NCBI RefSeq assembly: GCF_001426485.1
Contig: NZ_LMET01000001.1
Span: 925,217 to 989,216, forward strand
Reading direction: 5' to 3'
From: Aeromicrobium sp. Root472D3
GTDB taxonomy: Bacteria; Actinomycetota; Actinomycetes; Propionibacteriales; Nocardioidaceae
Length of the DNA stretch: 64,000 bases
Within the stretch, counting starts at the first letter, position 1, and every line of letters starts with the position of its first letter. A model generated the notes under the pieces. It saw nothing but the letters and a program-made list of their open reading frames with translations. It made no database searches and was not told the origin of the DNA. Below, one piece after another: positions 1 through 64,000 of the stretch. Position numbers and translations under genes: made by a program.

Positions 1-729
1 ACGCAGCTGGTCAAGGAGACCAGCCCCGCGGCGGTGCTGACCGGCTCGTCCACCGAGGGCAAGGAGATCAGCGCCCGCGTGGCGCTGAAGACCGAGTCCG
101 GCTGGATCGGCGACGCGGTCGACGTCCAGGCCGACGGCGGCACCGTCACCACGACGCAGTCGGTCTTCGCCGGCAACTTCACGGTGAAGTCCAACGTGAC
201 GCAGGGTGCGCCGGTCATCTCGGTCAAGCCCAACTCCGTGGCCCCCGAGGCCGCCGCCGGTGCGGGCACGGTCGAGGCAAAGACGGCCGAGATCACCGAC
301 GCCGCCAAGGGCGCCAAGATCACCTCGTCCAAGGAGAAGGCCGCCTCGGGCCGTCCCGAGCTGACCGAGGCCGCCATCGTGGTCTCGGGTGGTCGTGGCA
401 CCGGTGGCGACTTCACCGAGGTCGAGGCGTTCGCCGACAGCCTCGGCGCCGCGGTCGGCGCGTCGCGTGCTGCGGTCGACTCGGGCTGGTACCCGCACAG
501 CTTCCAGGTCGGCCAGACCGGCAAGACGGTCTCGCCGCAGCTGTACGTCGCCAACGGCATCTCCGGTGCGATCCAGCACCGCGCCGGCATGCAGACGTCC
601 AAGACGATCGTCGCGGTCAACAAGGACGACGAGGCGCCGATCTTCGAGCTCGTCGACTTCGGCGTCGTGGGCGACCTCAAGACCGTCCTGCCCCAAGCGA
701 CCGACGAGGTCAAGAAGCAGAAGGCCTGA
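1..729 (+). CDS. etfA: Electron transfer flavoprotein subunit alpha, 3' part
   Basis: The reading frame is open from base 1, so the 5' end lies outside the window; 242 codons remain. EtfA binds FAD and, as a heterodimer with EtfB, passes electrons from acyl-CoA dehydrogenases to the quinone pool. The C-terminal FAD domain is clear: VVSGGRGTGG is followed by GQTGKTVSPQLYVANGISGA and the AIQHRAGMQ stretch, the family signature. Codon use is strongly GC3-biased, like the core genes right of 24939. The stop lies only two bases before the next start, where composition changes sharply. The function is consistent with the acyl-CoA dehydrogenases elsewhere in the window. Confidence 0.96.
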   Translation, partial: TQLVKETSPAAVLTGSSTEGKEISARVALKTESGWIGDAVDVQADGGTVTTTQSVFAGNFTVKSNVTQGAPVISVKPNSVAPEAAAGAGTVEAKTAEITDAAKGAKITSSKEKAASGRPELTEAAIVVSGGRGTGGDFTEVEAFADSLGAAVGASRAAVDSGWYPHSFQVGQTGKTVSPQLYVANGISGAIQHRAGMQTSKTIVAVNKDDEAPIFELVDFGVVGDLKTVLPQATDEVKKQKA

Positions 730-731
730 CC

Positions 732-1799
732 ATGAAGACAGTGCACGTGCGAGGTGACCGCCTGGTCACTGTCGAGGAACGAGATGAGCCGCAGCTCCTA
801 ACCGGTCCCGGTGCGAGCGGACTTGACGCCATCGTGAGGGTAACGGCCGCCTGCGTGTGCGGCTCCGATCTGTGGACCTACCGAGGGTTCCGCAAGCCCT
901 CCCACGACCACGGCATGGGGCACGAGTTCGTCGGCGTCGTGGAAGAGGTCGGCGCCAACGTCCGCGCCGTCCGTCCGGGCGACTTCGTCATTTCGCCGTT
1001 CTACATCGCCGACGGCACGTGTGCCGTGTGTCGCTCTGGGTTCACCGCTCACTGCCTGAACGGCGGCACCTTCGGCGCCGAGATCCCCGGCGAGGGCCAC
1101 GCCAACGGGACGCAGGCCGAGGCGGTGCGCATCCCCTTCGCCGACGGCACACTGACTATCGTGCCGAGCGGCGCTGCGAGCGACACTAACCTGGCCGGCC
1201 TGTTGGCGCTGTCGGACGTCATGGGAACCGGCCACCACGCGGCGATCTCGGCAGGTGTCCGACCTGGCTCGACCGTGGTCGTGGTCGGCGACGGCGCTGT
1301 TGGACTGTGTGCCGTCATCGCGGCCAAGCGGATGGGTGCTGAGCGCATCGTGGCGATGTCGCGTCACCCCGACCGACAAGCGCTCGCGCGCGACTTTGGC
1401 GCTACGGACGTGGTCGCTGAACGAGGTGACGAAGCCATCGAGATGGTGAAGGAGATGTTCGACGGGATCGGGCCGGAGATGGCACTCGAGTGCGTCGGTT
1501 CTGTGGAGGCGATGACGCAGTCCATCAGGTCGGTGCGTCCAGGAGGCAACGTGGGCTTCGTCGGCGTGCCAGTCACCGGTGGGGAGCTCTCCGTGCAGAC
1601 GATGTTCCGCACGAACGTCGGCGTCCGTGGTGGCATGGGCACAGTCCGGGACTACATGGCAGATCTGCTGCCAGCAGTGCTCGAAGGGTCCATCCAGCCA
1701 GGACGGGTCTTTGACAAGGAGCTGCCGTTGGCTGATGCCGCCGAGGGATACGCACTCATGGACGAACGACGCGCCATCAAGGTCATGCTGCGGCCATGA
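732..1799 (+). CDS. Zinc-dependent medium-chain alcohol/polyol dehydrogenase
   Basis: 355 aa, the usual MDR length. Catalytic-zinc elements are visible: CVCGSD near residue 39 and GHEFVGVVEEVG near 63. A structural-zinc Cys cluster follows (CAVCRSGFTAHC near 97-108). The Rossmann fold shows VVVVGDGAVGLCAV near residue 183, so NAD(P) is the expected cofactor. The family oxidises alcohols or polyols to ketones or aldehydes; the substrate cannot be read from sequence. The start is two bases after etfA. Codon use is less GC-biased than etfA, so this gene may open an acquired block. It converges on the GntR gene and could supply a ketose to the operon beyond it (inference). Confidence 0.88.
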   Translation: MKTVHVRGDRLVTVEERDEPQLLTGPGASGLDAIVRVTAACVCGSDLWTYRGFRKPSHDHGMGHEFVGVVEEVGANVRAVRPGDFVISPFYIADGTCAVCRSGFTAHCLNGGTFGAEIPGEGHANGTQAEAVRIPFADGTLTIVPSGAASDTNLAGLLALSDVMGTGHHAAISAGVRPGSTVVVVGDGAVGLCAVIAAKRMGAERIVAMSRHPDRQALARDFGATDVVAERGDEAIEMVKEMFDGIGPEMALECVGSVEAMTQSIRSVRPGGNVGFVGVPVTGGELSVQTMFRTNVGVRGGMGTVRDYMADLLPAVLEGSIQPGRVFDKELPLADAAEGYALMDERRAIKVMLRP

Positions 1800-1804
1800 G
1801 AGCC

Positions 1805-2548
1805 CTAGAGCTCGTAGTCGAACTGGAGGCGGACAGTGTCGCCTCGAAAGACGATGGACGAGTACTCGAACGGTCGACCGGTGGGATCGGAGATGACGTC
1901 GGTGAGCATGAGGGCAGGCGCACCACGTCTCAGCTCGAGCAGCGTGGCGTCAGTGCCCTCGACCGCGACGGCCTCCAGGTTCTCCGCCACCGAAGCCATG
2001 GGCAGCGCGTACTGGTCCTTCAGCACCACGCACAGCTGCTGTCCGACGAGATCGTGGTCGGCGAGGTCGGGAGCAAGGTTCGCCGGGACGTAGGACCGGT
2101 GGAGGCTGACGGGCGAGCCGTTCGCCGAACGAAGCCGGACGACGGCAACTACGTCCTGGCCTTCCAGGCGAAGGCCCTCGCGGACAGCGCGCGGAGCAGC
2201 AGTGGTCTCGACCGACACCAGCGTCGTCGAGATGGCGTACCCCTGAGCCTCGAGCTGTTCGCGCACACCCTTGTAAGCAGGCGACCGCGCCGTGATCTTC
2301 GGAGGCGCGACGTACGTGCCCTTGCCAGGGACCCTCACGAGCAGCCCCTCGGTTGCCATCTTGCTCAGGACGCCTCGCACCGTCATGCGGCTGAGCCCGT
2401 AGATCCGGTTCATCTCGTTCTCGGACGGCACGCGCTGGTTGGGGACCCACTCTCCGCCGGTGATCTTGGCGTACAGGATCTCCTCGAGCTGCTGGTACAG
2501 CGGAATCGCTGAGTCGCGGTCGAGAGTCTCGGTCACGGGTTCCTCCAT
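1805..2548 (-). CDS. GntR-family regulator (HutC/UTRA type)
   Basis: 247 aa. Residues about 13-80 form the winged HTH (PLYQQLEEILYAKI, then PSENEMNRIYGLSRMTVRGV). The rest, from about 95, looks like a UTRA effector domain of the chorismate-lyase fold, which in HutC-type regulators binds a small metabolite, often a sugar phosphate. It starts 127 bp from the divergent aldolase operon, and two palindromes lie in that gap, so it probably represses the operon and itself. The inducer is unknown; a phosphorylated ketose intermediate is a reasonable guess from context. Confidence 0.9.
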   Translation of the reverse strand: MEEPVTETLDRDSAIPLYQQLEEILYAKITGGEWVPNQRVPSENEMNRIYGLSRMTVRGVLSKMATEGLLVRVPGKGTYVAPPKITARSPAYKGVREQLEAQGYAISTTLVSVETTAAPRAVREGLRLEGQDVVAVVRLRSANGSPVSLHRSYVPANLAPDLADHDLVGQQLCVVLKDQYALPMASVAENLEAVAVEGTDATLLELRRGAPALMLTDVISDPTGRPFEYSSIVFRGDTVRLQFDYEL

Positions 2549-2675
2549 CAGACAAGCCTAGGACATCTGTACCTCAACGTACTTGTACAAGCCTGTCTAT
2601 ACAGGTACGGTGAAGTGCCAGTTGTGAGCCGCGACACAATGCTCGCTACGACCAGAACCACCGAGGAGCCAACAG
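2549..2675. promoter_or_regulatory. Divergent promoter region with two adjacent palindromes
   Basis: The gap between the GntR gene and the aldolase operon carries CTTGTACAAG, a perfect 10-bp palindrome at about 2582-2591. It is followed directly by CCTGT, four bases, ACAGG at about 2592-2605. HutC-type GntR proteins usually bind A/T-centred palindromes of this kind. The placement suggests an operator controlling both directions. Spacing and symmetry are seen in the sequence; regulator identity is inferred. Confidence 0.6.
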
Positions 2676-3557
2676 ATGCAGGTGTCAACAGCCACCCTGA
2701 CCCGGGTCGCCAGAGACCACGGATACGCCGTCCCGGCCGTCAACGTTTTCGATGAGATCGGTATGCGAGCCGTTGTCGAGGCCGCCGAACTGCGATCAGC
2801 GCCGCTCATCGTCCAGGTGTCGGTCAAGACGACACGCTCCGTCGGCACGGGCCTCCTCACCGACACGTTCCGAGCCCTGACCCGGGATGCTTCCGTTCCG
2901 TTGGCCCTTCACCTCGACCACTGCCCAGACCGCGCCGTCGTCGAGGAAGTCATCGCGGCGGGTTGGTCGTCTATCCTGTTCGACGCCTCCGACCGCGACC
3001 TTGCCACTGCGGAGCGAGAGACGACTGAGGTCGTCACGGCAGCCCACGCCGCCGGCGTCGACATCGAGTCGGAGATCGAGAACATCCTCGGCGTCGAAGA
3101 CGGCGTCGGGTCCGATGAAGCGCAGCACGCCTACAGCGTCGAGCAGCTCGCAGAGGTGGCCGAACGTACAGGAGCCGACCTGCTGGCGCCGCAGCTCGGA
3201 ACGAGCCACGGCATGTTCACGGCCAAGCCGACGTTGCTGCCGGAACGAGTCACGGCCCTGGCCGCTCTGACCGACAAGCCCATCGTTCTGCACGGTGGAA
3301 CTGGTCTGTCCGACCAGGAGTTCCAGTCCTTCATCTCCGCCGGCGTCTCCAAGATCAACATCTCGACCGCCGTGAAGATGTCCTACATGCGGGCCGCCGC
3401 CGCGCACCTGGACGAGGCCCGTCGCACGGACCGCTGGGACCCGCCGGCGATGTTCAGGACTGTCTCGGACGCTGTCCGGTCAGAGATCGTCGCGCACATC
3501 GACGCGTTCGGCGCGGCCGGTCGCGCCGAAGCCGCGGCGAAGGCGATGCAGCCATGA
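2676..3557 (+). CDS. Class II ketose-bisphosphate aldolase (GatY/KbaY/FbaA-like)
   Basis: 293 aa, first gene of the seven-gene operon. Class II aldolases use Zn2+ to cleave a ketose phosphate into DHAP (or DHA) plus an aldehyde. Visible motifs are HLDHCPD near residue 74 (catalytic Asp and zinc His), ESEIENILGVEDG near 130, a GTSHG loop near 174, LHGGTGLS near 206 with a zinc His, and KINISTAVK near 228 for phosphate binding. It resembles the tagatose/fructose group, but substrate stereochemistry is not deducible. It overlaps the HAD gene by 4 bp, so the two are translationally coupled. Confidence 0.88.
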   Translation: MQVSTATLTRVARDHGYAVPAVNVFDEIGMRAVVEAAELRSAPLIVQVSVKTTRSVGTGLLTDTFRALTRDASVPLALHLDHCPDRAVVEEVIAAGWSSILFDASDRDLATAERETTEVVTAAHAAGVDIESEIENILGVEDGVGSDEAQHAYSVEQLAEVAERTGADLLAPQLGTSHGMFTAKPTLLPERVTALAALTDKPIVLHGGTGLSDQEFQSFISAGVSKINISTAVKMSYMRAAAAHLDEARRTDRWDPPAMFRTVSDAVRSEIVAHIDAFGAAGRAEAAAKAMQP

Positions 3558-4360
3558 CCTCGGACTTCCTCATCTTCGACTGCGACGGCGTCCTCGCCGA
3601 CACGGAGAGAGATGGACATCTTCCGGCCTTCAACGAGACTTTCGAGCATTTCGGAGCACCCATCCGATGGAGCCAGGACGACTACGCCGAGCTTCTGAAG
3701 ATCGGCGGCGGCAAGGAGCGCCTCGCCTCCGTCCTGACCCCCGAGCTTGTGAAGGAAGCAGGGCTCCCCACCGACCCGCAGCAGCAGCGCGATGTCGTCC
3801 TGTCCTGGCACAAGTACAAGACCGCGCGCTACACCGACATGGTCCGAGCCGGCCGCCTGCCCGGACGGCCCGGAGTCGCGCGCCTCGTCGCGAAGGCGCA
3901 CGACGCGGGATGGGGGCTTGCCGTCGCTTCGACGTCAGCCGAAGAGTCGGTGCGAGCTGTGCTCGAGCACGTCGTCGGCGCCGATCTTTCCAAGCAGTTC
4001 TCGGTATTCGCCGGAGACGTCGTCGCGGCCAAGAAGCCTGCACCGGACATCTATCAGCTGGCGCTGAGGAAGCTCGACGCGTCGCCGACGCAGGCTCTCG
4101 TCGTCGAGGACAGCCACGTCGGCCTGACCGCGGCTCTGGCGGCTGGACTAGTCACCGTCGTCACCCAGAGCAGCTACACCGCTGACGAGGACTTCTCGGG
4201 TGCAGCTCTTGTCGTTAGCTCTCTGGGCGACTACCCGGCAGACGCGACGGTCGTCATCGACTCGCCCCACGGCGTCGCGATCGTCGGCCACGTGGGACTC
4301 GACGACCTCATCCGCGTGAGGGCAGCCGCCTTCTCGTCCAACTCAACACCCGGTAGGTGA
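3554..4360 (+). CDS. HAD-superfamily phosphatase/phosphomutase-like hydrolase
   Basis: 268 aa. HAD motif I is DCDGVLADTE at residues 9-18, with nucleophile Asp9 and acid/base Asp11. Motif II is around VASTSAEES, motif III the Lys in KKPAPD, and motif IV VVEDSHVGL. A helical cap follows motif I, as in CbbY/beta-phosphoglucomutase types. It probably hydrolyses, or mutates the position of, a sugar-phosphate ester made by its neighbours. It overlaps the aldolase gene by 4 bp, and the next gene starts at its stop. The last ~50 residues are an unusual extension beyond the HAD fold. Confidence 0.85.
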   Translation: MTSDFLIFDCDGVLADTERDGHLPAFNETFEHFGAPIRWSQDDYAELLKIGGGKERLASVLTPELVKEAGLPTDPQQQRDVVLSWHKYKTARYTDMVRAGRLPGRPGVARLVAKAHDAGWGLAVASTSAEESVRAVLEHVVGADLSKQFSVFAGDVVAAKKPAPDIYQLALRKLDASPTQALVVEDSHVGLTAALAAGLVTVVTQSSYTADEDFSGAALVVSSLGDYPADATVVIDSPHGVAIVGHVGLDDLIRVRAAAFSSNSTPGR

Positions 4361-4362
4361 CC

Positions 4363-5007
4363 ATGAACTACAGCGCGAGCGCGACCGGGACGACCCGGCT
4401 CGAGAACACCGTCAAGACCATCGCAACAACCTGCGTGGCCAACGAGCAGTACTTCTGCGATCTCGACTCCGTCTTCGGTGACGGAGACTTTGGCTACTCC
4501 CTCGCTCGGGGGTTTGAGAAAGTCCTCGAGGACTGGGAAAGCTACGACCGTTCCGACCTCTCCACCTTCCTGCAGGGCGTCGCGATGACGATGAGCAGTC
4601 GCATCGGCGGCACCTCAGGGCCGATCTGGGGAACAGCTTTCCTCCGGGCCGCCACCGCCATCAAGTCCAAGCAGTCGCTGGAGGGCGCGGACGTGGTCGC
4701 CATGCTGGACGGCGCCATCGCCGGCATCAAGAAGCGCGGCGGAGCCGAGGTGGGCGACAAGACCCTGCTCGACGCCCTCGTGCCGCTCAACGACGAGATC
4801 CGCGAAGGCGTTGCGGAGAACGCGGAGCCCCGGGCGATCGCCGAGCGGGCGGCCAAGGTCGCTCGCGAGTCGGCCGAGGCAACCAGCACCCTGACGGCAC
4901 GGCGAGGCCGCGCCTCGTACACCGGCGATCGAAGCATTGGTTCTCCCGACCCGGGCGCCATCGCCATGGCCGTGCTTGCCGAGCACATCGTCGACTCCTG
5001 GGCCTGA
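4363..5007 (+). CDS. dhaL: Dihydroxyacetone-kinase-type kinase, nucleotide-binding subunit DhaL
   Basis: 214 aa from ATG 4363; a GTG at 4357 overlapping the HAD stop is the alternative start. DhaL carries the adenine nucleotide. Hallmarks are FGDGDFGYSLARGF (Mg-ADP binding), the GGTSGPIWGT loop, and GRASYTGDRSIGSPDPGA near the C terminus. With DhaK it phosphorylates dihydroxyacetone or, in related clusters, erythrulose. No DhaM phosphotransfer subunit occurs in the window, so it is not clear whether ATP or PEP is the phosphate donor. Having DhaL before DhaK is the reverse of the usual order. Confidence 0.92.
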   Translation: MNYSASATGTTRLENTVKTIATTCVANEQYFCDLDSVFGDGDFGYSLARGFEKVLEDWESYDRSDLSTFLQGVAMTMSSRIGGTSGPIWGTAFLRAATAIKSKQSLEGADVVAMLDGAIAGIKKRGGAEVGDKTLLDALVPLNDEIREGVAENAEPRAIAERAAKVARESAEATSTLTARRGRASYTGDRSIGSPDPGAIAMAVLAEHIVDSWA

Positions 5008-5047
5008 CCGCCTACCCAACCGCCCCGTCAAGACCGAAGGAACCAGC

Positions 5048-6043
5048 ATGAAGAAGTTCATCAACGACCCCCAGGCTTTCGTGCCCGAGATGCTGCAGGG
5101 ACTCGCGCTCGCCAACCCGGACACCCTCACGTACGTGCCTGAGTACAACCTGATCCTGCGAGCCGACGCCCCCAACCAGGACCGCGTCTCCATCATCCAG
5201 GGATCCGGATCAGGCCACGAGCCTGCTCACGTCATGCTCGTCGGTGAAGGCATGCTCGACGGCGCCTGTCCCGGCGACGTCTTCGCAGCACCTCCGACGG
5301 AGTACGTGCTCGAAGCGGCTCGACGTCTCGCGAGTGACAAGGGCGTACTTCTCCTGGTCAACAACTACACGGGCGACAAGATGGCGTTCGAGATGGCTGA
5401 GGAGCTGGCCGACGCCGAGGGCATCAAGGTCCGCACCCTGTTCATCAACGACGACGTGGCCGTCGAGGACTCGCTTTACACGATCGGCCGACGGGGCGTG
5501 GCCGGCAACTTCTTCGTCATCAAGGCCGTCGGTGCCGCGGCAGCAGGCGGCGCAGACCTGGACGAGATCGTCCGCATCGGCGAGAAGGTCAACGCCGCCA
5601 CCCGCACCATGGGTGTCGCGTTGACGGCCTGCACCCCGCCCGCGAAGGGGACGCCGCTGTTCGACATCGGCGACGACGAGATGGAGGTCGGCGTCGGCAT
5701 CCACGGCGAGCCGGGCCGCCGGCGGACCAAGATGACCTCCGCGAACGAGATCGTCGATGAGCTGCTGGAGGCCATCGTCCCGGATCTCCCGTTCTCGTCC
5801 GGCGACGACGTCGCACTGATGGTCAACGGCCTCGGCGGCACGCCGATCAGCGAGCTCTACCTCCTGTACGGGATCGCCCACGCGCGCCTCGCCGAGAAGG
5901 GCATCTCCATCGGACGAAACTACGTCGGCTCGTACTGCACAGCGCTCGACATGGTCGGGACCTCCTTGACCCTCGTCAAGCTCGACGACGAGATCCGGTC
6001 CCTGCTCGAAGCGCCGGCCCACATCCCGGTTCGCATCTTCTGA
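5048..6043 (+). CDS. dhaK: Dihydroxyacetone-kinase-type kinase, substrate-binding subunit DhaK
   Basis: 331 aa from ATG 5048, preceded by GAAGGA; the frame is open further upstream but overlaps dhaL. DhaK binds the ketose covalently through a His hemiaminal. That His is in GVGIHGEPG near residue 218. The entrance motif GSGSGHEPAH lies near residue 56 and VNNYTGDKM near 103. The length fits stand-alone DhaK (about 330-356 aa). Related actinobacterial kinases act on D- or L-erythrulose (established for tetritol pathways). The RpiB-like isomerase next to it makes such a substrate plausible here. Confidence 0.93.
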   Translation: MKKFINDPQAFVPEMLQGLALANPDTLTYVPEYNLILRADAPNQDRVSIIQGSGSGHEPAHVMLVGEGMLDGACPGDVFAAPPTEYVLEAARRLASDKGVLLLVNNYTGDKMAFEMAEELADAEGIKVRTLFINDDVAVEDSLYTIGRRGVAGNFFVIKAVGAAAAGGADLDEIVRIGEKVNAATRTMGVALTACTPPAKGTPLFDIGDDEMEVGVGIHGEPGRRRTKMTSANEIVDELLEAIVPDLPFSSGDDVALMVNGLGGTPISELYLLYGIAHARLAEKGISIGRNYVGSYCTALDMVGTSLTLVKLDDEIRSLLEAPAHIPVRIF

Positions 6044-6124
6044 TCCCCTCTGCGTGACGTGTCGTCCTCCGTGCACGTCACGCAGAGGCCCCGCCTCACC
6101 AACACTGCACAGAACAGGAACGTC

Positions 6125-6562
6125 ATGCTCATCGGACTCGGCTGCGACCCGAACGCGCAAGACCTCAAGCAGACCCTCGCCGACTACGCGGTCGAGCTCG
6201 GCCACGAGGTCAAGGACTTCGGCTCAGATGATCCGCTGTACTCCAACACGGCCGTCCGCGTCGCCGAGAGCGTCGTAAGAGGAGACATCGATCGCGCCGT
6301 CGTCCTGTGCGGGACGGGCATCGGCGTCTCCATCGCGTCGAACAAGGTCAAGGGCGCCTACTGTGCACTGGTCACTGACGCCTACCAGGCAGAGCGCGCC
6401 CAGCTCAGCAACAACGCCAACATGATCGCCCTGGGCTCCCAGGTGACGGGTGTGGAGTCCGCGAAGCGCATCCTGGCGACCTACTTGGGCGCGACGTATG
6501 TCGAGTCACCGCGCAGTGCGCCCAAGCTGGCCGAGATGTACAAGTACGAGGTCTCCACGTGA
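6125..6562 (+). CDS. RpiB/LacAB-family sugar-phosphate isomerase
   Basis: 145 aa from ATG 6125; an in-frame start at 6059 would add an unlikely 22-residue leader. RpiB-type enzymes interconvert aldose and ketose phosphates through an enediol. The catalytic Cys sits in LCGTGIGVS, the substrate loop is GCDPN near the N terminus, and SNNANMIALG is the conserved C-terminal element. The SNNA wording resembles enzymes acting on tetrulose phosphates (EryI/DerI) more than housekeeping RpiB, but this is by eye only. It overlaps the transketolase gene by 4 bp. Confidence 0.85.
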   Translation: MLIGLGCDPNAQDLKQTLADYAVELGHEVKDFGSDDPLYSNTAVRVAESVVRGDIDRAVVLCGTGIGVSIASNKVKGAYCALVTDAYQAERAQLSNNANMIALGSQVTGVESAKRILATYLGATYVESPRSAPKLAEMYKYEVST

Positions 6563-7416
6563 GGAGGCTGGCGCCGCAGGATCTCCGGATTGAAGCCGAG
6601 GAGGCCCGTCTACTCATCCTCAGGATGCTGAGGGGCGGACGCTCCGGTCACGTCGGCGGGGCTCTGTCGTGCGTCGACATCTTGACGACGCTCTACTTCG
6701 ACGAGATGGACATCGACCCGCTCGAACCCACTCGACCGGACCGCGACCGGTTCATCCTGTCGGCCGGGCACAAGGCCCTCGCGCAGTACGCAGTGCTGGC
6801 CCGACGGGGCTACTTCCCGGAGCCGTGGGTTGACACCTACTCCGACCTCGGCAGTCGTCTCGCGGGGCACCCGGACATGCACAAGCTGCCTGGTGTCGAG
6901 GCGAACACCGGCGCCCTGGGCCACGGGCTCTCGATCGCTTGCGGCATCGCACTCGGCCTCAGGCTGCAGGAACGCCGCAGCAGGGTGTTCGTGGTGCTGG
7001 GCGATGGGGAGCTCCCGGAAGGGTCCAACTGGGAAGGCGCGGCGATGGCCGCGCACCACCAGCTCGGCAACGTGGTGGCGTTCGTCGACGTCAACGACCT
7101 GCAGATCAGCGGACGCACCGCGGACGTCATGAACATGGAGCCGATCGCCGACAAGTTCGCAGCCTTCGGGTGGAAGGTCCGCACCATCGACGGCAACGAC
7201 GTCGAGCAGATCCAGGGTGTTCTCGCCGAGGTGGACCGTGACTCGAGCAGCCCCACGGCGGTCGTTGCGAAGACGACGAAGGCGAAGGGTGTCAGTATCT
7301 TGGAGGACACCGCAGCTTCTCACTACTGGAAACCTGCTGCGGCTGAGATGGCTGAGGCCGAGGCGGAGATCCGCGCGCGCATTCAGCTACTCAGCCTTCA
7401 GGCGGTCGCCCGATGA
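6559..7416 (+). CDS. Transketolase-like enzyme, N-terminal (TPP) subunit
   Basis: 285 aa from GTG 6559, overlapping the isomerase stop. This is the first half of a split transketolase. It has the active-site GHVGGALS near residue 31, HPDMHKLPGVEANTGALGHG around 96-115, and the thiamine diphosphate motif GDGELPEGSNWEGAAM followed by VDVND. Two-subunit transketolases are frequent in sugar-specific clusters, where they move a two-carbon ketol unit from the pathway intermediate to an aldose phosphate. It overlaps its partner by 4 bp (ATGA), so the two should be made in equal amounts. Confidence 0.92.
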   Translation: MRRLAPQDLRIEAEEARLLILRMLRGGRSGHVGGALSCVDILTTLYFDEMDIDPLEPTRPDRDRFILSAGHKALAQYAVLARRGYFPEPWVDTYSDLGSRLAGHPDMHKLPGVEANTGALGHGLSIACGIALGLRLQERRSRVFVVLGDGELPEGSNWEGAAMAAHHQLGNVVAFVDVNDLQISGRTADVMNMEPIADKFAAFGWKVRTIDGNDVEQIQGVLAEVDRDSSSPTAVVAKTTKAKGVSILEDTAASHYWKPAAAEMAEAEAEIRARIQLLSLQAVAR

Positions 7417-8372
7417 CCGCCGCACCTGAGCTCGTCGACCCTCGCAAGACGTTTGGCCAGGCGGTCACCGAGTTCGCGGCAGACGACTCTCGTGTGGTCG
7501 TGCTGTCCGCCGACAGCGGAGTGTCCTCCGGTTTCGGTACGTTTCGTGACCGGTTCCCGGGGCGCTACATGGAGTTCGGCATCCAGGAGCACGGCGCCAC
7601 CGGCGTCGCCTCAGGTCTGGCGACCACCGGACTTGTCCCGGTCTTCGCCGCCATCGCGGCGTTCGTGACGAACCGCAACTACGAAGCCTTCCGCAACGAC
7701 GTCGCGTACATGGGCCAGAACGTCAAGATCGTCGGGCGAAACGGCGGGATGACGTACTCCGACCTCGGGCCGACCCACTACTCGCTCGAGGACTACGCCA
7801 TCATCCGGATGCTCCCCGGCGTGGTGGTCCTTTCCCCGCAAGACCCCGGAGAGATCAGGGCAGCCGCCAGGGCCATGCTCACACACGAGGGCCCCGTCTA
7901 CATGCGCATAGGTGGGCCCGCGATCCCGAACCTGTTTGCCGAAGGCCCCTTCGTCATCGGCAAGGGACGGGTTCACCGCTCGGGCGACTACGCCACGGTG
8001 GTCAGCACCGGGCCTGCGACGGCAAACACCATCACGGCGGTCGACGCGCTGCGAGCAGAAGGGCTGACGGTCGATCTGCTCTGCATGCCGACCGTTGAGC
8101 CGGTGGACTCCGAGCTCATCATCGAGTCTGCGACGCGCACCGGCCACGTGATCACGGTCGAGGAGCACTACGACCGGGGCGGTCTTTCCGCGGCGGTTTC
8201 AGAGTGCCTCGGGCCGCTCAGGGTGCGGCACGACGCGATTGGGTTGCCGCACCAGCACGTGATCACGGGAACTTACGAAGGGCTCCTAGCCACGTACGGA
8301 CTGGATGCCCAGGGTCTCACTCGCCAGTTGCGTGACATCGTGGCGGCCGGACAGCCTGCGTCAACTAGGTAG
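7413..8372 (+). CDS. Transketolase-like enzyme, C-terminal subunit
   Basis: 319 aa. It carries the pyrimidine-binding domain ([12 protein letters not shown] near residue 30, then [16 protein letters not shown] with the catalytic Glu near 59) and the C-terminal transketolase domain ([14 protein letters not shown] near 200). It forms the holoenzyme with the subunit encoded just upstream. It is the last gene of the operon. Together with DhaKL and the isomerase it suggests that a C4 or branched C5 ketose phosphate ends as pentose or triose phosphates. Confidence 0.91.
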
Positions 8373-8403
8373 CTATGCGCCAACATTCTGTGAGGACACC
8401 GCA

Positions 8404-9306
8404 GTGACCAACGAAGCAACGTCAGTCGGCACCGGTACGTCACGCGTGAAGCGCGGCATGGCCGAGATGCTCAAGGGCGGCGTGATCATGGATGTCGTGA
8501 ACGCCGAGCAGGCGCGGATCGCCGAGGACGCCGGTGCGGTGGCTGTCATGGCGCTCGAGCGGGTTCCGGCCGACATCCGCTCGCAGGGCGGCGTGGCGCG
8601 CATGTCCGACCCCGACCTGATCGACGGCATCGTGGCCGAGGTCTCGATCCCGGTGATGGCCAAGGCCCGCATCGGCCACTTCGTCGAGGCGCAGGTGCTG
8701 CAGAGTCTGGGCGTCGACTACATCGACGAGTCCGAGGTGCTGACCCCGGCCGACTACGTCAACCACATCGACAAGTGGAACTTCACCGTCCCGTTCGTCT
8801 GCGGTGCCACGCACTTGGGCGAGGCGCTGCGTCGCATCACCGAGGGCGCGGCGATGATCCGCTCCAAGGGCGAGGCCGGCACGGGCGACGTGTCGAACGC
8901 GACGGGTCACATGCGTAAGATCGGTGGCGAGATCCGCCGCCTGCAGTCGCTGTCCGAGGACGAGCTGTACGTCGCGGCCAAGGAGCTGCAGGCCCCGTAC
9001 GACCTGGTCAAGGAGGTCGCCGAGGCGGGCAAGTTGCCCGTGGTGCTGTTCACGGCCGGCGGCATCGCGACCCCGGCCGACGCGGCGATGATGATGCAGC
9101 TGGGCGCCGAGGGCGTGTTCGTCGGCTCGGGCATCTTCAAGTCCGGCAACCCGGCCGAGCGCGCGGCCGCGGTCGTCAAGGCCACGACGTTCTACGACGA
9201 CCCCGACGTGATCGCCAAGGTCTCGCGCGGTCTGGGCGAGGCGATGGTCGGCATCAACGTCGACGACATCCCCGAGCCCCACAGGTTGGCCGAGCGCGGC
9301 TGGTGA
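8404..9306 (+). CDS. pdxS: Pyridoxal 5'-phosphate synthase lyase subunit PdxS
   Basis: 300 aa from GTG 8404 (GTGAGGAC lies just upstream). PdxS condenses ribose 5-phosphate, glyceraldehyde 3-phosphate and ammonia to PLP, with PdxT supplying ammonia. The family signature is near perfect: [38 protein letters not shown], the Schiff-base Lys in [10 protein letters not shown], and [20 protein letters not shown]. Codon use is strongly GC3, unlike the genes on both sides. No pdxT follows, although the two are commonly close in actinobacteria. It may be a core gene stranded between acquired blocks. Confidence 0.97.
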
Positions 9307-9420
9307 TCGGCGGACCACTCCCGACGCACCTGGACCGTGGGTAGCGTCCTGGTCAGGGTGGTAGGGACGCGCTGGCCCGTGGAGGTGGTCAAGCCCAGAC
9401 GAGGGAAGTGAAGTGGAGTG

Positions 9421-10161
9421 GTGAGTAGACGAGCAGCAGTCGTGACTGGGTCGACTTCCGGCATCGGCGAAGCCATTGCCCGTCGCCTGGTCAGCGATGG
9501 CCTGGACGTGCTTGTCACCGGGCGCGACCAAACGCGCGGGCAAGAAGTCGTTCGTGCCCTCGGCGCTCGCAGCATGTTCGTTCCGTTCGATCTGACTGAG
9601 GACGGTGCGGCCGATGCGCTGGCAGACGCAGCGATCGACAAGTTCGGCCGCCTCGACGTCCTGGTCAACAACGCCGCACTGGACCACACGGACGACCTTC
9701 TCGCTGTTTCGGTGGCAGATGTCAGAAAGGTCTTCGAGGTCAACAGCATCTCCGCGATCGCCGTCCTCCAACAGTGCGCGCAACGGATGGACCGCGGTGG
9801 ATCCGTCGTCAATGTGACATCACGTCTGGCGTCCATCGGTGTGCCGTCGATGGCCGTGTACTCGGCAACGAAGGGGGCGCTCAAGGCTTTGACGACGGCG
9901 GCGGCGGTAGAGCTCGCGCCGCGCGGCATCAGGGTCAACGCCGTCGCGCCGGGCATGACACGAACGCCGCTGTACGAGGCATGGTTGCGCGATCAACCTG
10001 ACCCAGCGCACAGCGAACGCGAGGTGCTCGAAGCGATCCCCATGGCGCGTCTGGCAATGCCTTCCGACGTCGCAGCAGCCGTCAGCTTCTTGGCACCTGA
10101 CGAGGCGGCCTACATCACCGGCGCCTCCATTCCCGTAGACGGCGGGTACACGGCGCAGTAA
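9421..10161 (+). CDS. Short-chain dehydrogenase/reductase
   Basis: 246 aa from GTG 9421; another GTG sits directly before it at 9418. Classical SDR: the cofactor motif is TGSTSGIGEA near the N terminus, then NNAALD near 83, the catalytic Tyr/Lys in YSATKGA near 145, and PGMTRTPL after it. The C terminus ITGASIPVDGGYT is typical of FabG-like reductases. The substrate is unknown. It converges on the LysR gene, 42 bp away. A weak inverted repeat, GCGTCC at 9344 and GGACGC at 9365, lies between pdxS and this gene. Confidence 0.9.
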   Translation: MSRRAAVVTGSTSGIGEAIARRLVSDGLDVLVTGRDQTRGQEVVRALGARSMFVPFDLTEDGAADALADAAIDKFGRLDVLVNNAALDHTDDLLAVSVADVRKVFEVNSISAIAVLQQCAQRMDRGGSVVNVTSRLASIGVPSMAVYSATKGALKALTTAAAVELAPRGIRVNAVAPGMTRTPLYEAWLRDQPDPAHSEREVLEAIPMARLAMPSDVAAAVSFLAPDEAAYITGASIPVDGGYTAQ

Positions 10162-10203
10162 GTGGCGGCGCGGGGCAGCTCGACCGGTCAGGGGGCAGCC
10201 AGT

Positions 10204-11133
10204 TCAGTCGACCTGGGTACTGCGGCCCTCAAGGTCGACGGTAGCGACGGCCTCGTGGATCAGCTCTCGCGCCGCCCTGACCATCGCATCGTTGGTGCGC
10301 TTCTTGGTACTCCGCATGACGATGCGGCGAGTGCCCAACCCGTGCAGGTCAAGAACATCGACGCCCTCCGGCACGGCCTCGCCGAGGGCCAAGGCGGGCA
10401 CGAGAGCCATGCCCTCTCCGGCTGCCACGAGCGCGAGCGCGGTCGTTGTCTCGTAGTACCGGTGCAAGGTTTCTGGCGCCGAGCCGCTGCCACGCCGCAG
10501 CCTGCTTGACGCGGCAGAACTTGCCGACGTCTCGTCGACCCCGAGCCAGGGCACAGCCAGGCGGTCGAGGTCGATGCCGTCGTCTCGAAGGACGGTTCCG
10601 GCCGGCACGACAAGCCGCCACGGCTCGTCCAGCAGGGGTTCCTCGATCACTCCTGGGGGAAGGTCCGGTGGGTCGCCGGAGGCGTCTAGCTCCACGACCA
10701 GGACGTCGAGCTCTCCGCGGCGCAGGAGCTTGCTGAGCTGCGGCAGGTCGTCTTCGACGAGCCCCACCCGGATGTGCGGGAACCTGGCCCTCCAGTCAGC
10801 CAGGCTCGGCACGAGAACGGAGCGCAGGAAGCTGGTGAATGCCCCGATGCGCATCGTCCCATCGGGTCCGGCGGGCCGGTCAACAGCGAGCAGTGCGGCC
10901 GCCATGACGCGTTCGATGTCCTCGGCAGCTTGGGCCATCGTGAGGCCCGCCGACGTCAGGGTCGTCCCACGCGTGGTCCTGTGAACCAGCGCTTGGCCAA
11001 CCTCTAGCTCCAGCTTGGTCAGCTGCTGGGAGATGGCTGACGGCGATACCCGGAGCTCGTCGGCAGCCGCAACGACTCCGCCGTTGCGAGCGACTGCGAG
11101 CAACGCGCCAAGCCGTTTTGGGTCCACGTCCAT
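10204..11133 (-). CDS. LysR-family transcriptional regulator
   Basis: 309 aa from ATG 11133; a TTG three codons upstream is less likely. The N-terminal winged HTH reads LLAVARNGGVVAAADELRVS followed by SAISQQLTKLE. The periplasmic-binding-like effector domain spans about 90-300. LysR proteins usually regulate a divergent neighbour; here that is the small membrane gene at 11227, while the SDR converges from the other side. No effector can be suggested. Codon use is less GC3-biased than core genes. Confidence 0.88.
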   Translation of the reverse strand: MDVDPKRLGALLAVARNGGVVAAADELRVSPSAISQQLTKLELEVGQALVHRTTRGTTLTSAGLTMAQAAEDIERVMAAALLAVDRPAGPDGTMRIGAFTSFLRSVLVPSLADWRARFPHIRVGLVEDDLPQLSKLLRRGELDVLVVELDASGDPPDLPPGVIEEPLLDEPWRLVVPAGTVLRDDGIDLDRLAVPWLGVDETSASSAASSRLRRGSGSAPETLHRYYETTTALALVAAGEGMALVPALALGEAVPEGVDVLDLHGLGTRRIVMRSTKKRTNDAMVRAARELIHEAVATVDLEGRSTQVD

Positions 11134-11226
11134 GTGAAGCAATGCTAACCGTCATCTAAACCAGAGTGCAATTGTGCTGAAGTCGTCGGGTCGGCAGAAT
11201 TGGTCGGGACACGAAGGAAGAGGGAG

Positions 11227-11532
11227 ATGACTGCCGCACTGCTCGGCTGGCTGGGGACGGCCGGCACACTCGCCGCTTACGGTCTGCTGTGGCGTGGACG
11301 TCTGACGTCAACCTCGCGGAGGTACGCCCTCCTCAACCTCGTTGGAGGGTTGCTGGCGGGAACTGCGAGCGGGCTGTATGGCGCCTGGCCGAGTGCTGCT
11401 TCCAACTTCATCTGGGCCGCGCTGGGCCTGCACTCGATGTTGGCCCGGGGTGTCGGTGTGGGTGGCGGCGAGTTCGACAAGGCCACCGCCGACGAGGCTG
11501 TTCAACGGGGCTCTCTCGCATCCGTCGCCTAA
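11227..11532 (+). CDS. Small membrane protein, CBU_0592-like family
   Basis: 101 aa from ATG 11227, with AGGAAGAGGGAG as ribosome-binding region. The pattern LLGWLGTAGTLAAYGLL, then RYALLNLVGGLLAG, then GAWPSAASNFIWAALGL matches a small three-helix membrane family seen across bacteria. The function of the family is not established. A short soluble tail of about 25 residues follows. The gene is divergent from the LysR gene. Confidence 0.7.
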   Translation: MTAALLGWLGTAGTLAAYGLLWRGRLTSTSRRYALLNLVGGLLAGTASGLYGAWPSAASNFIWAALGLHSMLARGVGVGGGEFDKATADEAVQRGSLASVA

Positions 11533-11653
11533 CGTCGCCGACCGGTATGCATGCCGTCGCTGTAGGTCAGTGCCCCCGGGAGTGGTCCGCGAGAACCCCG
11601 TCAGCAAGCGATCGGGTGCCGAAGAACGCTCACGTTGCGGGAGTCCCACGGCT

Positions 11654-11674
11654 ATGGTGACCATCAGTCACCAT
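11654..11674. promoter_or_regulatory. Inverted repeat upstream of a secreted-protein gene
   Basis: ATGGTGAC, five bases, GTCACCAT: perfect 8-bp arms ending 17 bases before the GTG start at 11692. It could be an operator overlapping a promoter, or an mRNA hairpin close to the ribosome-binding site (GGAG at about 11682). No regulator is assigned. Confidence 0.4.
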
Positions 11675-11691
11675 CCGTCGCAGGAGTACCC

Positions 11692-12297
11692 GTGAAGCGC
11701 ACCGCCACCCGCACCATCATCGGCGTCACGACCGCCATCCTCATTCTCGCGACCACCCCCGCCCACGCCGGCGCCCGCACCTTCGCCGACACGGTCGGCG
11801 ACACCAGTCAGGACGGCATCGCGGACATCTCCACGGTGAAGGTCGCCAACACGAAGAAGAGCACGACCGTCACTGTCCGCATCCCTCACGAACAGCCGGA
11901 GATGCGCGCCATCGGCGCGACCCGCATCTACCTGGACACCGACCGTAAGAAGTCCGGACCCGAGTACCTGTGGTTCGTGTCCTACCCCGGCGAGGCGTAC
12001 TTCGTACCAGTCAACAAGGGCACGGAGCAGCACTCCAAGGTCTGGTACAACGTCGCCAAGGCCACCAAGTGCGCTAAGACAGTCCGCGAGACGTTCTCCC
12101 CGTCCGACGGCGTCTTCGGCATCAAGATCAAGCACAAGAAGGGCTGCCTGGGCAACCCCAAGTCCGTGCGCGTCAACATCCGCACAACCGTGTTTAGCCA
12201 CTTCGACGAGGACGACTACGAGCAGACGACGTACCCCTCGCCCGAGAACGACTACTACCCGAGCCACTCCGGGTACACGCGCTCCGTCAAGCGCTAA
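11692..12297 (+). CDS. Secreted protein of unknown function
   Basis: 201 aa from GTG 11692, with CAGGAGTACCC just upstream. A signal peptide is clear: KRTATRTIIGV, a hydrophobic core, then TPAHAGA with an AHA cleavage site near residue 25. The mature part is beta-rich, with DTVGDTSQDGIADISTVKVA near its start, which recalls repeat units of secreted calcium-binding or adhesion proteins, and a C-terminal stretch rich in Asp, Glu and Tyr. Two Cys residues (CAKTV and KGCLG) could form one disulfide. No enzyme motif is recognised. Confidence 0.7.
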   Translation: MKRTATRTIIGVTTAILILATTPAHAGARTFADTVGDTSQDGIADISTVKVANTKKSTTVTVRIPHEQPEMRAIGATRIYLDTDRKKSGPEYLWFVSYPGEAYFVPVNKGTEQHSKVWYNVAKATKCAKTVRETFSPSDGVFGIKIKHKKGCLGNPKSVRVNIRTTVFSHFDEDDYEQTTYPSPENDYYPSHSGYTRSVKR

Positions 12298-12438
12298 CCG
12301 CTAGAGCCGCCGCAGCAGGAGCCGCCGGGTCATCCGACGAGTTCAGCGAGCGTAGAGGGACTCGCCACGCTTGCCCAACCCTGCCCCACGGCTTGCCGGC
12401 CGGCTGTCACGGTCGATGACTGCCGCTTGGAAGGGCCG

Positions 12439-12972
12439 CTAGGGCTGACGCACACGGTCCAGATCCATGGTCTCGTCGCACCATTCCGTCAGGGCCAAGA
12501 CCGTTGCGGCGGACGGTGATCGGTCTCCTCGGGTCATCTCCAGCAGTGTGTCCGGTCGAACACCTATCTCCCGAGCCACCGACGACAGGGTCCGTCCCCG
12601 GTCGCTGACCATGAACGGCAGCTCGTACAGGGGAGGGGAGTCGATGTTGCCGATCCGTAGCTTGTGACCGAGAGCCTCCGCGAGAGCCTCTATCGTGTTC
12701 CAACGCGGCCAGCAGCTGCCAGTCAGCGCATCTGACGTCACCCCCAGCGACAAGCCAGCTGCCTTCGCAAGCTGGCGCATCGTCATGCCCTGGAAGCGGC
12801 GCTGCAGGTCCATGTTGCGCATCAAGTACCGGTAGTTCTCAACTGCCCAGTGGTCATCCTCGGCCTGGGCAGAAGGCCGCTCCTGCAGCGTCCACCGCCA
12901 CGTCCCGTCGGCGTGCCTGGTCCCGCGGGGCGCAGCCCACGTGCCCGGTTCGCCACCAACATGACGGACCAT
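12439..12972 (-). CDS. Protein with two predicted helix-turn-helix segments
   Basis: 177 aa from ATG 12972; a TTG at 12996 is an alternative. The middle (MTMRQLAKAAGLSLGVTSDA, about 68-90) and the C-terminal part (TLSSVAREIGVRPDTLLEMT, about 130-150) each look like XRE-type helix-turn-helix segments. The N terminus contains WRWTLQERPSAQAEDDHWAV, with no recognised domain. It is divergent from a phage-type DNA methyltransferase with a 227-bp gap, suggesting a small regulatory or phage-derived unit. Function is otherwise unknown. Confidence 0.62.
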   Translation of the reverse strand: MVRHVGGEPGTWAAPRGTRHADGTWRWTLQERPSAQAEDDHWAVENYRYLMRNMDLQRRFQGMTMRQLAKAAGLSLGVTSDALTGSCWPRWNTIEALAEALGHKLRIGNIDSPPLYELPFMVSDRGRTLSSVAREIGVRPDTLLEMTRGDRSPSAATVLALTEWCDETMDLDRVRQP

Positions 12973-13199
12973 TTCCACCCGCCATTTCAGTGCCAAAAAA
13001 GTTGTACCGGAAAACCGAGTGTACGTGGTTTGGTGCGCACGGTCGCCATCGCACCCCGCAGAGACACCTCAACGGGGTGCGGCGACTGCCACCCGGCAGG
13101 ACGCCCCAGCACCGCCGCAGAGGAGCCACAGGCTCCCACGGCGAGAGCTGCCCTATGGCCACCGCGGCGCATGGGAGCAAGCGCCCTCAAGGACGACCC

Positions 13200-14042
13200 A
13201 TGTCTACTCGTACCGCTCTGTACTCCTCGGCCACCGACAACTGGCCCACCCCGCAAGACTTCTACGACCGCCTCGACGCCGAGTTCAACTTCGCGCTCGA
13301 CGTCTGCTCCTCCAAGGCCAACCACAAGGCGCCCGTGTTCTACGCCCTCGACCACGACAACCCCAACTTCCGCGACGGACTTGCCGGGGACTGGGCCGCC
13401 GACGCCGCAGGCCAGACCATCTGGTGCAACCCGCCCTACGGCCGAGGCATCCGAGCCTGGATGGAAGCCGCGCTCCACGCCGCTCAGACCGGCGGCGCCA
13501 CGGTCGTCTGCCTGGTGCCGGTCCGAGCCGACTCGGCCTGGTGGCACGACCTCGTCCTGTCTACCGGCGCCGAAGTTCGCTACGTCCGCGGCCGCCTCAA
13601 GTTCGGAGACGCTAAGAACAGCGCTGCGTTTAGCTCGGCAGTCGTCATCTACCGGCCCACCGACGTCATCGGTGCCGCCGGCCCCGTCCACACCGTCCCG
13701 AACAAGCTCCCGGCACCGGCACCGGCGCCGGTCACCGACCTCGACGAAAACAGCTCTGCCGTCCCGAGTCCAACCGTCCTCCACGTCAGCCTCCCGGTGG
13801 CTGGCACGAGCACACCACGCCGGTGCGACGCTCCTGCCGCAGCAGGCGGGTCGTCACAGAGTCCTGCGGCGGACGGCCGCGACGTTCATGCTGCCTCGGT
13901 GCAGTTGTCAGTGGAAGCTTGGTTCCGGATCAGGGAGGCGGCCGCCATCCGTGCACGGCTGCTCGCCGGCGCCGACCCTCTGGGCGTGCGTGGCGGAAGG
14001 CGTGGCGCGACCACAGTCGAGGCTCAGCTGTCACGCACCTAG
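13200..14042 (+). CDS. Phage-type DNA N6-adenine methyltransferase
   Basis: 280 aa from ATG 13200 (AAGGA seven bases upstream); ATG 13155 is an alternative. Residues 10-160 match phage Dam-type methylases (DUF/PF05869 group). DNWPTPQDFYDRL opens the domain, ALDVCSSKANHK lies in the SAM-binding region, and NPPY at 77-80 is the catalytic motif for N6-adenine. The last ~110 residues are a Pro/Ala-rich linker with no known domain. No restriction enzyme is adjacent, so it is an orphan methylase, probably a prophage or element relic. Confidence 0.82.
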   Translation: MSTRTALYSSATDNWPTPQDFYDRLDAEFNFALDVCSSKANHKAPVFYALDHDNPNFRDGLAGDWAADAAGQTIWCNPPYGRGIRAWMEAALHAAQTGGATVVCLVPVRADSAWWHDLVLSTGAEVRYVRGRLKFGDAKNSAAFSSAVVIYRPTDVIGAAGPVHTVPNKLPAPAPAPVTDLDENSSAVPSPTVLHVSLPVAGTSTPRRCDAPAAAGGSSQSPAADGRDVHAASVQLSVEAWFRIREAAAIRARLLAGADPLGVRGGRRGATTVEAQLSRT

Positions 14043-14182
14043 GCGCACGCCGCCCCGCAAGCTCGCCGTGACTCCGTTCTAAAGGCTGCTGGCGCCTGGG
14101 TAGCTCGTGTTCCGCTGGCGTGCCGGCGGCTGTCGGATGAGCCAGGTCGAGCGGTACGGGACGAGGTCGTGCTCGCGTGCGC

Positions 14183-15139
14183 TCAGTCGGAGAACTCGGT
14201 GACGGTTCCTTCGATGAGCTGGGGCAGGAGGTCGGTGACGAAGGAGTCCATGGCGTCCGGTTCAGTGCCGGCAGCTACGACGGCGGCCGCGTAGGAAGCC
14301 ATCGCCCGCTGCGAGGAGGTAGTAGACGCGGACGCGAGGAAGCCGGACCGCTCGATGTGCAGGCCATGTTCTAGGGGGAGCGAACCGCCCTCGTGGACGG
14401 CTCTCTTGATGGCCTTGACTGCTGTCGGCGAGCGGCGAGCCAGACGGGCCGCCACTGCTTGGGCCTCGGCCAGCAGGTCCTGCTTGGGCAGCAGTCGGTT
14501 GACCAGGCCCATCTCGAGCGCCTGATGCGGGGTGATGGGGGCGCCTTCCAGGCACAGCTCAAGGGCGCGACCCGCGCCGACGACCCGGGTCAGCATCTGC
14601 GTCCCACCACCGCCCGGGATCAGGCCGAGCAGGACTTCGGGTTGCCCGATGCCGTGCTCGCCGTCGGCCATCAGCCGGATGTCCGCGGACAGCGAGAACT
14701 CGCACCCGCCACCTAGAGCCCGCCCGTTGATTGCGGCAACGACGACGAGGCTGGACTGTCGCATCAGGGCGCACACGGCATGGAACCGTCGCAGGTCGGC
14801 CACACCTCCTGCTCCCATGCGGGCCAGGGCAGTCGCTCCTCCGGGCAGTTGGTCGGCTACCTGGCTGGCGCGCAGGGCGGCGCTGGCTGTGCGGGGGGTG
14901 AGTGTGACGGGAGCCGCCTGGGCGCTGGCCAGGATCTCCGCGACGTCGAAGTGGCTGACGAAGACGTTCTCCATCGCACTGGTGATGACGACCGCGCCGA
15001 TCTCGGGGTCGTCATCGAGGGACATGAGCAGTTCGTGGAGCTCGGTCATCAGGGCGGTGGTGAGGAAGTTGAACGGCGGGTTGTCGAACCAGATGGTCTG
15101 GACGCGTCCAGTTCGTTCGGTCTTCAGCAGGGATGTCAT
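14183..15139 (-). CDS. Enoyl-CoA hydratase/isomerase-family protein (crotonase fold)
   Basis: 318 aa, longer than typical crotonases (about 260) because of an insert around 70-110. Oxyanion-hole elements are INGRALGGGCEFSLSADIR near 140 and GQPEVLLGLIPGGGGTQ near 165, the latter with a catalytic-type Glu. The family hydrates, isomerises or cleaves CoA thioesters. It is the third gene of a unit (hydrolase, SDR, crotonase) reading away from a TetR gene, with gaps of only 10-12 bp. This suggests a small catabolic route for an unidentified ketone or ester. Confidence 0.85.
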   Translation of the reverse strand: MTSLLKTERTGRVQTIWFDNPPFNFLTTALMTELHELLMSLDDDPEIGAVVITSAMENVFVSHFDVAEILASAQAAPVTLTPRTASAALRASQVADQLPGGATALARMGAGGVADLRRFHAVCALMRQSSLVVVAAINGRALGGGCEFSLSADIRLMADGEHGIGQPEVLLGLIPGGGGTQMLTRVVGAGRALELCLEGAPITPHQALEMGLVNRLLPKQDLLAEAQAVAARLARRSPTAVKAIKRAVHEGGSLPLEHGLHIERSGFLASASTTSSQRAMASYAAAVVAAGTEPDAMDSFVTDLLPQLIEGTVTEFSD

Positions 15140-15149
15140 GGCGTGCCTC

Positions 15150-15944
15150 TCAGTGTGCGAGCGGATTGAGGTTCTTGCCCATCAGGTACTGGGCGCGGAA
15201 CGGCACGGGACGCATCGCGTGCGACAGGACCTTGTTGATCGCGCCGGGGACGCACACCGGCTTGCCCGCGTTCACGGCTGCCCATCCGGTCTGCGCGACG
15301 TCGTTGGCGTCCTGCCACAGGGCGGCGGGCAGTTTGGAGGCGGCGTCCCGGCTACCCATGGCGTCGTGGAACTCGCTGCGGGTGAAGCCGGGGCACAGGG
15401 CGGTGACGTGTATGCCGTGGGGCTTCAGCTCCATGTCGAGTGCCTGGGACATGTTCAGGACGTAGCTCTTGATGCCGGTGTACAGCAGGCTCTCGCCGGG
15501 CGGTGCGAAGGCGGCCAGCGAGGAGACGTTCACGATCCGGCCCCACGCGCGGCTCTTCATGCCCGGGACGAAGAGGTGGGACAGCTCGGTCACGGCGGTC
15601 ACCATCACCTGGATCTCACCGGCCAGCGATTCCCAGGAGGTGTCGGCGAAGGTGTCGTTGCCCGACAGGCCGGCGTTGTTGATGAGCACGTCGACAGCCA
15701 GACCACGCTCGGCCGCGAAAGCCGCGATCGCCTTCGGTGCAGCGGGGTCGCCGAGGTCTGCGGGAAAGACCTCGCAGCGGATCCCGTGGGCGGTGGTCAG
15801 CTCCTGGGCCAGCTCGTCTAACCGTTGCTTGCGTCGGGCGACCAGCACGAGGTCGAGCCCGTCGGCGGCGAGGGTTCGGGCGAACGCGGCACCGATGCCA
15901 GCGGAGGCGCCGGTGATGAGGGCGGTGCGGGTGGTGGTGCTCAT
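15150..15944 (-). CDS. Short-chain dehydrogenase/reductase
   Basis: 264 aa. The cofactor motif is TGASAGIGAAFA at 11-22, then NNAGLSGN near 89, VNVSSLAAF near 139 with the catalytic Ser, and YTGIKSY near 155. This variant with a broad substrate pocket (YqjQ/DltE-like) reduces or oxidises hydrophobic ketones and alcohols. It sits between the hydrolase and the crotonase in one operon; its stop and the next start are 10 bp apart. Confidence 0.88.
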   Translation of the reverse strand: MSTTTRTALITGASAGIGAAFARTLAADGLDLVLVARRKQRLDELAQELTTAHGIRCEVFPADLGDPAAPKAIAAFAAERGLAVDVLINNAGLSGNDTFADTSWESLAGEIQVMVTAVTELSHLFVPGMKSRAWGRIVNVSSLAAFAPPGESLLYTGIKSYVLNMSQALDMELKPHGIHVTALCPGFTRSEFHDAMGSRDAASKLPAALWQDANDVAQTGWAAVNAGKPVCVPGAINKVLSHAMRPVPFRAQYLMGKNLNPLAH

Positions 15945-15956
15945 GGTTCTCCTTCG

Positions 15957-16889
15957 TCAGGCGGGGATCGGGGCGACGTTGCGAGTGAGGAACTCGAGCT
16001 GGTCGGCGACGACGGTCTCGAACAGCGGGTCGACGTAGGGGTCGAAGTGACCGCCCTCGTAGACCTTGACCGTGGAACGGGGGATCTTCGCGGCGGCGGC
16101 CTCTGCGACCGGGCGGGGCGTGATGGTGTCGTGCGTGACGATCTGGACGAGGGCAGGGCACTGGATGCGGGCGGCCCACCGCTTTGGCGAGTAGGTGCCG
16201 ATGCTCAGGGCGATGCGCGCGGCAACCGTCTGCGGGTAGTCACCGTCGGTCAGGCCGGACTCACGGATGAGGGCGAGCATGCCCGGGCGGGCGTCCGGCG
16301 ACGTCATCATTCCGACGCGGCCAGGATCGTTGACGCTGTCGACCAGCATGGGAGCGCGGCCCAGCCACGATCCCACTAGGTCGACGACTCCGAGCACCGA
16401 GACCTTCAGGGCCGCCTTCAACCCGGTTGACCGGACGGCCGCGGGTCCGCTGACGTGAGGAACCTGCGCGACGATCGCGGCGAGGGGCTCACCCTGTCCC
16501 GCCAAGGAGATGACGTGGCCGCCGGCGAACGACGTCCCCCAAGCCACGACCTTGCGCGGGTCGACATCGTCCAGTGCTCGGGCGTAGGCCAGGGCGGCGC
16601 GCCAGTCCTCGTGCTGCCTGCGAATGCTCAGCACCTGGCGCGGTTCACCCTCGCTGTCACCGAAGCCGCGGTAGTCGAAGACCACCACGACGTAGCCGGC
16701 CGCCGCGAAACGTTCGGCGTAGGCGTACAGCCGCAGCGCCCGCACCGAGCCGAACCCATGCGCCATCACCACCACGGGGCATGCGCTGCCCCCGGTTGTC
16801 GGCCGGTAGACGCGAGCTGCGCAGCGTACGCCGTGGGAGGAAAATGACTCCTCAACGAACGTGTACGTGACGTCGGGTGTCGCAGTCAT
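15957..16889 (-). CDS. Alpha/beta hydrolase (S15/dienelactone-hydrolase-like)
   Basis: 310 aa, first gene of the operon facing the TetR gene. The nucleophile elbow is GTSFAGG near residue 119 and the oxyanion region is VVMAHGFGSVR near 36. DYRGFGDSEG near 72 and GGHFDPY near 284, with the catalytic His, complete the triad pattern. Related proteins hydrolyse esters or lactones. Cytoplasmic, as no signal peptide is seen. The proposed job is releasing an acid or alcohol for the SDR and crotonase downstream. Confidence 0.86.
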   Translation of the reverse strand: MTATPDVTYTFVEESFSSHGVRCAARVYRPTTGGSACPVVVMAHGFGSVRALRLYAYAERFAAAGYVVVVFDYRGFGDSEGEPRQVLSIRRQHEDWRAALAYARALDDVDPRKVVAWGTSFAGGHVISLAGQGEPLAAIVAQVPHVSGPAAVRSTGLKAALKVSVLGVVDLVGSWLGRAPMLVDSVNDPGRVGMMTSPDARPGMLALIRESGLTDGDYPQTVAARIALSIGTYSPKRWAARIQCPALVQIVTHDTITPRPVAEAAAAKIPRSTVKVYEGGHFDPYVDPLFETVVADQLEFLTRNVAPIPA

Positions 16890-16917
16890 CTGTCGTCTCC
16901 TTCAAGGCGCGTCTACT

Positions 16918-16968
16918 TTCTTGAATGCTGATCAAGAAGCTACGTCCATCTTGATCGACGTGCAAGAT
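16918..16968. promoter_or_regulatory. Two inverted repeats between hydrolase operon and tetR
   Basis: TTCTTGA, seven bases, TCAAGAA occupies 16918-16938. ATCTTG, nine bases, CAAGAT occupies 16948-16968. Both share the half-site CTTGA/CTTG and are spaced 30 bp start to start, about three helical turns. The second abuts a TAGAGT box five bases before the GTG of the TetR gene. They are probable operators for that TetR, shutting both directions. Confidence 0.65.
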
Positions 16969-16978
16969 AGAGTGACGT

Positions 16979-17518
16979 GTGCCTCGAAACCGCCGACCTC
17001 GCGACCGCGAGGAGAAGTCTGCGGAGATCGTCGCGGCCGCAGCGACACTGTTCACCGATGTCGGCTTCGAGAAGACGTCCCTCGTCAGCGTCGCGAAGGC
17101 TGCCGGGGTCACGACCACCACGATCTACTGGTACTTCGACAGTAAGGAAGCCCTGCTGGTCGCGGTCCTGGACCATCTCCTCGCCGAGGCGCTGGCCGGC
17201 ATCGACGAGCAGGCCGAGGCGCTTTTGCTCGACCGTCTGCTCTGGGTCGTGGACAAGCTCGAGCAGCACGCGAAGCTCGTCACGACCGTCCACGCGCTGG
17301 CCACAACCTCACCGGTCGTCGAGGAATGGCACGACGGCTTCCACGCGCTGACCAACGACATCCTCGCCGACGGCCTCAGGCAGTCAGGCGTCGCGGAGTC
17401 GGCCGTCCAGCCCAAGACCCGCCTCGGGGTCTTCGCCATCGAGGGCCTGCTGATGCACCCGCTGCCCGTGGCAGAGCGTCAGGCCGTACTCCGCTTAGTA
17501 GTGGACCCGGCCAGTTGA
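16979..17518 (+). CDS. TetR-family regulator
   Basis: 179 aa from GTG 16979. N-terminal HTH: EKSAEIVAAAATLFTDVGFE, then VAKAAGVTTTTIYWYFDSKE at about 36-55. The C-terminal ligand domain is divergent, as is usual. It reads away from the hydrolase/SDR/crotonase operon with two palindromes between them, so local repression released by a pathway substrate is likely. Translation may be leaderless, because TAGAGT ends five bases before the start codon. Confidence 0.9.
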   Translation: MPRNRRPRDREEKSAEIVAAAATLFTDVGFEKTSLVSVAKAAGVTTTTIYWYFDSKEALLVAVLDHLLAEALAGIDEQAEALLLDRLLWVVDKLEQHAKLVTTVHALATTSPVVEEWHDGFHALTNDILADGLRQSGVAESAVQPKTRLGVFAIEGLLMHPLPVAERQAVLRLVVDPAS

Positions 17519-17524
17519 GATGGG

Positions 17525-17553
17525 AAGGGCCCCGGCTGCAGACCGGGTCCCTT
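17525..17553 (+). terminator. Hairpin terminator after tetR
   Basis: AAGGG and CCCGG on the left pair with CCGGG and CCCTT on the right, with one C/T mismatch and a seven-base loop. It begins seven bases after the TetR stop. No long T run follows, which is common in high-GC actinobacteria. Confidence 0.6.
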
Positions 17554-17725
17554 CGGGGTGTCGCACTCTTTGCTTCTCACGAGGTGATCCACGGCAACCG
17601 TGGCTGTGCCGTCGTGAGCAGTGGTGGCGCTCTGGCGATGACAGAGCGCCCGGGCCCCGCGCCGTCGAGCATCCCGCTTGACGAAGCTGGCGCTGGGTCT
17701 CGTGGTGGTGGCCAGGATCGGCGGG

Positions 17726-17986
17726 TCAGTACGGGTCGTCTCGGGGTGTGTTGGGGTTGGGGTGGCATGGCCGCAGTCGGTCGGCGGGGAACCATCTGTG
17801 GACAACGGGTGTCCCGTCCTGGGTGTCGTCAGCGAAGACGACCAGTGCTTCCCAGTGCTTGCCGGTGAGCTTCCAGTTGATGATGAAGCCTTGCCACGGG
17901 CGGGCGTACCGGTAGTCGGTCCGGCGGACTAGGACGTGCCGTGTGGGTTGGTAGGGCGGCCAGGTGTCGCGTCGCGATCGGTTCAT
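17726..17986 (-). CDS. Small conserved-looking protein of unknown function
   Basis: 86 aa from ATG 17986; a TTG at 18022 would give 98 aa. The sequence looks like a real folded protein: RHVLVRRTDYRYARPWQGFI, then NWKLTGKHWEALVVFADD and VVHRWFPADRLRP. Aromatic and basic residues are well spaced and codon use is coding-like. Similar short proteins occur next to mobile-element genes in actinobacteria (from memory, not checked). It shares frame and strand with the decayed segment just upstream, separated by a stop codon. Confidence 0.55.
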   Translation of the reverse strand: MNRSRRDTWPPYQPTRHVLVRRTDYRYARPWQGFIINWKLTGKHWEALVVFADDTQDGTPVVHRWFPADRLRPCHPNPNTPRDDPY

Positions 17987-18052
17987 GCCCACCCACTCAG
18001 GGTAGAACAGGCGTTCGATCAACAGGTGTGAGTAAGCCTGTGGAAAGTCAGG

Positions 18053-18219
18053 TCAAGAGATGTCCGGCAGGTCGGTGACGGTCCCGTCGGGGTGGTACTC
18101 GCGGAGGTGCCCGCGGTCGTCGACTGCGACGTGTCTGACGGCCTTCGGTGGTGACGTGAGGTCCCATTTGGTGGTGGTGGTGGCGGCATGGGCGAGGTGC
18201 TGGCGAGCTTCCCGACCAT
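18053..18219 (-). pseudogene. Decayed small gene with apparent frameshift
   Basis: On the minus strand one frame gives a plausible start region (ELGGMVGKLASTSPM). A second frame gives a plausible C terminus, KWDLTSPPKAVRHVAVDDRG then HLREYHPDGTVTDLPDIS and a stop at 18053. The switch falls in a run of CCA triplets near 18165-18180, where slippage is easy. The same frame continues after the stop into the small protein at 17726-17986. Best read as a degraded gene or remnant; no function is assigned. Confidence 0.4.
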
Positions 18220-18267
18220 GCCGCCGAGCTCGGCGTCGTCCGAGGGCGAGAAGTCCGAGCTCTAACT

Positions 18268-18954
18268 AGCGCTTACAGTGCCGGTTTCAAGGCTGGTGGC
18301 CCCAACTACCTCCTTGGGCTCGGGTCGTGGCAGGCGTCCGCATCGGCGGTCGACGACGAAGTCGTCTTGGACAGGCCCGTGGCACAAATGCTGGGCGCGG
18401 CGCATGAGCTTCGGCTCCCTAGGGCTGACTTGGACCGGATCGAGCGGTCCTTCTGCGCGGACGAGCAGGCATGGGCGCGTGGCCTGGGGCAGGTACGCGA
18501 CGTCAGCGCGCTGTTCGCTGAACGCAAGGTGTTCCGCTACCTGCCGGCAGAGGTGGACGTGCGACTGGGCTCCGGCGGCGTCGTGAGCGACCTCCTGCGA
18601 GTCGTCGGCGCCGGTCTGCGTGCTCGCGCGCAGTTCACTGTCTCTACCCAGGCACCTCTTCCACCATCGCTGGAGGGGGCGCTCGAAGCCGTCGGCGTGA
18701 CTGTCCGCCACGAAAGCGACAAGGAGTGGAGCATCAGGGCCGCGAGTGGCGCTGTCGGCAGAGTTCGCCTCATCGGAGGATCAGCGGCCGAGCTGGCGCG
18801 GTCGACGAACGGTCGGGTCGAGCTGGCCGTCTTCGATCACCCGGCCACCGAGTTCGGGCGCCTAGAGCTGCTGCCGTTCTTGAAGGAGCAGTCCGTCAGC
18901 ATCACGGCCCACCGCTTCGGCACCCCGGACGGTCTGACCGACGCAGTCATCTGA
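18268..18954 (+). pseudogene. putA: 3' fragment of putA (proline dehydrogenase/P5C dehydrogenase)
   Basis: An open frame of 228 codons with no good start. It begins abruptly at SAYSAGFKAGGPNYLLGLGS, matching the stretch after the catalytic core of the P5C dehydrogenase domain. It ends with RLELLPFLKEQSVSITAHRF, the typical C terminus of actinobacterial bifunctional PutA. The PRODH domain and nearly all of the aldehyde dehydrogenase domain are missing. The coding match starts within a few bases of CTCTAACTAGC at about 18260, which should be the junction. A TTG at 18367 could start a 195-aa product, but activity is not expected. Confidence 0.75.
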
Positions 18955-19330
18955 CGGCAGACCGCAGAAGCCGACCTGTGTTCCACTCGCAACGTCAGCG
19001 GGCCGTCCTGGCCTGCTAACGGCGTGTTCGGATGTGACAAACCGAGCCGCCGGCAAGTGCCTCGGCCTCGTCCTGCCCCGAAGCAGCACGGTGTGCACCA
19101 GGCATGACCTGGTCGGACGCCCGAGGTCCAGGTATTCGATCTGCCGATGTTCGCTATCGCCAAAGGTGATCTCCTTCCGTCAAAGGGTGTTGGCGCCGCG
19201 TCCGGGCGGAACCGGGCGGATCGAAAGACCGCCTGCCTCCTGAAATAACAGCGTTATCTTGCTGCCACGCCAGTGCCGGGCTCGGTCGATGCGCCCGGCG
19301 GGGTGCGTGATCCGACGAAGGTGACGACTG
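18955..19330. other. Non-coding stretch between putA fragment and glycosidase promoter
   Basis: About 375 bases with no convincing gene. Short open frames here have no ribosome-binding site and no family resemblance. ATAAC, three bases, GTTAT (near 19248-19260) is the only symmetric element I see. Composition is lower in GC than the core. Confidence 0.5.
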
Positions 19331-19390
19331 TTGACGTGACTGCTGTCACAAACCTACGCTCGCACGACTATCAGCGGTTGAATCGATTCA
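19331..19390 (+). promoter_or_regulatory. Sigma-70-like promoter with LacI-type operator
   Basis: TTGACG at about 19331, an 18-base spacer and TACGCT at about 19355 form a good promoter for the glycosidase gene. TGAATCGATTCA at 19379-19390 is a perfect 12-bp palindrome with the central CG step typical of LacI-family operators. It lies just past the expected transcription start, a classic repression position. A truncated lacI lies 5 kb downstream. Confidence 0.6.
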
Positions 19391-19452
19391 TCTCGAGCGG
19401 TTGTGTGTACCGGTCGAAGGTTCGCCGGTCATGCACTCACTCAGGAGTACAC

Positions 19453-22400
19453 GTGCGAGAAGCAAAAAGGAGGCAGTCCAGGCCTCTACGCCTGGCAGCG
19501 GCGGCATGCGCCGCAGGCCTCGTCATCCCCCTGTTCGGCTCGGCTGCGAGCCTTCCCAGCTCGGCAGCGCCGGCAGTATCGACGGCCGAGGCCGGCTCGA
19601 TCACGGCGGCGCAGTTCAAGGACCCGTCCCAGAAGTTCAAGCCTTCGATCCGTTGGTGGTGGACCGCGACGCTGTCGGTGGCAGAGACGGAGCGCGAGCT
19701 CCAGGCGATCGCAGACCAAGGCTTCGGTGCCGTCGAGATCGCGTTCACGACCGGCGGCTGGGCCAATGAGGCCCAGCGCGCGAACCTGCGAGCCGCGCTC
19801 GCCCTGGCACGAAAGCTCGGCATCGACGTCTCGATGACGATGGGCGCAGCGTGGCCCGTGCAGACGCCGAACACCAGCACCGGGACGCCCTACGTCCAGA
19901 AGGAGCTGCAGTACGGGTACACAGAGCTCAAGGGTGGGGCGCCCTTCAACGGCGCCGCTCCCAAGGCTCTGGACGATCCGACCTCGGGTCGAACCATGAC
20001 TGGCGTCAAGCTCGTCGGCGCCTCGGCCGCCAAGGTGAAGACCCGCCACGACGCAGCCACCCTCCTGCCGCAGGCGGAGCGGCCCCGCTTCGGCACGCCG
20101 ATCAAGAGCCCGAGCAAGTCGACCGTCCTCGAGGCGGGGTCGCTCGTGGACCTCACGTCCTCGATCGGCACCGACGGAACGATCACGTGGACGCCGCCCG
20201 ACGGCGACGACTGGATGCTCTTCACGTACTGGGAGCGCGACGCGGTCAAGCCCGTCACCTCCGCCTTCGCGAAGGACGGCGCGGCCAAGGCCTCGGAGTA
20301 CCTCGACGAGTATCAGGTGGGCAACGGCAAGCAGGCCGACGGTGTCGACAACTCGTCCCTGCTGGGCGACGTCGGTGACTCGATGTTCGAGGACTCCCTC
20401 GAGCTCAACGCCGACTCCCTGTTCTGGTCCGAGGACTTCCAGCGCGAGTTCGAGAAGCGCTTCGGGTACTCGATGACGACGTACCTCCCCTTCATGTTCC
20501 AGCACGGCATGAGCCGCTACTGGGTCCCGACCACGGCGCCGACGGCTGACTTCGACCTCGACGACGGCGAGGGCGAGAAGGTGCGCAACGACTACTACAA
20601 GCTGCTCACAGACCTCTACATCGAGCGCATGGGCGTCTTTGTCGACTGGGCGAAGAAGTACGACATGACGTACAAGGCGCAGGCTGCCTTCGGGCAGGAC
20701 CTCGACGCGATCCGCAGCGCGCGCGAGCTGGCCGAGATGGGAGGACGCGTCGAGGGCGAGTCGTACAACTCCGGCGACCGGTTCCCGGTCAACATCAAGA
20801 ACTACGGCTGGCGACAGGCACTCGACTGGCAGCGCTTCGTCTCCTCCGGTGCCCACCAGGGCGGGACGAACCGCGTGTCGACCGAGCTGGGAGCCCAGCG
20901 CGACTACACGCGCATGGTGACGATCGGCGACTACAAGGAGATGATGGACAAGGAGTGGGCAGCCGGTTTCACCATGCCCGTCGTCCACGGCTTCTCGTAC
21001 CAGTCGGGCGGCTCGGCGTACCCGACCGGCACCGCGTGGCCGGGTGCCGCACGCTTCGGCGACACGACGACCGAGAGCTGGAACGACCTCACGTTCCCGC
21101 AGTGGTCCTCCTTCAAGACCCTCACGAAGTACTGGTCGCGCGGCAACATGGTGCTCGAGACCGGAACGGCCAAGGCCGACGTGGTGGTGCTGAGGAGCTC
21201 GACCGACTTCCTGACCACCGCAGCCCGGACCGCGACCGACGACGGCGCGCAGGACGCCCGCCAGTTCGACGGCATCAGGCTCGAGAAGCGCGGCTACACG
21301 CTCGAGTACATCGACCCCGAGGGTCTGGCCGAGGACGGCGCCATCAGCCAGGGTCAGCTGTTCGCCAAGGGCCCGGGGTACCGAGCACTGGTCGTCGACG
21401 AGCGGTCGGTCCCGGTCGAGACGGCGGAAGCCATCAAGAAGGCGGCCGACAGCGGCGTGAAGGTGGTCTTCGTCGGCCAGACGCCGACGACCGCCACCAG
21501 CCTGAAGTCGGGCGCCACCGGTGACCAGAAGGTCAAGGACCTCATCGCCTCGGCGCTCGCCTCACCGAGCTCCGTCAAGGTCGCGACCCAGGCGGATGTG
21601 GCCGACGCTCTCGACGAGGCCGGCATGAACCCGCGCGTGGGGTGGAAGAGTAACTCGCACGTCCTGACGCAGCTGCGCCAGATCGACGGGGTGACCTACG
21701 CGTACATGTACAACCCGACGAACGACAAGATCGACTTCTCGCCGTCCTTCGAGGGCACGGGTCTTCCGCAGAAGCTCGACCTCGCCTCGGGTGACATCGA
21801 AAACGTCGGACTGTTCAGCGCGGAGAACGGCAGGACCGTCATCCCGACGACCCTCGGCGCCAAGGAGACGGCGGTCTACGCACTCGACAGCACCAAGGTG
21901 GCGCCGCTGCACGTGGTGTCCTCCAGCAACTCCGACGACAGGTTCGAGTTCGGCGTCGGCACGATCAAGCTCAAGACGGCGCAGGCCGGCACACGCACGA
22001 TCAAGCTGAGCGACGGGACCACCAAGAAGGTGGTGGCGAACCCCGTCGAGAAGACACAGGCGAACACCGGTCCGTTCGACTGGTCCATCTCGGTGGACTC
22101 CTACACGAAGGACGGGATCACTACGCTGCCGACTCAGCCGCTCACCACGTTCTTCAACCAGCTGTACGGGTGGAAGAGCATCAAGAGCCTGGCGGGAGTC
22201 TCCGGCGTCGGAACCTACAACGGAACCGTCACGGTGCCCGACGACTGGAAGGGCGACGGCAAGGGCGTGTACCTGACCCTGGGCAGGATCTCGGGTGGCA
22301 CCGCCGAGCTGTTCGTCAACGACCAGCGCATCGGGCAGGCCATCAGCTCCGACGTCCGATGGGACGTGTCATCAGCGCTGAAGGGCGGGAAGAACGCGAT

Positions 22401-23040
22401 CAAGATCGTCTTCCGGACGACGCTGCGCAACGCGGTGACGGCCGGCGGCACAGGTCAGCTGACCCAGGAGACAGGCGTCCTCGGACCCTTCACCTTCGAC
22501 CCGTACGCCTCCGTGACGGTGTACGACCAGTCAGACCCTGTGGCACCGACGATCGGGCAGCAGCCCGCGAGCGTGACCGTGAAGACCGGTAAGACGACGT
22601 CCTTCACCGCCAGTGCCAACGGTTCGCCGCCGCCGACGGTCCGTTGGCAGAGTGCCCGCCCTGGCGGTGCTTGGCAGGACGTCCCGGGTGGCCAGCTGGC
22701 CAACGGCGTGTCGGTCCTGACCGTGGCCGGGGTGAAGGCGGGTGCCTCGGGCACGCAGTACCGCGCGATCTTCGAGAACATCGGAGGCTCGGTCGCGTCC
22801 GCCCCGGCGACGCTGACCGTCAGCACGACCACGAGAGTCACCGTGAAGTCGAAGAGGGCGCCGCTCAAGGCCAAGGCGTCGTCGAAGTCCAAGACCGTGG
22901 CCACGGCGAAGAAGGGCAAGTCGTGGACTGTCGTCAAGAAGGTCGATCGCAAGGGTGCCAAGAATGACTGGTACCAGATCTCGTCCGGAGGGAAGCTGAG
23001 GTGGATCAAAGGCACCTATGTGACCGTCACCACCAAGTGA
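19453..23040 (+). CDS. Large secreted glycosidase, GH106/alpha-L-rhamnosidase-like
   Basis: 1195 aa from GTG 19453 (CAGGAG nine bases upstream); the frame is open 60 codons further up without a better start. A signal peptide covers about 1-40. The catalytic part opens with KPSIRWWWTATLSVAETERE near residue 64 and FGAVEIAFTTGGW near 90, as in GH106-like rhamnosidases. A beta-sandwich region resembling carbohydrate-binding folds follows at about 890-1015 (YNGTVTVPDDW, AELFVNDQRIG). Then come an Ig-like domain at about 1030-1126 and a bacterial SH3-like domain at about 1128-1195, which may hold the enzyme at the cell wall. The substrate, perhaps a rhamnose-containing glycan, is inferred. Confidence 0.8.
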   Translation: MREAKRRQSRPLRLAAAACAAGLVIPLFGSAASLPSSAAPAVSTAEAGSITAAQFKDPSQKFKPSIRWWWTATLSVAETERELQAIADQGFGAVEIAFTTGGWANEAQRANLRAALALARKLGIDVSMTMGAAWPVQTPNTSTGTPYVQKELQYGYTELKGGAPFNGAAPKALDDPTSGRTMTGVKLVGASAAKVKTRHDAATLLPQAERPRFGTPIKSPSKSTVLEAGSLVDLTSSIGTDGTITWTPPDGDDWMLFTYWERDAVKPVTSAFAKDGAAKASEYLDEYQVGNGKQADGVDNSSLLGDVGDSMFEDSLELNADSLFWSEDFQREFEKRFGYSMTTYLPFMFQHGMSRYWVPTTAPTADFDLDDGEGEKVRNDYYKLLTDLYIERMGVFVDWAKKYDMTYKAQAAFGQDLDAIRSARELAEMGGRVEGESYNSGDRFPVNIKNYGWRQALDWQRFVSSGAHQGGTNRVSTELGAQRDYTRMVTIGDYKEMMDKEWAAGFTMPVVHGFSYQSGGSAYPTGTAWPGAARFGDTTTESWNDLTFPQWSSFKTLTKYWSRGNMVLETGTAKADVVVLRSSTDFLTTAARTATDDGAQDARQFDGIRLEKRGYTLEYIDPEGLAEDGAISQGQLFAKGPGYRALVVDERSVPVETAEAIKKAADSGVKVVFVGQTPTTATSLKSGATGDQKVKDLIASALASPSSVKVATQADVADALDEAGMNPRVGWKSNSHVLTQLRQIDGVTYAYMYNPTNDKIDFSPSFEGTGLPQKLDLASGDIENVGLFSAENGRTVIPTTLGAKETAVYALDSTKVAPLHVVSSSNSDDRFEFGVGTIKLKTAQAGTRTIKLSDGTTKKVVANPVEKTQANTGPFDWSISVDSYTKDGITTLPTQPLTTFFNQLYGWKSIKSLAGVSGVGTYNGTVTVPDDWKGDGKGVYLTLGRISGGTAELFVNDQRIGQAISSDVRWDVSSALKGGKNAIKIVFRTTLRNAVTAGGTGQLTQETGVLGPFTFDPYASVTVYDQSDPVAPTIGQQPASVTVKTGKTTSFTASANGSPPPTVRWQSARPGGAWQDVPGGQLANGVSVLTVAGVKAGASGTQYRAIFENIGGSVASAPATLTVSTTTRVTVKSKRAPLKAKASSKSKTVATAKKGKSWTVVKKVDRKGAKNDWYQISSGGKLRWIKGTYVTVTTK

Positions 23041-23054
23041 CGGCATAGTCGAGA

Positions 23055-23093
23055 GCGGTGGCTCCCGGGCGAACACGGCTCGGGGGCCACCGC
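23055..23093 (+). terminator. Hairpin terminator after glycosidase gene
   Basis: GCGGTGGC pairs with GCCACCGC, extended inward by CCC/GGG pairs, 15 bases after the glycosidase stop. There is no T run, as usual in this genome. Confidence 0.65.
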
Positions 23094-23160
23094 CTCGCGC
23101 ATCGGGCTACAGCCATCGCGACGCGTCTCGCACGTGGTCTTGAACGAGGAGAGGTGAATC

Positions 23161-24063
23161 ATGGACCAACTGCAGTTCAGGCGACTGGACTTGAACTTGC
23201 TGTACTCGTTCGACGCCTTGCTGCGAGAGCGCAACGTCTCGAGAGCCGCCGAGGCCATTGGCGTCAGTCAGTCCGTGATGAGTGCCGCGTTGGGGCGACT
23301 GCGCCGGCACTACGGTGATGAGCTCCTTGTGCGACATCGCGGGCAGTACGACCTGACCCCCCTCGCCCGCCAGCTCCGGCCGGCGCTGGTCGACGCCGTG
23401 CAAGGTCTGGGCCGTGTCGTTAGCGCGCGTACGACCTTCGACCCGGAATCGGCGCAGGAGTTCACCGTGGTGTGCGGCGAGGTCGTGGGAGCGCTTCTTC
23501 TTCCGGGACTGCGCCGACGGATGGCGGAGGACGCACCTCTCACGACCCTGAGGATCCTCGACCCCCACGGGTCGAGGCGCGACCACCAGGCGGCAGAGAG
23601 CCTCCTGGAGTCGGTCGACGGGGTGTTTCTCCCGCACGGATGGGTGTCGGGCATGGAAAGCATCGACGTGCTGGAGGATCAGTGGGTCTTCGCGGTCGCG
23701 GCAAGCGATCCAACGGCTCGTCTTACCATCGACGACTTGGACCGTCGCCCGTGGCTCGTCGCGACGGTCGGGGACGGGGACTTGGTCCGGGGCATGCACC
23801 AGGTCCTCGCCGCTGGAGTGCGACCGAGGATCGACGTCAGGGTGGCCGGCTCCATGGCGATGCCCTTCTTCCTGCGCGGCACCGATCGGGTCGCCGTGGT
23901 GGGACGTCGTCTCATCGAGGAGTTCGGCGACGCCATGGGGGTGCGGGAGATACCCGGGCCGTTCGAGCTCGAGGCGCTCAAGACGGCGTTCTGGTGGCAC
24001 CCCAGTCGACACGAGGACCCATCGCACGCCTGGTTCCGGTCGCTAGTCAGCGATCTGAGCTGA
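23161..24063 (+). CDS. LysR-family regulator (NodD-like subgroup)
   Basis: 300 aa from ATG 23161, with GAGGAGAGG upstream. The HTH region is LDLNLLYSFDALLRERNVSR, then AAEAIGVSQSVMSAALGRLR. The C-terminal region keeps the PCP_red/NodD-like layout, including LVRHRGQYDLTPLA. It follows the glycosidase gene on the same strand after a terminator, so it probably has its own promoter. The target is unknown. Confidence 0.88.
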   Translation: MDQLQFRRLDLNLLYSFDALLRERNVSRAAEAIGVSQSVMSAALGRLRRHYGDELLVRHRGQYDLTPLARQLRPALVDAVQGLGRVVSARTTFDPESAQEFTVVCGEVVGALLLPGLRRRMAEDAPLTTLRILDPHGSRRDHQAAESLLESVDGVFLPHGWVSGMESIDVLEDQWVFAVAASDPTARLTIDDLDRRPWLVATVGDGDLVRGMHQVLAAGVRPRIDVRVAGSMAMPFFLRGTDRVAVVGRRLIEEFGDAMGVREIPGPFELEALKTAFWWHPSRHEDPSHAWFRSLVSDLS

Positions 24064-24099
24064 GCGGGTCGCGCTGAGGGTGAGTGAGGTGGCAGCGGT

Positions 24100-24606
24100 T
24101 CAGGCGACGGTAGAGCGGCGGACCACGAGCTCCGGCTCAAGGGTGACGTGGCGCACCGCCGAGCCGGGAGGGTTGGCGATGACCTCCAGCAGCATCGTCG
24201 CGGCGGTCGAGCCTATCTGATGCGCCGGCTGCCGCACGGAGGTGAGCGGGATCGCCGCCGACGACGCGAAGCCGATGTTGTCGCAGCCGACGATCGCGAT
24301 GTCATCGGGCACGCGGACGCCTCGGAGGGTCAGCGCCTGCAGCACGCCGAGGGCGACGAGATCGTTGGCTGCGAATATCGCGTCGGGACGCTGCGAGCGG
24401 GGCAGCTCTTTGACGCCGGTCCTGCCGGCCTTGCCGTTCGTCGCTTTGGTCTCGATGAAGATGATCTCGCCGTTGCCGTACTCCTCTACCGCTGCGCGCG
24501 CTGAGGACGTCGACGAGACGCGCCCACGCGCGACGGAGTCGACCTGCCCGAGCTCGTGGCTACTGCTGGCGCGTGCTTGTAGGCATGACGTCGTCGACCC
24601 TTTCGC
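24100..24606 (-). pseudogene. Truncated LacI-family regulator
   Basis: On the minus strand the C-terminal half of a LacI repressor is intact: RPDAIFAANDLVALGVLQAL, then RGVRVPDDIAIVGCDNIGFA, IPLTSVRQPAHQIG and LEPELVVRRSTVA before the stop. Upstream the frame stays open to a stop near 24607. The DNA-binding domain and first half of the sensor domain are gone, and residues before about 24500 no longer resemble the family. It cannot bind DNA by the usual domain. Its former target could be the LacI-type operator before the glycosidase gene. Confidence 0.72.
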
Positions 24607-24799
24607 TCAGGAGGGCACTGAAGTGGTGTCGAGCGCGTGTACCGACGCTGACGGAGAGGAATCTGCTGGGGTTTGAGCACCCGACCTGGGAGTTCTCCCA
24701 TGTTTACGCCTACTACTCCCTCTCGCACACCCGGTGTTGGGAGTGCTCCCTGTGCGGCTCCGCTAGCGCCCGTCGTGGGCAGCGCCAAGAGTCTCAGAC

Positions 24800-24821
24800 G
24801 CTGTCACACCGCTGTCACACC
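24800..24821. repeat. Two tandem copies of an 11-bp repeat
   Basis: GCTGTCACACC occurs twice head to tail with no spacer. Tandem short repeats like these are found as integrase arm sites or regulator half-sites; which applies here is unknown. They lie near the border between atypical and core-like sequence. Confidence 0.5.
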
Positions 24822-24886
24822 ACATGAGCCGACGCATGCCGACTAGTGCTTACTCTTGCCGATCCCTCAAACGGCATGGACCGCCT

Positions 24887-24912
24887 CAAGAGCGTTGGCG
24901 ATAACGCTCTTG
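24887..24912. terminator. Perfect 10-bp stem-loop downstream of acyl-CoA dehydrogenase
   Basis: CAAGAGCGTT and AACGCTCTTG flank a six-base loop, 26 bases beyond the stop of the minus-strand acyl-CoA dehydrogenase gene. Probably its terminator; symmetry lets it work both ways. It is less GC-rich than other hairpins in the window. Confidence 0.6.
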
Positions 24913-24938
24913 CAACCGAAATGCCTGCAATGACAGCG

Positions 24939-26105
24939 CTAAAGCGTCGACTGGATCCCGGCGTAGAGCTGCTTGGCCATGACGACCCGCTGCACCTGGT
25001 TGGTGCCCTCGTAGATCTGCGTGATCTTGGCGTCGCGCATCATCCGCTCGAGCGGGTAGTCGGACGTGAAGCCGTAGCCGCCGAGCAGCTGGACGGCGTC
25101 GGTCGTGACCTGCATCGCGGTGTCGGAGGCGAAGGCCTTGGCGGCGGCGCCGAAGAACGTGAGGTCCTTGTCGCCGCGCTCGGAGCGTCCGGCGGCGGCG
25201 TACGTCAGCTGGCGGGCGGCCTCGATCTTCATGCCCATGTCGGCGACCATGAACTGCAGGCCCTGGAAGTCGCTGATCGGGTGACCGAACTGCTTGCGCT
25301 CCTGGATGTAGCCGAGCGCGTAGTCGAGGGCGCCCTGTGCGACGCCGACGGCCTGGGCCGCGATCGTGACGCGCGTGTGGTCGAGGGTCTTCATCGCGAT
25401 CGAGAAGCCCTCGCCGACCTCGCCGATGATGCGGTCGCCGGGGATGCGCACGTTGTCGAGGTACACCTCGCGGGTCGGGGAGCCCTTGATGCCGAGCTTC
25501 TTCTCGGGCGCGCCGAACGAGACGCCCTCGTCGGACTTCTCGACGACGAACGCCGTGATGCCCTTCGAGCGCTTCTCGGGATCGGTCTGCGCCAGGACGG
25601 TGTAGTACTCCGAGACGCCGGCGTTGGTGATCCAGCGCTTGACGCCGTTGAGCACCCAGTCGTCGCCGTCGCGGACGGCGCGCGTCTTCTGGTTGGCGGC
25701 GTCCGAGCCGGCGTCGGGCTCCGACAGGCAGTACGAGAACCCGCCCTCGCCGGCCGCGAGCTTCGACAGGTACTTGGCCTTGATCTCCTCGCCACCGCCG
25801 ATCTGGACGGGCAGCGAGCCGAGCTTGTTCACCGCGGGGATCAGCGACGCGGAGACGTCGACGCGCGCGACCTCCTCGATGACCAGGACGGTCGCGAGCG
25901 CGTCGGCGCCGGCCCCGCCGTACTGCTCGGGCACGTGCGGCGCGTGGAAGTCTGACGCCAGCAGGGCGTCGGCAGCCTCCTGCGGGAACCGTGCCTGCGC
26001 GTCGACGTCGGCCGCGTAGGGCGCGATCTTGTTCTCGGCGACGGCGCGGACGGCCTCGCGGATGGCCTGGTGCTCCTCGGAGAGCACGAACATGTCTTCA
26101 CTCAT
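24939..26105 (-). CDS. Acyl-CoA dehydrogenase
   Basis: 388 aa, full length. Family motifs are CLSEPDAGSDAA near 126 (FAD and substrate), RWITNAGVSEYY near 160, HTRVTIAAQAVGVAQGALD near 240, and the catalytic Glu in QIYEGTNQVQR near 366. It oxidises acyl-CoA to 2-enoyl-CoA and passes electrons to ETF; an EtfA gene is at the left end of the window. It follows the 3-hydroxyacyl-CoA dehydrogenase gene by 7 bp, so the two form a beta-oxidation operon. Confidence 0.96.
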   Translation of the reverse strand: MSEDMFVLSEEHQAIREAVRAVAENKIAPYAADVDAQARFPQEAADALLASDFHAPHVPEQYGGAGADALATVLVIEEVARVDVSASLIPAVNKLGSLPVQIGGGEEIKAKYLSKLAAGEGGFSYCLSEPDAGSDAANQKTRAVRDGDDWVLNGVKRWITNAGVSEYYTVLAQTDPEKRSKGITAFVVEKSDEGVSFGAPEKKLGIKGSPTREVYLDNVRIPGDRIIGEVGEGFSIAMKTLDHTRVTIAAQAVGVAQGALDYALGYIQERKQFGHPISDFQGLQFMVADMGMKIEAARQLTYAAAGRSERGDKDLTFFGAAAKAFASDTAMQVTTDAVQLLGGYGFTSDYPLERMMRDAKITQIYEGTNQVQRVVMAKQLYAGIQSTL

Positions 26106-26112
26106 GGCCTGG

Positions 26113-26979
26113 TCACTTTCCTTCGTAGCCGTAGAAGCCCTGGCCGGACTTCTTGCCCAGCAGGCCGGCGTCGACCATGCGGTCGAGCAGCGGCGGGGGC
26201 GAGTAGAGGGGTTCCTTGAACTCGTCGTACATCGACGTGCCGATCGCCTTGATCGTGTCGAGGCCGATGAGGTCCGACAGCGCGAGCGGGCCCATGGGGT
26301 GCCCGCAGCCCAGCACCATGCCGCGGTCGATGTCGGCGGCCGAGGCGTAGCCCGCCTCGTACATGCGGATCGCGCTCAGCAGGTACGGCACGAGCAGGCT
26401 GTTGACGACGAAGCCGGCGCGGTCGGTCGCGTCGATCGGCTTCTTGCCCAGCGCGTCGGTGACCCAGCCGCGCATGCGGTCGAGCGTCTCGGGGGTCGTG
26501 GTGAGCGACGGGATCAGCTCGACGAGCTGCATGACGGGCGCGGGGTTGAAGAAGTGCACGCCCATGACGTGCCCGGCGCGGCCCGAGACGGCGCCGAGCT
26601 TGACGATCGGGATCGACGACGTGTTGGACGCCAGGATCGCGTCGTCCTTGGTCAGCACGCGACCGAGGGTGCGGAACAGCTCGAGCTTGACCTGCTCGTC
26701 CTCGCTGGCCGCCTCGACGACGAGGTCGCGGTCGGCGAGCGTCTCGAGGTCGGTCTCGAAGCGGATGCGCTCGAGGACGGCCGTCACCTCGGCCGACTCG
26801 ATCTTGCCGCGCGCCTCGGCCTTGCGCAGCGAGCTCTCGACCCGCTCGGACGCGGCCTTCGCGGCGTCGGCGCTGACCTCGATGCCGATGACGTCGAGCC
26901 CGGCGCGGGCCGCGACCTCGATGATGCCCGAGCCCATCAGCCCTCCGCCGATGACTCCGACCTGCTGGATCCCGCTCAT
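26113..26979 (-). CDS. 3-hydroxyacyl-/3-hydroxybutyryl-CoA dehydrogenase
   Basis: 288 aa from ATG 26979, with GGAGG eight bases upstream; the open frame runs further but would cross the promoter. NAD-binding motif VIGGGLMGSGI is at 8-18. Further motifs are VVEAASED, the SNTSSIPI stretch with catalytic residues, HFFNPAPVMQLVE with the catalytic His, and NSLLVPYL with DIDRGMVLGCGHPMGPL in the C-terminal domain. It acts on short-chain 3-hydroxyacyl-CoA, after hydration of the acyl-CoA dehydrogenase product. First gene of a two-gene operon divergent from TetR. Confidence 0.95.
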   Translation of the reverse strand: MSGIQQVGVIGGGLMGSGIIEVAARAGLDVIGIEVSADAAKAASERVESSLRKAEARGKIESAEVTAVLERIRFETDLETLADRDLVVEAASEDEQVKLELFRTLGRVLTKDDAILASNTSSIPIVKLGAVSGRAGHVMGVHFFNPAPVMQLVELIPSLTTTPETLDRMRGWVTDALGKKPIDATDRAGFVVNSLLVPYLLSAIRMYEAGYASAADIDRGMVLGCGHPMGPLALSDLIGLDTIKAIGTSMYDEFKEPLYSPPPLLDRMVDAGLLGKKSGQGFYGYEGK

Positions 26980-27030
26980 GCCGTACCTCCGTGATGCGCA
27001 CGCCCGATTTACTTGGACGTAAAAAGATGT

Positions 27031-27054
27031 GGTACTCAGTACCGTACTGGCCAG
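27031..27054. promoter_or_regulatory. Palindromes between beta-oxidation operon and tetR
   Basis: GGTAC, three bases, GTACC at about 27031-27043 is followed by CTGGCCAG at about 27047-27054. The gap lies between divergent genes, so these are the likely operator of the TetR protein encoded at 27083. Confidence 0.5.
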
Positions 27055-27082
27055 ACTGGATACCAGCAAGTAGCCTCGGCCC

Positions 27083-27754
27083 ATGCCCACCGCCCCGGTC
27101 TCCGCGCGCGACCGGCTCGTGGCGGCGGCCTTCGACCTGTTCGACGTCCGGGGATTCGACGAGACGACGGTCGACGACATCGCCAAGGCGGCCGGTGTCG
27201 GGCGCACGACGTTCTTCCGCCACTTCGGGTCGAAGGAGTCGGTGATCTTCCCCGAGCACGACGACCTGCTCGCGCGCATCGCCGGCCGCCTCGACGCGGG
27301 CGACGCGGCGTCGAGCGACGTCGCGGTCTCGGAGGCCGCCCGCCTGGTGCTGCGCTACTACGTCGGCGAGGGCGACCGGGCCCGCATCCGGTACCGCCTG
27401 ATCTCGTCGGTGCCCGTGCTCAAGGCGCGCGAGATCGCGAGCATCCGGCAGTACCAGAGCCTGTTCGCGCGGGCGCTGTCCGGCTGGGCCGAGGACGACG
27501 TCGACGCGGTGCTGCGGGCCGAGCTGCTCGCGTCGGCGATCGTGACGGCCCACAACCACGTGCTGCGGCGGTGGCTGCGCGGCGAGGTCGACGACCCCGA
27601 GGACGCGTTCGGGCACGCGATGTCCGTCGTGCTCGAGCAGGCCCGCGGGGCGGGGCAGGGCGGCGCCGGCGAGACGACGGTCGTTGTCGTGCGCGGCGGC
27701 TCGACGCCCGAGCAGGTGGCCGCCGCGGTCCAGCGCACGCTGAAGGGGCAGTGA
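27083..27754 (+). CDS. TetR-family regulator
   Basis: 223 aa. HTH: RDRLVAAAFDLFDVRGFDET, then IAKAAGVGRTTFFRHFGSKE at about 34-53. The C-terminal domain has an Ala- and Gly-rich tail (GAGETTVVVVRGGS). It is divergent from the acyl-CoA/hydroxyacyl-CoA dehydrogenase operon and probably represses it, sensing an acyl-CoA (inference from the FadR-like arrangement). TAGCCT ends six bases before the start, suggesting a leaderless mRNA. Confidence 0.9.
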   Translation: MPTAPVSARDRLVAAAFDLFDVRGFDETTVDDIAKAAGVGRTTFFRHFGSKESVIFPEHDDLLARIAGRLDAGDAASSDVAVSEAARLVLRYYVGEGDRARIRYRLISSVPVLKAREIASIRQYQSLFARALSGWAEDDVDAVLRAELLASAIVTAHNHVLRRWLRGEVDDPEDAFGHAMSVVLEQARGAGQGGAGETTVVVVRGGSTPEQVAAAVQRTLKGQ

Positions 27755-27767
27755 CGAGGCCTCCCGG

Positions 27768-28370
27768 TCAGACCTCGTGGCAGACCGCGGGCACCGGACG
27801 GACGCGGGGCGCCGCGGGACGCGCGCGGTGGCGACGGACCAGCGTCCGGGCCGCCACGGCGAGCAGCCCCACGGCGAGGACCCCGCCGATGACCCACGGG
27901 TGACCGAGGACGCCACTCGCGCCGATGCCGGCACCCGCCCCGACCCACAAAGCCGCCCAGGCCGCCCCGCCGATGACGGACGCGGCGAGGAACGAGCGGT
28001 AGCGCAGGCCCGCGGCACCGGCGACGACCGGCATGACGGTGCGCACGAACGGCAGCATCCGGCTCGCCAGCACCGCCCAGAAGCCGTGACGCTGCACGAG
28101 GTCGGCGGCGCGGTCCCAGCGGTCGACGCCGGCGCGCGCGATGAGCCGCGACTCGCGCAGGCGTCCGCCGCCGAGACGTCCGATCGTCAGCCCCAGGTGG
28201 TCGCCGGCGACGGCCCCGAGCATCACGGCCAGACCCAGCGCGAGCGTCGGGAGCAGCCCGTCGACGCTCGCCGCGAGGCCGGAGATCGCGACCTCGCCGG
28301 GCACGATCGCGCCCAGGCCGAGACCCGACTCGGCCAGGGCGAAGGCGAAGGCCAGCAGCAGGCGGGTCAC
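27768..28370 (-). CDS. DedA/SNARE-associated family membrane protein
   Basis: 200 aa from GTG 28370, overlapping the upstream PAP2 stop (GTGA). DedA signatures are ESGLGLGAIVPGEVAI near the N terminus, GDHLGLTIGRLGG, and RMLPFVRTVMPVVAG, with RYRSFLAASVIGGAAWA near the amphipathic re-entrant region. Four to five membrane segments are visible. DedA proteins are linked to lipid (undecaprenyl-phosphate or phosphatidylethanolamine) flipping and envelope homeostasis. Coupling to a PAP2 phosphatase fits lipid-carrier recycling. Confidence 0.87.
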   Translation of the reverse strand: MTRLLLAFAFALAESGLGLGAIVPGEVAISGLAASVDGLLPTLALGLAVMLGAVAGDHLGLTIGRLGGGRLRESRLIARAGVDRWDRAADLVQRHGFWAVLASRMLPFVRTVMPVVAGAAGLRYRSFLAASVIGGAAWAALWVGAGAGIGASGVLGHPWVIGGVLAVGLLAVAARTLVRRHRARPAAPRVRPVPAVCHEV

Positions 28371-29158
28371 GTCGACGCCCTCGTCGACTCGCGCGCTGCG
28401 ATCCAGCCGGAGATCGCGACACCCGCCGCGATCACGAGGCCGCCCGCGACGGCGTCCAGCACCCAGTGGTTGCCGGTCGCCACGACGACGAGCGTCGTGC
28501 CCAGCGAGTAGAGGACCGCGAGCGACCGACCCACGACGCCCACGTGCCGCCAGACGGCCCAGGCCACCCAGACGGTCCAGCCGACGTGCAGCGACGGCAT
28601 CGCCGCGAGCTCGTTGGCCATCTGCCCGAGCCCGTTGGGCAGCGACGTCTGCCCGCTCCACCAGCCGACGTCGGAGGTGCTCACGAGCGTGTCGAGGTAG
28701 GCGCCGCCGGGCATCAGGCGCGGCGGAGCGGTCGGCCACAGGACGTAGCAGACCAGCCCGATCGCCGAGCCGATCACGATCGCGTTGCGGGCGCGGGCGT
28801 ACTCACCGTGGTGGCGGACGAACAGGAAGACCAGCACGGCGGGCGTGACGAGGTAGTGCAGCGAGGCGTACCAGAACGACATCGGGACGGCGACCTGCGA
28901 CAGCGGCGTGAGGGCGTGGTTGAGCCACGACTCGACGTCGAGGTGCAGCAGGGTCTCGAGGTGCAGCAGGTCGGCGGCGCGCGAGCGGGCCGCCTCGAGG
29001 TCGTCGCTGGCCACGACGCGGCTCACGGCGTACGTGGTCCAGAGCGCCGCCAGCAGGACGATCTCGCGGAGGCCGGGAGCCAGCAGGCCGGGTCGGCGCG
29101 ACGAGGTCGTCGTCGCGCCGACCTCGTCGCGCCGCGGGTGCCCGGTGTGGGTGGACAC
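28367..29158 (-). CDS. PAP2-superfamily phosphatase/inositolphosphotransferase-like membrane protein
   Basis: 263 aa from GTG 29158. The reading frame continues through the MFS gene region, but that is an antisense-style open frame. Six hydrophobic segments are visible. The PAP2 catalytic pattern is in its Aur1-like form: PTAPPRLMPGG near 150, MPSLHVGW near 190, and GNHWVLDAVAG near 235, with the catalytic His and Asp. It may act on a lipid phosphate or transfer a head group. It overlaps the dedA-like gene by 4 bp and lies 15 bp after the MFS exporter gene. Confidence 0.85.
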   Translation of the reverse strand: MSTHTGHPRRDEVGATTTSSRRPGLLAPGLREIVLLAALWTTYAVSRVVASDDLEAARSRAADLLHLETLLHLDVESWLNHALTPLSQVAVPMSFWYASLHYLVTPAVLVFLFVRHHGEYARARNAIVIGSAIGLVCYVLWPTAPPRLMPGGAYLDTLVSTSDVGWWSGQTSLPNGLGQMANELAAMPSLHVGWTVWVAWAVWRHVGVVGRSLAVLYSLGTTLVVVATGNHWVLDAVAGGLVIAAGVAISGWIAARESTRAST

Positions 29159-29172
29159 GGTGGGGTCTCGTC

Positions 29173-30681
29173 TCAGTGGGCGAGGACGGGAGCGTCCGGG
29201 TTGACCGCGACGGGGCCGGGACGGAACAGGGCCCCGCAGATCACGGCGCCGACGGCGAAGACGCCGGCGGCCCACCAGAAGACCGTCGTGTAGCCGTCGA
29301 CCGCGGCGAGCTGCGTGTCGAGTGTCGAGGGCGCCCGGCCGAGCCCGCCCAGGTAGTCGCTCGTCGCCGTCGCGGCGAAAGCGCTCAGCACCGCGGTGCC
29401 GATGGATCCACCGATCTGCTGGAACGTGTTGACCGAGGCCGAGGCGACGCCCGCGTGCTCGGCGTCGACGCCGGACACGGCGGCGCTGAACGCCGGCGCG
29501 ATCGACAGGCCGATGCCGAGGCCGGTGATGATCAGGCCGGGTAGGATGTGCAGCGCGTAGGAGCTGTCGACCTCGAGCTGCGCGAACAGCACCATGCCGA
29601 CGGCGGCGAGCATCATGCCGACGAACACGGGGATCTTCGGGCCGATGCGCGCGACGAGACCGGCCGAGCTGGTCGCCGTGGCCATGATGCCCAGGATCAT
29701 CGGGACGAACGAGAAGCCCGTCTTGAGCGGGGAGTAGCCGAGCGTCAGCGACACGTAGTACGTCAGGAACAGGAACACCGCGAACAGGCCGATGCCGACG
29801 AAGGCCACGACGAGGAACGAGGCACCGCGGGTGCGGTCCCACACGATGTGCAGCGGCAGCAGCGGATCGCTGACGCGGCTCTCGATGACGGCGAACGCGG
29901 CGAGCAGGACCAGTCCGGCGCCGATGCAGATCAGGGTCGTCGCGGCACCCCAGCCGTCCGACTCGGCGCTGGCCAGGCCGTAGACGAACGAGACCAGACC
30001 GGCCACGACGACGACGGTCCCGGGCACGTCGATGCCCTTGGCGTCCTCGGAGCGCGGCTGCTTCTTGAGCAGCAGCACCGCACCCACGACGGCGATGACC
30101 GCGAGGGGGACGTTGACGTACAGGCACCAGCGCCACGACAGGTACTCGGTGAGGGCGCCACCGAGGATCAGGCCGAGCGCGCCGCCTCCACCGGAGATCG
30201 CACCGAAGATCGCGAACGCCTTGGCCCGCTCCTTGGAGTCGGTGAAGGTGACGGTGAGCAGCGACAGGGCGGCCGGTGCGAGCAGGGCGCCGAAGACGCC
30301 CTGGGCGACGCGGGCGCCGACGAGCAGCTCGAAGTTGTGCGCCGCGCCGCCGACGGCGGACGCTGCGGCGAAGCCGATCAGGCCGGTGATGAACATCGGC
30401 CGGCGACCGATCAGGTCGCTCAGGCGGCCGCCGAGCAGCAGCAGCGATCCGAAGGCGAGGGCGTAGCCGGTGACGATCCACTGGCGGTTGTCGTTCGAGA
30501 AGCCGAGGGCCTCCTGCGCGGACGGCAGGGCGATGTTCACGATCGTCGCGTCCAGCACGACAATCAGCTGGGCCAGCGCGATGACGCCGAGGATGATCCA
30601 GCGTGTCGCGTGGTGCGGGTTGTCCGAGGGACCGGGTTCGACGGGTTCGCGCGCCCGGTCGTCGGTCAGTGTCTCTGCCAT
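29173..30681 (-). CDS. MFS multidrug exporter, DHA2 (14-helix) family
   Basis: 502 aa. Motif A GGRLSDLIGRRP is near residue 63, the antiporter motif C region is GGGGALGLILGGAL near 145, and IVVLDATIVNIALPSAQEAL lies in the first helix, as in EmrB/QacA-type exporters. Fourteen hydrophobic segments are expected and visible. It uses the proton gradient to expel drugs or other amphipathic compounds. It is divergent from a TetR gene with palindromes between them, so expression is probably substrate-induced. Confidence 0.94.
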   Translation of the reverse strand: MAETLTDDRAREPVEPGPSDNPHHATRWIILGVIALAQLIVVLDATIVNIALPSAQEALGFSNDNRQWIVTGYALAFGSLLLLGGRLSDLIGRRPMFITGLIGFAAASAVGGAAHNFELLVGARVAQGVFGALLAPAALSLLTVTFTDSKERAKAFAIFGAISGGGGALGLILGGALTEYLSWRWCLYVNVPLAVIAVVGAVLLLKKQPRSEDAKGIDVPGTVVVVAGLVSFVYGLASAESDGWGAATTLICIGAGLVLLAAFAVIESRVSDPLLPLHIVWDRTRGASFLVVAFVGIGLFAVFLFLTYYVSLTLGYSPLKTGFSFVPMILGIMATATSSAGLVARIGPKIPVFVGMMLAAVGMVLFAQLEVDSSYALHILPGLIITGLGIGLSIAPAFSAAVSGVDAEHAGVASASVNTFQQIGGSIGTAVLSAFAATATSDYLGGLGRAPSTLDTQLAAVDGYTTVFWWAAGVFAVGAVICGALFRPGPVAVNPDAPVLAH

Positions 30682-30702
30682 GGGATCTCCAGGTCTGTGA
30701 AG

Positions 30703-30792
30703 CGGAAAGAAAGTTCCGTTTCACTGTAGACCCTTAAGCGGAGAACACCTTCCGGATCTTGTGTGATGTGCCGCACTAACCGGAAACGTTTC
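30703..30792. promoter_or_regulatory. Operator-like palindromes between MFS exporter and tetR
   Basis: CGGAA, six bases, TTCCG lies at about 30703-30718. GAAACGTTTC, a perfect palindrome within CGGAAACGTTTCTCCG, lies at about 30781-30796. Both carry the half-site CGGAA. One sits near each gene, as expected for dual control by the TetR protein. Confidence 0.6.
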
Positions 30793-30816
30793 TCCGTTCC
30801 TGTTACGGTGGGCCCC

Positions 30817-31482
30817 ATGTCAGCCGATGTGGACGCGATCGAGGTCGAGCGGCCGCTGCGCGCCGACGCCGCACGCAACCGCGAGCTGATCCTCGAGACC
30901 GCCGCCGAGGTGTTCGCCGAGCACGGGCTCGAGGCCGGCTACGACGAGATCGCCCGCCGCGCCGGCATCGGCGTCGGCACCGTCTACCGTCGCTTCCCCC
31001 AGCGGAGCGAGCTGATCCAGGCCCTGTTCGAGTCGCGCATCGCCGAGCTGGTCGAGGTCGCCGAGCGGTCGGCGGCCCTTCCGGACGCCTGGGAGGGGCT
31101 CGTGTCGTTCCTCGAGTGGGCGATCGCCCGACAGGTGCTCGACAAGGGCCTCAAGGAGGTCATGGTGCGCACGATCTCCGGCGAGGCCCACCAGGCCATC
31201 GGTCGTGAGCGGCTCGGACCGATCCTCGAGCGCATGGTCGCCCGGGCGCAGGCCGACGGCACGTTGCGCAGCGACATCGCGACGACCGACATCGGCATGA
31301 ACGTCATGGTCATCAGCTCGATGACCACCAAGGCGCAGCCCGATCTGTGGCGCCGCTACCTCGCCCTGTTCGTCGAGGGCCTCCGCGCCCGTCCCGACCA
31401 GCAGCCCCTGCCGCTCGTCGCGCCCGGCGACGACGCGATGCACGACCTCATGTGCAACCTGCAGAACCGCGACCTCGACTGA
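30817..31482 (+). CDS. TetR-family regulator of the MFS exporter
   Basis: 221 aa from ATG 30817; the frame is open 18 codons further but overlaps the operator. HTH: RELILETAAEVFAEHGLEAG, then IARRAGIGVGTVYRRFPQRS. The C-terminal domain resembles the SCO4008-like ligand domain group, with DLWRRYLALFVEGLR near the end. TACGGT ends seven bases before the start, suggesting a leaderless transcript. Divergent placement argues for repression of the exporter. Confidence 0.92.
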   Translation: MSADVDAIEVERPLRADAARNRELILETAAEVFAEHGLEAGYDEIARRAGIGVGTVYRRFPQRSELIQALFESRIAELVEVAERSAALPDAWEGLVSFLEWAIARQVLDKGLKEVMVRTISGEAHQAIGRERLGPILERMVARAQADGTLRSDIATTDIGMNVMVISSMTTKAQPDLWRRYLALFVEGLRARPDQQPLPLVAPGDDAMHDLMCNLQNRDLD

Positions 31483-31513
31483 CCCGTCCCGTCAGGCCCC
31501 GGGGGCGCGAGGG

Positions 31514-32410
31514 CTAGGACGTTGATCGACGCAGCTGGTCGACCACGGTGGAGCGGTGGCGACGGATCGCGTACGAGCTGAACACCAGCGTCCGTCGTCC
31601 GTCGATCGCGACCTCGTTGAGTCGCAGCAGGTCGCCGTCCCACTGGTCGACCTCCATGTGAGGGATGCCGTGCACCTCGACGGCGAGGTTGATCGCTTGC
31701 CACCACACGTCGAGGTAGTAGCGCCCGTCCGTCCGGCGGACGACGGCCTGCCGCTCGGGAGGCGGCAGCCCGACCTCGACGCGGATCTCGTCGAACGACC
31801 GCTCGGGCAGCGACTGGATGCCGCCGGCCGCGTCGAGGCACAACTCCACGATCAGTGACCGATGTCGGCACATGCCCCGCCGGACGAGGGCCTCGCGCAA
31901 CGTCCTCGGCGCCACGATCCCCTTCTGCGCCGCCGACAGGACGATCTCGCGGGCACGCTTCTCGGTCACGTCCCACGACGCCGCGTCGATGACGCTGCGG
32001 GCAGGGCGGGTGCGCGGCGGCGTGCGCAGGGGGTGGACGTCGCGCGTGTCGAGGTACGTCGACCAGTGCAGGTCGAGATCGTCGTACGTGCACGGGTTCG
32101 CGCCCATCGGTGCCACGACCGCGGGCCTGGGAGGGGAGAAGCCCGTGAAGCCGTCGTGGGCCAGCGCCGAGAGGCCGCCGAGCACGGAGCCGGGCGGTGC
32201 GGCGAGCAGGGCGACCCAATCGCGCTGCGCGGGGGTCAGCGGCCCGGTGTGGTGGACGAACACCCCGCGAGCCGGGTGAGCCCACCGTCCCGACGTCACC
32301 AGTCGGTACAGCTGGTGACGGGTCATGAGCGTCAGCGCCTGCGAGCGCGTGACGACCCCGTGCTGCTCGGTGAGGACAGTGGCGCCTGGCGGGAACGGGG
32401 CAGGGGGCAT
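31514..32410 (-). CDS. AbiEi-like protein with C-terminal nuclease-like domain
   Basis: 298 aa from ATG 32410. The N terminus (GVVTRSQALTLM, HQLYRLVTSGRW, HPARGVFVHH) is the winged-helix domain of AbiEi antitoxin-type proteins. The C terminus (YYLDVWWQAINLAVEVHGIP, then LRLNEVAIDGRRTLVFSS) resembles the DUF559/Vsr-like PD-(D/E)XK fold common in actinobacterial relatives. No AbiEii nucleotidyltransferase toxin is adjacent, so it is not a standard type IV toxin-antitoxin pair. These are frequent stand-alone genes of unknown role. Confidence 0.7.
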   Translation of the reverse strand: MPPAPFPPGATVLTEQHGVVTRSQALTLMTRHQLYRLVTSGRWAHPARGVFVHHTGPLTPAQRDWVALLAAPPGSVLGGLSALAHDGFTGFSPPRPAVVAPMGANPCTYDDLDLHWSTYLDTRDVHPLRTPPRTRPARSVIDAASWDVTEKRAREIVLSAAQKGIVAPRTLREALVRRGMCRHRSLIVELCLDAAGGIQSLPERSFDEIRVEVGLPPPERQAVVRRTDGRYYLDVWWQAINLAVEVHGIPHMEVDQWDGDLLRLNEVAIDGRRTLVFSSYAIRRHRSTVVDQLRRSTS

Positions 32411-32504
32411 CTCACGAGGGTGTGCTGGTCCCGCGGGCCTCCGCGACCTGCGGCGCACAGCCTGTGTGCATCGTCCGGCCCGTCGACGCCTGTGGGCGAC
32501 AGAA

Positions 32505-32544
32505 AATCTGGGTTTGTCCGCGCCCGCGCGGACAAACCCAGATT
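32505..32544. terminator. Long perfect hairpin between AbiEi-like gene and fprA
   Basis: AATCTGGGTTTGTCCGCGC and its exact reverse complement are separated by two bases: 19-bp arms. It starts eight bases past the fprA stop on the minus strand and is likely its terminator. On the minus strand the left arm is followed by TTTTCT, giving a modest T tract. Confidence 0.75.
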
Positions 32545-32552
32545 CTTGTGTG

Positions 32553-33920
32553 TCAGGAGCGAGAGATGCGCACCATCTCGTCGCGGGGGACGACCTTGAC
32601 GCGGGTGCGGCCGACGGCCTCGCCCAGGTCGATCTCGTGCTGGTCGAGCTTCTCCCAGCCCTCCCACGTCGTGAACTCGATGCCGCGGCCCTCGAGGTAG
32701 GTGTCGACGTCCTCGCGAGCCGGGTTGGCCGGGGCCGCGAGCCGGTCGACGTCCTCGAGCAGCAGGCGGATCGTCTCGGCGGCGTCCGACTTGGTGTGGC
32801 CGATCAGGCCGACGGGTCCGCGCTTGATCCAGCCCGTGACGTACGCGCCGGGCAGCGGCTCGCCGTCGATGTCGATCACGCGGCCGCCGTCGTTGGGCAC
32901 CGTCGCGCTGTTGTTGTCGAACGGGATGCCGGCCAGGTTGTCCGACCGGTAGCCGACGGCGCGGTAGACCGCCTGCACGGGCCAGTCGACGAACTCGCCG
33001 GTGCCGCGGACGTTGCCGGTGCCGTCGAGCTCGGTGACCTCGGTGCGCAGCCCCACGACCTGTCCGTCCTCGCCGAGCACCTCGATGGGGTTCTGGCAGA
33101 AGTGGATGTGGATGCGGTGGTCGGCGCCGGTCGGCTCCTTGGCCAGGTAGTTCTGCAGCACGTCGACGACGAGCTTGACGCTCTTGGACGCGCGGATCGA
33201 GTCCATCGAGCCCTCGTCGAGCTCGAAGCCCTCGGGGTGGACGATGACGTCGACGTTGGGGGAGTGCGACAGCTCGCGCAGCTCCATCGGCGTGAACTTG
33301 ACCTGCGCCGGGCCGCGGCGGGCGAACACGTGGACGTCCTTGGCCGCATTGGCCTTGAGCCCGTCGTAGACGTTCTGCGGGATCTCGGTGACCAGCTGCT
33401 CGTCGGCGGTCTTGGCGAGCATGCGGGCGACGTCGAGGCCCACGTTGCCCACGCCGAGGACGGCGACCGACTCGGCGTGCGGCTGGAAGTCCCACTCGCG
33501 GGGGGCGTCGGGGTGGCCGTCGTACCAGTAGACGAAGTCGGCCGCGCCGAACGAGCCCTTGAGGTCGATGCCGGGGATGTCGAGGTCGCGGTCGGCGCGG
33601 GCACCCGTCGCGAAGATCACCGCGTCGTAGAACTGCTGCAGGTGGTCGAGCTTGAGGTCGGCGCCGTAGTTGACGTTGCCGAAGAACCGGATGTCGTCGT
33701 TCGACAGGACGCGCTTGAGCGCCTTGACGATCTCCTTGATGCGCGGGTGGTCGGGCGCGACGCCGTACCGGATCAGGCCGAACGGCGTGGGGTCGCGGTC
33801 GAGGATGTCGATCGTGACGCCACTGACGTCGTCGCCGAACTCGGACTTCGTGAGGATGTCGGCGGCGTAGATGCCGGCGGGACCGGCGCCGACGACGGCG
33901 ACTCGCAACTGCCTGCTCAT
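32553..33920 (-). CDS. fprA: Ferredoxin/adrenodoxin-type NADP reductase FprA
   Basis: 455 aa. FAD motif VAVVGAGPAGIYAADIL at 7-23, NADP motif VAVLGVGNVGLDVARML near 155, GLIRYGVAPDHP near 48, and RGPVGLIGHTKSDA near 366, the typical FprA/adrenodoxin-reductase series. It moves electrons between NADPH and ferredoxins. An AGGAG ribosome site lies upstream. A TTAGGC/GCCTAA palindrome in its promoter suggests iron control, which fits iron-sulfur supply. Confidence 0.95.
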   Translation of the reverse strand: MSRQLRVAVVGAGPAGIYAADILTKSEFGDDVSGVTIDILDRDPTPFGLIRYGVAPDHPRIKEIVKALKRVLSNDDIRFFGNVNYGADLKLDHLQQFYDAVIFATGARADRDLDIPGIDLKGSFGAADFVYWYDGHPDAPREWDFQPHAESVAVLGVGNVGLDVARMLAKTADEQLVTEIPQNVYDGLKANAAKDVHVFARRGPAQVKFTPMELRELSHSPNVDVIVHPEGFELDEGSMDSIRASKSVKLVVDVLQNYLAKEPTGADHRIHIHFCQNPIEVLGEDGQVVGLRTEVTELDGTGNVRGTGEFVDWPVQAVYRAVGYRSDNLAGIPFDNNSATVPNDGGRVIDIDGEPLPGAYVTGWIKRGPVGLIGHTKSDAAETIRLLLEDVDRLAAPANPAREDVDTYLEGRGIEFTTWEGWEKLDQHEIDLGEAVGRTRVKVVPRDEMVRISRS

Positions 33921-33965
33921 GGATGCTCCTGGAAAAGGGCCGCCCCCTGGGAGGGAGCCACGCTC

Positions 33966-33979
33966 TTAGGCAAGCCTAA
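33966..33979. promoter_or_regulatory. Iron-box-like palindrome upstream of fprA
   Basis: TTAGGC, two bases, GCCTAA lies 46 bases from the fprA start. The DtxR/IdeR consensus begins with TTAGG and ends with CCTAA but is 19 bp, so this is a shortened version. A GTGAC, four bases, GTCAC repeat is at about 34029-34042 in the same gap. Confidence 0.4.
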
Positions 33980-34091
33980 AGCACTGTCCCGCAGCGGGAA
34001 ATTCGTCCAGAATGCGAACGCGATGCAGGTGACGTGGGTCACGCCGTTCGCGTGATCGGCGGGTTAAGGCCCCTCGCACTAGGTTGGTGGC

Positions 34092-35492
34092 ATGACCTCA
34101 GCCGTCGTCGTCGGGTCCGGTCCCAACGGCCTCTCCGCCGCCGTCGTGCTCGCCCGGGCGGGCGTCGACGTGACGGTGCTCGAGGCCGAGGACGAGATCG
34201 GCGGCGGCACCCGCTCGGCCGAGCTCAACGTGCCGGGCGTGCTGCACGACATCTGCTCGGCGGCGCACCCGACGGGTGTCGCGTCGCCGTTCTTCCAGTC
34301 GCTGGGCCTGGAGCGCCACGGCCTCGAGTGGCTGTTCCCGGAGGTCGACGCCGTGCACCCGCTCGACGGGGGACGAGCGGGCGTCCTCTTCCAGGACCTC
34401 GACCGGACGGTCGAGGCGCTGGGGGTCGACGGCCCCGCGTGGCGCCGGCTCTACGAGCCGCTGGCCCGGCACTGCGACGAGCTGACGTCCGAGATCTTCG
34501 GCCCCCTCATCCACGTGCCCCGCCACCCCCTGCTGCTCGCCGGGTTCGGCCTGCGCGCCCTGCTCCCGGCCACCGTCATCGCGCGCCGGTGGGAGACCGA
34601 CGAGGCCCGCGCGCTGTTCGCCGGCATGGCCGCCCACGCCGTCCAGCCGCTGCAGCGACCCACGACGGGCGGGCTCGGCCTGATGTTCGGCATGACGGGG
34701 CACGCCTACGGCTGGCCCGTCGCCAAGGGCGGGTCGCAGGCCATCTCGGCGGCACTCGCCGCCGACCTGGCCGAGCACGGCGGACGCATCGAGACCGGCC
34801 ACCGCGTCACCGAGCTGCCCGAGGCCGACATCGTCATGTTCGACACGTCGCCGCACACCGTGCTGCAGGTCGCGGGCCACCGGCTCCCGTCGCGGGTGTC
34901 GAAGCCCCTGACGAAGTGGCGCACGGGCCCGGGCATCTTCAAGGTCGACTTCGCGGTCGAGGGTGGCGTGCCGTGGGCGAACGAGTGGGCCCGCAAGGCC
35001 GGCACGGTGCACGTCGGTGGGACGCTCGAGGAGGTCAACGCGGCCGAGAACCACGTGCACGCCGGACGCATGCCCGAGCGCCCGTTCGTGCTGCTGTGCC
35101 AGCAGTACCTCGCCGATCCCGGACGCTCGGCCGGCGACGTCCACCCCGTGTGGTCGTACGCGCACGTGCCGACCGGTCACACCGGCGACGTCACCGAGGC
35201 GATCGTCGCGCAGATCGAGCGGTTCGCGCCGGGCTTCCGCGACCGCGTCGTCGCGCAGACCGTGTCGGGCCCGGCCCAGCTCGAGGCCCACAACGCCAAC
35301 TACCTGGGCGGCGACATCGCGGGCGGCTCGAACGATCCGTGGCAGCTCGTCATGCGGCCGCGCATGTCGCCCAACCCCTACTCGCTCGGCGTCAAGGGGC
35401 TCTACATCTGCTCGGCGTCGACGCCCCCTGGCGGCGGCGTGCACGGCATGGGCGGCTACAACGCCGCGACCCACGCCCTGCGGGAGCTGTGA
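34092..35492 (+). CDS. FAD-dependent oxidoreductase, phytoene-desaturase-like
   Basis: 466 aa. FAD motif AVVVGSGPNGLSAAVVLARA at 4-23 with VLEAEDEIGGGTRS at 33-46, the usual amine-oxidase/phytoene-desaturase opening. The C terminus (YICSASTPPGGGVHGMGGYN) is the second FAD-contacting region. Relatives include CrtI-like and pyridine-nucleotide oxidoreductase-like proteins of unknown substrate. No carotenoid genes are nearby, so carotenoid synthesis is not claimed. TAGGTT ends six bases before the ATG, suggesting a leaderless mRNA. Confidence 0.85.
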   Translation: MTSAVVVGSGPNGLSAAVVLARAGVDVTVLEAEDEIGGGTRSAELNVPGVLHDICSAAHPTGVASPFFQSLGLERHGLEWLFPEVDAVHPLDGGRAGVLFQDLDRTVEALGVDGPAWRRLYEPLARHCDELTSEIFGPLIHVPRHPLLLAGFGLRALLPATVIARRWETDEARALFAGMAAHAVQPLQRPTTGGLGLMFGMTGHAYGWPVAKGGSQAISAALAADLAEHGGRIETGHRVTELPEADIVMFDTSPHTVLQVAGHRLPSRVSKPLTKWRTGPGIFKVDFAVEGGVPWANEWARKAGTVHVGGTLEEVNAAENHVHAGRMPERPFVLLCQQYLADPGRSAGDVHPVWSYAHVPTGHTGDVTEAIVAQIERFAPGFRDRVVAQTVSGPAQLEAHNANYLGGDIAGGSNDPWQLVMRPRMSPNPYSLGVKGLYICSASTPPGGGVHGMGGYNAATHALREL

Positions 35493-35550
35493 CGCACGTC
35501 GGCGGTTGCGCCGGTCGCACCTGTCGGGGGACTGTGAAGGTGCGCGAAGG

Positions 35551-35576
35551 GGAACCTAACGAGCATGCGACCCGTT
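35551..35576 (+). promoter_or_regulatory. Candidate ECF sigma-factor promoter
   Basis: GGAACC, sixteen bases, CGTT: the -35 and -10 pattern recognised by envelope-stress ECF sigma factors of the SigE type. It lies 49 bases before the FMN-binding lipoprotein start and would drive the three-gene flavin operon. Confidence 0.5.
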
Positions 35577-35624
35577 TGACCTGTTGAACCTTCATCCATC
35601 ACGCCGAGCCCAGGAGCCCGACCG

Positions 35625-36113
35625 ATGAACCTCCCCGCCCACAAGAAGATGCTCTCCGCCGCCGCGGCGGCCTCCGTCCTGCTGATCACCGCCGCGTGCG
35701 GCACCAGCGAGGAGTCCGACTCCGGAGCGTCGACCCCGGCGGCCACGTCGGCCGCCCCGACGTCCGACGCGCCGACCGAGGAGTCCGAGACCCCCGACGT
35801 CGGAGCCGAGGAGGCCGGCTACGCCGACGGCACGTACGAGGCCGAGGGCAGCTACAGCAACCCGGGCGGCGAGTCGACCGTCAAGGTCGAGCTGACGCTG
35901 TCGGACGGCACGATCTCCGACGTCACCGTGACGCCCGAGGCGTCCAACGGCACGTCGAAGCAGTACCAGACCCAGTTCGCCGGCGGCATCGCCGACCAGG
36001 TCGTCGGGAAGAGCCTCGACGACCTCGACGTGTCGAAGGTGGCCGGATCCTCGCTGACCGCGACGGGCTTCAACGACGCGATCGACCAGATCAAGGCCGA
36101 AGCGAACGCCTGA
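35625..36113 (+). CDS. FMN-binding lipoprotein
   Basis: 162 aa. Lipoprotein signal: a hydrophobic stretch then ITAAC, with Cys25 as lipidation site. A Ser/Thr/Pro/Glu-rich linker (about 28-62) leads to an FMN_bind domain (about 65-162; DGTYEAEGSYSNPGGESTVK, ISDVTVTPEA). Near the C terminus, GSSLTATGFNDA contains the AT that would carry covalent FMN, Thr147 by my count, though the match to the flavinylation motif is loose. It should sit on the outer face of the membrane. The next gene is the ApbE flavin transferase. Confidence 0.85.
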   Translation: MNLPAHKKMLSAAAAASVLLITAACGTSEESDSGASTPAATSAAPTSDAPTEESETPDVGAEEAGYADGTYEAEGSYSNPGGESTVKVELTLSDGTISDVTVTPEASNGTSKQYQTQFAGGIADQVVGKSLDDLDVSKVAGSSLTATGFNDAIDQIKAEANA

Positions 36114-36114
36114 C

Positions 36115-36972
36115 GTGCACGCCTGGACGTTCGAGGCGATCGGCACCGCGTGGCAGATCGACACGCGCGAGCCGCTGGCCCCGGACGTCCGGGCGGCCGT
36201 CCTCGGGCGCATCGAGCGCTTCGACGAGGTCTGGTCGCGATTCCGTGACGACTCGCTCGTGGCCGCCGTCGCGCGCGGCGCGGGCCGGTGGCACGTGCCC
36301 GACGAGGCCGGCGCGCTGTTCGAGCTCTTCACCGAGCTCGACGACGTCACGGACGGGGCCGTGAACCCGCTGGTCGGTCAGACCTTGTCCGACCTGGGGT
36401 ACGACGCGTCCTACTCGCTGACCGCGTCGGACGAGCCGGCCGGCACCCCGCCGTGGTCGAGCATCGACCTGTCGGCCGGCGTCCTGACGACGTCCGGGCC
36501 CGTGCTCATCGACGTCGGTGCCGCGGGCAAGGGTCTGCTGGTCGACCTGGTGGCCGGGATCGTCGGCCGTGAGGTCGACCAGCTCACGGTCGACGCCAGC
36601 GGCGACCTCTACCACGGCGGCACCGCCCCGCTCCGGATCGCGCTCGAGCACCCCCTCGACGCGGCCCGCGCGATCGGCGTCGCCGAGATCGGCCCCGGCG
36701 ACGCCCTGTGCGCCTCGGCCACCAACCGCCGGGCCTGGGGAGACGGCCTGCACCACGTGCTCGACGCCCGCACCGGACGTCCGACGTCCGACGTCATCGC
36801 CACCTGGGTCGTCGCGCCGCGGTCGTGCATGCGGGCCGACGGCCTCGCGACCGCCCACTTCTTCGCCGATCCCGCGCTGCTGATGGAGCGCTTCGACCAC
36901 CAGTTCGTCCGCATGCACGCCGACGGCCGCGTCCAGTGGTCGCCAGACCTTCCCGGAGAGATCTTCACATGA
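36115..36972 (+). CDS. apbE: FAD:protein FMN transferase ApbE
   Basis: 285 aa from GTG 36115, one base after the previous stop. ApbE splits FAD and attaches FMN to a Thr of target proteins. Motifs are FDEVWSRFRDDS near 42, GAVNPLVGQTLSDLGYD near 80, IDVGAAGKGLLVD near 138, HHVLDARTGRP near 212, and MRADGLATAHF near 238. Its target is probably the lipoprotein encoded upstream. No signal peptide is seen, whereas many ApbE proteins are exported, which is worth noting. It overlaps the next gene by 4 bp. Confidence 0.93.
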   Translation: MHAWTFEAIGTAWQIDTREPLAPDVRAAVLGRIERFDEVWSRFRDDSLVAAVARGAGRWHVPDEAGALFELFTELDDVTDGAVNPLVGQTLSDLGYDASYSLTASDEPAGTPPWSSIDLSAGVLTTSGPVLIDVGAAGKGLLVDLVAGIVGREVDQLTVDASGDLYHGGTAPLRIALEHPLDAARAIGVAEIGPGDALCASATNRRAWGDGLHHVLDARTGRPTSDVIATWVVAPRSCMRADGLATAHFFADPALLMERFDHQFVRMHADGRVQWSPDLPGEIFT

Positions 36973-38543
36973 CCGCACTCGCCCCCGTCCGAGACGTCCT
37001 CGACCGCCAGCTCGGCAAGGTCACGATGTACCGGCTCGTGACGATCGTCCTGTCGCTGCTGGTCGTGGTGTTCACGATCTTCACCGCGACCGGCGTCATC
37101 GAGGGCCTGTCGACCGGCGACAACCTGATGGCGCTCGCCGTCCTGCTCGTCGCCTCGTACGTCGGCAGCCGCCTGATGGGTCTGGCGTTCCGCGTGCGCC
37201 CGCACGCCGAGTCGTCGATCATCACGGCCTTGCTCCTGTACTTCCTGTTCGTGCCGATCGTCCCGGTCGACACGGGCCAGCTGGTCTGGCTGGGCATCGC
37301 CGCGGTGCTGGCCCAGGCGTCGAAGTACGTCCTGGCGTGGCGCGGCCGCCACGTCTTCAACCCCGCCGCCGCCGGTGCCTTCCTCGTCGTCGTGCTGCAG
37401 GAGGTCGTGGGGCGCGAGGCCCGCATCAACGCCCTGTGGCAGACCGCCGCGACCGAGAAGCTCTTCCCGTTCGTCGCGGTCGGCGCGCTGCTCGTGCTGT
37501 GGCGCACCCGACGCCTCGGGGTCGGGCTGCTGTTCGTGGTCGTCGCGACGGTGCTGATCATGGTGCGGCTCGTCGACCAGGCCTCGCCCGACCAGTCGTT
37601 CCTCGACGTCCTGAAGCTCACGGCGTACTCGTACCCGATCGTCTTCCTCGCGGGCTTCATGCTGAGCGAGCCGCTGACCCTCCCGCCCCGGCGGCGCCAG
37701 CAGCTCGTGGTCGCGGCCGTGACCGCGGTCGTCTTCGCGTACCCGACGTGGATCCTCCTGCTGACCGACTCCCCGCCCGACCTCGGCGTGCTCGCGATCT
37801 CGCCCGAGATCGCCCTGCTGATCGGCAACCTCGTGGCCTTCGCGTTCGCGCGCCGGTCGGGGCTCGACCTCGAGCTCGAGACGTCGCGCCGGGTCGCGGG
37901 CGACGTCCACGAGCTGACGTTCCGGTCGCGTCGCGGCCTCGCGTTCGTCCCGGGTCAGTACCTCGAGCTGTCGGTGCCGCACCGCGGCATGGACAGCCGC
38001 GGCGCACGCCGGACGTTCAGCATCAGCTCGCCGCCGCAGGACGACCGTCTGGCCCTGACGCTGCGCGTGCCCGAGAAGTCGTCGAGCTTCAAGCGCGCCC
38101 TTCTCGACCTCGAGCCGGGGTCGCGCGTCCGTGGCACGGGCATCGGTGGCGACTTCGTCCTGCCGGCCGATCCGGCCACGCCGCTGCTGCTGGTCGCCGG
38201 CGGCATCGGCATCACGCCGTTCCTCAGCCAGCTGCGCCACGAGGGCTCGCGCGACGCCGTCCTCGTGTACGGGGCGACGTCGGCCGACGAGGTGCCCTTC
38301 GTCGAGGAGCTGGCGGGCGTCCGCGTCGTGCTGGTGTGCCCGGGACGTCCCGGCGGGCTGCCCGAGGGGTGGACGCACGTCGACGCCGCGTTCCTGTCGG
38401 CCGACGTCATCGCCGAGGCCGTGCCCGACCTGCGCGAGCGGCGCGCCTACGTGTCGGGCCCGCCGGCGATGGTCAACGCGGTGCGACCGGGGCTGCGCGG
38501 ACGGGTCGCCGGCCTCCGGACGGACTACTTCTCGGGTTACTGA
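36969..38543 (+). CDS. RnfD/NqrB-like membrane protein fused to FAD/NAD(P)H reductase
   Basis: 524 aa. Residues about 15-290 hold eight to nine membrane helices with RnfD/NqrB-like features (ESSIITALLLYFLF, GRHVFNPAAAGAF, GFMLSEPLTLPP). Residues about 295-524 form a ferredoxin-NADP-reductase-like module. It has FAD motif RTFSIS near 343, VAGGIGITPFLSQLR near 413, and C-terminal YVSGPPAMVNAV, which is the NAD(P) site. The fusion would take electrons from cytoplasmic NAD(P)H across the membrane to the flavinylated lipoprotein. Related flavin-based extracytosolic electron transfer is known; the end acceptor here is not. Confidence 0.88.
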   Translation: MTALAPVRDVLDRQLGKVTMYRLVTIVLSLLVVVFTIFTATGVIEGLSTGDNLMALAVLLVASYVGSRLMGLAFRVRPHAESSIITALLLYFLFVPIVPVDTGQLVWLGIAAVLAQASKYVLAWRGRHVFNPAAAGAFLVVVLQEVVGREARINALWQTAATEKLFPFVAVGALLVLWRTRRLGVGLLFVVVATVLIMVRLVDQASPDQSFLDVLKLTAYSYPIVFLAGFMLSEPLTLPPRRRQQLVVAAVTAVVFAYPTWILLLTDSPPDLGVLAISPEIALLIGNLVAFAFARRSGLDLELETSRRVAGDVHELTFRSRRGLAFVPGQYLELSVPHRGMDSRGARRTFSISSPPQDDRLALTLRVPEKSSSFKRALLDLEPGSRVRGTGIGGDFVLPADPATPLLLVAGGIGITPFLSQLRHEGSRDAVLVYGATSADEVPFVEELAGVRVVLVCPGRPGGLPEGWTHVDAAFLSADVIAEAVPDLRERRAYVSGPPAMVNAVRPGLRGRVAGLRTDYFSGY

Positions 38544-38903
38544 GCGGTAGGGTCCGTGTTCGTCTCGCGGCCCGTCGTTCCGGCGTTTATGCTCGAGGAG
38601 CCCCCGTCGGGCGGCGCCGTGTGCGCTTCTGTCGGAGGCCGATAATCGGCAGACCGGACCTGGACCTCGTCCCGACCGCGCGAGATGTGACCGGCCCCCG
38701 GGAGAGCGTCGGTCACATCACCTGGCGTCCCACCATGGGGCGCGTGCTCGCAACGCATCAGCACCCTCGGACCCCTGGAACCGGTCGGCTGACCCACTGC
38801 GTCGAGGATCCATCGCCCCTTGGTGCGCCGTGCCCTGCTGAGCCGCGCCGGCGTCAGGGGGACCCATCTGCCGGCCCCGGCCGCGGCACCTGAAGGATCG
38901 ACC
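38544..38903 (+). other. Structured non-coding leader before the ice-binding-like gene
   Basis: 360 bases with no supported gene. GCCGAT, one base, ATCGGC lies at about 38638-38650. GATGTGACCG and CGGTCACATC pair across a 16-base loop at about 38684-38719. The pair of hairpins suggests an RNA leader or regulatory region, but I cannot match it to a known riboswitch class. Confidence 0.4.
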
Positions 38904-40052
38904 ATGATCGCCTCGCACGTCCCGGCGCTGACGCGCCCCACTCGCCACCACCTCGTCCTCGCCACCGCCGCCACGGGCCTCGCCGCGGTCATCGCCGTCA
39001 CCGCCGTGTCGATGGCCGGCCCGGCCCGCGCCGCCGGCCCGCCGGACCCGGGCCTCGGCACAGCCCTCGACTACTCCGTGCTCGCCGGCGAAGGCGTGAC
39101 CAACACGGGCTCGACGACGGTCGTGGGCCTGGTGGCCTCGGCCGGCATCCAGACCACCGTGGCCGACAACGGCGCCATCAGCCCGCCCGGCAACGTGCGC
39201 CGCGGGGCCAATCTGGCTGTCTCGGCCGCCAAGGCCGACCTCCTGGTCGGGTACGGGCAGGCGGCTGCGGCCCCGGTCATCCCGAACACCCCGCTGCTCG
39301 GCGAGATCGGCGGTCAGACGCTCACGGGAGGCACCTACACGCGCGCAGGATCGCTCGGTTTCACCAGCACCTTGACGCTCGACGGCGAGAACGACCCGAG
39401 CTCGGTCTTCATCATCCAGGTCGCCGCGGACTTCAACGTCGCGTCGAGCGCGCAGGTAGTGTTCACCCGCGGCGCCCAGGCCTGCCACGTGTACTGGCAG
39501 ATCGGCAACGACGCGGTCATCGGCACCAACACGGACTTCCAGGGCACGATCCTCGCCGGCAACGACATCTCCGCCCAGACGGGGGCCACGTTCGCGGGGC
39601 GTCTGCTCTCGAACGTCGGTGCCATCACCCTCGACAGCAACACGTTCACGAGCCCGGTGTGCGCCGCCGCGACGACTGCGCCGCCGTCCTCGGCGACTCC
39701 TACTGCCACCACTCCCGCTCCGACCGCGACGACTCGTCCGACACCCCGTCCGACCAAGAGCACGGGCTCGGGCAAGGGCGGCTCGAACAGCGACTCCGAC
39801 GGCGGCTCGTCCGACGGCACCGGCGGCGGCAGCGACAGCGACAGCGACGGCTCGGACGGTGGAGCGGGAGACAGCGACTCCGTCGGTGGCGACGACTCCG
39901 ACGCGGACGCTGGCACGTCCAGCTCGACCGGCATCCCGGACGCCGGCGGACCGCCGCTGTTCCTGGCCCCCGTCGGCGCCCTCGCGGTGCTCGTCGGAGC
40001 CGGTCTGGTCATGGCGAGCCGCCGCCGTCAGCACGGCGCGCACCGCGGCTGA
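38904..40052 (+). CDS. Surface-anchored ice-binding-like protein (DUF3494)
   Basis: 382 aa from ATG 38904 (GAAGGA upstream). A signal peptide ends at GPARA near 43. Residues about 50-250 match the DUF3494 ice-binding fold (DYSVLAGEGVTNTGSTTVVG, AGSLGFTSTLTLDGENDPSS, DFQGTILAGNDISAQTGATF). A Thr/Pro linker and a Ser/Asp/Gly-rich stretch (about 255-340) follow. Then come IPDAGG, a hydrophobic helix and RRRQ. This looks like a wall-sorting signal in which LPxTG has become IPDAG, so anchoring may be by sortase or only by the helix. Members bind ice or act as adhesins; the role here is open. Confidence 0.85.
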   Translation: MIASHVPALTRPTRHHLVLATAATGLAAVIAVTAVSMAGPARAAGPPDPGLGTALDYSVLAGEGVTNTGSTTVVGLVASAGIQTTVADNGAISPPGNVRRGANLAVSAAKADLLVGYGQAAAAPVIPNTPLLGEIGGQTLTGGTYTRAGSLGFTSTLTLDGENDPSSVFIIQVAADFNVASSAQVVFTRGAQACHVYWQIGNDAVIGTNTDFQGTILAGNDISAQTGATFAGRLLSNVGAITLDSNTFTSPVCAAATTAPPSSATPTATTPAPTATTRPTPRPTKSTGSGKGGSNSDSDGGSSDGTGGGSDSDSDGSDGGAGDSDSVGGDDSDADAGTSSSTGIPDAGGPPLFLAPVGALAVLVGAGLVMASRRRQHGAHRG

Positions 40053-40110
40053 CCCCACCCCGCGGTTCACCACGCCGGCACGGAGCACGTGATCCGGTCG
40101 GGGTAGGCCC

Positions 40111-40144
40111 GTTCCGGGCACGGCAGGCTTGCCGTGCCCGGAAC
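40111..40144. terminator. Perfect 15-bp hairpin before clpB
   Basis: GTTCCGGGCACGGCA and its exact complement flank a four-base loop, 58 bases after the ice-binding-like gene and before the clpB promoter. Confidence 0.75.
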
Positions 40145-40186
40145 AGCTGTGCCCTGCCGACGTGGTAGACCTGTCGGTGGGACAGA

Positions 40187-40217
40187 GTTGACAGGAATGG
40201 ACTCAACTTCGTAGGTG
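40187..40217 (+). promoter_or_regulatory. clpB promoter with HAIR-like HspR site
   Basis: GTTGACA, seven bases, ACTCAAC at 40187-40207 resembles the HAIR element (CTTGAGT, seven bases, ACTCAAG) with 10 of 14 positions kept. TTGACA inside it doubles as a -35 box, and TAGGTG at about 40212 is a possible -10. HspR repression of clpB is established in several actinobacteria. Confidence 0.55.
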
Positions 40218-40258
40218 TTGTACCCGGTGACACCGTTCCCCGACGTACAGGAGCACCC

Positions 40259-42841
<2,583 letters not shown>

Positions 42842-42893
42842 GCGCCGGGCGGCGGGGGGCCGGGGTGTTGTCGCCGGATGGTTCGATAGGCCC

Positions 42894-43907
42894 ATGAGTG
42901 ACGCCTCCGTGAAGCGCCCGCCCATCCTGACGGGGGCGTGTCTCTACCTCGGCCTGCTCTCCGCGGTGATGTCGATCCGTGCCGTCACGGTGGTCTCGTC
43001 GTGGAACGCCGAGAGCCGTGCGGACGACGTCTCGTTCGCCCTGCGCGTCCTGCGCGACGCCGGCGTGGGGGCCGACGGGGCCGAGACCGCGTACCGCACG
43101 TTCGTCACGGTGCTGGCGGTGCTGGGCGCGGCCGGCGCGGTCTTCGCGGTGTTCACCGCGCGGGGCGACCGCGCCAGCCGCGTCGGCATGACCGTCACGA
43201 TCGGCCTCGTGGGTCTCGCGACGTTCGCGGGCGCGCTCGGCACGAGCTTCTTCCTGTCGATGCTGGGCGCGCTCGCGGTCGTCTTCACGATCCGCCTGTG
43301 GACCGGCGAGATCCGCACCTACTTCCGCACGCTCGCGGGGCACCCGCCACCGACCCCGGCCCCGACCCCGACCCCGGCCCCGGCGGTGACGGTCCCCGCG
43401 GCGCCGGTCCCCGCGGCGCCGGTCCAGCAGCAGCCCGCCTACCAGTACCCGCCGGGGTTCGGCCCCGCGCCGCGGCGCGAGCCGCTGCCGAGGCCCGTCA
43501 GCATCGCGGTCTGGACGACGATGATCGGCTCGATCGTCGCGGCCGGCCTCTCGGCCCTCATGCTGATGGCGATCCTGCTCACGGGGATCGACTACGACGC
43601 CGTGGTCGAGCAGGGCGGTCTCGGGGCCGAGATGGTCGGGTCCGAGAGCGAGTTCGACCGCGGCATGACGCTCATCACGACGCTGTCGTCGATCGCCGTC
43701 GTGCTGGGGCTGGCAGGCATCGCGGCGGCGACCCTGGCCCTCGTCAGGCGCCGGTCGGGCGGCACCCCGCTGTTCGTGATGGCGGTCGTGACGTTCATCG
43801 TCTCGTGGGTCGGCTTCCCCCTCGGACTCCCGTGGGGGGTCCTCGCGGTCGTGGCGTTCCTGCAGCTGCGCAAGCCGGAGGCGAAGGCGTGGTTCGGTCC
43901 GTCCTGA
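42894..43907 (+). CDS. Membrane protein of unknown function
   Basis: 337 aa. The N-terminal half has three to four helices (LGLLSAVMSIRAVTVVSSW, VTIGLVGLATFAGALGTSFF, MLGALAVVFTIRLW). A Pro-rich linker of repeated PTPAP and PAAPV units (about 145-190) follows. The C-terminal half has three helices (IAVWTTMIGSIVAAGLSALM, VVLGLAGIAAATLALV, FIVSWVGFPLGLPWGVLA). This recalls DUF4064-like proteins, and no catalytic motif is seen. The stop codon lies inside a terminator hairpin. Confidence 0.75.
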   Translation: MSDASVKRPPILTGACLYLGLLSAVMSIRAVTVVSSWNAESRADDVSFALRVLRDAGVGADGAETAYRTFVTVLAVLGAAGAVFAVFTARGDRASRVGMTVTIGLVGLATFAGALGTSFFLSMLGALAVVFTIRLWTGEIRTYFRTLAGHPPPTPAPTPTPAPAVTVPAAPVPAAPVQQQPAYQYPPGFGPAPRREPLPRPVSIAVWTTMIGSIVAAGLSALMLMAILLTGIDYDAVVEQGGLGAEMVGSESEFDRGMTLITTLSSIAVVLGLAGIAAATLALVRRRSGGTPLFVMAVVTFIVSWVGFPLGLPWGVLAVVAFLQLRKPEAKAWFGPS

Positions 43908-43927
43908 CAGCGAAAGTTTGTCAGGAC
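43901..43927 (+). terminator. Hairpin overlapping the stop of the membrane-protein gene
   Basis: GTCCTGACA and TGTCAGGAC, perfect 9-bp arms with a nine-base loop. The first arm contains the TGA stop at 43905-43907. Confidence 0.6.
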
Positions 43928-43980
43928 AATCACGGGCACCGGATGTGCATCGGCGGGGGCCCGAGGACTAGACTGGAGGC

Positions 43981-45417
43981 ATGTCCGAGACCACCGCGTC
44001 CGTCCTGAAGCGCCCCCACGTCGTCGTCGTGGGAGGTGGGTTCGGTGGCATCGCCGCCGTCCGCAAGCTCAAGCGAGCCGACGTCGACGTGACCCTCATC
44101 GACCGTCACAACTACAACACCTTCAACCCGCTGCTCTACCAGGTCGCGACCGCCAGCCTCAACCCCGGCGACATCACCTGGTTCCTGCGCGCGATCCGCG
44201 CCAAGCAGAGCAACGTGCGCTTCCTGAAGGGCACCGTGACCTCGATGGACCACGCCAGCAAGACGCTGCACCTCGACGGCGGGCTCGACGTCAAGTACGA
44301 CAGCCTCGTGATCGCGGTGGGCGTGACGGCGAACTTCTTCGGCATCCCCGGCGCGGCCGAGCACTCCATGCCGCTCTACCGCCGCTCGCAGGCCCTCGCC
44401 GTGCGCGACCGCATGTTCGCCAACCTCGAGGACGCCGCGATCAACGGCCAGGACCGCGACCTGCGCATCATCGTGGTGGGCGGCGGCGCGACGGGTGTCG
44501 AGACGGCCGGCGCCTTCGCCGAGCTGCGCAACAACGACATGCCCACGACGTACCCCGAGCTCGACACCAAGCGCATCCACATCACGCTCGTCGAGATGCT
44601 GCCGCACGTGCTCGGGCCGTTCCACCCGTCGCTGCGCGACTACGCCAAGAAGTCGCTCGAGAAGCGCGACGTCGAGCTGCGCCTCGAGACCGCCGTGAAG
44701 GAGGTCCGCCCCGACGGCGTGCTCGTCGAGCACGACGGCGAGCAGGAGTTCCTGCCGTCGTCGATGGTCGTGTGGGCCTCGGGCGTCACGGCGCACGACA
44801 CCGTCAAGGAGTGGGCCGTCCCGCAGGGCCGCGGCGGCCGCATCGAGACCGACGAGCACCTGCGCGTCAAGGGCGTCGAGGACGTCTACGCGATCGGTGA
44901 CGTCTCGGTCAGCCCCGAGGAGCCGCTGCCGCAGCTGGCGCAGCCGGCGATCCAGGGCGGCAAGCACGTCGCCAAGGTGATCGCCGCCGAGCTCAAGGGC
45001 AAGACGCTGCCCAAGCCGTTCAAGTACAAGGACAAGGGCACGATGGCCACGATCGGCCGCAACTCGGCGATCGCGGAGATCAAGTTCCTGCCGCGGCTCA
45101 AGGGCTTCCCGGCCTGGATCATCTGGGTCGCCCTCCACATCGCGACGCTGCTGGGCAACCGCAACCGCTTCGCGACGCTCATCAACCTGACGGCCAAGTA
45201 CCTGCTCGGCGGCACGCACAACGCGATCGTGGGCGAGACGCCGCCGATCGTCGCGCTCAAGCCCGTCATGGTCGAGGCGCGCTCGCACATGAAGGCGCCG
45301 GCCAAGAAGAGCCCGGTCAAGAAGACCGCCGCCAAGAAGGCGCCCGTCGGTGCCATGTCGGCCAAGGACGCTCCCGGCCAGAAGTCGACGACCCCGCCCA
45401 CCGCGCTCGACCAGTAG
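43981..45417 (+). CDS. ndh: Type II NADH dehydrogenase (NDH-2)
   Basis: 478 aa. FAD motif VVVVGGGFGGIAAVRKL near 14-30, NAD motif IIVVGGGATGVETAGAFAEL near 163, YNTFNPLLYQVATASLNPG near 45, and YAIGDVS near 305 followed by PAIQGGKHVA. It oxidises NADH and reduces menaquinone without pumping protons; membrane contact is through the C-terminal amphipathic part (about 375-420). The final ~50 residues are a Lys/Ala/Pro tail (KKSPVKKTAAKKAP), longer than in most family members. TAGACT ends six bases before the ATG, so a leaderless mRNA is likely. Confidence 0.95.
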   Translation: MSETTASVLKRPHVVVVGGGFGGIAAVRKLKRADVDVTLIDRHNYNTFNPLLYQVATASLNPGDITWFLRAIRAKQSNVRFLKGTVTSMDHASKTLHLDGGLDVKYDSLVIAVGVTANFFGIPGAAEHSMPLYRRSQALAVRDRMFANLEDAAINGQDRDLRIIVVGGGATGVETAGAFAELRNNDMPTTYPELDTKRIHITLVEMLPHVLGPFHPSLRDYAKKSLEKRDVELRLETAVKEVRPDGVLVEHDGEQEFLPSSMVVWASGVTAHDTVKEWAVPQGRGGRIETDEHLRVKGVEDVYAIGDVSVSPEEPLPQLAQPAIQGGKHVAKVIAAELKGKTLPKPFKYKDKGTMATIGRNSAIAEIKFLPRLKGFPAWIIWVALHIATLLGNRNRFATLINLTAKYLLGGTHNAIVGETPPIVALKPVMVEARSHMKAPAKKSPVKKTAAKKAPVGAMSAKDAPGQKSTTPPTALDQ

Positions 45418-45427
45418 GCTGCGGGCC

Positions 45428-46180
45428 ATGCCCGCCATCACCCACGACGTCGTCGACGGCGTCGGACGGATCGTCCTGGCCCGTCCCGAGCAGTCCAACT
45501 CGTTCGACCTGCCGACGGCCCGCGACATGGCGCAGGCCGTCTCGGCGGTCTCGTCCGACGACGTGCGGGCCATCGCCTTGACGGCCGAGGGCAAGCGGTT
45601 CTCGGCCGGTGGCGACGTCACGTCGTTCCTCGCGTCGGACGACCCGGCCGCGTACCTGCTCGAGCTCGCGACGGTGCTCGAGGGCGCCCTGCGCGACCTC
45701 GCCGCGCTGGCCACGCCGGTCGTCGCGGGCGTCCGCGGAGCCGTCGCCGGAGCGGGTCTGGCCGTCATGCTGAGCGCCGACGTGATCGTCGCGTCGAGGG
45801 CGACCAAGTTCGTCATGGCCTACCCCGGCATCGGCCTGACGCCCGACTGCGGCGTCTCGTACCTGCTGCCGCGCGCGGTCGGGCAGCAGCGGGCCCTCGA
45901 TCTCGCCCTCACCGGACGGGTGCTGAGCGCCGACGAGGCGCTCGACTGGGGGCTCGTGACGACCGTCGTCGACGACGACGCGGTCGAGGCGCGCGTCGAC
46001 GAGATCGCGACGGGGTGGGCCGCGTCGGCGCCGCACGCACTGGGCCAGGCGCGACGCCTGATCCGCAGCTCGTGGGACACGCCGGGCCCGCAGCAGGGGG
46101 CCGACGAGTCGGCCACGATCGCCGCCGCCGTCACGGGCGACGAGGCCCGTCGTCTGGTCGAGGAGTTCACCCGCCGCTGA
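45428..46180 (+). CDS. Enoyl-CoA hydratase/isomerase-family protein
   Basis: 250 aa from ATG 45428, ten bases after ndh; the frame is open upstream but overlaps ndh. Crotonase features: RFSAGGDVTSF near 60 (oxyanion hole), GVRGAVAGAGLAVMLSADV near 103, and YPGIGLTPDCGVSYLLPRAV near 135. The residue before the second hole is Asp, as in PaaG/PaaB-type isomerases, rather than the usual Glu. It hydrates or isomerises enoyl-CoA. TAGGCT, overlapping the ndh stop, lies seven bases before the start and may be its own promoter. Confidence 0.9.
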   Translation: MPAITHDVVDGVGRIVLARPEQSNSFDLPTARDMAQAVSAVSSDDVRAIALTAEGKRFSAGGDVTSFLASDDPAAYLLELATVLEGALRDLAALATPVVAGVRGAVAGAGLAVMLSADVIVASRATKFVMAYPGIGLTPDCGVSYLLPRAVGQQRALDLALTGRVLSADEALDWGLVTTVVDDDAVEARVDEIATGWAASAPHALGQARRLIRSSWDTPGPQQGADESATIAAAVTGDEARRLVEEFTRR

Positions 46181-46198
46181 GCGCACGGACCATGTCGC

Positions 46199-46217
46199 TA
46201 AGGTAAGGCAACCCTTA
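46199..46217 (+). promoter_or_regulatory. DtxR/IdeR iron box
   Basis: TAAGGTAAGGCAACCCTTA aligns with the 19-bp iron-box consensus (TTAGGTTAGGCTAACCTAA). It matches at 14 of 19 positions, and most differences are A/T swaps. It ends 18 bases before the start of the siderophore-binding lipoprotein gene, the right place for iron-dependent repression. Confidence 0.75.
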
Positions 46218-46235
46218 GCGAGAGGACGTCCCATT

Positions 46236-47264
46236 GTGACGACGAACCGTTGGCGCACCACCCTGACCACCGCGGTCGCCGTGATCGCCCTGACCACGCT
46301 CGCCGCCTGCGGTGGAGGCTCCGGCGACGACACGGCCGCGGCCGACCCCGACGGCCGGTTCCCCGTCACGGTCGAGCACGAGTTCGGCGAGACGACGGTC
46401 GCGGCCGAGCCGCAGCGCATCGTCGTGGCCGGTCTCACCGAGCAGGACACCGTCCTGCAGCTCGGCTTCACGCCAGTCGCGACGACCGAGTGGTACGGCC
46501 AGCAGCCCGACGCCGTCTGGCCGTGGGCGCACGACCTGCTCGGCTCCGCGAAGCCCACGGTCCTGAACAACACCGACGGCCCCCAGTACGAGGAGATCGC
46601 CAAGCTCAGGCCCGACCTGATCATCGCGGTCAACGCGGGCCTCGACCAGGAGATGTACCAACAGCTGGCGAAGATCGCCCCCACCGTCGCCCAGCCCCAG
46701 GGCGGCACCCAGTACTTCTCGCCGTGGGACGAGCAGGCCGTCCAGACGGCCAAGGCGCTCGGCAGGGAGGCCGAGGGTCGGCAGATCGTCGAGGACACCA
46801 AGGCGGCCTATGCGAAGGTCGCCGCCGAGCACCCCGAGTTCGCGGGCAGGACTGCCACGTTCGCGCAGGGGCTGGCCTACGACGGTCTGCTGTACGCCTA
46901 CCAGGACGGTCTGAGCACCGAGTTCCTGACCTATCTCGGGTTCGCGATCACGCCGGGTCTGGAGAAGTACAGCAAGGGGCCGGGCATCCAGGCGGCGATC
47001 CCCGAGGAGAAGCTCGACGTCATCGACGCCGACGTCATCGTCTTCGCGACCGAGGAGGACGAGAACCTCGACAACCTCAGGGCGATGCCGACGTTCGACA
47101 CCCTGAAGGCGGTGCAGCAGAACCGGGCGGTCTACACCGACGGGACGCTCGCGGGCGCGCTGTACTTCATCACGCCGCTCAGCCTGATGTACGCGCTCGA
47201 CAGGATCACGCCGCACCTCGAGGCGGCCGTCAAGGGCGAGTCGCCCCAGGAGGTCGGCGGCTAG
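46236..47264 (+). CDS. Iron-siderophore ABC transporter substrate-binding lipoprotein
   Basis: 342 aa from GTG 46236. Lipoprotein signal with TLAAC, Cys25. FecB/FepB-type type III binding protein: FPVTVEHEFGETTV near 45, PQRIVVAGLTEQDTVLQLGF near 63, EEIAKLRPDLIIAVNAGL near 114, and a long helix between lobes. No permease or ATPase gene follows, so the rest of the importer is encoded elsewhere. An iron box lies directly upstream. Confidence 0.92.
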   Translation: MTTNRWRTTLTTAVAVIALTTLAACGGGSGDDTAAADPDGRFPVTVEHEFGETTVAAEPQRIVVAGLTEQDTVLQLGFTPVATTEWYGQQPDAVWPWAHDLLGSAKPTVLNNTDGPQYEEIAKLRPDLIIAVNAGLDQEMYQQLAKIAPTVAQPQGGTQYFSPWDEQAVQTAKALGREAEGRQIVEDTKAAYAKVAAEHPEFAGRTATFAQGLAYDGLLYAYQDGLSTEFLTYLGFAITPGLEKYSKGPGIQAAIPEEKLDVIDADVIVFATEEDENLDNLRAMPTFDTLKAVQQNRAVYTDGTLAGALYFITPLSLMYALDRITPHLEAAVKGESPQEVGG

Positions 47265-47267
47265 GCG

Positions 47268-48011
47268 TCAGCGCAGGGCCTGCTCCAGCTCGCTGCGGGC
47301 GGTCAGCATCGAGGGGCCGTACCAGGTGAGGGCGCGGCCCGACACGAGTCGCGTGGGCGTCGTGAACGCCTCGGGCCCGTCGTCGTCGGTGAAGACGTAC
47401 GGCTCGTCGGGCAGCAGCACGAGATCGGCGGCCGCGTCGATCTCGGCCGCCCCCGTGTGCGGGTAGCGGTCGGGGGAGTCGTCGAAGGCGTTGACGAGCC
47501 CGAGCCGCGAGACCACGTCACCGGTGAACGTGCGCGAGCCCACGACCATCCACGGATCGCGCCAGATCGGGATCGCGACCCGGCGGCCGTCGTCCGCCGC
47601 CGGGACGGCCCACACCCGCTCGGCGTCCTCGAGCCACGTCGGCACGTCCCAGCCGAGCCCGTCGACGAACATCCGCCGCATCGACGAGAAGGCCTGGTCG
47701 ACGGTCTCGATCACCGTGACCCAGACCGTGACGCCCGCGGCCCGCAGGCGCGTGACGTCGAGCTCGCGGGTCTCCTCGCGGTTGGCGACGACGACGTCGG
47801 GGGCCAGGTCGGCGATCGCGGACCGGTCGGGGTTCTTGGTGCCGCGGACGCGCGCCACGTCGAGATCGGCGGGGTGCGTGCACCAGTCGGTCGCCCCCAC
47901 CAGGGCGCCCGGACGGGTCGCGGCGATCGCCTCCGTCAGCGACGGCACCAGCGACACGATCCGCCGGGCCGGACGGGCGAGGTCGACGGGGTGGCCGAGG
48001 TCGTCGTTCAC
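47268..48011 (-). CDS. Helical-backbone metal receptor, BtuF-like, without signal peptide
   Basis: 247 aa from GTG 48011, overlapping the previous stop (GTGA). The fold matches B12/siderophore-binding proteins: RRIVSLVPSLTEAIAATRPG near 17, LVGATDWCTHPAD near 37, IADLAPDVVVANREETRE near 65, and ADLVLLPDEPYVFTDDDG near 203. There is no signal peptide or lipobox, so the protein should be cytoplasmic, unlike true transport receptors. The ligand is unknown. It is the last gene of a three-gene unit with a thioesterase and an NTF2-like protein, all overlapping by 4 bp. Confidence 0.8.
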   Translation of the reverse strand: MNDDLGHPVDLARPARRIVSLVPSLTEAIAATRPGALVGATDWCTHPADLDVARVRGTKNPDRSAIADLAPDVVVANREETRELDVTRLRAAGVTVWVTVIETVDQAFSSMRRMFVDGLGWDVPTWLEDAERVWAVPAADDGRRVAIPIWRDPWMVVGSRTFTGDVVSRLGLVNAFDDSPDRYPHTGAAEIDAAADLVLLPDEPYVFTDDDGPEAFTTPTRLVSGRALTWYGPSMLTARSELEQALR

Positions 48012-48508
48012 CGGCGGCGCACGCCCATCGCGCCGCACACCGGGGCCGGCCACGAGAGGTCGTCCGCCTCGAGCCCTGCGTCGATCAGGGCGGCGACCTC
48101 GTCGGGGAAGTCGACGGGCCGGCGGGACGTCAAGTCCATGTGGACGATCGTCGTCTCCATCGTGCACGCCAGGCGCCGGTGGGTCTCGTCGACGATCAGG
48201 CACACGGCGTGCAGGACCTTGCCCGAGCGTCCGACGAGACGCACCCGCACCGACACGTCGTGCCCCTCGAGCACCTCGGAGTGGTACGTCAGGTGGTGCT
48301 CGGCGGTGAACGTCGACAGCCCCCGCTGCGCGATGTAGTCGTCGGGCATGCCGAGCTCGCGCTGGCAGCGCAGCCACAGGGCCGTGCCGCCGAGCTCGAG
48401 GTAGCGGCCGATGTTGACGTGCCCGTTCTCGTCGATGAACTCGGGGGGCACGACGCGCTCGAGGTGGCGCGGCAACTCGTCGACCTGCTCGTAGGTGGGC
48501 ACGTTCAC
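48008..48508 (-). CDS. Hotdog-fold acyl-CoA thioesterase
   Basis: 166 aa from GTG 48508, overlapping the upstream stop; GTG 48502 is a second option. PPEFIDENGHVNIGRYLEL near 20 is the 4HBT-type active-site helix region, with Asp/Asn/His for hydrolysis. FTAEHHLTYHSEVLEGHDVS near 68 and VDETHRRLACTMET near 105 complete the fold. It probably hydrolyses an acyl-CoA thioester. It is translationally coupled on both sides. Confidence 0.83.
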   Translation of the reverse strand: MNVPTYEQVDELPRHLERVVPPEFIDENGHVNIGRYLELGGTALWLRCQRELGMPDDYIAQRGLSTFTAEHHLTYHSEVLEGHDVSVRVRLVGRSGKVLHAVCLIVDETHRRLACTMETTIVHMDLTSRRPVDFPDEVAALIDAGLEADDLSWPAPVCGAMGVRRR

Positions 48509-48897
48509 GACGCCGCCCTGGCGAGCTCGGCGCCCATGTGCTCCATCAGCACCTGGAGCCCCTTGACGGGGCGCACCATGACCGTGAACTCGGTGATGCG
48601 CTGGTCGTCGTCCCACTCGATCATGTCGACGCCGTGCACCTCGGTGCCGGCGATCGTCGTGGTGAACTCGAGCACCGCGGACGACGGGCGCCGCCACTCG
48701 CGGTGGTAGGTCAGCCCGGGGCCGAGCACGACGAGGGCGGCCGCCAGGTAGGCCCTGGTGCGTTGCGGGCCCACCTGCGGCGTGTGGACCGCGGGCGACC
48801 GGAACACGACCGACTCGGCGAGGAGGTCGTCGATCAGGTCGGGGTCCTGGGCACGCACGATCTCGTGCCATCGGGCGATGGGGTCGTTGTCGGGCAT
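48505..48897 (-). CDS. NTF2-like/SnoaL-fold protein
   Basis: 130 aa from ATG 48897 (GAGGTG upstream). Cone-shaped NTF2-like domain: ARWHEIVRAQDPDLIDDLLA at 8-27, VVFRSPAVHTPQVG, VDMIEWDDDQRITEFTVMVR near 90. Such proteins act as small hydrolases or isomerases, or as binding subunits; no catalytic set is conclusive. First gene of the thioesterase/metal-receptor unit. Confidence 0.75.
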   Translation of the reverse strand: MPDNDPIARWHEIVRAQDPDLIDDLLAESVVFRSPAVHTPQVGPQRTRAYLAAALVVLGPGLTYHREWRRPSSAVLEFTTTIAGTEVHGVDMIEWDDDQRITEFTVMVRPVKGLQVLMEHMGAELARAAS

Positions 48898-48950
48898 CGA
48901 GCACCTCTCAGGTCGGCGACCCTTGCGACCCTATCGCCGGTGCCGGCGGC

Positions 48951-49340
48951 TCAGGCGCGGCGATCCCCGTCGGCGTCGGGCTGGACGTCGGGGTCGATGC
49001 GGTCGGCCTCGAGGAGCCGGTCGTCCACCGCGTCGCGGGTGCGGTCGGCGTCCTCGCGGTGCTCGGCGGCCTTGCGCTCGAGCTCATCGGCGGCCAGGCG
49101 GGCCTCCTCGGCGTCGGCGGCGGCGGCGAGCGACTCGGCCTCGCGGCGCTTGATGTCGACGCTGGTCAGCCGGGCGTCCTCGCGCAGCAGCGCCGCCTTC
49201 TCGCGCTGGTGCTCGTCGTGCTCGATGCGCGCCTGCTCCTTCTTGCGTCGGGCCGTCCGCGACATCGCGACGGCGGCCGCGATCACCGCGACCACGACGA
49301 GTGCGATCAGGACCCAAACCCACCACTGGATGTCAGACAT
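48951..49340 (-). CDS. Single-pass membrane protein with coiled coil
   Basis: 129 aa from ATG 49340. One N-terminal helix (WVWVLIALVVVAVIAAAVAM at 7-26) is followed by a basic stop (SRTARRKK). A long Glu/Arg/Ala-rich coiled coil (about 35-115) and an acidic tail complete it. No known function. It starts just past the Nudix gene stop on the same strand, so the two are likely co-transcribed. Confidence 0.72.
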   Translation of the reverse strand: MSDIQWWVWVLIALVVVAVIAAAVAMSRTARRKKEQARIEHDEHQREKAALLREDARLTSVDIKRREAESLAAAADAEEARLAADELERKAAEHREDADRTRDAVDDRLLEADRIDPDVQPDADGDRRA

Positions 49341-49345
49341 GGGCG

Positions 49346-49843
49346 TCACGTACCCGGTTCGGCCGGGCCGAAGCGCGCTGCGGCCCGCTCGTCGAGGCCG
49401 ATCGCGACGCGCCGGCCCATGTCGGCCGACATCGCGGGCAGCGCGTCGCGCGGGAACCACCGGGCGTCGGTGTTCTCGCCGTCGGCGGGGAACGGGGTGC
49501 CGGAGACCCACCGCAGGCGGAAGACGGTGTCGACGTACTGCGTCCGGTCACCGTTGTCGTAGGTGTACATGTCGGTCACGTGGACCCACGCGAGGTGCTC
49601 GACCACGGCGTGGACGTCGGCCTCCTCGAGCACCTCGCGCACCGCCGCGTCCGAGGGCTCCTCGCCGGGGTCGACGATGCCGCACACCGGTGACCACTCG
49701 CCCGTGTCGAGGCGCTTGACGAGCAGCACCTCGGCGCCGTGCTCGCCGTCGTCGCGCATCACGACGGCGGTGACGCCGGGGAGCCAGAGGGGTGTCGTGC
49801 CGATCTTCTCGCGCAGGGCGAGGATGAACTCGGGAGTCGCCAT
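49346..49843 (-). CDS. Nudix hydrolase
   Basis: 165 aa. The Nudix box runs from Gly55 to Val77: GIVDPGEEPSDAAVREVLEE, then ADV, matching the consensus with its REVxEE metal-binding core. The family hydrolyses nucleoside diphosphates linked to another group; the substrate is unknown. TAGCGT ends six bases before the ATG, so the mRNA is probably leaderless. Confidence 0.9.
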   Translation of the reverse strand: MATPEFILALREKIGTTPLWLPGVTAVVMRDDGEHGAEVLLVKRLDTGEWSPVCGIVDPGEEPSDAAVREVLEEADVHAVVEHLAWVHVTDMYTYDNGDRTQYVDTVFRLRWVSGTPFPADGENTDARWFPRDALPAMSADMGRRVAIGLDERAAARFGPAEPGT

Positions 49844-49870
49844 GCGTCCACGCTAGTGGGGTCCGGGCGC

Positions 49871-49899
49871 GTTCACCCGAGGGTCACCTCGCGTTCGCG
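49871..49899 (+). promoter_or_regulatory. PHO box (three 11-nt direct repeats) upstream of phoX
   Basis: GTTCACC at 49871, GGTCACC at 49882 and GTTCGCG at 49893: seven-base units with exact 11-base periodicity. This is the layout of PhoP sites described in Streptomyces (GTTCACC consensus). It lies about 70 bases before phoX, fitting activation under phosphate limitation. Confidence 0.75.
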
Positions 49900-49967
49900 C
49901 GGCCCTCCTACCGTCGAGCCGACGCCGGGCCGACCGGTCCGGGTCAGCCGTCGAGGGGACCTTCCAC

Positions 49968-52073
49968 ATGAGCATCGCACCCGACCGCCCACTGCTGCCC
50001 GTCATCGGGCACGGCACCTCGTCGCCGTGCTCGTCGGGACGCGCCGCCCTGACGTGCCGCTACCGGTGCGGCGACGCCTGCGCCCACGAGGCGCCCAACG
50101 CGTCGTCGAACGAGACGTTCGCGGACGTCATGGAGTCGGCCCTCTCGCGCCGCAGCGTGCTGCGCGCCGGTGCCGTCGTCGGCGCCGCGGCGGTGGCCGG
50201 CGCGGGTCTGGCCTTCAGCCCGGCGGCCGCCGCCGGGCCGAAGGGGCGTCCGTCCGGCCCCGGTGGTCCGGCCGGCCACCACGGGGCGCGGACGCCCAAG
50301 GGGCTGCGGTTCACACCGGTCGCTCCCAACGTGCAGGACGCCGTCGTGACGCCTCCGGGCTACGACCAGCAGGTCGTCATCAGCTGGGGCGACCCGCTGT
50401 TCCGGCGCACGCCCGCGTTCGACCAGCACCAGCAGTCCGCCGAGCGGCAGAAGCGCCAGTTCGGCTTCAACAACGACTTCGTCGGCGTGCTGCCGCTGGC
50501 GGGCCGCACGCGACTCATGGTCGTCAACCACGAGTACACGAGCGAGACGCTCATGTTCCCGGGCTACGACGCCGCGAACCCGACGCGAGAGCAGGTCGAG
50601 ACGGCCTGGGCGGCGCACGGCCTGAGCGTCGTCGCGGTGAGGGAGGACCGGCGCACCGGAGCGCTCGAGCCCGTCGTCGGTCACCGGCTGAACCGGCGGT
50701 TCCACACCACGAGCGAGTTCGAGCTGACGGGTCCCGTCGCGGGGCACCCGCTCGTCCGCACCTCGGCCGACCCCGCCGGCCGCACGGCGCTCGGCACCCT
50801 GAACAACTGCTCCGGCGGGCTGACGCCGTGGGGCACGTGGCTGACCGCCGAGGAGAACATCAACCAGTACTTCGCCAACGCCGCGACGGTCGCCGATCCC
50901 CTGACCGCCAAGCGGCTCGCGCGCTACGGCATCGCGGGCACCGCGACCGAGCGCAAGTGGGAGCGCTTCGACGACCGCTTCGACATCGCCAAGGAGCCCA
51001 ACGAGGCCAACCGGTTCGGCTGGATCGTCGAGATCGACCCCTACGACCCCACGTCGACGCCGCGCAAGCGCACTGCGCTGGGCCGGTTCAAGCACGAGGC
51101 GGCGCAGCCGCGCATCACCGACGACGGGCACGTCGCGGTCTACATGGGCGACGACGAGCGCTTCGACTACTTCTACAAGTTCGTCTCGGCCAAGACGGTC
51201 CGCACGGGCTCGTCGGCGTCGGCACGACGCCACAACGCCGACCTGCTCGACGAGGGCACGCTGTACGTCGCGCGCTTCACGGGCGACTCGCCGGCGATCG
51301 AGATCGACGGCACCGGCCGGCTCCCGGCCGACGGTCAGTTCGACGGGTCGGGGGAGTGGATCCCGCTGGTCAGCGGCCGCCGCTCGTTCGTCCCCGGCAT
51401 GACCGCCGAGGAGGTGCTGCTGTTCACCCGGCTGGCCGCCGACACCGTCGGGGCGACCAAGATGGACCGCCCCGAGGACGTCGAGCCGAGCCCGCGCACG
51501 GGTGCGGTCTACATCGCGCTGACGAACAACTCCAACCGCGGTGCCGCCGGCGCGGCGGGCCCCGACGAGGCCAACCCGCGCAAGGCCAACAAGAACGGCC
51601 ACGTCATCGAGCTCGTCGAGCGGCGCGGTGACGCGGGTGCCACCCGCTTCGCGTGGAACATCCTGCTGCTGTGCGGCGACCCGGCCGACCCGAGCACGTA
51701 CTTCGGCGGCTACGCGGCGCAGGACGTCTCGCCCATCTCGTGCCCCGACAACCTCGCGTTCGACCGCTACGGCAACCTCTGGATCTCGACCGACGGCAAC
51801 GCGCTGGGCTCCCACGACGGGCTGTTCGGCGTCGCCGTGGAGGGCCCCGAGCGGGGCGCGACCCGTCAGTTCCTCACGGTGCCGACCGGCGCCGAGACCT
51901 GCGGCCCGGTCATCGAGCGCGATCGCGTGCTGGTGGCCGTGCAGCACCCCGGCGAGAAGGACGGCGCCACCGCGACGGCACCCGCGTCCACGTGGCCCGA
52001 CGGTGCCGGCCGGGTGCCGCGTCCGTCGGTCGTCGCGGTGTGGCAGCGCAGCGGCCGCAGCATCGGCATGTGA
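49968..52073 (+). CDS. phoX: PhoX-family alkaline phosphatase, Tat-exported
   Basis: 701 aa. An N-terminal segment with a Cys-rich part (CRYRCGDACAHEAPN) precedes a Tat signal (SRRSVLRAGAV at 60-70). This order is typical for actinobacterial PhoX. DUF839 motifs are GFNNDFVGVLPL near 163, VVNHEYTSE near 184, NCSGGLTPWGTWLTAEENIN near 280, and PDNLAFDRYGNLWISTDGNA near 587. PhoX is a Ca2+/Fe3+-dependent phosphomonoesterase acting outside the cell to scavenge phosphate. A PHO box lies upstream. Confidence 0.93.
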   Translation: MSIAPDRPLLPVIGHGTSSPCSSGRAALTCRYRCGDACAHEAPNASSNETFADVMESALSRRSVLRAGAVVGAAAVAGAGLAFSPAAAAGPKGRPSGPGGPAGHHGARTPKGLRFTPVAPNVQDAVVTPPGYDQQVVISWGDPLFRRTPAFDQHQQSAERQKRQFGFNNDFVGVLPLAGRTRLMVVNHEYTSETLMFPGYDAANPTREQVETAWAAHGLSVVAVREDRRTGALEPVVGHRLNRRFHTTSEFELTGPVAGHPLVRTSADPAGRTALGTLNNCSGGLTPWGTWLTAEENINQYFANAATVADPLTAKRLARYGIAGTATERKWERFDDRFDIAKEPNEANRFGWIVEIDPYDPTSTPRKRTALGRFKHEAAQPRITDDGHVAVYMGDDERFDYFYKFVSAKTVRTGSSASARRHNADLLDEGTLYVARFTGDSPAIEIDGTGRLPADGQFDGSGEWIPLVSGRRSFVPGMTAEEVLLFTRLAADTVGATKMDRPEDVEPSPRTGAVYIALTNNSNRGAAGAAGPDEANPRKANKNGHVIELVERRGDAGATRFAWNILLLCGDPADPSTYFGGYAAQDVSPISCPDNLAFDRYGNLWISTDGNALGSHDGLFGVAVEGPERGATRQFLTVPTGAETCGPVIERDRVLVAVQHPGEKDGATATAPASTWPDGAGRVPRPSVVAVWQRSGRSIGM

Positions 52074-52094
52074 CGCCGCGCGGGCGGTACCGGC

Positions 52095-55000
52095 TCAGAC
52101 GTTGCGCCGGTACTGCCCGCCGACCTCGAAGAACGCCTCGGTGACCTGCTGCAGCGAGCAGACGCGTGCGGCGTCCATCAGCACCGCGAACACGTTCTCG
52201 TCGTGGATCGCGGCGAGGCGCAGACGCTCGAGGGCCTCGGCGGCCTCGCGCGTGTGCGACTCCTGCCACGAGCGGACGCGCGAGAGCTGCGACTCCTTCT
52301 CCGCCTCGGTCGCCCGGGCCAGCTCGACGGTCGGCGGCTCCTCGCCCTCGACGTGCGGCTTGCGGAACGTGTTGACGCCGATGATCGGCAGCGAGCCGTC
52401 GTGCTTGCGGTGCTCGTAGAGCATCGACTCGTCCTGGATGCGTCCGCGCTGGTAGCCCGTCTCCATCGCGCCCAGCACGCCGCCGCGCTCGTTGATCGCA
52501 TCGAACTCGGCCAGGACGGCCTTCTCGACCAGGTCGGTCAGCTCGTCGGTGATGAACGCGCCCTGCGTGGGGTTCTCGTTCATCGCGAGGCCCCACTCCT
52601 TGTTGATGATCATCTGGATCGCGAGGGCCCGGCGCACCGACTCCTCCGACGGGGTCGTGACGGCCTCGTCGTACGCGTTGGTGTGCAGGCTGCTGGCGTT
52701 GTCGTAGATCGCGATGAGCGCCTGCAGGGTCGTCCGGATGTCGTTGAAGTCCATCTCCTGCGCGTGCAGGGACCGCCCCGACGTCTGCACGTGGTACTTC
52801 ATCTTCTGCGAGCGCTCGTTGGCGCCGTACTTCTCCTTCATCGCGACGGCCCAGATGCGGCGGGCGACGCGACCCAGCACGGAGTACTCGGGGTCCATGC
52901 CGTTGGAGAAGAAGAACGACAGGTTGGGCGCGAAGTCGTCGATGTCCATGCCGCGCGCGAGGTACGACTCGACGTACGTGAAGCCGTTCGAGAGCGTGAA
53001 CGCGAGCTGGCTGATGGGGTTCGCCCCCGCCTCGGCGATGTGGTAGCCCGAGATGCTGACGGAGTAGAAGTTCCGCACGCCCTCGTCGATGAAGTACTGC
53101 TGGATGTCGCCCATCATGCGCAGGCTGAACTCGGTCGAGAACAGGCACGTGTTCTGCCCCTGGTCCTCCTTGAGGATGTCGGCCTGCACCGTGCCGCGGA
53201 CGTTCTTCAGCGCGAACGAGCGCAGCTCGGCGTGCTCGGCGTCGGACGGCTCGCGCCCCTCGCGCTCGCGGAACGCGTCGACCTGCTGGTCGATCACGGT
53301 GTTCAGGAAGAACGCCAGCACGGTCGGCGCGGGCCCGTTGATCGTCATCGAGACCGACGTCGACGGCGCGACGAGGTCGAAGCCGTCGTACAGCGCCTTC
53401 ATGTCGTCGAGGGTCGCGATCGAGACGCCGGACGTGCCGACCTTGCCGTAGACGTCGGGGCGCGGGTCGGGATCGCGGCCGTACAGCGTCACGGAGTCGA
53501 ACGCCGTCGACAGCCGGGTCGCGTCGCCGTCGCCCGACAGCAGCTTGAACCGGCGGTTGGTGCGGAACGGATCGCCCTCGCCGGCGAACATCCGGGCGGG
53601 GTCCTCGCCGTCGCGCTTGAACGAGAAGACGCCCGCGGTGAACGGGTAGGAGCCCGGCAGGTTCTCGGTGCGCCAGAAGCGCACGAGCTCGCCGTGGTCG
53701 GTGGTGCGGGGCAGCGAGACGCGCGGGATCTTCAGGCCCGAGAGCGACTCGCGGGTCAGCTGCGTGCGGATCTCGCGGTCGCGCACCGTCACGACCATCT
53801 CGTCGCCGGAGTACGACTCGACGACCGACGGCCATGCCTCGATCTGGTCGCTGATCTCGGCCGGGACGGCCTTGCGCGCCTCGGTCAGCAGCTCGTCGAC
53901 GCTCGCGGCGTCGAGGTCGGCGTCGGCCAGCTCGGCGGCCACCAGCCCGAGCCGCTGGGCCCGGCTCGCGGCACCGGCGAGCCGTTCGGTGTCGGCATGG
54001 AAGCCGCGGATCGTCTCGGTGATCTCGGCGAGGTAGCGCACGCGGTCGGACGGGACGACCTGGCGGATGCCGCTCGAGCTGCGGACGTCGACGTGCGGCA
54101 GGACCCCCTCGGCGACGGGCAGGCCCATCCCGCCCAGCGTGTCGCGCAGGTGCTGGTAGAGGGCCGTCACGCCGTCGTCGTTGAACGTCGCCGCGGACGT
54201 GCCGAAGATCGGCATGTCCTCGGGCTTCTTGCCGAACGCCTCGCGGTTGCGCACCATCTGACGTCCGACGTCGCGCAGCGCGTCCTTGGCGCCGCGGCGC
54301 TCGAACTTGTTGATCGCGACGGTGTCGGCGAAGTCGAGCATGTCGATCTTCTCGAGCTGCGAGGCGGCGCCGAACTCCGGCGTCATGACGTACATCGAGG
54401 TGTCGACGTACGGGACGATCGCGGCGTCGCCCTGCCCGATGCCGGGGGTCTCGACGATCACGAGGTCGAAGCCGGCCGCCGTGACGACCGTGATGACGTC
54501 GGCGAGCGAGTCCGGCAGCTCGTGGGAGCCGCGGGTCGCCAGCGAGCGGAAGTAGGCCCGCTCGCCGTCGAGGGAGTTCATGCGGATGCGGTCGCCGAGC
54601 AGCGCGCCACCGCCGCGACGGCGGGTGGGGTCGACCGCGACGACGGCGATGCGCAGCTTGTCCTGCTGGTCGACGCGGAACCGCCGCACGAGCTCGTCGG
54701 TCAGCGACGACTTGCCGGAGCCGCCCGTGCCGGTGATGCCGAGGACGGGGGAGGTGTGGGCCGATGCCGCCGCCCGGAGGCGCTCGAGCTGGCCGTCGGT
54801 CAGCGCGCCCTGCTCGGCGAACGTGACGGCCCGCGCGATCGCGGACCGGTCGCCGGCGACGACCGCGTCGACGTCGAGCTCGCCGAGCGCCGTCAGGTCG
54901 ACGTCGCAGTCGGCGACGACCGAGTTGATCATGCCGACGAGGCCGAGACGCTGGCCGTCCTCGGGCGAGAAGATCGTGACGCCGCTCGTGCGCAGGCGGG

Positions 55001-55331
55001 CGATCTCCTCGGGCACGATGACGCCGCCCCCGCCGCCGACGACCTGGATGTGGCCGGCGCCCTGCTCGCGCAGCGACTCCACGAGGTACTCGAAGTACTC
55101 GACGTGGCCGCCCTGGTACGACGACACCGCGATGCCCTGCACGTCCTCCTCGATCGCGGCGTCGACGACCTCCTTGACCGAGCGGTTGTGCCCGAGGTGG
55201 ATCACCTCGGCGCCCTGCGACTGGAAGATGCGCCGCATGATGTTGATCGAGGCGTCGTGCCCGTCGAACAGGGCGGACGCCGTCACGAGGCGCACGGGGT
55301 TCGTGGGGACGTGCAGGTCGTGGGTGGTCAT
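52095..55331 (-). CDS. icmF: Fused isobutyryl-CoA mutase IcmF (B12-dependent)
   Basis: 1078 aa. Domain order: the B12-binding domain about 12-145 (ASALFDGHDASINIMRRI); the MeaI-type G-protein chaperone about 165-410 with P-loop TGTGGSGKSS and NKFERRGAKDAL; then the mutase barrel about 530-1078 (RGTVQADILKEDQGQNTCLF, FSISGY-like VSISGYHIAEAGANP). IcmF interconverts isobutyryl- and butyryl-CoA and can act on related acyl-CoAs; the G-domain loads and protects the adenosylcobalamin. Cobalamin genes lie 6 kb to the right. Divergent from a MarR gene. Confidence 0.95.
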   Translation of the reverse strand: MTTHDLHVPTNPVRLVTASALFDGHDASINIMRRIFQSQGAEVIHLGHNRSVKEVVDAAIEEDVQGIAVSSYQGGHVEYFEYLVESLREQGAGHIQVVGGGGGVIVPEEIARLRTSGVTIFSPEDGQRLGLVGMINSVVADCDVDLTALGELDVDAVVAGDRSAIARAVTFAEQGALTDGQLERLRAAASAHTSPVLGITGTGGSGKSSLTDELVRRFRVDQQDKLRIAVVAVDPTRRRGGGALLGDRIRMNSLDGERAYFRSLATRGSHELPDSLADVITVVTAAGFDLVIVETPGIGQGDAAIVPYVDTSMYVMTPEFGAASQLEKIDMLDFADTVAINKFERRGAKDALRDVGRQMVRNREAFGKKPEDMPIFGTSAATFNDDGVTALYQHLRDTLGGMGLPVAEGVLPHVDVRSSSGIRQVVPSDRVRYLAEITETIRGFHADTERLAGAASRAQRLGLVAAELADADLDAASVDELLTEARKAVPAEISDQIEAWPSVVESYSGDEMVVTVRDREIRTQLTRESLSGLKIPRVSLPRTTDHGELVRFWRTENLPGSYPFTAGVFSFKRDGEDPARMFAGEGDPFRTNRRFKLLSGDGDATRLSTAFDSVTLYGRDPDPRPDVYGKVGTSGVSIATLDDMKALYDGFDLVAPSTSVSMTINGPAPTVLAFFLNTVIDQQVDAFREREGREPSDAEHAELRSFALKNVRGTVQADILKEDQGQNTCLFSTEFSLRMMGDIQQYFIDEGVRNFYSVSISGYHIAEAGANPISQLAFTLSNGFTYVESYLARGMDIDDFAPNLSFFFSNGMDPEYSVLGRVARRIWAVAMKEKYGANERSQKMKYHVQTSGRSLHAQEMDFNDIRTTLQALIAIYDNASSLHTNAYDEAVTTPSEESVRRALAIQMIINKEWGLAMNENPTQGAFITDELTDLVEKAVLAEFDAINERGGVLGAMETGYQRGRIQDESMLYEHRKHDGSLPIIGVNTFRKPHVEGEEPPTVELARATEAEKESQLSRVRSWQESHTREAAEALERLRLAAIHDENVFAVLMDAARVCSLQQVTEAFFEVGGQYRRNV

Positions 55332-55362
55332 GGCACCTCTGTCGTCGCGGTCCGGCGGGAGA

Positions 55363-55386
55363 ACTATTGCTAGGAACTAAAATAGT
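55363..55386. promoter_or_regulatory. Inverted repeat between icmF and marR
   Basis: ACTATT and AATAGT flank twelve bases containing CTAGGAACTA, in an A/T-rich island of an otherwise GC-rich gap. A likely operator for the MarR protein controlling both genes. Confidence 0.5.
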
Positions 55387-55438
55387 CGCATGTCCAACTA
55401 AATACCAGACCTCGCGGCCCAGCCCCTACGATGAAGCC

Positions 55439-55942
55439 ATGTCCGACGCGCACAGGCTCGAGTTCGACCCGATCGAGCGGGCGGGGGAGATCTGGTCCCG
55501 GCACATCGGCGACCCGACGTCGATGCGGCTCGCGACCTCGATCATGCGCGTCCAGCAGCTCATCAGCGCCGAGCTCGACGCCGTCCTCAAGCCGCTCGGG
55601 ATCACGTTCGCCCGCTACGAGGTGCTCGTGCTGCTGTCGTTCAGCGCGACGGGCCGGCTGCCGCTCAGCAAGATCGGCGAGCGGCTCATGGTGCACCCGA
55701 CGTCGGTGACCAACGCGATGGACCGGCTGGAGTCGCAGGGCCTGGTGCGTCGCGTCGCCGACGAGAAGGACCGGCGCCGCACGTTCGCCGAGCTGACCGA
55801 CGAGGGGCAGCGGGTGCTGGGGCTCGCAACCGCCGCGATCACCGAGATCGACTTCGCGGTGCCGGGCCTGAGCCCCGAGCAGCAGGACCAGACGTACGAG
55901 CTGCTGCGCCACCTCCGCTCGTCCGCCGGCGACTTCGCCTGA
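55439..55942 (+). CDS. MarR-family regulator
   Basis: 167 aa from ATG 55439; the open frame starts earlier at 55367, but TACGAT six bases before the ATG argues for a leaderless start here. Winged HTH: FARYEVLVLLSFSATGRLPL, then KIGERLMVHPTSVTNAMDRL and DRRRTFAELTDEGQ. It is divergent from icmF with an A/T-rich palindrome between, so it probably senses an acyl-CoA or acid and controls icmF. Confidence 0.92.
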   Translation: MSDAHRLEFDPIERAGEIWSRHIGDPTSMRLATSIMRVQQLISAELDAVLKPLGITFARYEVLVLLSFSATGRLPLSKIGERLMVHPTSVTNAMDRLESQGLVRRVADEKDRRRTFAELTDEGQRVLGLATAAITEIDFAVPGLSPEQQDQTYELLRHLRSSAGDFA

Positions 55943-55946
55943 ACCG

Positions 55947-55984
55947 GCAGAAGGCCCCCACCCCGAGGGGTGAGGGCCTTCTGC
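55947..55984. terminator. Bidirectional hairpin between marR and secreted-protein gene
   Basis: GCAGAAGGCCC and GGGCCTTCTGC with inner CACCCC/GGGGTG pairs, between convergent genes. The core AAGGCCCCCACCC recurs in the hairpin at 56847. Confidence 0.75.
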
Positions 55985-55997
55985 GGTCGGACGTGGG

Positions 55998-56762
55998 TCA
56001 GATCCTGCCGGTCCGGATCGTCGAGAACTTCTCCTGCGTCGCCGTGCGCGTCGAGTACAGGCGGTAGCGGTACTTCTTCTTGATCGACGTCTTGTACGTG
56101 CCGTTGCCGCCGCGGCTGAGCTTGATCGTCTTGATCGTCTTCCACGTGCTGCCCTTGAGCTGCTGCAGCTTGACCCGCTTGACCGACTGGAACTGGCCGG
56201 AGGACGGGTTGATGACCTTGACCTCGCGGGCCTTGAAGGTCATCGCGCTGTTGCGACGGTTGATCTTGAGCGCGTACCCGTCGCCGCGCGTCGTCGTGAC
56301 GAGCTTGCGCGCGTAGAACGTGTTGCTGACGGCCGGGGCGACCGTGCCGTCGGAGAAGTACGTCGGGCCGACCTGCACCCTGCCGGACCCCCACTGGCGC
56401 GGGATCTCGACGCCGCCGTTGCCCTGGCCGGGGTAGAGCTGCACGCGACCCTTGAACACGCCGTTGACCCGCACGTCGGTCTGCACGTTGTTGTCGGGCG
56501 CGGTGCCGGCGACGGTGCCGACGAACTGCGTCGTCGCCCGCTGGGAGATGACGCCCGAGCCGAGTCGGAGCGCCGTGATCGTGCCGGCGACGGTGATGCC
56601 GGAGGCGTCGGAGCCGAGCTCGCGGACGGACGGGACGGCGTTCGTGACGCGGCCCGACTCGGTCTCGGACTCGGCCGCCGAGACCGGGCCGGCGCCCAGG
56701 CTGAGGGCGAGCGCCGAAGCCGTCACTACGGCTCCTGCGCGGGCAAGAGTGGATGTACGCAT
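55998..56762 (-). CDS. Secreted protein of unknown function with C-terminal WKT-type domain
   Basis: 254 aa from ATG 56762 (GGGGGGACC upstream). A signal peptide ends at GPVSAAE near 30. The mature part is beta-rich. The C terminus (GSTWKTIKTIKLSRGGNGTY, KTSIKKKYRYRLY) matches the C terminus of the neighbour at 56913-57359 in the pattern W-K-T-x-K-x-x-K-L-x-x-x-G-x-G-x-Y. This is probably an immunoglobulin-like domain of extracellular proteins. No enzyme motif; an extracellular structural role is a guess. Confidence 0.72.
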   Translation of the reverse strand: MRTSTLARAGAVVTASALALSLGAGPVSAAESETESGRVTNAVPSVRELGSDASGITVAGTITALRLGSGVISQRATTQFVGTVAGTAPDNNVQTDVRVNGVFKGRVQLYPGQGNGGVEIPRQWGSGRVQVGPTYFSDGTVAPAVSNTFYARKLVTTTRGDGYALKINRRNSAMTFKAREVKVINPSSGQFQSVKRVKLQQLKGSTWKTIKTIKLSRGGNGTYKTSIKKKYRYRLYSTRTATQEKFSTIRTGRI

Positions 56763-56846
56763 AAAAGGTCCCCCCGGATGGTGATCGTGATGGTGTCGAC
56801 AGTCTGGCACAGACGGCGTGCCCCGCGAGGCGTGTCCGCGGACGCG

Positions 56847-56880
56847 CGAAGGCCCCCACCCGGACGGGTGGGGGCCTTCG
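56847..56880. terminator. Perfect 15-bp hairpin between the two secreted-protein genes
   Basis: CGAAGGCCCCCACCC and its exact complement around GGAC. It lies 33 bases after the stop of the minus-strand gene at 56913. Confidence 0.8.
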
Positions 56881-56912
56881 ACGACGGGCCGTGCGGCTCG
56901 TTCAGATCAGGA

Positions 56913-57359
56913 TCAGATCCGGACGCTGCGCGTCACGCCACCGTCGTACAGGCTGGTGGGCTTGATCAGCATGCGGTACTTGCGCTTCTTGCCGTCGGTC
57001 TTCTTGTAGTTGCCGCGACCGTTCGAGTTGAGCTTGACGTTCTTGAGGGTCTTCCACTTGCGACCCTTGAGCACCTGGATCGTGGCCTTGCGGATGCCGA
57101 CCGGCTGGCCGAACTCGTTCAGGAAGCGGGCCGTCAGGCGGAACGTCAGCTTCTTGCCGACCTTCTTGACGCGGATCTTCGACTTCTGGTCGAGCGGGAA
57201 GCCGGCGGCCGTGACGGTGCCGGACGGCGACGCGGCGGCGGTCGTCGTGGTGGCGGCGGTCGAGGCGGCGGCGGGTGCGGCGGTCGCAGCCGTCGCACCT
57301 CCGGCGACGAGAGCGGTGGACGCGACGGCGATGGCCGCGGAGCGCAACAGGTTCTTCAT
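56913..57359 (-). CDS. Secreted protein related to its neighbour
   Basis: 148 aa from ATG 57359. Signal peptide, then an Ala/Thr-rich stretch (about 20-48), then a basic beta-rich domain (KIRVKKVGKKLTFRLTARFL, KGRKWKTLKNVKLNSNGRGN, YKKTDGKKRKYRM). The C-terminal WKT-type domain is shared with the gene at 55998, suggesting tandem duplication followed by loss or gain of the N-terminal part. Very Lys/Arg-rich, so it may bind wall polymers (inference). Confidence 0.7.
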   Translation of the reverse strand: MKNLLRSAAIAVASTALVAGGATAATAAPAAASTAATTTTAAASPSGTVTAAGFPLDQKSKIRVKKVGKKLTFRLTARFLNEFGQPVGIRKATIQVLKGRKWKTLKNVKLNSNGRGNYKKTDGKKRKYRMLIKPTSLYDGGVTRSVRI

Positions 57360-57445
57360 GAGTGGGGTCCCCCTGGGTCCGAAATGGTGTCTTCGTATTG
57401 AATCAGACGCCGAGCCCTCCGCAACACGGTGTCTCGTCGGGCGGC

Positions 57446-59350
57446 TCAGTCGAGGAGCATCGCGGCGCCGAGGGTGTCCTCGGGCACGCCGAACCCCTCG
57501 ATGAGCGTCAGCGTGTGCGGCCGCAGCTTGTCGAGGAGGTCGTTGACCAGCGACGTGACGGTCTTCGCGCGGGCGTCCGAGAGCCGGTTGTGGCCCATGA
57601 ACCACGCGAGGTCCTCCTCGATCGCGGTCAGCGCGTAGAGCGAGCAGACGTCGCGCAGCAGCTCCTGGGCGTCCGGGTCGTCGCAGCGGGCGATGCCGGC
57701 CGTGAACGCCTCGAGCACGATGCGCTCAATGTGCACGCGTCCGGCGCGGATGACGTGGTCCTGCGCGGCGTTGAACACCTCGAAGGCCTTGACCTTGTCG
57801 TCACCGGCGCGGCGCAGGCGCCGGGCGGCGGTCTCGAGCACGTGCTGCTCGCGGTCCTCGAACAGGTTGAGCTGCGTGCCGCGGTCGAGCAGGTCGTGGT
57901 CGTCGTCGCCGCTGCCCGGACGCGCGTCGATCAGCCGCTGGATCAGCTGCGAGGCCGCCGTGCGCTCCTTGACGACGTCGGCGACCGTGCCGGCCGCGAA
58001 CTTGACCATGCCGACGGGGTCGAGCCCGCCGACCTCCTGCGCGTACGACGTCAGCAGCTCCTTGGCGACGAGCTGGAACAGCACGTGGTTGTCGCCCTCG
58101 AACGTCGTGAAGACGTCGGTGTCGCCCTTGAGGGTGGTGAGCCGGTTCTCGGCGAGGTAGCCCGCGCCGCCGCACGCCTCGCGCGCCTCCTGGATGGCCG
58201 TGGTCGCGTGCCAGGTCTGCGCCGCCTTGAGGCCGGCGGCGCGGCTCTCGAGCTCGCGCTGCTGGTGCGGCGGGGGCGGCTCCTCCGAGCTTTGCACGCG
58301 GTCCATGCGGGCCACCAGCTGGTTCTGCGCGAACCGCATCGCGTACGACTTCGCGATCAGCGGCAGCAGGCGTCGCTGGTGCATGCGGTAGTCCATCAGC
58401 AGCACCTCGTGATCGGCGTCGGGGCCGAACTGGCGGCGCTTGAGCGCATAGCGGCCGGCGATGCTGAGGGCCACCTCGGTCGCGGCGCTGGCCGACCCGC
58501 CGACGCTGATGCGTCCGCGGATCAGGGTGCCGAGCATCGTGAAGAAGCGGGCGTTGGAGCTCTCGATCGGCGAGGAGTACGTGCCGCCGGCGTCGACCTG
58601 GCCGTACTTGTTCAGCAGGTTGTCGCGGGGGACGCGCACGTGGTCGAACACGAGGCGTCCGTTGTCGACCGCGCCGAGACCGCCCTTGTGCTTGTCGTCG
58701 GACGTCGTGACGCCCGGCAGGTCGTTGCCGTCCTCGTCGCGGATCGGCACGAGGAAGCAGTGCACGCCGTACGACTCGCCCTTCGTGACGAGCTGCGCGA
58801 ACACCGCCGCGACGCGGGCGTGGGCCGCGGCGCCGCCGATGTAGTCCTTGCGCGCCGACGGGGTCGGCGAGTGGATCACGAACTCCTCGGTCGCGGGGTC
58901 GTACGTCGCGGTGGTCTCGAGGCTCTGGACGTCGCTGCCGTGGCCGGTCTCGGTCATCGCGAAGCAGCCGAGGACGTCGAGGTTGATGATGCCGGGGATG
59001 TACTCGCGGTGGTGCTTCTCGGTGCCGAGGTTCTCGACCGCGCCGCCGAACAGGCCCCACTGCACGCCGGCCTTGACCATCAGCGAGAGGTCGAACTGCG
59101 CCAGCATCTCGATGCCCGTGACCGACGCGCCCGGGTCGCCCGTGCCACCGCTCGACACCTTGAACCCCGCGGCGGGGATGCCCGTGGCGACGAGCTTCCT
59201 CATCTGCCCGAGGACGCGCTCGCGTGCCTCGTCGAGCGTCAGGTCGTGGTCGTAGGCGAGGTCGAACGTCGCCAGCTCCTTGCGGGACTGCTCGCGGACG
59301 TGGCGCCACTTGCCGTCGAGGGAGATGCGGAGTTCGTCGCTGAGCGTCAT
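57446..59350 (-). CDS. Acyl-CoA oxidase-type flavoenzyme
   Basis: 634 aa from ATG 59350; the frame is open further up but crosses rraA. Its length and two C-terminal helical domains fit acyl-CoA oxidases rather than dehydrogenases. [20 protein letters not shown] is at about 143-162 and [20 protein letters not shown] is near 297. The catalytic-type Glu lies in [19 protein letters not shown] near 433. The family oxidises acyl-CoA with O2, forming H2O2. TACCGT ends six bases before the ATG, suggesting a leaderless transcript. Confidence 0.9.
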
Positions 59351-59422
59351 GACCCAACGGTACCGGCGCGGGGCCCGCACGGCAGGTCGATAGCGTGGAC
59401 GGCACCGACCGAGAGGACCACC

Positions 59423-59902
59423 GTGTTCACGACCCCCGACCTGTGCGACGACCACCCCGACGAGGTCCGCGTGCTCCAGCCGCAGCTGCGGACGTTCGGC
59501 GGACGCGAGGCGTTCTGCGGCCCAGCCGTGACGGTGCGCTGCTTCGAGGACAACTCGAAGGTCAAGGACCTCGTGGGCACGCCGGGCGAGGGGCGGGTCA
59601 TCGTCGTCGACGGCGACGGCTCGACCGCCAAGGCCCTGCTGGGCGACGTCCTGGCGCAGAAGGCCGCCGACAACGGCTGGTCGGGCCTGGTCGTCCACGG
59701 CGCCGTGCGCGACGCCGAGATCCTGCGCACGATCGACCTGGGCGTCCAGGCCCTGGCCGCCACGCCCCTCAAGACCGAGAAGCTCGGCGTGGGCGACGTC
59801 GACGTCGCCGTGACGGTCGGCGGCGTGACGATCGAGCCGGGCGAGTGGGTCTACGCCGACGCGAACGGCGTCGTCGTCGCGGCCGGCCCGATCCACGCCT
59901 GA
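59423..59902 (+). CDS. rraA: RraA-family protein
   Basis: 159 aa from GTG 59423 (GAGAGGACC upstream). RraA fold: [15 protein letters not shown] at 4-18, [20 protein letters not shown] near 31, [20 protein letters not shown] near 55, and [20 protein letters not shown] near 85 with the GxxRD metal and substrate site. Members either modulate RNase E or act as 4-hydroxy-4-methyl-2-oxoglutarate aldolases; sequence alone does not decide. Divergent from the acyl-CoA oxidase gene. Confidence 0.9.
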
Positions 59903-60102
59903 GGGCGGTCACGGACCGACGCTGACGGACGGGTGTCGCTTTGTGGACCGATGACCGGTAGGGTTGAGGTCAGTTGCACGACGTTGGGCTGTACGAACGA
60001 ATGATGTTCCTTCACTGGTGTTGATTTCTTCTCGGTTGGATGTGTGTCGCGACGGCCGCTCGCGAAAGGCGTGGGTGGCAATTCGCATGAAGGAGAAACA
60101 TC
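59903..60102 (+). promoter_or_regulatory. Promoter and long leader of cold-shock gene
   Basis: TAGGGT near 59958 with TTTGTG about 18 bases before it is a possible promoter, leaving about 140 bases of A/T-richer leader before the ATG. Long 5' leaders that change structure with temperature are typical of csp genes; I do not identify a specific cold box. AAGGAGAAA is a strong ribosome site. Confidence 0.45.
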
Positions 60103-60306
60103 ATGGCTACTGGAACTGTCAAGTGGTTCAACGCTGACAAGGGCTTCGGATTCATCGCCCCCGACGACGGCAGCGAGGACGTGTTCGCGCACTTCTCGGC
60201 CATCGCCTCGAGCGGCTACCGCTCGCTGGACGAGAACCAGAAGGTCGAGTTCGACGTCGAGCAGGGCCAGAAGGGTCTGCAGGCGACGAACATCCGTCCC
60301 CTCTGA
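60103..60306 (+). CDS. cspA: Cold-shock protein, CspA family
   Basis: 67 aa, full length. RNP1 KGFGFI near 14-19 and RNP2 DVFAHF near 27-32; it starts [16 protein letters not shown] as in actinobacterial CspA. It binds single-stranded RNA/DNA and melts mRNA structure, acting at low temperature or constitutively. AAGGAG seven bases upstream gives a strong ribosome site. A terminator follows. Confidence 0.97.
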
Positions 60307-60350
60307 TCTCTCTGAGATGAGCTGAGCCCGACTCAGCCCCAGATCAGCAC

Positions 60351-60382
60351 AGCGCCCCCGGAGCCTCGGCTCCGGGGGCGCT
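60351..60382 (+). terminator. Perfect 14-bp hairpin after cspA
   Basis: AGCGCCCCCGGAGC and its complement flank a four-base loop, 45 bases beyond the cspA stop. TGTCGTGC follows with no T run. Confidence 0.8.
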
Positions 60383-60407
60383 GTCGTGCGCTCCTAGAGT
60401 GGTGGTC

Positions 60408-60977
60408 ATGACCGGACCCGTGACCGTCTCCATCACCCGACGTGTCGATCCGTCGCAGGAGGACCAGATGCTCGCGTGGCTGCGGGCCGGCACCGAGCTG
60501 TCCGAGCGCTTCGCGGGCTTCCTCGGCTCGGGCTGGATCCGCCCGACGGAGGGCTCGTCGGAGTGGCACATGCTGTACCGCTTCGCGTCGCCCCAGGCGC
60601 TCGAGGCGTGGGAGCTGTCGGCGCAGCGCCGGTGGTGGCTCGACTCGGCCCAGGGATTCGTCGCCGAGTCGTCGCGCGAGCACCGCACCGGCATCGAGGG
60701 CTGGTTCGACGAGCCGTCCCGCGTCGACGTGCAGGACCTGCGGCCGACCGTCCCGGCGCCGCCGCGCTGGAAGCAGATGTGCTCGATCTTCCTCGTGTTC
60801 TTCCCGCTGAGCCTCGCGGCCAACGAGCTGGGCCGCATCTACCTGAGCGACTGGTGGCTGCCGGCGCGCGTGCTGCTGACGGTCTGCGTCATGACGCCGC
60901 TCATGACGTACGTCTTCCTGCCGTGGGTGACCCGGCTGCTCGCCCCGTGGCTCCACGCGACCAGGAGCACGCGATGA
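60408..60977 (+). CDS. ABM-domain protein with two membrane helices
   Basis: 189 aa from ATG 60408, seven bases after a TAGAGT box. The N-terminal part (VTVSITRRVDPSQEDQMLAW, HMLYRFASPQALEAWELSA) is an antibiotic-biosynthesis-monooxygenase-like dimeric alpha/beta barrel. The C-terminal part has two helices (MCSIFLVFFPLSLAANELG, VLLTVCVMTPLMTYVFLPWV). Proteins with this combination are common and of unknown function. It overlaps cobQ by 4 bp, so it is co-translated with cobalamin genes, though a direct B12 role is not indicated. Confidence 0.82.
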   Translation: MTGPVTVSITRRVDPSQEDQMLAWLRAGTELSERFAGFLGSGWIRPTEGSSEWHMLYRFASPQALEAWELSAQRRWWLDSAQGFVAESSREHRTGIEGWFDEPSRVDVQDLRPTVPAPPRWKQMCSIFLVFFPLSLAANELGRIYLSDWWLPARVLLTVCVMTPLMTYVFLPWVTRLLAPWLHATRSTR

Positions 60978-62488
60978 CCGGCGCCCTGCTGGTCGCGGGC
61001 ACGACGTCGGACGCCGGCAAGAGCATCCTCACGACGGGACTGTGCCGCGCGTTCGCGCGGCGCGGGCTGTCGGTCGCGCCCTACAAGGCGCAGAACATGT
61101 CGAACAACTCGATGGTGTGCCTGGGGCCCGACGGCGTCGGCGCCGAGATCGGCCGCGCGCAGTGGATCCAGGCGATGGCGGCCCGCGCGACGCCCGAGGC
61201 GGCCATGAACCCCGTGCTGCTGAAGCCCGGCGGCGACCGCGCGAGCCACGTCGTCGTGATGGGCCGGCCGGCCGGCGAGATCACGTCGGCGGAGTTCATC
61301 GGCGGGCGCACGCACCTGGCCGCCGCGGCGCACGCGGCGTACGACGACCTGGCCTCGCGCTACGACGTCGTGGTGTGCGAGGGCGCCGGCAGCCCCGCCG
61401 AGATCAACCTGCGGGCCGGTGACTACGTCAACATGGGCCTGGCCCGCCACGCCGACATCCCGACCGTCGTCGTCGGCGACATCGACCGCGGAGGCGTGTT
61501 CGCCGCGATGTTCGGCACCGTCGCGCTGCTCGAGCCGGCCGACCAGCGGCTCGTCGCGGGCTTCGTCGTCAACAAGTTCCGCGGTGACGAGGGCCTGCTC
61601 GCGCCCGGGCTGCAGCAGCTCGAGCGGCTCACCGGGCGCCGGGTCTTCGGCGTCCTGCCGTGGAGCTCCGACCTGTGGCTCGACTCCGAGGACGCGCTCG
61701 ACCTCGACGGCCGCCGCGCCGACGACCGTGACGCGGCGCTGCGGGTCGCGGTCGTCCGGCTGCCGCGCATCAGCAACTTCACCGACGTCGACGCCCTGGG
61801 GCTCGAGCCCGGGGTCGACGTGACGTTCGCGAGCGATCCCCGCGACGTCACCGACGCCGACGTCGTCGTCCTGCCGGGCACGCGGGCCACGATCTCCGAC
61901 CTGCGGTGGCTGCGGTCGCGCGGTCTCGACCGGGCGATCCTCGACCACGCCGCCGCCGGGCGTCCGCTGCTGGGCATCTGCGGGGGCTTCCAGATGCTGG
62001 GGCGCACCGTCAGCGACCCGCACGGCGTCGAGGGCGACGCGGGGGCCGAGGTCGAGGGGCTCGGGCTGCTCGACGTCACGACGACGTTCGACGCCGACAA
62101 GGTGCTGCGGCTGCCGGTCGGCGAGGCGCTGGGGGCACGGGCGTCGGGCTACGAGATCCACCACGGGCGCATCGCGCGGGGAGACGACGAGGAGTTCCTC
62201 GGCGGGGCCCGTGCGGGGCACGTGTTCGGCACGATGTGGCACGGCAGCCTCGAGTCGGACGGTCTGCGCCGTGCCTTCCTCGCCGAGGCGTCGGCGGTCC
62301 TCGGCCGCCCCTACGAGCCGTCCGACGTCAGCTTCGCCGAGCGCCGCGACGCCCGGCTCGACCTGCTGGGCGACCTGGTCGAGCAGAAGCTCGACGTCGA
62401 GGCGCTGCTGGGGCTCGTCGAGCACGGGCCGCCCTCGGGGCTCGCGGTGCTGCCGCCCGGCCCCGACGTCGCGGCGGTCGGCGCGTGA
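60974..62488 (+). CDS. cobQ: Cobyric acid synthase CobQ
   Basis: 504 aa. N-terminal synthetase domain: [20 protein letters not shown] at 5-24 (ATP site), [26 protein letters not shown] near 134, [15 protein letters not shown] near 170. C-terminal class I amidotransferase domain: [12 protein letters not shown] near 333 with the nucleophile Cys, and [17 protein letters not shown] near 418 with the catalytic His. It amidates four carboxyls of the corrin ring. Overlaps on both sides (ATGA, GTGA) place it in one operon with cobK. Confidence 0.96.
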
Positions 62489-63222
62489 TCGTCGTGCTCG
62501 GCGGCACGTCCGAGGCGCGCGCGCTCGCCGTCCTGCTCGACGCCGCGGGCGAGCGGTTCGTCTCGACCCTGGCCGGCCGCGTGGCCCGTCCCCGGCTTCC
62601 GGTCGGCGCGGTGCAGATCGGCGGCTTCGGCGGGGTGCGGGGGCTGAGGGCCTACCTGGGCGAGCACCGGGTCACGGCCGTGGTCGACGCGACGCACCCC
62701 TTCGCGGCCGGCATGAGCGCCAACGCCGCCGAGGCGTGCCACGCCGACGGCGTCCCCCTGCTGCGCCTCGAGCGGCCGGGCTGGGCCGACGCGCCGGGGG
62801 CCGACCGCTGGCACTGGGTCGACGGGCACGACGAGGCGGCCGCGCTGACCGCGACGCTCGGCACACGTCCGTTCCTGACGGTCGGACGTCAGTCGCTCGA
62901 CCGGTTCGTCGGCCCGCTCGCCGCAGCGAACGCCGTGGTCCGGGTCGTCGACCCCCCGACGTTCGAGCTGCCCGCGCCGTGGACGTTGCTGCAGAGCCGC
63001 GGGCCCTACGACGTCGAGGGGGAGCGGGCGCTGATGGCGCCGCTCGACGTGCTCGTCACGAAGGACTCCGGCGGATCGCACACGTGGCCCAAGATGCAGG
63101 TCGCCGACGAGCTCGGCATCCCCGTGGTGGTCGTGCGACGCAAGCCCCCCGCGCCGGGGGTCGAGACCGTCAGCGACGCCGAGGCCGCCGCGGCGTGGGT
63201 CGCGCGGCGATCGACGCGCTGA
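62485..63222 (+). CDS. cobK: Precorrin-6A reductase CobK
   Basis: 245 aa from GTG 62485, overlapping the cobQ stop. Motifs: [13 protein letters not shown] near 3-15, [12 protein letters not shown] near 28, [15 protein letters not shown] near 66, [11 protein letters not shown] near 91, and [20 protein letters not shown] near 191. It reduces precorrin-6A in the aerobic corrin pathway, using NADPH. Its 3' end overlaps the convergent cobD gene by 53 bp. Confidence 0.94.
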
Positions 63223-64000
63223 CGACCGCGGCGCCGATCGACACGGCGTCGGCCAGGCGCACCGACCGGTCGATGTCGGCGACCGTGACGGCCCGCCCCC
63301 GCCCCAGCGTCGGCCGGTGCTCGACCCGGGTGCCGTAGACGTTCGTGCCGCCCAGCTGCACGCCGAGCGCACCCGCGAACGCGGCCTCGACCGGGCCGGC
63401 ATTGGGGCTCGGGTGGCGGCGGGCATCGCGCGTCCACGCCTCGAACGCGTCGCGGCGGGCCCCGCCCACGAGGGGTGCGAGGGTCGCGGCGAGCAGGGCC
63501 GAGAGGCGGGCCGGGGCCAGGTTGAGGACGTCGTCGAGCCGGGCCGACGCCCAGCCGAACCGCTCGTACCGCTCGCTGCGGTGGCCGACCATCGCGTCGA
63601 GCGTGTTGGCGGCGCGGTACGCGACGAGCCCGCCGATCCCGCCGAACGCACCGGCCAGCAGGGGGGCGACGACGGCGTCGGAGGTGTTCTCGGCGACCGA
63701 CTCGACCGTCGCGCGCGAGATCTCGGTGGCGTCGAGCCGTGACGGGTCGCGGCCGACCAGGTGCGTCAGCTGCTCGCGGGCCGCGGGCAGGTCGTCGCGC
63801 TCGAGGTGGGCGTGCACGCGGGCGGCCTCGCGGCCCAGCGAGCGTCCGCCCACCACCGCCCACGTGGTGGCGGCGGTCAGCAGGACCCTGGCCACGGGGT
63901 GCTGCCGGGTCGCGCGGTCGGTGAGGACTCCGACGGCCCCCGTGCCGCCGACCAGCACGGCGCAGTACGCGGCGCCGGTCGCACGGTCGTCCGCCCAGGT
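63170..64000 (-). CDS. cobD: Adenosylcobinamide-phosphate synthase CobD/CbiB, 5' end missing
   Basis: The frame is open to the right edge, so the N terminus lies outside; 276 codons are present. Integral membrane enzyme attaching aminopropanol (phosphate) to cobyric acid. Motifs: [20 protein letters not shown] near the middle, [40 protein letters not shown] and [20 protein letters not shown]. Convergent with cobK, sharing 53 bp of 3' coding sequence in opposite frames. Confidence 0.94.

Follow-up and report, generated by a model that had tools for sequence, protein, structure and literature searches.

NQR/RNF-like flavinylation systems were described by Meheust et al. in 2021 (eLife; PMC8238504) and modelled in 2024 (mSystems; PMC11334425), with Actinobacteria and CPR bacteria as the main groups reported. 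In these systems an extracytosolic FMN-binding protein and an ApbE accompany a single chain with an N-terminal NqrB/RnfD domain and a C-terminal PF00175 domain. According to these accounts, the FMN-binding protein uses an SGAT site, the flavinylation Thr of NqrB/RnfD is not conserved in the membrane subunit, and electron flow toward the outside is proposed, not measured (PMC8238504, PMC11334425). The literature searched yielded no experimental measurements on the family, and its architecture is known only from bioinformatics.

The operon described here lies in a window of 64,000 nucleotides, the whole stretch of DNA analyzed, from the 3.7 Mb genome of Aeromicrobium sp. Root472D3. It belongs to the kind already described: its layout of two subunits plus ApbE has been known since 2021 (PMC8238504), and its architecture is no different from theirs. 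The suggestion of a sequence-only reading of this DNA, that the mechanism may differ from described systems, needs correction as far as architecture is concerned. Gene order, domains, folds, conservation, co-occurrence, the missing ApbE signal, and the lack of conserved iron-sulphur or haem ligands together make it probable that the operon encodes an NQR/RNF-like flavin relay, in which electrons would pass from NAD(P)H through FAD and membrane flavin to lipoprotein FMN on the surface, with the FMN most likely loaded by ApbE before export. Since the Aeromicrobium operon is near-core and single-copy in a background devoid of RNF and NQR, it offers a clean genetic test of an all-flavin, two-protein wire.

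Organization of the operon

The operon and the element preceding it comprise the following features.

About 35569..35596, + strand: conserved upstream element of the CCGTTTGACCTGTTGAACCTTCATCCAT type, recognized by conservation in close Aeromicrobium relatives
35625..36113, + strand: gene for an FMN-binding lipoprotein (162 aa, lipobox)
36115..36972, + strand: apbE, FAD:protein FMN transferase (285 aa, GTG start)
36969..38543, + strand: gene for an NqrB/RnfD–FNR fusion (524 aa)

The three open reading frames are co-directional, in the order lipoprotein–apbE–fusion, and occupy positions 35625–38543 of the + strand. They abut or overlap as the sequence-only reading had stated: the GTG start of apbE lies one base past the lipoprotein stop codon, and apbE and the fusion gene share an ATGA overlap. 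For the fusion gene, 36969 is the likely start; a mechanical list of open reading frames had placed it at 36708. The tight packing suggests that all three genes may be carried on a single transcript. No sigma-70-like promoter was found for the operon, and one weak terminator-like site is located 3' of it at 38573, results that say little because the DNA is so GC-rich. The upstream element, which precedes the lipoprotein gene and is shared with close relatives in Aeromicrobium, has the pattern CCGTT..GTTGAACCTTCATCCAT, and its TTGAAC is situated about 41 nt upstream of the start of that gene. The element occurs once in the genome when up to one mismatch is allowed, and related, partly duplicated forms are present at loci L044, L051–L053, and L066.

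A lipoprotein with a presumed serine-type flavinylation site

The first gene product carries a Sec-type lipoprotein signal with the lipid-bearing Cys25 in a lipobox, followed by a Ser/Thr-rich linker and an NqrC/RnfG-type FMN_bind domain (about residues 67–162). As in the published systems, at least one member of the cluster of FMN-binding protein and ApbE thus bears a signal peptide or lipidation site. The Pfam FMN_bind match is sub-threshold in the window protein (E 7.7e-4, 20.5 bits against a cut-off of 22), and 22 of the 24 members of its family match, which upholds the earlier assignment as an FMN-binding lipoprotein. The AlphaFold model has a mean pLDDT of 74 overall and exceeds 90 across most of the FMN_bind domain. 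Its closest structure is domain 2 of SaFMN3 (8p2a; Z 10.6, 87 residues aligned, rmsd 2.0), in which covalent FMN has been measured experimentally, and holo NqrC (4xa7) is matched with Z 8.6. Taken alone, this structural match is weak because IscU and lipoate-ligase folds score nearly as high as the FMN-domain matches.

The presumed FMN acceptor is Ser143 within the motif VAGSSLT (residues 139–145); this Ser aligns with the flavinylated Thr of established sites. Those sites have the form [S/T]GA[S/T], and ApbE uses Ser sites in other proteins. Among 68 loci, a Ser form resembling [AS]GSSLT is found at 55 (VAGSSLT 41, VSGSSLT 12, VASSSLT 1, and VAGSSLS 1) and an SGA[ST] form at 13. In contrast to the SGAT site given in the accessible descriptions of NQR/RNF-like systems, the Aeromicrobium lipoprotein thus has a GSSLT-type Ser site. 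The motif had been called loose; on this evidence it is a conserved lineage variant and the candidate acceptor for the ApbE of this operon. Site type (SGAT or GSS) was seen to co-vary with ApbE type, a pattern confounded by phylogeny, since it follows two or three deep clades, and therefore not taken to prove that the lipoprotein is the substrate of ApbE.

A single-chain membrane and FNR subunit

In the fusion protein, residues 1–294 form an NqrB/RnfD-type membrane domain with 10 predicted helices, and residues from about 295 to 524 form a cytosolic FNR domain, so that a C-terminal cytosolic PF00175 domain is present in the same chain, as in the NQR/RNF-like systems. The AlphaFold model (pLDDT 91) and the distribution of basic residues, which lie mostly inside, agree on an N-in/C-in topology, which places the FNR domain in the cytosol. 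The C-terminal half matches NAD_binding_1 (PF00175; E 7.5e-6, 27 bits against a cut-off of 22) and contains two conserved FNR motifs, RRTFS for FAD (347–351) and GGIGITPF for the nucleotide (411–418). By structure it resembles NqrF and FNR-type enzymes (Z 23–25, rmsd 2.6–2.8).

For the membrane half, PF03116 (NQR2/RnfD) gave no match to the window protein at E 0.1; the same model matches 19 of 33 family members, at best with E 2.3e-11, and the family profile finds RnfD (8ahx_D) with E 1.9e-6. Three RnfD entries superpose with Z 22.4–22.9 and rmsd 6.1–6.5 over about 260 residues, 8rbq_D being the top match (Z 22.9, 260 aligned, rmsd 6.1); these matches support the fold and not its fine detail, because the rmsd is high and the aligned ranges extend into the FNR part. 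Taken together, the domain and fold matches confirm the protein as a single-chain RnfD/NqrB–FNR fusion. At the level of the outer loop after the invariant W157, some members have Thr and others Ser or Asn, variation that may reflect the published lack of a conserved NqrB/RnfD flavinylation Thr.

The RnfD/NqrB fold, the RnfG/NqrC-type FMN domain, and the NqrF-like FAD/NAD(P) domain are shared with RNF and Na+-NQR. Unlike those complexes, the operon specifies a single limb, with no ferredoxin domain, no iron-sulphur cysteines, and no ion-pumping complex. RNF and Na+-NQR contain the intramembrane iron-sulphur subunits RnfA/E or NqrD/E (PF02508), whereas nine genomes, including that of the window, gave no PF02508 match and control genomes did. 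No other Nqr or Rnf subunit gene lies beside the operon, which leaves just two electron-transfer subunits, as in the described NQR/RNF-like systems.

The fusion family has no conserved Cys, and the only conserved His residues are H128 in the membrane part and H338 in the FNR part. A haem or iron-sulphur conduit was rejected for want of ligand conservation. With no conserved Cys, one His in the membrane domain, and no PF02508 protein, the wire, if it conducts, would be all flavin. SpNOX and other NADPH oxidase-like enzymes and ferric reductases likewise join a membrane domain and an FNR domain in one chain, and the FNR halves superpose, but their membrane domains hold bis-His haems, in contrast to the single conserved membrane-domain His and the RnfD-like fold of the fusion.

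A group of stand-alone proteins of about 230 aa from the same phylum (L016–L035, family f12) matches only the FNR half. These proteins end in a tail of the D-[FY]-F-x-GY type, as does the fusion.

Where the flavin is attached

The transferase itself is identified by domain similarity (PF02424, E 1.1e-34) and by PDB FMN transferases (E 2e-11), in agreement with its earlier naming as ApbE. According to reviews, most ApbEs are exported, and those acting on exported substrates are placed outside. An extracytosolic ApbE requires an outside source of FAD; the Listeria enzyme (FmnB) is extracytosolic and depends on an FAD exporter (PMC9973259), whereas the ApbE of this operon is signal-less. Otherwise, the Listeria EET system (PplA/FmnB/Ndh2/EetAB) and MsrQ-like and PepSY-like systems share with the operon the use, predicted here, of an ApbE-flavinylated lipoprotein as the outer carrier in Gram-positives, and differ in the membrane conduit, which is quinone or haem based.

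Export segments in ApbE were sought by extending each frame upstream to the preceding stop and scoring the stretch of 40 residues that leads up to the conserved first strand. No segment with a 12-residue mean hydropathy of 1.6 was present at any of 70 loci, whatever the start codon, although these are not 70 independent cases because some share a genome. The E. coli ApbE, as a positive control, scored 2.68 by the same measure. The same threshold was reached by 67 of the 68 partner proteins, and in the remaining one (L071) the lipobox lies just past the scored stretch. The earlier observation that ApbE lacks an export signal thus holds at all assessable loci, and the signal typical of ApbEs with exported substrates is consistently missing; cytosolic ApbEs are known. 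A literature search for a signal-less ApbE with an exported substrate returned only a review, which is weak evidence of absence, and the accessible text of the literature searched gave no explanation for the combination.

Because ApbE has no export signal, the lipoprotein precursor is most likely modified in the cytosol, and flavinylation preceding Sec export is the likeliest order of events. In its specific form, in which the unfolded precursor is loaded by cytosolic ApbE and Sec exports a chain with covalent FMN near its C-terminus, perhaps for actinobacterial flavinylation generally, the proposal has roughly an even chance of being correct. What counts against loading before export is the unusual placement of a transferase and its exported substrate in separate compartments. 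Export through Tat, with the lipoprotein already folded and carrying its flavin, was also considered and is unlikely, given the few RR pairs in the signal regions.

Two other arrangements were considered, and both appear improbable. The enzyme could act on a cytosolic protein, as the cytosolic ApbE of Klebsiella modifies a cytosolic fumarate reductase, while the lipoprotein holds its flavin non-covalently or receives it from another enzyme. This would suit a transferase that is signal-less at every locus, but apbE lies between the lipoprotein and fusion genes at nearly all loci, and the lipoprotein has a conserved Ser in its GSS site. Moreover, the operon ApbE is the sole ApbE found in 26 of 37 good Aeromicrobium genomes, 11 of the 26 being single-contig assemblies, so that the lipoprotein, if flavinylated there, must be served by a signal-less ApbE. 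Equally doubtful is non-classical export of ApbE itself, followed by flavinylation of the lipoprotein on the outside, where known ApbEs with exported substrates do their work: no hydrophobic segment precedes the first strand within 40 residues at the 70 loci, and the partner proteins retain Sec or lipoprotein signals, which indicates that the export machinery is used for the partners. Loading before export, if true, would spare the cell the FAD export required in Listeria. More generally, the conserved pairing of a signal-less ApbE with an exported partner makes it testable where an extracytosolic flavoprotein is loaded and whether Sec moves a flavinylated chain.

Second ApbEs in the genus also start without a signal, as judged by eye. 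One of them (L176, 2928–4166, − strand; in its own genome on C2 near 420520) is preceded by a Ser/Thr-rich lipoprotein that has no FMN_bind domain and is possibly an unusual or degenerate flavinylation substrate; an MsrQ-like membrane protein follows, and a histidine kinase is encoded upstream. A separate cluster in G416 (L177, 2164–4794, − strand) combines a haem-type membrane domain fused to an FNR domain with an anchored FMN_bind protein that has an ISGAT site and with a signal-less ApbE.

Proposed electron route, direction, and candidate acceptors

In the proposed relay, the cytosolic FNR domain would oxidize NAD(P)H and reduce its FAD, and one or more non-covalent flavins would carry the electrons through the NqrB/RnfD-type membrane domain, with neither an iron-sulphur cluster nor a haem. 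The electrons would then pass to the covalent FMN on Ser143 of the lipoprotein, most likely attached to the precursor by ApbE in the cytosol before Sec export, and on to an extracytosolic acceptor, for which ferric iron, another metal, a quinone, and an envelope reductase are candidates. The sequence-only reading had likewise proposed transfer from NAD(P)H to the surface, a model that agrees with the published inference, itself a proposal (PMC8238504, PMC11334425), and that is the accepted hypothesis for these systems.

The direction of flow and the nature of the acceptor each have a competing interpretation. Electrons could enter from an extracytosolic reductant and pass through lipoprotein FMN and the fusion to NAD(P)+, as in the RnfG–RnfD–RnfC limb of RNF. 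The NqrB/RnfD limb of RNF and NQR moves electrons inward from extracytosolic FMN, and the proposed outward flow is that limb in reverse; the domain order of the operon mirrors the inward limb, and the membrane half of the fusion is RnfD-like by fold. Inward flow is nonetheless very unlikely here, as no extracytosolic dehydrogenase is conserved beside the operon in the surveyed loci, and passage from NADH (about −320 mV) to FMN (−184 mV in SaFMN3) is downhill, which favours the outward direction. A narrower role, in which the system reduces metal specifically to supply the uptake of divalent metals, is conceivable and rather doubtful. Among distant relatives, the operon is followed immediately by an Nramp gene in L089 and L097 (21 bp) and has one nearby in L093. 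In L096 the gene immediately after it encodes an MntC/ZnuA-type ABC importer, and in L076, L083, L087, and L097 a P-type cation ATPase is encoded immediately before it; VIT1 occurs in six published clusters. As a raw tally, taken without a background rate, the transporter neighbours hint at iron or manganese reduction. The best scores of the ATPases, however, are for transporters of Ca2+ (PMR1-type, below cut-off) or Mg2+ (MgtA, above cut-off), and the scores of the Nramps fall far under the MntH cut-off, so that the metal need not be redox-active. Furthermore, no metal transporter neighbours the operon in Aeromicrobium, and an IdeR/DtxR iron box upstream was rejected because the best matches did not exceed those in shuffled sequence.

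Ferric_reduct (PF01794) was not found in eight Aeromicrobium genomes; this negative is weak, since the search missed an MsrQ-like protein seen by eye near the second ApbE, and it does not make the operon the ferric reductase. In Aeromicrobium, the operon is flanked upstream by an FAD-dependent oxidoreductase and downstream by an ice-binding-like protein and ClpB, and none of these neighbours offers a clue to the acceptor. The argS/lysA-like neighbours in Arthrobacter, and the downstream two-component genes and upstream GlmU/PRPP-synthase genes in Microbacterium, were set aside as mere synteny. The ice-binding-like protein directly downstream of the operon (38904–40052, + strand; PF11999, E 3.7e-42) has a Ser/Asp-rich tail and a C-terminal hydrophobic anchor.

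Distribution and gene order

The operon is near-core in Aeromicrobium and patchy elsewhere. Of the 49 genomes of the genus, 46 have the fusion, and exactly these 46 also have the lipoprotein; G422, G424, and G440 lack both. At the class level, the count is 19 of 297 genomes, representing 5 of 114 genera, and full-length relatives occur in few genomes of the phylum sample. A neighbourhood survey of RnfD–FNR fusions, which the sequence-only reading had recommended, recovered the order lipoprotein–apbE–fusion in Micrococcaceae, Microbacteriaceae, and Nocardioidaceae, in Ktedonobacterales-type Chloroflexota, and in several CPR groups; because the order recurs across Actinobacteria, Chloroflexota, and CPR bacteria, the operon is not a chance arrangement.

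An apparent loss of the lipoprotein in G214, G420, and G433 was rejected, as its gene lies about 2.7 kb upstream. In G214 (L175, 1030–3635, + strand), a membrane protein and a WXG100-like protein (PF25547, E 1.9e-4, below cut-off) are inserted between the lipoprotein gene and apbE, and the lipoprotein gene is displaced in the same manner in G420 and G433. At two loci, L086 and L091, the fusion gene has neither the lipoprotein gene nor apbE nearby. In L091 it is followed by genes for a DsbA-like protein and a second, small membrane protein resembling VKOR, which suggests a different partner for the fusion.
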